NCBI GenBank assembly: GCA_013152945.1
Contig: JAADFL010000089.1
Coordinates: forward strand, 1-24,472
Reading direction: 5' to 3'
Length of the DNA: 24,472 bases
Source: Deltaproteobacteria bacterium
GTDB lineage: Bacteria; Myxococcota_A; JAADFL01
Positions 1 to 24,472 of the stretch are shown in pieces. The notes below the pieces were generated by a model. The model had not been told where the DNA came from. It made no database searches and worked only from the letters and a program-made list of their open reading frames with translations. The position numbers were made by a program, and so were the translations under genes. Each line of letters begins with the position of its first letter. The stretch's first letter is position 1.

Positions 1-2
1 TG

Positions 3-218
3 AATCCGTATGGGACGAATCCCCTTCCTACTGACATTTTAATTCGGCTACCACACGTTGAAGAGATTGTGTTGACATGCCAAGGGCAGGGAATGATAAT
101 TCTATCTCAATTTGAAGAAATCATATCCATTTTCAAGCTTGTCGGAAATGACTACCCATCAACTGTCTCTATGCGATGGAATGAAGAAGACGGAGATTAT
201 GATATTCAAACGAACTAA
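3..218 (+). CDS. 3' end of an unknown protein (partial)
   Basis: The frame beginning at base 3 is open from the window edge to TAA at 216-218, giving 71 residues. The translation looks like a genuine protein end: mixed hydrophobic segments (DILIRLPHVEEIVLTC) followed by an acidic C-terminus (RWNEEDGDYDIQTN). The start lies outside the window. I do not recognise the family. The stop codon sits four bases before the first core box of an attC-like hairpin, which is how genes in integron cassettes usually end. A cassette-borne hypothetical is therefore the likeliest identity, but this is inference. Confidence 0.5.
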   Translation, partial: NPYGTNPLPTDILIRLPHVEEIVLTCQGQGMIILSQFEEIISIFKLVGNDYPSTVSMRWNEEDGDYDIQTN

Positions 219-221
219 AAG

Positions 222-293
222 GGCTAACAAGGTGCTCGTTCGGACGCAAACTACGCTGCGCTTCGTTTGCGCCGTACAGCTTATTCGTTCGCA
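222..293 (+). mobile_element. Degenerate integron attC-like site
   Basis: Outer boxes are GGCTAAC (222-228) and GTTCGCA (287-293). Their inner six bases are complementary at five positions, and both depart from the canonical RYYYAAC / GTTRRRY consensus. Inside lies an imperfect inverted repeat: CGGACGCAAAC (241-251) pairs with GTTTGCGCCG (265-274), leaving A244 unpaired. An extrahelical base on one arm is a hallmark of folded attC sites. The total of 72 bases is within the usual attC size range. It lies directly between two small unrelated genes. No integrase or attI site is in the window, so it may be a decayed or orphan site. Confidence 0.5.
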
Positions 294-302
294 GGAGAAA
301 AT

Positions 303-650
303 ATGAAGAGACCAACTGAACAAGACCTCGCCCGACACTTTCTGGCCCACCGGAACACGGGATACTCAATCGCATACGTGTTGCGTCAGTCCAAGGGGCG
401 CTATGCGCTTCACATCGGAATCCTCATTGCCTTCTTGGTCGGCTTCCAGGCCACCGACGATCTCTGGCTCAAGGGATTCTGCCTGTGGGCAATCGGCATG
501 TTTTTCGGCGCACTTGTCCGTGACGCCGGTTGGCTTCGCCGGATCAAAATGTCTTGGCCGTTCACCCAGAAGATCACGAATTGGCGGAAGGTTGAGGCCA
601 TTGCAGAAGGAAGGGACTCTGCGGACCAAGCCGTGGACGGTACGGCTTAA
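303..650 (+). CDS. Small two-helix membrane protein, cassette-like
   Basis: This is a 115-residue protein starting at ATG 303, with AGGAG at 293-297 five bases upstream. I chose this start over an in-frame ATG at 267, which lies inside the attC-like hairpin. Two hydrophobic stretches are visible: about residues 33-47 (YALHIGILIAFLVGF) and 54-72 (LKGFCLWAIGMFFGALV). Basic residues follow the second (RRIK), and the C-terminal tail is polar. The layout suggests an inner-membrane protein. The gene follows an attC-like site and has its own ribosome-binding site, fitting an integron cassette gene of unknown role. No second attC is visible after its stop codon. I do not recognise the family. Confidence 0.6.
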   Translation: MKRPTEQDLARHFLAHRNTGYSIAYVLRQSKGRYALHIGILIAFLVGFQATDDLWLKGFCLWAIGMFFGALVRDAGWLRRIKMSWPFTQKITNWRKVEAIAEGRDSADQAVDGTA

Positions 651-718
651 AGGCTACCCGGCAAGGCACACGTTTGGTGGCATATTCATTAATTTTCGTC
701 AAAATTAGACATTGAAAG

Positions 719-747
719 TTGACAGATAGAAATGTTTGGATTAGACT
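719..747 (+). promoter_or_regulatory. Putative promoter of the toxin-antitoxin pair
   Basis: A perfect -35 hexamer TTGACA (719-724) is followed after 17 bases by TAGACT (742-747), which matches 4 of 6 positions of the -10 consensus. The -10 overlaps the inverted repeat at 744-762, as expected for an autoregulated promoter. Confidence 0.5.
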
Positions 748-762
748 AGTTTTAGACTAGTC
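741..762 (+). promoter_or_regulatory. Putative autoregulatory operator of the toxin-antitoxin pair
   Basis: TTAGACTAGT occurs twice in direct orientation, at 741-750 and 752-761, so the period is 11 bases, about one helical turn. The same stretch forms an inverted repeat, GACTAGT (744-750) and ACTAGTC (756-762), with a five-base spacer. It covers the -10 region and the expected transcription start, 23 bases before the antitoxin ATG. Phd/VapB antitoxins typically bind such palindromes to repress their own operon; binding here is inferred. Confidence 0.55.
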
Positions 763-784
763 GGATTGGAACAGGAGAATCATT

Positions 785-1024
785 ATGGAAACAGTTGGTG
801 CATACGAAGCAAAGACCCATCTCCCGAAGTTGCTTGAACGTGTAATCAAAGGAGAGCTGATAACCATTACAAAACATGGCGTACCAGTAGCCGTTTTGCA
901 GCCGCCGCCACCTTTAAGAAAGACTGAACCCAAAAAGGTTATTGCCGAATTGCGGGAATTCCGTGAGAAACTTACGCTTAAAGGGCTATCTATCCGAGAT
1001 ATGATTGAAGAAGGAAGACGATAA
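785..1024 (+). CDS. Phd/YefM-type antitoxin
   Basis: This 79-residue protein would be the antitoxin that neutralises the PIN toxin encoded next to it and represses the operon. The N-terminal half carries the Phd/YefM pattern: a start in VGAYEAKTHLPKLLERV, then GELITITKHGVPVAVL at residues 23-38, matching the family's 'I T(r/k) (h/n)G (k/v) P V A V L' strand. The C-terminal half is charged and helical (EFREKLTLKG, IRDMIEEGRR), the usual toxin-binding tail. AGGAG at 773-777 precedes the ATG. The TAA stop directly abuts the toxin ATG, so the two are almost certainly translated together. Family assignment is firm, but pairing specificity is inferred from adjacency. Confidence 0.85.
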   Translation: METVGAYEAKTHLPKLLERVIKGELITITKHGVPVAVLQPPPPLRKTEPKKVIAELREFREKLTLKGLSIRDMIEEGRR

Positions 1025-1447
1025 ATGAGCGATGATTTCGTTATTGACAATTCTGTAGTTATGACATGGTGTTTTAAAGATGAAGCAAGCCAATATGCTG
1101 ATAATATTTTGGATAGGCTTGAGGTTTCCACTGGATTCGTTCCATCCATTTGGCCTTTAGAAGTTTGCAACGTACTACTGGTCGCTGAGCGCAGAAAGCG
1201 AATTGGTGAGGCGGACAGCACACGTTTCATTTCTTTACTTACCGAGCTTCCAATAATAGTCGAACAGGAACCACCGGAAAGGATGATCAAGGAAATTTTT
1301 GCATTAGCCCGTAAACACAAACTTTCAAGTTATGACGCCTCATATTTGGATCTCGCAATGAGGAAAGGATTACCCATAGCTACGCTTGATAAAAAATTGT
1401 TAACAGTCGCTAAACGATGTAAAATCCCAATCTTAAGCGGCAAATGA
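1025..1447 (+). CDS. vapC: PIN-domain toxin, VapC type
   Basis: This 140-residue PIN-domain ribonuclease is the expected toxin of the pair. The acidic metal-binding set is visible: D8 (FVIDNSVV), E46 (WPLEVCNVL), D104 (SYDASYLDLA) and D122 (ATLDKKLL). Spacing and length are usual for VapC-like toxins, which cut RNA (often tRNA) with magnesium. No key residue is missing, so it is likely active when free of antitoxin. The start codon immediately follows the antitoxin stop. The 'DNSV(v)M(t)W' opening resembles the PIN subgroup commonly paired with Phd-type antitoxins. The RNA target cannot be read from sequence. Confidence 0.85.
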   Translation: MSDDFVIDNSVVMTWCFKDEASQYADNILDRLEVSTGFVPSIWPLEVCNVLLVAERRKRIGEADSTRFISLLTELPIIVEQEPPERMIKEIFALARKHKLSSYDASYLDLAMRKGLPIATLDKKLLTVAKRCKIPILSGK

Positions 1448-1616
1448 CAAAAATCACCGAACAAAATAATGGAGCAGATGCCTAACGTGATGGCACTTTG
1501 CGATATGGTGGTTTCTTGAATTTAATCTGTTATATGGGATTGCTGCATACATCATTCGGCACTGCTCATTATTGCCATTCTCCTTTTAAAATATACGATT
1601 CAAACGAATAAATTTG

Positions 1617-1645
1617 TTGACTAATTTACGACACTATCATATAGT
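1617..1645 (+). promoter_or_regulatory. Strong promoter driving a leaderless transcript
   Basis: TTGACT (1617-1622) and TATAGT (1640-1645) are separated by exactly 17 bases, each one mismatch from consensus. The expected start site, about seven bases after the -10, falls on or beside the A of the ATG at 1652. No Shine-Dalgarno sequence lies between, so the ATPase mRNA is probably leaderless. Confidence 0.65.
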
Positions 1646-1651
1646 TTAATC

Positions 1652-2842
1652 ATGGAAGATTTATTATACCAATATAATCCGTGGTGGGAAGACACGTTTA
1701 AAAATAGAGATGTGAAACCCCGTGAAAAATACCTGCATGAACTCAGAAAATATTTAAATTTCAAGCAAATAGTTATATTAACAGGTCTTCGCCGTGTTGG
1801 AAAAACAACTTTGATGAAGCTTATTATTGAAGAGCTTATAGCCAAGTATATTGATCCAAAATATGTCCTATACGTGAGCCTGGATGATTATTTACTACAT
1901 AAAAACAATATCTTAGAGATTGTTAATGAATTTAGAAAAGTTCAAAAAATAGAGATAGAGGAGAAAATATTTCTATTCCTTGATGAGGTTACATACAAGA
2001 AAGATTTTCATATTCAGTTAAAAAATATTTACGATTCCCAGAACGCTAAAATATTTGTTGCTTCTTCCTCAGCATCAATGCTTAGTGACAAAAAAGCAAG
2101 TTTGACAGGCAGGGCTATAACACTTGAAATAAAGCCCCTCGACCTCCAAGAGTATCTATTTTTCAACGGTATTATTATCAAAAAGAGAGATAAACAATTA
2201 TATAGATCATACTTTCTTGAATACTGTAAAGTTGGAGGGTTGCCAGAAAATGTCTTAAATCCAAACAGAGAATATTTAATGAATCTCGTGGATGATATTA
2301 TTCAAAAAGACATAACAGCGTTCCATGCCATAAAAAATCACCAGATTGTGAGAGATTATTTCACCCTTTTGATGGAACGAAGCGGAAAACAGTTGAGTAT
2401 CAATAAAATAAGTAAAATTCTTGGAATCTCACCTGACACCTCAAAAAGATATTTGAGTTTTTTTGAATCAACCTATCTTATTCACCTTCTTCCTCGTTGG
2501 GGAAAAACAAATCAAAAATTACTATCAGCTAAGAAAATATATGCCTCTGATCTTGGTATAAAGCATCTGTTTATCGGAGAAAGAGATCTTGGTAGCTATT
2601 TTGAAAATTATATTTATCTTTTGTTGAGAAACAAGAGAACGTTATATTATCTATATGAAAATATGATTGAGATTGATTTCATTACAGATGATGGAATATT
2701 GATTGAATCAAAGTTTTACGCAGAGCTAAATAAGAAGCAGGAAAAACTATTCAATGACTATCCTGCCAATAATAAAATTGTGGTTAACTCTGTAGAAAAA
2801 CTGGAAGTGTTGGATAAGATATTAAGAGAACAATCGCATTAA
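1652..2842 (+). CDS. P-loop ATPase, AAA_14 / DUF4143 family
   Basis: This 396-residue protein has the two-part layout of the AAA_14-DUF4143 family. Walker A is GLRRVGKTT (residues 45-53), preceded by a strand (QIVIL) and the family's 'GLRRVGKT' signature. Walker B is IFLFLDEV (106-113), and a sensor-1-like segment is ASSSASML (137-144). Residues 195-270 look like a winged helix (SINKISKILGISPDTSKRYLSFFEST). The C-terminal part resembles a PD-(D/E)xK fold: EIDFI followed by a strand ending IESKFY. Members are common in accessory DNA; their biological role is poorly defined, and some predictions link them to defence or DNA transactions. Composition is strongly AT-rich compared with the later chromosomal genes, suggesting transfer. 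Confidence 0.85.
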   Translation: MEDLLYQYNPWWEDTFKNRDVKPREKYLHELRKYLNFKQIVILTGLRRVGKTTLMKLIIEELIAKYIDPKYVLYVSLDDYLLHKNNILEIVNEFRKVQKIEIEEKIFLFLDEVTYKKDFHIQLKNIYDSQNAKIFVASSSASMLSDKKASLTGRAITLEIKPLDLQEYLFFNGIIIKKRDKQLYRSYFLEYCKVGGLPENVLNPNREYLMNLVDDIIQKDITAFHAIKNHQIVRDYFTLLMERSGKQLSINKISKILGISPDTSKRYLSFFESTYLIHLLPRWGKTNQKLLSAKKIYASDLGIKHLFIGERDLGSYFENYIYLLLRNKRTLYYLYENMIEIDFITDDGILIESKFYAELNKKQEKLFNDYPANNKIVVNSVEKLEVLDKILREQSH

Positions 2843-2851
2843 AGGGAAGGT

Positions 2852-2869
2852 AAAACCTCGGCGGTTTTT
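2852..2869 (+). terminator. Possible weak terminator after the ATPase gene
   Basis: AAAACC (2852-2857) and GGTTTT (2863-2868) form a six-pair stem around the loop TCGGC, with one further T. It starts ten bases after the ATPase stop. The stem is short and A/U-rich, so termination strength is doubtful. Confidence 0.35.
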
Positions 2870-2975
2870 CGAGCATCGTATCACGTACCAAGTTCGTGGG
2901 TTTATCAAAAACTACTGTCGCGCACTCTTGTCGTCCCTTATGCGTACCGTTAACCCCACATGGAATAAATAAATC

Positions 2976-3392
2976 ATGGCAATTTCATTCAGTGATATAG
3001 AAGATGCATTCTTTTTTGTCAGTATGGACGAAGTGTTCGTGCATAATGCTTACATATGCAAAGAAACTGGGGAAATATTCTATACTTTCGAAATGGATGA
3101 TTCAGATGAACTTCCAGAAGATATTGACGATCCAGAGAAATATATAGCCATTCCTCAAGAAAAGGAACTTAACCTTGGGAAAGCTCTGGTTATTGAATTC
3201 ACATCAAAGTATTTATCAGAAGAGCTTGACAAGGTTTACTCAATCTTTCGTCATAAGGGTGCATACTCAAGATACAAAGATCTTCTTGAAAGAAAGGGTG
3301 CTCTTAAAGATTGGTACAGATTTGAAAAGGAACAGCGGGAACTGGCACTTAAAAAATGGTGCAGTGAAAACGATATTGAAATAAAGGGTTAA
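2976..3392 (+). CDS. UPF0158 family protein
   Basis: This 138-residue acidic protein matches the UPF0158 layout. An N-terminal region describes 'YICKETGEIFY' and an acidic loop. Then comes the YIAIPQ strand (about 57-62), the segment around residues 90-110 with GAYSRYKDLLER (family 'GaFrrFKd'), and the closing WYRFEKEQRELALKKWCSENDIEI (family 'W..F....l...A..Wl...gie'). The biochemical function of the family is unknown. No good Shine-Dalgarno is present (only GGA about 13 bases upstream). The gene stands alone in the AT-rich strip. Confidence 0.75.
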   Translation: MAISFSDIEDAFFFVSMDEVFVHNAYICKETGEIFYTFEMDDSDELPEDIDDPEKYIAIPQEKELNLGKALVIEFTSKYLSEELDKVYSIFRHKGAYSRYKDLLERKGALKDWYRFEKEQRELALKKWCSENDIEIKG

Positions 3393-3989
3393 CAACCTGC
3401 TGCAAGGGATCTCCAGGGGCTGCGGGCGCCCAACCCCACCGAGGTTGAAATCATAGGCATTGAAAAGCGCTGTTATACCCGGTCCCTAAAAACCATCCAA
3501 AGGAAGGGTACAAGCTAATTGGGAGTATGCTCCATGATCAACCAACTCTGCCTGCTGTCCAGAGATTGGTGATGGCTCTTAAGCCGGCGATAAAAATCAG
3601 GGGATTCAATACCAGGTGCGACCTGTCATGGCTTACAAGCAAGCCGTTTCGTTGGCGTTGCTTGTTTTCAGCGGCTTATCTATTTAGAGGTACGAGGTTT
3701 TTCAGGATGGTTATAATCAACCTCGGTAGGGAAAAGCCCCCGCCAATCAAACTCTCACAATTGCAGAAGCAACTACTCGGTCTTCTCGTAATGGACCTGT
3801 CAGCCTACGCCTAATGGACCCAACTCTGGTGGCCAATATTCCCAAAATCACTTCTGAGAAGTGCGGAATATATGATAAAAGAGCAAAGAAATGCTGCTTT
3901 TTATTAATCATGTCATTTCTCACTTCCTTACGTGATAAAAAAGTGATTCAATAATAGTTAATGATATATCAAAAAAGGCTGGAGAGGAA
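3393..3989. other. About 600 bases without a convincing gene; gene debris
   Basis: I see no convincing intact gene here. The frame of the UPF0158 gene stays open after its stop codon to 3518, reading plausibly (for example PNPTEVEIIGIEKRCYTRSL) but with no start. A 95-codon open frame at 3527-3814 has an irregular composition and no ribosome-binding site. A hairpin with a bulged G lies at 3636-3664 (CAAGCAAGCC pairs with GGC-G-TTGCTTG), resembling an attC core. It sits inside a 19-codon frame (3628-3687) that reads like a truncated signal peptide (MAYKQAVSLALLVFSGLSI). From about 3830 the sequence turns AT-rich and featureless. The mix fits a decayed insertion zone. Confidence 0.4.
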
Positions 3990-4036
3990 ATGCCACGAGT
4001 CCAAATAGATATCGATGATAAAAAGGTTATTTACTT

Positions 4037-5263
4037 TTGGTTTTAATTTTATTGGCTTTTATCTCATTTTTAATAACAGATGGTATCACTTTGACTAAGA
4101 GTTCACTCATTACATTGTTTATCTTTATTTTTATTTTCTTGATATGTGTTTATTTAATAAAAAGGTACGGGAAATTAGAGAAGTCAAAATTGTTTGCTTT
4201 TTTATTAATTAATATGCTTTTTTCTAGTTTATTATTACCAAATAAATTATATGCGCGAGAAAAAAATAAACTTCATGAACTCGATCTTGTGGAGGCAAAT
4301 GGCGGTGACTATATAGATTATTTCTCAACTGATATAAAAGATTTTTATCATCCCAAAAAATCATCGCGGTATCCCTCTGCGAATCTATTCGATGGTTCGT
4401 TCAATACCTGCTGGGTGGCTGGTAATTCAAAAACAGGTAAAAGCAACTTCCTTTATGTTAAATTACCCGAAAAAATTGAACTCAATAAAATTATACTCAA
4501 TATTTTTCCGGGTTATGGGAAAAGCAGAATACTTTATTATAAAAATTGCCGGCCCAAAAAACTGAAAGTATCAATTTATGCAGCAATAAAGCCCGATGGA
4601 TATGCAACAGAAGTTTCTGATAGGTTTTTAGTTAAAAAATATTCATTAGAAAAGTATCTTGAATTAAAAGACAGCTTTGGAATACAATCTTTTCCGTTGA
4701 ATTTAGATAAAAATAATCTGCTTGATTTTCAAAAAGCAACAGAGAATGAATACAAATTATCTATGCATGATAAAAATGAATATATGTTAAAATTCACCTC
4801 TGTATTTATTTTGAAAATAGAAATAAAAGATGTATATAAAGGTAAACAATATGATGATATATGTATTTCGGAAATTTTTTTTAACAACCGATTTATCACA
4901 CCGTATCCGCTAAAATATAGAGAAGCAAAGAGGGTTTATATTAAAAATGGCAACACATTGGTTGCAGACTATATTAACGAACAAGGGGTGATTATTTTCA
5001 AAGATTTAAGCTCGATTTTTACAATGGTTGATTGGATCGCAAACGGAAATTATGCTGTTTTACATTATGTTACGAATGATGCAGGCGGAATTGGTACGCG
5101 AGTGGAAGAACAATATCACTTAGTCGATTTAAAAAACAGAAAGATAGTTGATAATGAATTTTATACTTACACGGGCGTTTCTATAATGTTTCAGGTGCTT
5201 GAAAAAGATAAATATGGAAGAATTTATATAGGCAATGATAAAAACAAAATTGAATTAAAATAG
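4037..5263 (+). CDS. Membrane protein with NADase-type glycan-binding-like domain
   Basis: About 408 residues from TTG 4037. Three hydrophobic segments lie at the N-terminus (about 2-15, 24-42, 52-70), ending near LYARE. The outer part contains a discoidin-like stretch: NLFDGSFNTCWVAG (117-130), then SNFLYVKLPEKIELNKIIL and a run of KN-rich strand ending PKKLKVSI. This matches the pattern of the NADase-type glycan-binding domain (FDG..(S/N)T.W.eG......i.i.....i..i.i..G), found on many cell-surface proteins. The C-terminal 100 residues look like beta repeats of unknown type. TTG is a weak start. A better one, ATG 3990 with GGAGAGG, lies in another frame and would join only by a -1 shift at the AAAAA run 4020-4024. 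Function unknown; strongly AT-rich. Confidence 0.6.
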   Translation: MVLILLAFISFLITDGITLTKSSLITLFIFIFIFLICVYLIKRYGKLEKSKLFAFLLINMLFSSLLLPNKLYAREKNKLHELDLVEANGGDYIDYFSTDIKDFYHPKKSSRYPSANLFDGSFNTCWVAGNSKTGKSNFLYVKLPEKIELNKIILNIFPGYGKSRILYYKNCRPKKLKVSIYAAIKPDGYATEVSDRFLVKKYSLEKYLELKDSFGIQSFPLNLDKNNLLDFQKATENEYKLSMHDKNEYMLKFTSVFILKIEIKDVYKGKQYDDICISEIFFNNRFITPYPLKYREAKRVYIKNGNTLVADYINEQGVIIFKDLSSIFTMVDWIANGNYAVLHYVTNDAGGIGTRVEEQYHLVDLKNRKIVDNEFYTYTGVSIMFQVLEKDKYGRIYIGNDKNKIELK

Positions 5264-5270
5264 AATACTA

Positions 5271-5286
5271 CTGCCTGAGAAGGCAG
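5271..5286. other. Stem-loop after the AT-rich membrane gene
   Basis: CTGCCT (5271-5276) and AGGCAG (5281-5286) form a perfect six-pair stem closed by a GAGA (GNRA-type) tetraloop, seven bases after the stop codon. No U-run follows on the plus strand. It may stabilise or help end the transcript. Confidence 0.4.
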
Positions 5287-5294
5287 AAACGTAA

Positions 5295-5510
5295 GGAAGC
5301 AAAACAAAAGCGATTGACAGGTTCCAGACACTGCTGTGCGTTTTCTTCCGGTTCGAACGTGCCGGCCTGTATTCCGGTATCTACAGCATCATGAATAACG
5401 AGCGCGGCGTGGTCGGGAACTTCATCACGCAGGATCTACCCAAAGCCATCGCCGAAGAGCGGGAGCGATGGGTAATAGCCGGTCGGTCCCAGGGTGCCGG
5501 CGCAGCCTAA
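5295..5510 (+). pseudogene. GC-rich gene remnant, family unknown
   Basis: A frame open from 5295 to TAA 5508-5510 reads like the C-terminal part of a real protein: FQTLLCVFFRFERAGLYSG, then NNERGVVGNFITQDLPKAIAEERERW. There is no start with a ribosome-binding site, apart from an internal ATG at 5385-5390 or so. Composition is GC-rich, unlike the preceding gene and like the chromosomal genes after it. A truncated gene at the island edge is the simplest reading. I do not recognise the family. The rest of the 306-base gap between the neighbouring genes holds nothing else I can name. Confidence 0.4.
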
Positions 5511-5569
5511 ACATCCCCACTTAAGATCCACCTTGGTTAAGTCGCCTTATTGCAGAATTAAGTGAAAGG

Positions 5570-7105
5570 TCATGAGCCGATGACTTCGAATTGTTCCAGG
5601 TGAAACTCGGGATGGTGTTCAACAGCCACCCGCTTTCCATAGCTTTTTTCCAACTCGGTTATGCCCGGGCTTTCCTGGTCGCAAAGCAAATCAGCCACAT
5701 CAGGATGCGCTTTAACCAGAAGATCGACTCCAGGGAAATTGTTCGCCTCTCTCTTGATTTCCCTGAAAATCTCATAACAGACCGTAATCGGATCCTTGAC
5801 AAATCCCTTGCCCTCACAATACGGGCACGGGCTGCAAAGTGTTCGCCCAAGTGATTCGCGAACACGCTTGCGGGTCATTTCCACGAGGCCGAGTTCCGAT
5901 ATCTTTAGAATATTTGTCTTTGCCCTATCCCTATTCAATGCTTCTGCCAGTGCACTGAATACCTTCTGCCTGTTCGTTTCACGATCCATGTCGATGAAAT
6001 CGATTATGATAATTCCACCAATATTTCTTAGACGTAACTGAAAGACTATTTCCTTTACAGCCTCCAGGTTGGTCTTGAGGATTGTATCTTCCAGGCTCCT
6101 CTTTCCAACGAATCTGCCTGTATTGACATCTATGGCGGTCAAAGCTTCTGCCTGGTCTATTACAATGTACCCCCCACTTCTGAGCCATACACGCCTGTTG
6201 AGCGCACGGGAAATTTCCACTTCCACGCCGAAATAATCGAAAATGGGCTCATCTCCCTTGTATTGTTTCAACCCCCTGGACTGCCTCGGCATGAATTGGC
6301 TGATGAACTCCATCATAGCCGAGTACTCGGATGAACTATCAACCCATATTTCCGAGACCTCGGCAGTGAAAAGGTCTCTTACGCTTCTTAAGGCTAAATT
6401 CAAGTCACTATACAACATGGTAGGCGCACTCGCCCTCTTGCTGCGTTTCAATATTTCTTTCCAGAGCTTGAGCAGGAAGTCCATGTCTGCTTTGATCTTG
6501 GTCCTCGAGACTTTCTCGGCAGCAGTCCGAACGATAGCTCCAATACCCTGGGGCTTCATGGACTCCAACATGTCTTTCAAGCGCTTGCGTTCCTTTTCGT
6601 CTTCTATCCTTCTTGAAACACCGACGTGATCCACTGTAGGCATCAGTACCAGGTGCCTGCCCGGCAAAGATAGGTGAGTCGTGATCCTGGCGCCCTTTGT
6701 GCCCAGAGGGTCCTTTGCCACTTGAACTATTACTTCCTGGCCCTCTACCAGCAACTCATTGATCTTGGCCGATTCCCTGGCTTCCGATATAACCGGAATT
6801 TCATCGGCCATGTCCAGGAAACCTGTTGCGTCGGAGTATTCCTCGATCGCCTGTAGATAGTGTTCCAGCCTGCCCCTTGCCTCAAATACATCATCCACGT
6901 ACAGGAAGGCGGCCTTATCGAGGCCGATGTCAACGAAGGCCGCCTGCATGCCCGGCAGAACCCTGACAACCACGCCCTTATAGATATTGCCCACGAAACC
7001 CAAGTCTTTCTTGCGCTCGATGTACAATTCGGTGACCATGTCATTTTCCATGAGGGCCACCCTTGTTTCCTGGGAAGTGGAATTTATGACCAGCCGGTTA
7101 GCCAT
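5570..7105 (-). CDS. rng: Ribonuclease E/G family
   Basis: A 511-residue endoribonuclease that cleaves single-stranded RNA in rRNA maturation and mRNA decay. The start MANRLVINST was chosen because it begins the family's N-terminal strand; an open extension upstream lies inside the preceding gene. Visible features: S1-like RNA-binding region about 35-125 (GFVGNIYKGVVVRVLPGMQAAFVDIG), 5'-sensor region, catalytic D326 in AIDVNTG and D369 in IIIIDFIDM, and zinc-link CPYC (427-430) that supports dimerisation. Length is that of RNase G or a short RNase E, without the long degradosome scaffold tail. Its ATG overlaps the stop of the upstream radical SAM gene by eight bases, indicating translational coupling. 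Gene symbol rng is by family; rne would also be defensible. Confidence 0.93.
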   Translation of the reverse strand: MANRLVINSTSQETRVALMENDMVTELYIERKKDLGFVGNIYKGVVVRVLPGMQAAFVDIGLDKAAFLYVDDVFEARGRLEHYLQAIEEYSDATGFLDMADEIPVISEARESAKINELLVEGQEVIVQVAKDPLGTKGARITTHLSLPGRHLVLMPTVDHVGVSRRIEDEKERKRLKDMLESMKPQGIGAIVRTAAEKVSRTKIKADMDFLLKLWKEILKRSKRASAPTMLYSDLNLALRSVRDLFTAEVSEIWVDSSSEYSAMMEFISQFMPRQSRGLKQYKGDEPIFDYFGVEVEISRALNRRVWLRSGGYIVIDQAEALTAIDVNTGRFVGKRSLEDTILKTNLEAVKEIVFQLRLRNIGGIIIIDFIDMDRETNRQKVFSALAEALNRDRAKTNILKISELGLVEMTRKRVRESLGRTLCSPCPYCEGKGFVKDPITVCYEIFREIKREANNFPGVDLLVKAHPDVADLLCDQESPGITELEKSYGKRVAVEHHPEFHLEQFEVIGS

Positions 7106-9662
7106 GGTCGGTCCCCTGTAAATCGTCAACGCGGGATGTTCCGGACGCTTTGAGTACGGATCCGGTCTTCTCCACTTCAACCAAGTGTATCTTGTCACGA
7201 GGAATACCAAAAATCGCCTGTAATATTTCAGACAACCTGGGGGTTCCATCCTTGGATACATTGACCATGATCCGCACTCTTGAATCCGGTAGTTCTTGTA
7301 TTTTTGCGATATTTTTCTTCAAATCCATTCTCTTCAACTTACCGGATTTGGATAATCTTTCCACACCAAGCGATTTTAAACAAGTAAACTGTTTTATCTT
7401 ATCATCAACCTGGGATGGATCCAGAACTGGTGAAAGATCGGCCTCGAAGATAATCTCCTGCAACATAGAAGCACAAGATCGAGAAGCATCGGCCAGTCGC
7501 ACAAGAGAAACAAGGGATATTCCCGGCGGCAACACACCGGCCAGGGAAGCCTTTATGGCGTCTAAAGACACCGGGCCCGACAATTCGACATCCATTTTCT
7601 CCGACCTGCTCTCCATGCCGACAGGCTTGGCCCATTCAAAAGACAACTTGGGATGAGGATGAAATCCCCTCGAATAGGCAAGAGGCCAACCTGCCCTTCG
7701 CAGCGACCTGATAAGGACGGAGCGAAATTCCAGGTGCGACAGCATTGCTGCCGGACCCGAGATGTCGAGTTCCGCCCTAAATTTATTGCGAATGGGCGAC
7801 TCCATGAAAGATCGCTTGGGTGTTCTGTCGCCCTGGCAGTTCTCGACAACTATAGGCATGATTTTTTCAAAATCGCACACACCGCAGCTCTGGCATTCAC
7901 CTGTCAGCGAGCAGTCCGGCGTCATTTCCTGCCTGGCCGCGGCCTTGCGCTCGGAATTGAGAAAATCCATGGATACGCCGCAGGATAGATGCTCCCATGG
8001 CAAGGGCGTATCCGGTTTCAATGAATCGATTGCTTCCTTGTACAAATCCAAACCCGCATCCATGAATGCTTTACGCCATGTGTTGAAATCGAAATTCTCC
8101 GACCACGAATCAAGATAACACCCTGCCCTTGCTGCATTCAGCAGAGCCTGCGCGATCCTGCGATCCCCCCTGCCCAGGGCCGCCTCCAACATGGACAGTT
8201 TTGGATCGTGCCACCTTATCTTCCTCCGGGAACTCTTCAACCTGTCAGCAAGGTAATGAAAGCGCCTCATGGCAACGGTTGATTCCAGCATTCCCTGCCA
8301 CTGGAAAGGGGTATGAGCCTTTGGAACCATTGAGGCCACGGATACGTGGATATCCATCCTTCCGCCCATCTTGGCTTGCTTGGAACATTCCATGACAAGG
8401 TCGGCCATCTCCTCGATATCTGCTTCTTCCTCGTACGGAAGGCCGGCCATGAAGTATAATTTCAAGCTTCTCCATCCTGCCGCAGCCACAGACCTGACGG
8501 TTCGCAACACATCGTCCCTGCTGTGTGCCTTGTTGATGATCCTTCGCAAGCGATCGGATCCGGCTTCCGGTGCAATAGTGAACCCCGTCTTCCTGGCGGA
8601 TGCAATCATCGAAGCCAAATCAGGTTTTAAGGTCTCTACCCTCAAGGACGGAAGAGAAATACCGACAGGTGGACCAGGCATTCGAAATAGATCCGTCAAG
8701 ATATCCCCCAGGCAGGGATGGTCTCCTGCAGACAAGGAAAGCAGGCCCAGTTCCTCGTGGCCTGTAAGCCTGATGGCATCCCCGGCCAACTCAACGATCT
8801 TTGTCCTTGAACGCTGCCTTGTCGGACGAAAAATCATTCCAGCATGGCAAAAGCGGCATCCCCTGGTGCATCCTCTTTGTATCTCCACCGCGATACGATC
8901 GTGTACCGCCTTGATGTTGGGTAATATTTGTACTTTTGGAAAAGGAGAATTCTCCAGATCGGCAACTATTCGTTTCTCTACGACCCGGGGAGCGCCCGCC
9001 CCTGGAACAGGCACTACAATACTCTTGTCACCTATGGTTTCAGAGCCGTACAGAGAAGGCACATAGACACCATCGATATGGGCAAGGGCCAGATGCAAAT
9101 CATTCCTGGGCACCATGGCCGGGTTGCCAAGTTTCAACAGACTCTCTGTTATTTCCACCAACACGTCTTCGCCGTCACCAAGAACAACTGCATCAAGAAA
9201 AGGCGCCAACGGCTCCGGATTGAAAGCACATGGCCCACCCGCGATTACCAATGGGGCTCCCATGCCCCGGTCTTCTGTTTCCAGGGGCACATTGCCCAGG
9301 GACAGCATCTGCAACAGAGTCACATAACTTGCCTCGTACTGGAGGCTTACACCAATTAGATGGAACCGGGACAATGGGCGGCCCGTCTCCAATGAAGACA
9401 ACTCAAGGGATTCCTCGATCATTGCCTTTCTCATGTCCGGCCACGGCGCATATACCCTTTCGACTGATACATCCTCTTTATGACTTAGGATATTGTACAG
9501 TATCTTGAGGCCCAGATAACTCTCGGCCACTTCGTATACGTCGGGAAACAGCAATGCAGTCTTCAAAGTTGCATCGGGTTTGACCACTTGACCGAACTCA
9601 CCACCCAAGTATCGCCCCGGCCTCTGTACCCGGCGGACGATGTTTTTCAGATTCAGACTCAT
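7098..9662 (-). CDS. Radical SAM protein fused to DUF2344 (TIGR03960-TIGR03936 type)
   Basis: 854 residues starting at MSLNLKNIVRRVQ (9662). Residues 100-175 resemble the cobalamin-binding-like domain of B12-type radical SAM proteins (GGPCAFNPEPLAPF, LGDGED). The [4Fe-4S] motif is C265-C269-C272 in RGCTRGCRFCHAG. A SAM-barrel region follows (APEAGSDRLRRIINK; FMAGLPYEEE). A second cysteine group at 584, 590, 593 and 596 (SLTGECQSCGVC) precedes the C-terminal DUF2344 part from about 622 (RNKFRAELDI, LSHLEFRSVL, YSRGFHPHPKLSF). This fusion next to RNase E/G is known from many bacteria and is thought, from context, to act in RNA or ribosome-related modification; its reaction is not established. 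It lies 16 bases after pgi and overlaps rng by eight. Confidence 0.9.
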   Translation of the reverse strand: MSLNLKNIVRRVQRPGRYLGGEFGQVVKPDATLKTALLFPDVYEVAESYLGLKILYNILSHKEDVSVERVYAPWPDMRKAMIEESLELSSLETGRPLSRFHLIGVSLQYEASYVTLLQMLSLGNVPLETEDRGMGAPLVIAGGPCAFNPEPLAPFLDAVVLGDGEDVLVEITESLLKLGNPAMVPRNDLHLALAHIDGVYVPSLYGSETIGDKSIVVPVPGAGAPRVVEKRIVADLENSPFPKVQILPNIKAVHDRIAVEIQRGCTRGCRFCHAGMIFRPTRQRSRTKIVELAGDAIRLTGHEELGLLSLSAGDHPCLGDILTDLFRMPGPPVGISLPSLRVETLKPDLASMIASARKTGFTIAPEAGSDRLRRIINKAHSRDDVLRTVRSVAAAGWRSLKLYFMAGLPYEEEADIEEMADLVMECSKQAKMGGRMDIHVSVASMVPKAHTPFQWQGMLESTVAMRRFHYLADRLKSSRRKIRWHDPKLSMLEAALGRGDRRIAQALLNAARAGCYLDSWSENFDFNTWRKAFMDAGLDLYKEAIDSLKPDTPLPWEHLSCGVSMDFLNSERKAAARQEMTPDCSLTGECQSCGVCDFEKIMPIVVENCQGDRTPKRSFMESPIRNKFRAELDISGPAAMLSHLEFRSVLIRSLRRAGWPLAYSRGFHPHPKLSFEWAKPVGMESRSEKMDVELSGPVSLDAIKASLAGVLPPGISLVSLVRLADASRSCASMLQEIIFEADLSPVLDPSQVDDKIKQFTCLKSLGVERLSKSGKLKRMDLKKNIAKIQELPDSRVRIMVNVSKDGTPRLSEILQAIFGIPRDKIHLVEVEKTGSVLKASGTSRVDDLQGTDHG

Positions 9663-9678
9663 GAAGTGGTTTCCCTTG

Positions 9679-11097
9679 CTACAGCCTGATAGTCTGCCAT
9701 GATTCCGGCTTGGGTTCTGCGTTTGCCTTTTCTCTGTATTCCTCGAAGCCTTTGCGTCCAATCAGTCCCCATGTATATTGCTTTATCTTTTCAACCGCAG
9801 GTTGATCAAACGGATTAATCCCGTACAGGCCGCCGGCAATGGCCGTGCTGGCCTCCAGCAACATAAACAATGCCCCAAGCGGCCTTGCCGCCAGTACCGG
9901 CAATTCTATTTCTATTGAAGGTCTGCCAGAATCTTCAAGGGCCAATGCAGTGGCTTTTTTTTCTATTCTAAGAAGTCTGGAAAAAGATTCGCCTCCAAGG
10001 GTTTCAAACAATGGCTCGCCCGGAAATGAAGGTATTTCAACATCACTATTCAAACTCCTTGAAGTCAAGAATACCAGTACCTTGTCTTTTGGCCCTTCGA
10101 GGCACAACTGGAGCATTGAGTGCTGGTCGGGCGTGCCCAGTGCAGCAATTGGAGTAGGGCCGACTGTCACATCTTTGCCTTCCACAGAGGTCGTCTTGCC
10201 CAGGGATTCGGCCCAAAGTTGTCTCTGCCACCTGCAAACGGATTCCATTGCGTCGCTGTACGACATGAAGACGTGGATATGAGCGCCCTTCTTCCTGTCC
10301 AACAAGTAAAGAGTCGAGGCCAACAAGGCAGCAGGGTTGGACCGGACATCGTCATTCCAGCAAGCCTTTTCCATTTCAGACGCGCCTTGCATCAACATCT
10401 CGATATCCGTCCCTGCAACTGCGGCTGGGAAAAGTCCAACAGGCGAGAAAATCGAGTACCTGCCGCCAACATTTGGCGGAACGTCCAGCGTTGAGTATCC
10501 CTTTTTCCCGGCGATATCTCTTAATGCGCCGTTTTCCGGGTCCGTAGTTATCACGATATGTTCACTGGAATTATTACCGAGCAGCAACTCGAGTTTGTCA
10601 CGTATTACCAAAAATTGTGCAAGTGTTTCCACAGTCGAACCGGACTTGGAAATTACATTGAATGCCGTCCTGGAGAGCGGAAGTATATCCAGCAGGTCTG
10701 AAATACTGTCCGGATCAACGTTGTCGAGGAAGAAGACTCTGGGCCTCCGGCCCCTCTTTTCGGGTGGACGCAGATTTGAAAGGCCTGAACTCAAACAACG
10801 AACAAGGGCCCTTGGGCCCAAGCTCGATCCGCCTATTCCGAGTACTACGAGATTATCGAACCTCCCGCTGATACTGGATGCCATCTGCAAGGTTTTTTGA
10901 ATGATTTCATCGTCACCGGGCAGCCCGTAGAAATCCACTACGCCGACTTCCCTTTCTCCGGCAAGCTTGGCCATTACATCGCTGATCCTTGGTGCCAAGG
11001 TGTCAATATCCTGCTTGTTGAGCCCGTTTTCTCCAATGTGGCTTGAGTAGGCCCGGGAAACATCCAAGACCAAGCCTATCGGGTTTATCTCCTCCAT
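9679..11097 (-). CDS. pgi: Glucose-6-phosphate isomerase
   Basis: A 472-residue enzyme interconverting glucose-6-phosphate and fructose-6-phosphate in glycolysis and gluconeogenesis. SIS-fold signatures are present: GIGGSSLG (87-94), SKSGSTVET (150-158, phosphate-binding loop), GGRYS (211-215), catalytic E297 in WAESLGK, H326 in GTPDQHS, and the C-terminal PFDQPAVEKIKQY (429-441). K439 occupies the usual catalytic lysine position, but the usual 'GK' reads 'IK'. Length fits the short bacterial class. The ribosome-binding site TTGGAGGTGA (11101-11110) is the strongest in the window. It begins about 100 bases after the upstream lipoprotein stop, so it may also have its own promoter. Confidence 0.95.
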   Translation of the reverse strand: MEEINPIGLVLDVSRAYSSHIGENGLNKQDIDTLAPRISDVMAKLAGEREVGVVDFYGLPGDDEIIQKTLQMASSISGRFDNLVVLGIGGSSLGPRALVRCLSSGLSNLRPPEKRGRRPRVFFLDNVDPDSISDLLDILPLSRTAFNVISKSGSTVETLAQFLVIRDKLELLLGNNSSEHIVITTDPENGALRDIAGKKGYSTLDVPPNVGGRYSIFSPVGLFPAAVAGTDIEMLMQGASEMEKACWNDDVRSNPAALLASTLYLLDRKKGAHIHVFMSYSDAMESVCRWQRQLWAESLGKTTSVEGKDVTVGPTPIAALGTPDQHSMLQLCLEGPKDKVLVFLTSRSLNSDVEIPSFPGEPLFETLGGESFSRLLRIEKKATALALEDSGRPSIEIELPVLAARPLGALFMLLEASTAIAGGLYGINPFDQPAVEKIKQYTWGLIGRKGFEEYREKANAEPKPESWQTIRL

Positions 11098-11141
11098 AGC
11101 TCACCTCCAAGATTTTTCCGGCATTCGGCCGGGGTGTTTGT

Positions 11142-11170
11142 AACTAGCTTGCATCACGGTTCTATGTCAA
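11142..11170 (-). promoter_or_regulatory. Possible internal promoter before pgi
   Basis: On the minus strand a perfect TTGACA (11170-11165) lies in the gap before pgi. At 17 bases spacing the -10 position reads CTAGTT, a poor match, so this is tentative. It could let the metabolic genes be transcribed separately from the lipoprotein genes. Confidence 0.25.
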
Positions 11171-11200
11171 GGTGTAGGAAAATGCCAAGAAATACCGATT

Positions 11201-12706
11201 TCAACTCCCTGCACTATCCTTCAAGTCGAAATACATGTACAAGTACGGTTCTTCGCTCCCGCGAACTTCGAAGGATTTGTAGAGCATCTCCGAAGGAGAA
11301 GCCAATATCCAAGGTAGTACGGTTTCCATGTTTCTGGATATCAGCCTTGAAATCAAATATTCCAACCCTTTTTCTGCATTCTTCTGACTGGTTTTTTCAG
11401 AAAACATTTCGTTGAACAAAGGGGAATCATGTACAAAGCCGCTGCATTCCATCGATGCAGCCGGTCCATCTTCTCCTTGAATGAACTTCAATGTCAATTT
11501 CATACTCATCGAGCCGCCACTCAAGCGCACAAATGCATCATCCATCAAAAAATACAAATCCGCCGATAAACCGCTCAAATCTATCATCAATGATTCACCT
11601 GTAAAATACAATGACGGCTCCAGTTTCGGCCTCAATCTAAGCAATAGGGGCGCTTTGGGTGCAAGTTCTTCCAAACCGGGAAACCATTTTTCCAGATCAT
11701 TGGTCGTCGGTCCGTTCAGAAGTGACGTACTATATAAATCAATGTCCAGAAGTCCGCTATTAAAAGCCGAGTCGAACAATTGTTCTATTACTGATTTTCT
11801 AAAGGCTATCGCATAGTCATAGCTGTCACCTTCCGGGTCCAAGTCCGGAAACGACGGAGGAGAATCGGCAGGTATCGGCCCTGGGGTTCCCTTGAGCCAC
11901 AATGGGGCTTCAAGAACCAATCCTTTTGAAGTCACTTCCAGGTTGGACTCACCAAGTGAAGCCCCCATTTCCAAGGCAGGTTTACCTACAGGTGGTATGG
12001 ACGAATCAATCTTGAAATACGAGTACGGTGATATGTCCAATCCCAGGTAAGTATCGCCGAGCTGGGTCAATCGGGGAGGAAATTCCTTAACAGCATCTAT
12101 GCAGGCCCTGGAAAACACCTTTGTCAATTCCTGCTTCAAGATATCTGCATGCTCGAAACCACAATCGTTCCCAAGATTGACCGATACTTGTCCAATACCT
12201 CCATTTGCATCAGCAACTATGAAAGAAGGCCCGTTCGCCCCTCCGGTTGGATCGAGGTCCACCAGAGACGAAACATCTTGCACATTCACCTCAACATCCT
12301 TGCATACGCTGACCAGTGCGCCGGAATCATACTGTGTTACGATAAGAGTAAATCTTACCGGTTTGAATTGGAGAATGAATTCAACTGTACCATCTTCTTG
12401 TGAAAAATCAGCGGACAGGCTTTCGGGCTGCATGTTTGCAACTGCTCTGGAATATTTGTAGTAGATCTTTCCATCCACGTCTATTGTTCCAGGTTCTACA
12501 ATTGCTTCGAATGTCATGTCGATCCGATCCAGTATCGTCTTGGTCCTGTTATCCAGACCGGATTTGGTCAACAGTGTGACAACCCCCTTTTCCGCGCCCT
12601 TGGACGGCTTACCCGCGTATTGCCGATAATCACAACCCGGTGAGCATCCTCCCGTTACGGACATGGCCAGACTGATTGCCGCTATTTTTGAAACCAACTG
12701 CTTCAT
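11201..12706 (-). CDS. Lipoprotein with lipid-binding-like beta domain
   Basis: About 501 residues from ATG 12706, which overlaps the upstream stop as ATGA; an ATG four codons earlier is possible. The N-terminus MKQLVSKIAAISLAMSVTGGCSPGC is a signal peptide with a degenerate lipobox (TGGC). The body is rich in beta segments and has no recognised catalytic motif. Residues about 300-415 (NSGLLDIDL, WFPGLEELAPKAPLLLRLRP, LMIDLSGLSADLYFLMDDAFVRL) line up in order and spacing with residues about 395-535 of the large protein upstream. Both recall the amphipathic strands of BPI/LBP-like lipid-binding folds, but that fold assignment is only a suggestion. It is probably an outer-membrane-anchored protein acting with its operon neighbours. 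Confidence 0.75.
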   Translation of the reverse strand: MKQLVSKIAAISLAMSVTGGCSPGCDYRQYAGKPSKGAEKGVVTLLTKSGLDNRTKTILDRIDMTFEAIVEPGTIDVDGKIYYKYSRAVANMQPESLSADFSQEDGTVEFILQFKPVRFTLIVTQYDSGALVSVCKDVEVNVQDVSSLVDLDPTGGANGPSFIVADANGGIGQVSVNLGNDCGFEHADILKQELTKVFSRACIDAVKEFPPRLTQLGDTYLGLDISPYSYFKIDSSIPPVGKPALEMGASLGESNLEVTSKGLVLEAPLWLKGTPGPIPADSPPSFPDLDPEGDSYDYAIAFRKSVIEQLFDSAFNSGLLDIDLYSTSLLNGPTTNDLEKWFPGLEELAPKAPLLLRLRPKLEPSLYFTGESLMIDLSGLSADLYFLMDDAFVRLSGGSMSMKLTLKFIQGEDGPAASMECSGFVHDSPLFNEMFSEKTSQKNAEKGLEYLISRLISRNMETVLPWILASPSEMLYKSFEVRGSEEPYLYMYFDLKDSAGS

Positions 12707-13956
12707 GGGTTGTTCCATTGCAGTAACTGCATGGTTCCCGCCAGCTTGTTGTTTTTACCGGTGCCTGGCAGGTAATGGCAAATATAAACCGCACCACTAT
12801 CTCCCACCATGATATCGGTCCAAAAGCCTGCCGATACCTGTATTGCTCCGCCGGGAGCCTGTGTATGCCAGCCCTTGCCGTCCTTGAATGCAACCAGCAG
12901 GTCCAGGTTGGTTGAATCCTGGTATGCCACCACCGGCCTTTGATTCCGGTCAAAAGCCAGTGATGCAAATTGCCCCTTGCTGGTATTACCGTTGCCCGAA
13001 TCTATGGTCTCGACAGCAGCCTTGCCGTCCGGACCCGGACGTGCAAAGAGCAATGATCCCTCTGTGGCATCGAAATATGCTATTCCAAAATCACCTGCGG
13101 TCGATACTGCAGCTGAACACCATCGCCCCACATCATGCTTCACCTCTTGGCCTGAAAGCGCTGATACCCTTTTACCATCATCCACCACAATCGAGCCGAA
13201 GCCGTTCACGCCCTGAGCCGCCAGTTTCAAAACTCTTTCCTTTAAATCATAATATGCTATCCGTAATCCCCCTTGCGGCATCACGATCAAGGATGCGTAT
13301 TCTCCGGAACCATCGATATCCACCACCTGGACCTTCCACGTGCTCCCTTGTTTCCAGGCCAACCGGAGTTGCATGGCCGTCCCATGGCCTGCCGCGTAAG
13401 CAATCAATGGCCGGCCCGCTGTATCCAGGGCGATAGATGAATAACGGCCCGCATCGTCTTTATGGTCGACCACTTGTATCTTCCATCCTTGAAGGTCATG
13501 GACAGCGTACCTCAAGGATTGGCTTTGCGCGTCATAATAGGAAAGGTGCAAAGAGCCGTCCTTGCCAACAGCCAGGTCGGCGTACCTCCCAACATCCGGA
13601 TCCGATCCAGCCGAACTTGGCGCTCCATCTATAGATGTAAGAACCGGGGGCTTATCCGGATCAGAGAAGGAAAGCAGTTCAAGGTCTCCAAAGTCGGCCG
13701 AGTACGTCGCTGCAAATATGGTTCCTGATTTATCCATTCCCAGGCTGCAATACCGTCCGATGTCATTCGGCGGTTCGGGCCTGGACAACGGGATACAGGC
13801 ACCTGTTTCCTGGTTGCACCTCGTACCAGGCGGACAATGATCCGGCCCTTGGCATCGTGAAGGTGTCGAACCTGGCATATTGCATGACAAAAGCAGGCTC
13901 GACCAAACAAAGGAAAACCACAATATCGCGATGCGGGTCGAATATGAACCTGCCAT
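12703..13956 (-). CDS. Seven-repeat beta-propeller lipoprotein
   Basis: A 417-residue protein with signal peptide and lipobox LLSC (C25), then one small cysteine module (C35-C54: CQGPDHCPPGTRCNQETGAC). After it come seven repeats of about 45-55 residues starting near 65, 121, 168, 216, 275, 326 and 375. Each has the pattern D.G(R/x)(Y/F/W).S(L/I)..D..G...(I/V)AYYD......L.(Y/L)A, for example DVGRYADLAV, DAGRYSSIAL and DVGRWCSAAV. Seven copies predict a seven-bladed propeller. Such repeats are widespread in secreted proteins of unknown function, so a binding role is the cautious reading. AAGGA lies six to seven bases before the ATG, and the start follows the upstream stop by 20 bases. It shares architecture with the C-terminal half of the upstream gene. 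Confidence 0.8.
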   Translation of the reverse strand: MAGSYSTRIAILWFSFVWSSLLLSCNMPGSTPSRCQGPDHCPPGTRCNQETGACIPLSRPEPPNDIGRYCSLGMDKSGTIFAATYSADFGDLELLSFSDPDKPPVLTSIDGAPSSAGSDPDVGRYADLAVGKDGSLHLSYYDAQSQSLRYAVHDLQGWKIQVVDHKDDAGRYSSIALDTAGRPLIAYAAGHGTAMQLRLAWKQGSTWKVQVVDIDGSGEYASLIVMPQGGLRIAYYDLKERVLKLAAQGVNGFGSIVVDDGKRVSALSGQEVKHDVGRWCSAAVSTAGDFGIAYFDATEGSLLFARPGPDGKAAVETIDSGNGNTSKGQFASLAFDRNQRPVVAYQDSTNLDLLVAFKDGKGWHTQAPGGAIQVSAGFWTDIMVGDSGAVYICHYLPGTGKNNKLAGTMQLLQWNNP

Positions 13957-13976
13957 GAGTTTCCTTGGTAGACTTG

Positions 13977-16900
13977 CTATTTCTTGACTATCTTGAATGT
14001 ACTTGAATACGGGTCAGTCTTGAGATTGTAAACAAAAGAACCGACCAGTAGTCCTTCCGGTGCCAGAACCTGTCCGACATAGAACCCCCAAGCCCCTGTG
14101 AACAACTCGGGTGAATCCGGGTCCCAAGCCGGGTCTTTCAAAACATTCAATGAAAATGCATCTCCATCAGGAGCAAGCACGGCTTGGCGCAACTCGTGAC
14201 TCGTCGAATCACCGTATGCCACCCACAAGGCACCGCTTTTATCGAAGTCAGGGGAAGCATCACCGTTGATCCTGTTGACTGATATTACGTTTCCATCCTT
14301 GTCCTTTCTGAAGCCGTCATCCACTACTTTTACAACAGCTTGAGTCATATCCAAGTACAGCAGGTCATCCAGATCGGCATCCACATAAAGAACGTGCATG
14401 CCTCCGGACCCGTCCATTACGAGTCTGCAGAATCTTCCCACGTCGCCCGTATCGTTTCCATCCTTGTCTTCCCCATCCAGGAGGGTCGTCTGGAATGCAC
14501 CTGAAACAAATTTTGTCAACATAAGGTTACCCGTGCCCACGTACCCGCCTTGATCCGGATCGTATGAATCCCTGTCATAGTAGACAATGTTCGGCGCACC
14601 GTCCTGATCAAAAGCCAGGTCGGCGAAGAGTCCCGAACCATGCGGCAAATCCACGAGCGAAGGCGCCTGCACCGTGTCGCGGCAATTACCGTTGTCACAG
14701 GCCTGCCCTTTTGCACAGGCCGGGTCACAGTCATCCGTAACAGGCTTGCATGTTGCCTCTCCCTTGAACAAGACCTCCTGATCACCACATTCCGGAATCA
14801 CGGGCGCCTTATCTCCCTGGTAGACATTCCAATCCCCGGCTCCGGCCGGATCCGGCCCGGCCGCCACCGCCAAGCGCAGGCCAGAGTTTCCATCCTGGTC
14901 TGACGCAGCCATGTACGCAATGAGAGGCGCGCCTGTGCCGGGATCGAGCGCAATTGATGTGTATAACCCTACATCCCCGGTGGAATCTACAGTGTACGTG
15001 GTCCAGCCGCTGTCCTGCGCCACACACTGGCCATTGGAGCATACCTGGAACGGATAGCAGCCGGGGTCACTACAGTCGTCGGTCGGATCAATGCAAGCTC
15101 CTGCAACGCAAGCCTGGCCTTCTTGACATCCTCCACACGGTTCATTGTACACGGCGTACTTCAAATCTTTGTTTGTTGCATCATAGTAGGCCACATGAAT
15201 TACCCCTGCCTGGTCAACCGCAACAGAGGTGTACAGGCCGACATCGTCTCCGGGATCCTCGATACCTTTTCTCGGGCCTGCCGGATCTGCACTGATATTC
15301 GAGTAATCATCCAAAAGGGCCGGCACACCGTCAACGAATTCCCAGGTTAAAGAATCATAGGCCCCGGTTCCAACCATGAGATCGCCGTAGGTCTCGTTGT
15401 ATGCCGTCACCACCACCTTATCCTCTCCCAGCGAGGCCATATCGGCGAACCTTCCATAGTAACCGGTTGCAAGCGGCGGCAAAGCCGTACAGGCACACTC
15501 CTCTCCGTCCATTTCACATGTATCTTCATTTATCTGGCCTTCCGAGATTACATCCAGGATATAACCGGGTCTACATGTTAACCCTTCACAAGCATCGGGC
15601 ACAGCCATGCATTCATCGGTCTTCCTGCAACAAAACTTTCCATCAGGGCAGGCGCCGCCGCATGGTTCACTGCACACGCACTGGCCGGTTCCCGTGTCGC
15701 AAACAGCCGGGTAATCCGGGTCCGGACACGAAAGATGCAACGGACTCCCCGGCTCCTGGCAATCCGCATCGGTAGAGCAACGCCTGTACTTGCACTTGCC
15801 CTGGTCGCAATACTGGTCCTCTCCGCAGTCCTCGTCCTTGAAACAATCCGGCGGCAAACAGATCCTGCTTCTCTTGTCACAGAAATAAAGATCCGGGCAG
15901 TCTTGGTCCGAGGCGCATATCTTGTAACATTTATCGCTTACACAAGCGAAGCCGTCACAGCATGGATTGCCCTTGTCATCACAGGCATCGTTGAGGACCC
16001 CGCATTCTCCTGTTCCCGTGTCAGTGTCGGTATCTGTATCCACGTCCGTGTCCGTGTCGCCTGCATGGTGACTAGGACTCGAGTCGGAACAAGAAACAAG
16101 TCCGGTCGAGAAAACACCCAGTAAGGCCAGGAGACTCAAAAGCTTCAAATACTTCGACACCGAGCCCTTCCTCGATACCAGTAAGGAGAGCATTACCGCC
16201 AGGAAAGCAAAGAGCATGCCACCCGGCATGTTGTCGCCGTTCACTGCGGAACAGCCGGAAGCGGGTGCTGTGCTGTTTTTCAACTTCAGGATTTTGGTGG
16301 CGGTATTCCCGGCCGGGTCTGTTGCTCTGGCACTTACCACGAGCAAGCCCTTGGGCAGCTTGTCAAGTTCGAGCTTCGAACCCCTGGTCCAGTCAACGAG
16401 TGTGTTTTTATCCTTCGTGACCTTGTAATATACTTGTACTTGGTCCGGCTTGTATACACCATCCCTGGCTAAAACACGAAGTACGTCGCCGTCTCTCGCA
16501 AACTTGAGCATTGGAGGCATGGAGTCCACTGTGAATTCGACCTTTGCCGGCGACGGATCCAAGGTCCTGTAATCACCTTCGAGCCTGGCTCTGACCTCGA
16601 TCACGTGTTTTCCCTGGAGTAACAGCCTGGGACTTCTTACCCTGACAGTGGTCGCCGGTGAGAATGCGGACCAGAGGCTGTCGTCCACCTTGTACGAGTA
16701 CTCGAGCCTTCCCTTACCTGCAGGCGGTTTTGAACCGGACAGGTTGAGTACCACCTGCGGTTCCTCCAGGCCTGGCCTGAATCGTTTCAGAAGCGGGTAG
16801 CGCGGGATGTTCAACTTTGCTATGACCGCCTTTGTGTCTACTGCAGGAGGAAGCGGATTTTGCGCCAGATCCAGGCTTCCGAAGATTGCAAATGCGGACC

Positions 16901-18728
16901 ATTTTTTCTGGCCCGGGTTGTCCGGATCGTCGATCTCCAATTCCGGTCTGATAGTCTTGATTTGAAGCTTAAAGCCCTGGAAGGCCGGTATCTGTATGGG
17001 GTTTAGATTTTGCATGAGCATAGGTAGAGCCATGTCGATCAACTGGGGCAACAAATTGGCCAGGGCGTCCGTGTTTTCCGCCACCAATTCACCGTTCGAC
17101 GCCTGCGTGTTTTCCAAGTCGATGCTTCCTATTACAGGTTGCACGGTGTTGTCGGGCAGGAATTCAAGGTTCAATCCTATGGACATGTCGAACTGCACCC
17201 TGAACAACCTGGTGAAACGCTGGTCAACCATGGCATAAAAATCCATGGCCATGTCTTTCATAATAATGGTCAAAAGCGGATCTTCGATAACCTTCTGACC
17301 GTCCTTGTTGAGGCAGAACCCGCTTGCGTCATCACACGTCGAGCCATCCGGACATGCATCACACTTGTAGTAAGAACCTTCTCCGATTTTTATATCTCCA
17401 GGGGCTCTCGGGTTCAGGGCCAAGGCCATGGGAGCATTCTTGCCCATGGTCAAGGTATTCAAAGACGGCAGGAGCAGTCCGAACAGGTTGGTGGATATCA
17501 TGTCGGACAAATCACTTCCAATGGAGATATTCAGCGCCCCTGATTCGTATATTGCGAACATGGCCTTGTCGAGGAATTCTTCGGATACACCGACACCGAA
17601 CATGTACGGGTCACCGTCCAATTCATTGCCGAAGTCAATCCGTTGCGCTGGCGGATCATCCGGAGGATCCGCAGGAGGCGCGAGAATCGAGCGTTCAGGC
17701 GCCATGATTCCGGTCATGATGCCGAGACTCAATCCGTCGTCAACAACCTCGGCATAACCCCCGGCATAAAGCCAGAGCCAAAGTTTTGCAGACAATCCGG
17801 GAGCCACCGACGAAAGCATGGCTCCGATGTCAGCTTCTCCCTCGGCACCGAGCGGAAGCGGAACGCATTTGTCCCCAACCATGCAGGTTCCGTTGTCACA
17901 CGTGGCACCACTGCCTGACGGGCAGTCCGCGGCAGTGTTGCACTGGGCGCACATCATGCTTGCCATTGCGTTGCTGACAGCGTCTTTTATTGAACCTGCC
18001 GCATAGTTTTTCAACACCCCTTCGAGCAACGGGAATATCCACTCCAATACTATTCCCAAGCCCGAGCAGTCCTTGAGCCCTATCTGCACGTTGTTCAAGT
18101 CAAACACGGGATCACCCATGTCCAGGGACAACAAGCCAGTATTCGGATCGATGTTCAAGTTTATATCCATGGTTGCAGGAAAGTTGTCAGAGTCCAGGGT
18201 CACCTTGCATTTCGTCCAACCAATACAGGCGTTGAAAGCCATGGGCGCGATCTTTATAGGTATTTGCTGGTGCAGGTTTGTGAGAACTATGGTGACCTTG
18301 ATATGGTTGGGGGGCGCGAGCTGCAGGCTCACATCCCCGATATCCACCGTGACATTGCATAGTTGTTGGTCGTATGTGCAAAGCTCATAACAAGCGCCGC
18401 CTCCCAGTGCCAAATTGGCCTTGCCTGTCGTGGCCGGGATAGGGAAGCTCAGCCCGTCCGGGAGGAAACTCGCGATGATCTCTGCAAAGTGGTCCTCCAC
18501 GAATGCAAAGCCATTGGAAGTCAGCCTCATCTGCACCGAATTGCCTGACTTGTCCTTTTGATCATCAGGAAAGCCGCCGGGTATTGCCGCACACCCTGTT
18601 CCTCCGCTGCCGCCTCCACACCCCAGATCACAGCTCATTCCGGATCCGTTACAGCCGATTGCCCTCGGCAAGAGCAAACCGACAGCAGCAGAAAGGGCAA
18701 GCCACCTTGTCCAGTTTTTTCGGTTCAT
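13977..18728 (-). CDS. Giant envelope protein: sorting-tail half fused in frame to a lipoprotein-propeller half
   Basis: 1583 residues from ATG 18728 (GGAGG eight bases upstream; an earlier in-frame ATG at 18755 is less well placed). Half one: signal peptide (ALSAAVGLLLPRAIGC), beta-rich lipid-binding-like region with small cysteine inserts (about 260-290 and 456-473), two Ig-like regions (about 660-820), then a MYXO-CTERM-like tail with GCS (about 825), a hydrophobic helix and SRKG. Half two begins at once with a second signal peptide and lipobox LVSC (877-880), a DTDTD linker (890-907), a cysteine-rich block to about 1080, and seven propeller repeats to the end. Two of these are followed by cysteine-rich inserts. 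An internal GTG (16160) with GAGGAAGG could start half two separately. Two proteins or one fusion cannot be decided from sequence. Confidence 0.8.
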   Translation of the reverse strand: MNRKNWTRWLALSAAVGLLLPRAIGCNGSGMSCDLGCGGGSGGTGCAAIPGGFPDDQKDKSGNSVQMRLTSNGFAFVEDHFAEIIASFLPDGLSFPIPATTGKANLALGGGACYELCTYDQQLCNVTVDIGDVSLQLAPPNHIKVTIVLTNLHQQIPIKIAPMAFNACIGWTKCKVTLDSDNFPATMDINLNIDPNTGLLSLDMGDPVFDLNNVQIGLKDCSGLGIVLEWIFPLLEGVLKNYAAGSIKDAVSNAMASMMCAQCNTAADCPSGSGATCDNGTCMVGDKCVPLPLGAEGEADIGAMLSSVAPGLSAKLWLWLYAGGYAEVVDDGLSLGIMTGIMAPERSILAPPADPPDDPPAQRIDFGNELDGDPYMFGVGVSEEFLDKAMFAIYESGALNISIGSDLSDMISTNLFGLLLPSLNTLTMGKNAPMALALNPRAPGDIKIGEGSYYKCDACPDGSTCDDASGFCLNKDGQKVIEDPLLTIIMKDMAMDFYAMVDQRFTRLFRVQFDMSIGLNLEFLPDNTVQPVIGSIDLENTQASNGELVAENTDALANLLPQLIDMALPMLMQNLNPIQIPAFQGFKLQIKTIRPELEIDDPDNPGQKKWSAFAIFGSLDLAQNPLPPAVDTKAVIAKLNIPRYPLLKRFRPGLEEPQVVLNLSGSKPPAGKGRLEYSYKVDDSLWSAFSPATTVRVRSPRLLLQGKHVIEVRARLEGDYRTLDPSPAKVEFTVDSMPPMLKFARDGDVLRVLARDGVYKPDQVQVYYKVTKDKNTLVDWTRGSKLELDKLPKGLLVVSARATDPAGNTATKILKLKNSTAPASGCSAVNGDNMPGGMLFAFLAVMLSLLVSRKGSVSKYLKLLSLLALLGVFSTGLVSCSDSSPSHHAGDTDTDVDTDTDTDTGTGECGVLNDACDDKGNPCCDGFACVSDKCYKICASDQDCPDLYFCDKRSRICLPPDCFKDEDCGEDQYCDQGKCKYRRCSTDADCQEPGSPLHLSCPDPDYPAVCDTGTGQCVCSEPCGGACPDGKFCCRKTDECMAVPDACEGLTCRPGYILDVISEGQINEDTCEMDGEECACTALPPLATGYYGRFADMASLGEDKVVVTAYNETYGDLMVGTGAYDSLTWEFVDGVPALLDDYSNISADPAGPRKGIEDPGDDVGLYTSVAVDQAGVIHVAYYDATNKDLKYAVYNEPCGGCQEGQACVAGACIDPTDDCSDPGCYPFQVCSNGQCVAQDSGWTTYTVDSTGDVGLYTSIALDPGTGAPLIAYMAASDQDGNSGLRLAVAAGPDPAGAGDWNVYQGDKAPVIPECGDQEVLFKGEATCKPVTDDCDPACAKGQACDNGNCRDTVQAPSLVDLPHGSGLFADLAFDQDGAPNIVYYDRDSYDPDQGGYVGTGNLMLTKFVSGAFQTTLLDGEDKDGNDTGDVGRFCRLVMDGSGGMHVLYVDADLDDLLYLDMTQAVVKVVDDGFRKDKDGNVISVNRINGDASPDFDKSGALWVAYGDSTSHELRQAVLAPDGDAFSLNVLKDPAWDPDSPELFTGAWGFYVGQVLAPEGLLVGSFVYNLKTDPYSSTFKIVKK
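16008..16061 (-). repeat. Thr-Asp microsatellite linker
   Basis: A short-period DNA repeat (near-repeats of GTGTCx on the plus strand) encodes alternating Thr-Asp (DTDTDVDTDTDTDTGTG) just after the internal lipobox. Such linkers are typical after lipidated cysteines in myxobacterial surface lipoproteins. It could vary in length by slippage. Confidence 0.7.
16158..16175 (-). promoter_or_regulatory. Internal ribosome-binding site and GTG start within the giant gene
   Basis: On the minus strand GAGGAAGGG is followed by CTCG and then GTG (16160-16158), in frame with the large gene and 20 codons before the internal lipobox LVSC. It would begin a free-standing lipoprotein of 727 residues. Confidence 0.5.
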
Positions 18729-18784
18729 TCCCATTCCCTCCAGAGGACCAGGCATTTCCTGATCCAGGCATGACTGAAGCTCGT

Positions 18785-18824
18785 ATAAGAGACTATTGTC
18801 ATTTCTGTACTATTAGTCTCTTAT
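18785..18824. repeat. Perfect 11-base inverted repeat upstream of the giant gene
   Basis: ATAAGAGACTA (18785-18795) and TAGTCTCTTAT (18814-18824) are exact reverse complements around an 18-base spacer. A ten-base palindrome TTTCATGAAA (18824-18833) follows directly. They lie 57-105 bases before the ATG of the six-gene run, in the 233-base gap. No U-run follows on the minus strand, so an operator or an RNA structure is likelier than a terminator. Confidence 0.6.
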
Positions 18825-18931
18825 TTCATGAAAATTTTAGTTTTTTTCGACAAATAGGTCAAGCCGGCAAAAACGGCACCATGATTATGGTAACCAAGGC
18901 TCCTTTCCCTTTTCTATAAACTTCCGCGCTG

Positions 18932-18970
18932 ATTTTCATGCGTAATTTTCATGCGCAATTTTCAGGCGTA
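18932..18970. repeat. Three tandem 13-base repeats
   Basis: ATTTTCATGCGTA, ATTTTCATGCGCA and ATTTTCAGGCGTA follow one another without gaps. The third unit contains the stop codon (TGA, 18964-18962) and last codons of the downstream-ending radical SAM gene on the minus strand, so the array may have grown by duplicating the gene's end. Confidence 0.85.
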
Positions 18971-19978
18971 CAATGTATGCAGCAGTTTGCCTGCTTGACC
19001 AGGCAATAGCGACCTCCAGGGCTTTTCCAGAATTCCTGAAAAGAAGAGAGAATCATCCCTTGTACAGCCCGGACATTTGAGGGTCGCGCCATAGCGCTCC
19101 TTGTGCCCCGCCTCCAGTATTTGTACAAGAGGGCGATCCCTGACATTACCTATTGGAACCGGAAAGGACACACATGCGGAAACAGTTCCTTCCGGCATGA
19201 GGCCGATATGTAAATGTTTTTCCGGAAAGCAACTGGCATGGCCCTGCCTGCGCAGGTTGAGCAAATGTTCAAAAAATTCCTTTTCCTGCAGGATGAATCC
19301 GGGTGATTCTTCCTTTATTTGAATGAGCTGCTCCAAGGCTGCAGGCAAGGTGCTCTCTTCGGGTCTGTATTTAGGTATCAAGTTTTCTTTCAAGCACACC
19401 TGGTCAACTCCCATACCACGCAGCATGCTCACGAATTTTGGCATGTCAGCTATGTTCAAGTGGTTCAATATCGTACTGACGCAAACCCTGGTGTGCCTCC
19501 TCTTGGAAAGAAGGTGCCTCAAGGTACGCATGGCCCGATCCCATGCGCCGCTCCCCCGCATCGCATCGTTTGCATCCCTGGAACCATCAATGGATATCCA
19601 AATCTTGAAAAACCTGCCATCTACCTTATCCAGGTCGTTCCTGGAAATATCTTGACCGTTTGAAACAACATCCACTGTTATTCCGCCTTGCTGTGCCCGT
19701 TCTGCTATAGGGAACAAGTCCTTGCAAAGAAACGGCTCACCTCCGACCAGTGTCAGATAGGGTTGTTTCAATTCGATCAGTTGTTCCAGGAGATCGAATC
19801 GTTGGGTACTTGTCAGTGGCCTTGCCTTTGGGAAGTCTCGTGCGAAAAAGAAACATCCCTTACACTGTAACTGGCATTTGGAGGTCAAGTACCAGGAAAT
19901 CAGGAAAGGCAGCCGTTTGCCCATCCAATATTGTATCGCCCTGTTTGCAAACCTGTAATATGTCTCACTTCCATACAT
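18962..19978 (-). CDS. Radical SAM enzyme with C-terminal cysteine cluster (copy 1)
   Basis: 338 residues from ATG 19978, with GGTGAGG just upstream; a GTG eight codons earlier is possible but lacks support. The radical SAM motif is C35-C39-C42 (SKCQLQCKGCFFF), followed by the SAM-binding GGEP in TLVGGEPFLCKDLF. The C-terminal part carries four more cysteines: HASCF, SACVSF and CPGC, with the phrase PIGNVRDRPL typical of SPASM-like domains that hold an auxiliary iron-sulfur cluster. Such enzymes often modify peptides or proteins, but others act on small molecules. It is clearly paralogous to the next gene throughout its length, 74 bases away and in the same direction. The substrate is unknown; no precursor peptide is visible nearby. 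Confidence 0.85.
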   Translation of the reverse strand: MYGSETYYRFANRAIQYWMGKRLPFLISWYLTSKCQLQCKGCFFFARDFPKARPLTSTQRFDLLEQLIELKQPYLTLVGGEPFLCKDLFPIAERAQQGGITVDVVSNGQDISRNDLDKVDGRFFKIWISIDGSRDANDAMRGSGAWDRAMRTLRHLLSKRRHTRVCVSTILNHLNIADMPKFVSMLRGMGVDQVCLKENLIPKYRPEESTLPAALEQLIQIKEESPGFILQEKEFFEHLLNLRRQGHASCFPEKHLHIGLMPEGTVSACVSFPVPIGNVRDRPLVQILEAGHKERYGATLKCPGCTRDDSLFFSGILEKPWRSLLPGQAGKLLHTLYA

Positions 19979-20052
19979 ATTGACCTCACCCAATTGGTTC
20001 ACAATTCCATAAGCTTTCCGGATCCTGCACCTTTAAGTTGGTGCCGTATGTC

Positions 20053-21063
20053 TCACAATGTGTAAATCAATTTTGCAACCTGGCTCGGTAAAAATGCCTT
20101 CCAGGGCCTTTCCAGGAACCGCAGGAAGAACATGGAATCACTCCTCGTGCATCCCGGACATTGAGCAGCCTCTGCATAACGCTCTTTCGGTCCCGGCTTC
20201 AAAATTTCAACAAGAGGTTTCTCCTTGACATTGCCAATCGGCACAGGAAAAGACACACATGCCGATACCGTGCCCTCGGGCAACAAGGCGATGTGCAGGT
20301 GCTTGTCCAGAAAACACCTTGCATGACCATCCTGTCGCAGACCGGGCAGCTCTTCCAAAAACTCCATCTCCTGTCTGATGAAGCCCGGAAATTCCTTTTT
20401 TATCTGTTTTATCTTGTCGAGTGTAATCATCAGTGTCTCATCATCGACACGCAGGCTCGGGATCAGGTTGTCCTTGAAACAAATCTGTTCGACCCCGATG
20501 TCATGAAGCATGCGCAGGAAATCGGGCATTTGTGAGGCATTGTGACGATTCAACACAGTGCTGACTCCTACCCTGGTATACTTTCTTCTGGAAATTAGTT
20601 GTTTCAGGCTGTACATGGCTCGATCATATGTGCCCGGCCCGCGATTTGCTTCATGGGCTTCCTTTGGACCGTCGACAGATATCCATATCTTGAAAAAAGA
20701 CCCATCCACCCGCTCCAGATCCTGTTCGGAAATATCCAGTCCGTTTGTGGTGACCTCTACTGCGATTCCGCCGGCCATGGAGCGTTGTGCAATCGGGAAC
20801 AAATCCTTGCAACGAAAAGGTTCTCCTCCGAGAAGAGTCAAATACGGTTGTTTCAATTCAATGAGCTGGTCCACCAGCTCGAACCTCTGGGAAGTAGACA
20901 ACGGCTCTCCCCTTGGGAAACTCCTGGAAAAAAAGAAACATCCGCCACAGCGAATCTGGCATTCCGAGTTGACGAACCAGGACATTCTGAAAGGCAGCCG
21001 CAATCCGGACCAATACTGGAGAGATCTGTTGGCAAACCTCAAATAGGTAGTGAAAAGATTCAT
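20053..21063 (-). CDS. Radical SAM enzyme with C-terminal cysteine cluster (copy 2)
   Basis: 336 residues from ATG 21063, with GGAGGG six bases upstream. The cluster motif is SECQIRCGGCFFF (Cx3Cx2C, residues 35-42), then GGEPFRCKDLFPIAQ. The same four C-terminal cysteines as copy 1 are kept (HARCF, SACVSF, CPGC). Long identical stretches (LIELKQPYLTL, TVSACVSFPVPIGNV) show a tandem duplication. Differences are concentrated around residues 150-250, where substrate contacts would be expected, suggesting divergence of specificity. It is the first gene of a two-gene minus-strand unit, divergent from the FemAB-like gene across a 136-base gap. Confidence 0.85.
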   Translation of the reverse strand: MNLFTTYLRFANRSLQYWSGLRLPFRMSWFVNSECQIRCGGCFFFSRSFPRGEPLSTSQRFELVDQLIELKQPYLTLLGGEPFRCKDLFPIAQRSMAGGIAVEVTTNGLDISEQDLERVDGSFFKIWISVDGPKEAHEANRGPGTYDRAMYSLKQLISRRKYTRVGVSTVLNRHNASQMPDFLRMLHDIGVEQICFKDNLIPSLRVDDETLMITLDKIKQIKKEFPGFIRQEMEFLEELPGLRQDGHARCFLDKHLHIALLPEGTVSACVSFPVPIGNVKEKPLVEILKPGPKERYAEAAQCPGCTRSDSMFFLRFLERPWKAFLPSQVAKLIYTL

Positions 21064-21139
21064 GTCAACCCTCCGAAAGATTTATCGAAAGCAACAAAAA
21101 GAAGCTACCAATGGGTAACAAGGGTGTCAAACCAAGTCC

Positions 21140-21163
21140 ATGCATTATAAGATGCATTATAAT
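21140..21163 (-). promoter_or_regulatory. Tandem 12-base repeat holding two TATAAT boxes
   Basis: ATGCATTATAAG (21140-21151) and ATGCATTATAAT (21152-21163) are tandem copies. On the minus strand each contains a perfect -10 hexamer TATAAT, pointing at the radical SAM pair. A CTTACA element 16 bases before the inner box is the best -35, at 4 of 6. It may be a doubled promoter or an overlapping operator. Confidence 0.5.
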
Positions 21164-21181
21164 TTGTAAGCACACTTAAAA

Positions 21182-21187
21182 TATACT
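21182..21187 (+). promoter_or_regulatory. Putative -10 box of the FemAB-like gene
   Basis: TATACT lies 12 bases before the ATG at 21200, so the transcript would have only a few leader bases. No clear -35 or Shine-Dalgarno sequence is present. Confidence 0.4.
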
Positions 21188-21199
21188 AAGACAAACCAC

Positions 21200-22273
21200 A
21201 TGACACGGCCGGATCCAATTGTCAGCCTTCTTGAGCCAGGGCAGGAAAGACTTTATGAAGAATTTCTGAAAAGGCAAAGTAATTCGACTTTCCATCACAC
21301 AACACAATGGAGAGACCTGTTGGCGAAAACACTTACAGTAATCCCGCGGTTCCTGGTCGCCACGGTCAGAGATGAAATCGTAGGTTCATTGCCCCTGTTC
21401 CAGGTCTCATCATTCATCAGGGGAAGGCGCCTCTTGGCTGCCCCGGTCTGCAGGAATCTTCCCATATTGGCAGATGATGCGAATACAGCGAGAAAACTGG
21501 TACAATCATCCATCGGGCTAGCCCGGGCTACAGGGTGCAACACCGTGGAAATAAGGTCCGGCAGCCCTTTTCCCGCGCTGCCATATTTCGAGAAAAGGTA
21601 TGAATTCGTCAATTACTCAATAGACTTGAATAACGGCCTGGATGAAGTGTGGTCACGATTTAGTACTACATCCGTTAAACAGAGAATAAGGAAAGCAAAG
21701 CGAGAAGCCATACAAGTCAGGGAAATTGCAGGAGGCGACCTTTCTGCTTATCGATCCTTTCATAGGCTTGCAATCGCCACGAGGAAGAAACAGGGAGCCC
21801 CTCCGTTGCCTATGGAATTTTACAGTTGCCTTGCAGATCTGGCAGACCAGACGAACAGATCCAGGCTCTTCCTGGCGGAAAGAAAGGGCCGGATTCTGGC
21901 GGCTGCTCTCGTGCTTATACACAATGAAATAGCCCACCTGTTCGACGCAGTATCGGTAACCGATAAGATCGAGCTTAGGCATAGGCCCAACCACGCAGTG
22001 CTCTGGTCGGCCATCAAAAGCGCGTTCAATCTTGGTTGCCGTACTTTCGACCTGGGTCCCAACCACAAGCTCAACCAGGGACTATGCAATTACAAGGCCC
22101 ACTGGGGGGCCGACGCCCATGAAGTGACCCATTATTTCATACATATCAAAGGGAAAAAAATCAGGTCAGCCGAGATCCAGGCCCCGACTTACAAAATAGC
22201 CAAAAATTTTCTAAAAAATGTTCCCTTATCACTGTACCCGTTTACCTGGCCCCTGGCCCTTGAGGCATATTAG
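21200..22273 (+). CDS. FemAB-like GNAT acyltransferase
   Basis: 357 residues with the double-GNAT layout of FemAB/BioF2-like proteins. The N-terminal half has the typical opening (STFHHTTQWRDLLAKTL, RFLVATVRDEIVGSLPLFQV). The second GNAT half runs from about residue 150 (TSVKQRIRKAKREAIQV) through RLFLAERKGRILAAALVL to NHAVLWSAIKSAFNLGCRTFDLG. Relatives transfer aminoacyl groups from tRNA in cell-wall cross-bridge synthesis, or sit in exopolysaccharide and exosortase-associated clusters with unknown acyl donors. The second type fits a Gram-negative envelope better. No Shine-Dalgarno is visible. It is divergent from the two radical SAM genes and ends 18 bases from the convergent GH43-like gene. 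Confidence 0.8.
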   Translation: MTRPDPIVSLLEPGQERLYEEFLKRQSNSTFHHTTQWRDLLAKTLTVIPRFLVATVRDEIVGSLPLFQVSSFIRGRRLLAAPVCRNLPILADDANTARKLVQSSIGLARATGCNTVEIRSGSPFPALPYFEKRYEFVNYSIDLNNGLDEVWSRFSTTSVKQRIRKAKREAIQVREIAGGDLSAYRSFHRLAIATRKKQGAPPLPMEFYSCLADLADQTNRSRLFLAERKGRILAAALVLIHNEIAHLFDAVSVTDKIELRHRPNHAVLWSAIKSAFNLGCRTFDLGPNHKLNQGLCNYKAHWGADAHEVTHYFIHIKGKKIRSAEIQAPTYKIAKNFLKNVPLSLYPFTWPLALEAY

Positions 22274-22291
22274 AATGGTTTTTCCTGCATT

Positions 22292-24466
22292 TCAGGGTCG
22301 GCCTATATCCACGAACACGTGCATGGCCTTGCCGTCGTAAGGTGTCTCGCCACACCTGGCATGAGCCCAGTCCCCGCCGACTGCAGAGCACATGCGAAAT
22401 AAGGTCACTTCCCGGAGCGAGACATCGAGGTTTGCCGTGGTACAACGTCCGTTGAAGTCGTATTCCAACTCGTGTCCGATGACAGCGGCGCCTACGCAAG
22501 GTGCATACCACTGCCCGCTCTTGAGCCGCACGTCCAGGGAATACTCGGCATTCGTCTGCATCTCGTTCCACTCGAGGACGACAAGTTCAGTCCTGCCTCC
22601 GGGCAGCTCGATTGACACGTGGTCCGATACACCGTCATAAGCCTTGTCCACGTAGTGCACCCATTGCCCGTCATCCGAGTAGAACAATCTGAAATAAGCC
22701 ACGTCCCATTTCGATGCAAGCTGGTCCTGTTTGCTCGGACAAATCCCCCTGTAATCTACCGACAGTTTCGAGCCGATGATTCCGCTCGATATACACGGAC
22801 CGATCCAGCGCCCGTCCTTGAGCACTACGTCCAGGGAGTACTGGGTATTATCAAGCCTGTTCCAGGTCACCCTGACTTGGTCCCGGTCCACCAGCCTGCC
22901 GTCCTGCTCGAAAAAGAGGCGCTGGCGGTACGTGTCCCTCCTGTTGGCATAACTGCCATTTTCAAAAACCCCCTGGTGATAGAATATGTAGTATTCTCCC
23001 CTGTGTTCCACGACAGAATCGTGACCGTGATTTTGGATGAGATCGCCGTTGGAGGCCTTCAAGGGCCAGGAGTACCTATACACATGCCTTGAACGTGTAA
23101 GCATGTACGGTGACGTGCCCATTACATAGTACATGGCATAAGGTCCTGTGAACCCGCCGCCGCTGAAGAAAAGGTAATCGATGTCGTTCCTCTCGAACAC
23201 GTCCGGTCCCTCCACCACATGCTTTTCGTACGCCTCCACGGGAGTGATATTGGTCATCACATCACCAGGCCGCTCCAGGGGAAACGAGGCTATGTTGTTT
23301 CCCTCCTCGAACCATACGTAGTACATCCACTGGTCGCCGTCGAAGTCGTGCAGGGCCGAGTCTATGCGAATAGCGTTTCTGCATCCGTCGGGCGGGCAGG
23401 AACTGCTGAAGTACGACCTCGGTGTGCCCCTGGGATTGTCAATGGGTTGCGGCCGGCCGAAGTCAGGACTCAGGCTCGGTGCTTCTGCATAGTAGGTGGT
23501 GAGGTTGTCGCACCCGGTGTTTGCCTGGCCCTTTGTAACGCGCTTGGCGCTGAAGTACAGGCGGTACTTACCATTGACGTAAGCGAAATCCGGCGCCCAG
23601 ACACAGTAATAATCGTATCCTGAATCCTTTTGAGAAGGATCATAGGTCGTTGCAAGATTAAAGTCTATCAGATCGCTTGAGACATATATTCCGAGGTTCC
23701 TGCCGGAAAGCGTGCCGGACAGCCAGAACAAGCCATTGTCGACCTTGATTACATCGGGATCTGCGAGTCCCGGCACAACCATTGAGGGGGAGCAGCCGCA
23801 GTCCATGCGGCCTCCACAGCCGTCGTCGATAATGCCCTGGCATAAAAGAGCCGGACTGCAGCCCAAGGGCATGCAAGGGCCTTCAGCCTCCGGCTCCATT
23901 TCAGGCTCCAGCTCATGCTCGGGCTTGAACTCACGGTTTGTCTCGATACCGTCCTGTACCGAGGTGTTATCTTTGAATTCTTTTTCGATCTCTCTGACAG
24001 CCTCTATCTCGGGCCATTGCTCCAGTCCTTGTTCGCTCTCGACCTGCTTTTCGTCGGCATCCGGCCACACCTGGTCCAGGACATCACGATCAGGTGTCTG
24101 GTCAGCGATATCCGTATAACCTTTATCGTTATCGTGTGCCTTATCGCCTGCCAAGTCTGCATCTTCCCAAAGTTTGTCTGCTGAATCGTTTCCTGCGTCC
24201 GCCCCTTCCGGTAACGTGCAACTTCCATGAACGCATGTGTACCCCTCCGGACACAGCACAGACCCGCATACACGGCCGGGATCTACGCACGATCCCTTGA
24301 AACAAATCATGGCGCCCAAGCAGTCATGATCGATCTTGCAGGCCCCGGATCCGGTGCATGAAACCATTGCCTGGACCATGGATAAAACAACGGTAAGGGC
24401 GAGGTGCACAAGAGCAAGACATGCCTTGTCCCTTACACGCAGGTAATCATTGAAGACATGGCTCAT
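22292..24466 (-). CDS. GH43-like lipoprotein with duplicated C-terminal domain
   Basis: 724 residues from ATG 24466, only six bases from the window edge, so its ribosome-binding site is not fully visible and a longer form is possible. Signal peptide with lipobox MVSC (C37), two cysteine modules (43-83), an acidic low-complexity linker (about 88-195) and a third cysteine group (198-225). A five-bladed-propeller glycosidase region follows from about 230: ADPDV (D236), WAPDF (D293) and VVEGPDVF (E419) match the Asp-Asp-Glu triad of glycoside hydrolase family 43, with HDSVV at 482-486. Residues 533-620 and 628-720 are two tandem copies of a domain with YSLDV.LK.G.W..PC...IG. Likely an outer-membrane-anchored polysaccharide-degrading or -binding protein; the substrate is unknown. 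Confidence 0.85.
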   Translation of the reverse strand: MSHVFNDYLRVRDKACLALVHLALTVVLSMVQAMVSCTGSGACKIDHDCLGAMICFKGSCVDPGRVCGSVLCPEGYTCVHGSCTLPEGADAGNDSADKLWEDADLAGDKAHDNDKGYTDIADQTPDRDVLDQVWPDADEKQVESEQGLEQWPEIEAVREIEKEFKDNTSVQDGIETNREFKPEHELEPEMEPEAEGPCMPLGCSPALLCQGIIDDGCGGRMDCGCSPSMVVPGLADPDVIKVDNGLFWLSGTLSGRNLGIYVSSDLIDFNLATTYDPSQKDSGYDYYCVWAPDFAYVNGKYRLYFSAKRVTKGQANTGCDNLTTYYAEAPSLSPDFGRPQPIDNPRGTPRSYFSSSCPPDGCRNAIRIDSALHDFDGDQWMYYVWFEEGNNIASFPLERPGDVMTNITPVEAYEKHVVEGPDVFERNDIDYLFFSGGGFTGPYAMYYVMGTSPYMLTRSRHVYRYSWPLKASNGDLIQNHGHDSVVEHRGEYYIFYHQGVFENGSYANRRDTYRQRLFFEQDGRLVDRDQVRVTWNRLDNTQYSLDVVLKDGRWIGPCISSGIIGSKLSVDYRGICPSKQDQLASKWDVAYFRLFYSDDGQWVHYVDKAYDGVSDHVSIELPGGRTELVVLEWNEMQTNAEYSLDVRLKSGQWYAPCVGAAVIGHELEYDFNGRCTTANLDVSLREVTLFRMCSAVGGDWAHARCGETPYDGKAMHVFVDIGRP

Positions 24467-24472
24467 CTTTTT

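Follow-up and report, generated by a model that had tools for sequence, protein, structure and literature searches.

In Myxococcus xanthus, MYXO-CTERM proteins are cleaved by the myxosortase MrtX, which needs their conserved cysteines and also works in E. coli (PMC11980579). The action of myxosortase is documented on C-terminal tails. Internal MYXO-CTERM motifs are rare, and cleavage at an internal tail has only been proposed, for MXAN_5598, whose authors suggest a gene fusion followed by processing of the N-terminal part (PMC11980579). Among bacterial lipid-binding proteins, the full-length BPI homologues of DUF4403 share a pseudodimeric double-TULIP fold (Levine 2019, PMC6791001). It is rare for a bacterial polyprotein to be divided into envelope proteins with separate anchors, and the open-access literature yielded neither a direct precedent for bacterial polyproteins with internal signals nor a documented instance of an internal signal being cleaved by LspA.

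Here we describe a gene in which a MYXO-CTERM-like tail runs directly into a second lipoprotein signal. It lies in a 24,472-nucleotide stretch of deltaproteobacterial DNA, referred to below as the window. MYXO-CTERM tails, lipoprotein signals, BPI-like folds and propellers are all known kinds of element, and internal sorting tags have been recorded as rare cases. The phylum-wide family that combines them, with the tail leading into a lipoprotein signal, appears to be undescribed, and no description of such a family was found in the open-access literature.

The fused gene occupies positions 13977..18755 on the minus strand, as do all of its parts given below, and forms a single open frame of 1592 codons that is free of stops across the junction. 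Residues are numbered from the ATG at 18755. Translation could instead begin nine residues further on, at the ATG at 18728, from which an earlier note on this DNA counted, such that residues 825-856 of that note are residues 834-865 here. The protein begins with a lipoprotein signal peptide (18651..18728) with the lipobox AIG-C35, whose cysteine is at least 90% conserved in alignment A2. There follow a predicted double-TULIP (BPI/CETP/LBP-like) lipid-binding module (residues ~70-631; 16863..18548), recognized by AlphaFold2, alignment with human BPI and Foldseek, and two FN3/Ig-like domains (residues ~637-828; 16272..16847), delimited by the AlphaFold2 model and structure alignment. The MYXO-CTERM-like tail comes next (residues 834-864; 16164..16256). 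Its letters, GCSAVNGDNMPGGMLFAFLAVMLSLLVSRKG, run from GC835 through a hydrophobic helix to SRKG864. The second lipoprotein signal, VSKYLKLLSLLALLGVFSTGLVSC, spans residues 866-889 (16089..16160), and the stretch leading to C889 is SVSKYLKLLSLLALLGVFSTGLVS, with the lipobox LVS-C889. The remaining C half (13980..16088) comprises an Asp/Thr-rich linker, a Cys-rich region and, according to AlphaFold2 and Foldseek, a beta-propeller resembling PLL lectins and sialidases.

Several neighboring genes were also noted. Two tandem, closely similar radical-SAM/SPASM-type genes (18962-20002 and 20053-21063, minus strand) lie just upstream of the fused gene, and the neighborhoods of the fused gene in other genomes yielded no relatives of the first of them. 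Positions 22292-24466 (minus strand) encode a lipoprotein in which a GH43 glycosidase domain follows a long acidic linker. On the plus strand, a gene for a NADase_transloc (F5/8 type C) domain protein (4037-5263) adjoins an AAA/DUF4143 ATPase gene. The stretch around 4037-5263 is markedly AT-rich, with 28% GC compared to ~50% for the rest of the window, and is possibly acquired DNA.

The tail of the window's protein scores 17.8 bits against TIGR03382 ('MYXO-CTERM sorting domain'; cut-off 15.85) when searched as a 50-amino-acid piece, and 13.7 bits, under the same cut-off, when it is embedded in a 154-amino-acid piece. MYXO-CTERM tails are found at the extreme C terminus, and the 20 other top-scoring tails of the window's genome all end 0-17 residues before the stop. 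In contrast, 728 residues come after the tail of the fused protein. Thus, with ordinary tails terminal and this one internal, the window holds a real, locally exceptional internal sorting tail. Among its relatives, TIGR03901 matches 69 of 77 family tails (best E value 3.4e-9; the window's row of alignment A1, 16134-16335, was in a wrong frame and left out of this count), and the tail of one member, L086, reaches 30.2 bits (cut-off 20). The cysteine corresponding to C835 is invariant in the 35-member N-half alignment A2 and at least 90% conserved in the 78-member junction alignment A5, and it stands in a GC or CxC context in 77 of 78 members. Elsewhere in the window's genome (L151, G000 contig C163), the gene of a CPBP-family protease is next to a divergent MYXO-CTERM metalloprotease gene; the best NCBIfam match of the protease is the archaeomyxosortase MrtA, under cut-off.

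The inner lipoprotein signal begins at residue 866 of 1592 rather than at an N terminus. Its cysteine provides the sole invariant column of alignment A5 and is also invariant in A3. The residue before this cysteine is Gly in 55 members, Ala in 19, Ser in 3 and His in 1, and is therefore Gly, Ala or Ser in 77 of 78, the cysteine having been assigned by eye in L058, L063, L078 and L113 before these statistics were compiled. For comparison, of the 135 hydrophobic stretches elsewhere in these proteins, just 11 are followed by [GAS]C. The distance between the two cysteines varies among members from 37 to more than 70 residues, as expected for a spacer.

To place the fusion in the phylum, we searched 282 of its genomes with the N half. 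Matches, some of them weak, were found in 108, mostly in frames of 1250-1700 codons. Open reading frames were extracted from 80 loci, and 77 match both halves, giving 78 fused ORFs with that of the window. These come from 18 family-level groups, the window's own and 17 others. The loci L044 and L096 are interrupted by contig ends. Eight Myxococcales/Polyangiaceae MAG loci were recovered separately, several of which overlap genomes already counted and are thus non-independent. Each junction was read individually, and both internal signals are present in all 78 fused ORFs. All share one pattern: a Cys motif, in many cases GCGC, leads into a hydrophobic helix, and an Arg/Lys cluster separates this helix from another hydrophobic stretch, after which comes a Cys. 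With 78 homologues in which Cys-TM-Arg/Lys precedes TM-lipobox Cys, the junction of tail and signal is not due to chance. The earlier note's observation of a sorting tail leading in frame and without a stop into a second lipoprotein signal is therefore borne out in the window and in 77 homologues alike; orthologues that are uniformly continuous are so with the tail and the inner lipobox, not without them.

These data also bear on how the fusion arose. The earlier note preferred the loss of a single stop codon, and mentioned an error of assembly as an alternative. TCG codons near the junction are indeed one base from TAG, and the assembly to which the window belongs is a draft in 218 contigs. 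However, 77 other ORFs from the phylum have the same continuous frame, among them ORFs of four single-contig genomes (G006, G085, G149 and G176), and the split forms described below nest inside fused lineages. A recent in-frame fusion confined to the window's genome, or a misassembly, is scarcely conceivable in view of these observations, and both were rejected: recent stop loss by the 77 fused homologues and the N-half tree, assembly error by the occurrence of the fusion in single-contig genomes. From the sequences compared, the fusion is an old arrangement that has been kept across the myxobacterial phylum.

The stop at the junction that the earlier note had proposed to look for in orthologues is absent from all 77 fused ORFs, but is present in three split members. 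In L045, ...GLRRRRRGEDQ* is the end of the N gene, and the C gene, a separate frame that lies just downstream, starts MSKTRLALLAALAALAFGC; L043, of the same genus, is fused. In L112, the N gene ends ...RRRSSRRDARTKAVK* and passes through a TGATGA overlap into a C gene starting MNARTCLVGALALTLAGVANPGC. In L092, the N half ends ...RRRRRVRPAND*, and the matching C half, L168, is on a different contig. The MYXO-CTERM tail is terminal in all three, and the inner signal is N-terminal in L045 and L112. In the N-half tree, which is unrooted and was built by a quick method, with the two-gene homologues of groups f4 and f34 left out, these three members nest inside fused lineages, such that three changes are needed. 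In the family-level groups f4 and f34, the halves are two adjacent, separate lipoprotein genes, and the N gene is devoid of both the FN3 domains and the MYXO-CTERM tail. Judging from the distribution of these forms, the fusion is old whichever came first, operon or fusion.

Unfused relatives of both halves also occur next to the fused gene itself. Directly downstream in the window, and in reversed order, are two stand-alone lipoproteins, first a paralogue of the C half (417 amino acids; 12703..13956, minus strand; A3 HMM E value 1.1e-52) and then one of the N half, which lacks the MYXO-CTERM tail (505 amino acids; 11201..12718, minus strand; A2 HMM E value 9.6e-11). The order fused, C-like, N-like is repeated in L066; L061 and L054 have the fused gene with a C-like one. 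The recurrence of these neighboring paralogues indicates that the two halves behave as a recurrent functional pair.

The C half might also be produced from a start of its own. A GTG codon (V866; 16158..16160, minus strand) is preceded a few bases upstream by GAGGAAGG, just as the earlier note described, and a textbook lipoprotein signal comes after it, as would suit nested genes in which an ordinary lipoprotein is made from this codon besides the full chain. The GTG is not conserved in relatives. We compared the junctions of 77 members (L058 was left out) with a null in which synonymous codons were drawn according to the usage of the gene concerned. Of the 77 junctions, 30 have an in-frame start, whereas 30.6 are expected, and 5 have a Shine-Dalgarno-plus-start combination, with 4.6 expected. 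The GTG and its upstream element are thus no feature of the family, conserved internal re-initiation was rejected for lack of enrichment over this null, and nested genes are a very unlikely explanation of the family. Such a start may nonetheless serve in the window's genome alone. Because the junction is not enriched for starts, the C half must, as a rule, be made and exported as a continuation of the full chain.

We consider it probable, from sequence comparison, that the fused protein is a conserved myxobacterial polyprotein that is cut by myxosortase and LspA into two lipid-anchored proteins. The two-anchor polyprotein had been offered in the earlier note as an alternative to stop loss, and is the reading favored by a continuous frame with both signals across 78 ORFs. 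In the proposed pathway, the chain would be exported via its N-terminal lipoprotein signal until the MYXO-CTERM helix stops transfer, leaving a short basic loop in the cytoplasm, and the second signal would then start export anew for the C half. At C889, Lgt and LspA would attach the lipid and cut before the cysteine, myxosortase would cut just after C835, and the hairpin of ~53 residues between the cuts would be discarded. The first product would be a BPI-like lipid-binding protein with FN3 domains that has an N-terminal anchor and is probably also anchored via C835. The second, a lipoprotein with an anchor of its own, would carry the lectin/sialidase-like propeller. The two would be made one to one and probably form a working pair at the outer membrane.

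The enzymes that this scheme calls for are present. The window's genome carries a myxosortase-family gene (L149; NF040914, 118 bits, cut-off 100) as well as LspA and Lgt, and the NF040914 family is present in all 32 sampled carrier genomes, in 31 of them over cut-off. Cutting is favored by the conservation of both cysteines, by the variable spacing between them and by split forms whose terminal signals are complete. The genomes compared show directly how the protein is laid out, that this layout is old, that the cysteines are invariant, that the splits fall exactly at the junction and that the enzymes are present; from these findings we infer the cuts, the lipids and the final location. The N-side cut is modeled on the proposal for MXAN_5598, to which we add the lipoprotein-type cut before C889.

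Some observations count against cutting. The basic cluster of the window's tail, SRKG, is a weak one, the tail scores near the MYXO-CTERM cut-off, and a fusion conserved this strongly could equally mean that the covalent link matters. The chain might then remain uncut, with its two hydrophobic segments forming a permanent helical hairpin (out-in-out, with the basic loop inside) that holds both extracytoplasmic domains on one inner-membrane chain. The basic loop between the helices agrees with a positive-inside topology. This arrangement leaves unexplained, however, why each helix has a conserved cysteine at its outer end and why 77 of 78 members have a [GAS]C lipobox. Moreover, the link is dispensable, as there are three split lineages, two of them with complete stand-alone signals, as well as two-gene versions. 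We regard a permanently uncut protein, the chief rival of the polyprotein reading, as unlikely, if worth keeping in mind.

It is also conceivable that the chain is cut only once. LspA might free the C-half lipoprotein before C889 while the N half keeps the hairpin remnant as an anchor, in the manner of 'lipo-invert' domains, or the reverse might occur. Junctions of 39 of the 78 members match NCBIfam NF058595 ('lipo-invert putative C-terminal anchoring domain') at E values up to 0.1, and another locus of the same genome (L177; G000 contig C130, 2449-2604) has a TM-KPKK-TM-LSC tail in a 584-codon frame, with ~44 residues after the match. Yet all ten members that were scored individually fall under the 37-bit cut-off of this model, with a best score of 23.2 bits and 18.9 bits for the window, and the split members L045 and L112 end in a terminal MYXO-CTERM-type tail. 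A single cut is thus distinctly improbable.

What the two products would do is suggested by predicted structures. The N half, modeled by AlphaFold2 with an alignment of 35 relatives, has a mean pLDDT of 81 and shows two TULIP domains in tandem, the fold of BPI. The model aligns with human BPI (1bp1) with a Z score of 16.8 over 437 residues, with CETP at 14.7 and with LBP at 12.1, compared to 7-8 for background rows, and its Foldseek E value is 2e-17. By sequence profile, the N half scores 14.7 bits against Pfam PF02886, below the gathering score of 23, and Pfam DUF4403 gives no match in 35 members at an E value of 0.1. The C half is modeled with a mean pLDDT of 84 (Foldseek E value 2e-11), and its propeller is nearest to those of PLL lectins and sialidases. 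These models point to lipid binding by the N half and glycan binding by the C half, a functional assignment that stays provisional because a shared fold does not prove function.

Taken at its fullest, the proposal is that myxosortase and LspA, two different intramembrane proteases, both act on a single chain and cut it at back-to-back signals of opposite topology, yielding a doubly lipid-anchored BPI-like lipid carrier and a lectin-like lipoprotein partner in a fixed 1:1 ratio throughout a phylum-wide family. We hold the chances of this combined claim to be even. Should the protein be processed as proposed, sorting tags of the C-terminal kind and lipoprotein signals are able to function in mid-chain, back to back. 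The fused protein would then be a natural reporter for myxosortase and LspA on one substrate, and would be relevant to the question of which enzyme attaches the lipid to the MYXO-CTERM cysteine. The family adds to the myxobacterial envelope a widespread bacterial relative of BPI-type lipid-binding proteins, together with a conserved propeller partner. For annotation, it serves as a warning that searches for sorting tags limited to protein ends miss a fused family of this kind.

Among described proteins, MXAN_5598 of M. xanthus (PMC11980579) is like the fused family in having an internal MYXO-CTERM motif between two envelope modules. It differs in being a rare case, encoded in a division cluster, that combines an adhesin with an outer-membrane barrel/OmpA part, whereas the fused family joins a BPI-like module to a propeller half that bears a lipoprotein signal and extends over 18 family-level groups. 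Terminal MYXO-CTERM proteins processed by MrtX, such as TraA (PMC11980579), have the same Cys motif, hydrophobic helix and basic cluster, but the tail of the fused family is internal, with another export signal directly after it and then an entire further protein. The models NF058595 ('lipo-invert') and NF033207 ('midcut-by-XrtH'), compared by name and score alone, suggest related layouts, namely a helix, basic loop and lipoprotein-like signal in the first case and a mid-protein sorting cut by exosortase H in the second; NF033207 weakly matches 4 of 78 members (13-14 bits where shown, cut-off 45). The DUF4403 proteins (Levine 2019) share with the N half a pseudodimeric double-TULIP fold like that of human BPI, whereas the fused family is devoid of a Pfam DUF4403 match and adds FN3 domains and a sorting tail. 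A further comparison is with the FbcH cytochrome b/c1 precursor of Bradyrhizobium, a bacterial polyprotein that is cut at an internal signal sequence; unlike the fused family, it relies on a cut of the signal peptidase I type and has neither a sorting tail nor lipid anchors.
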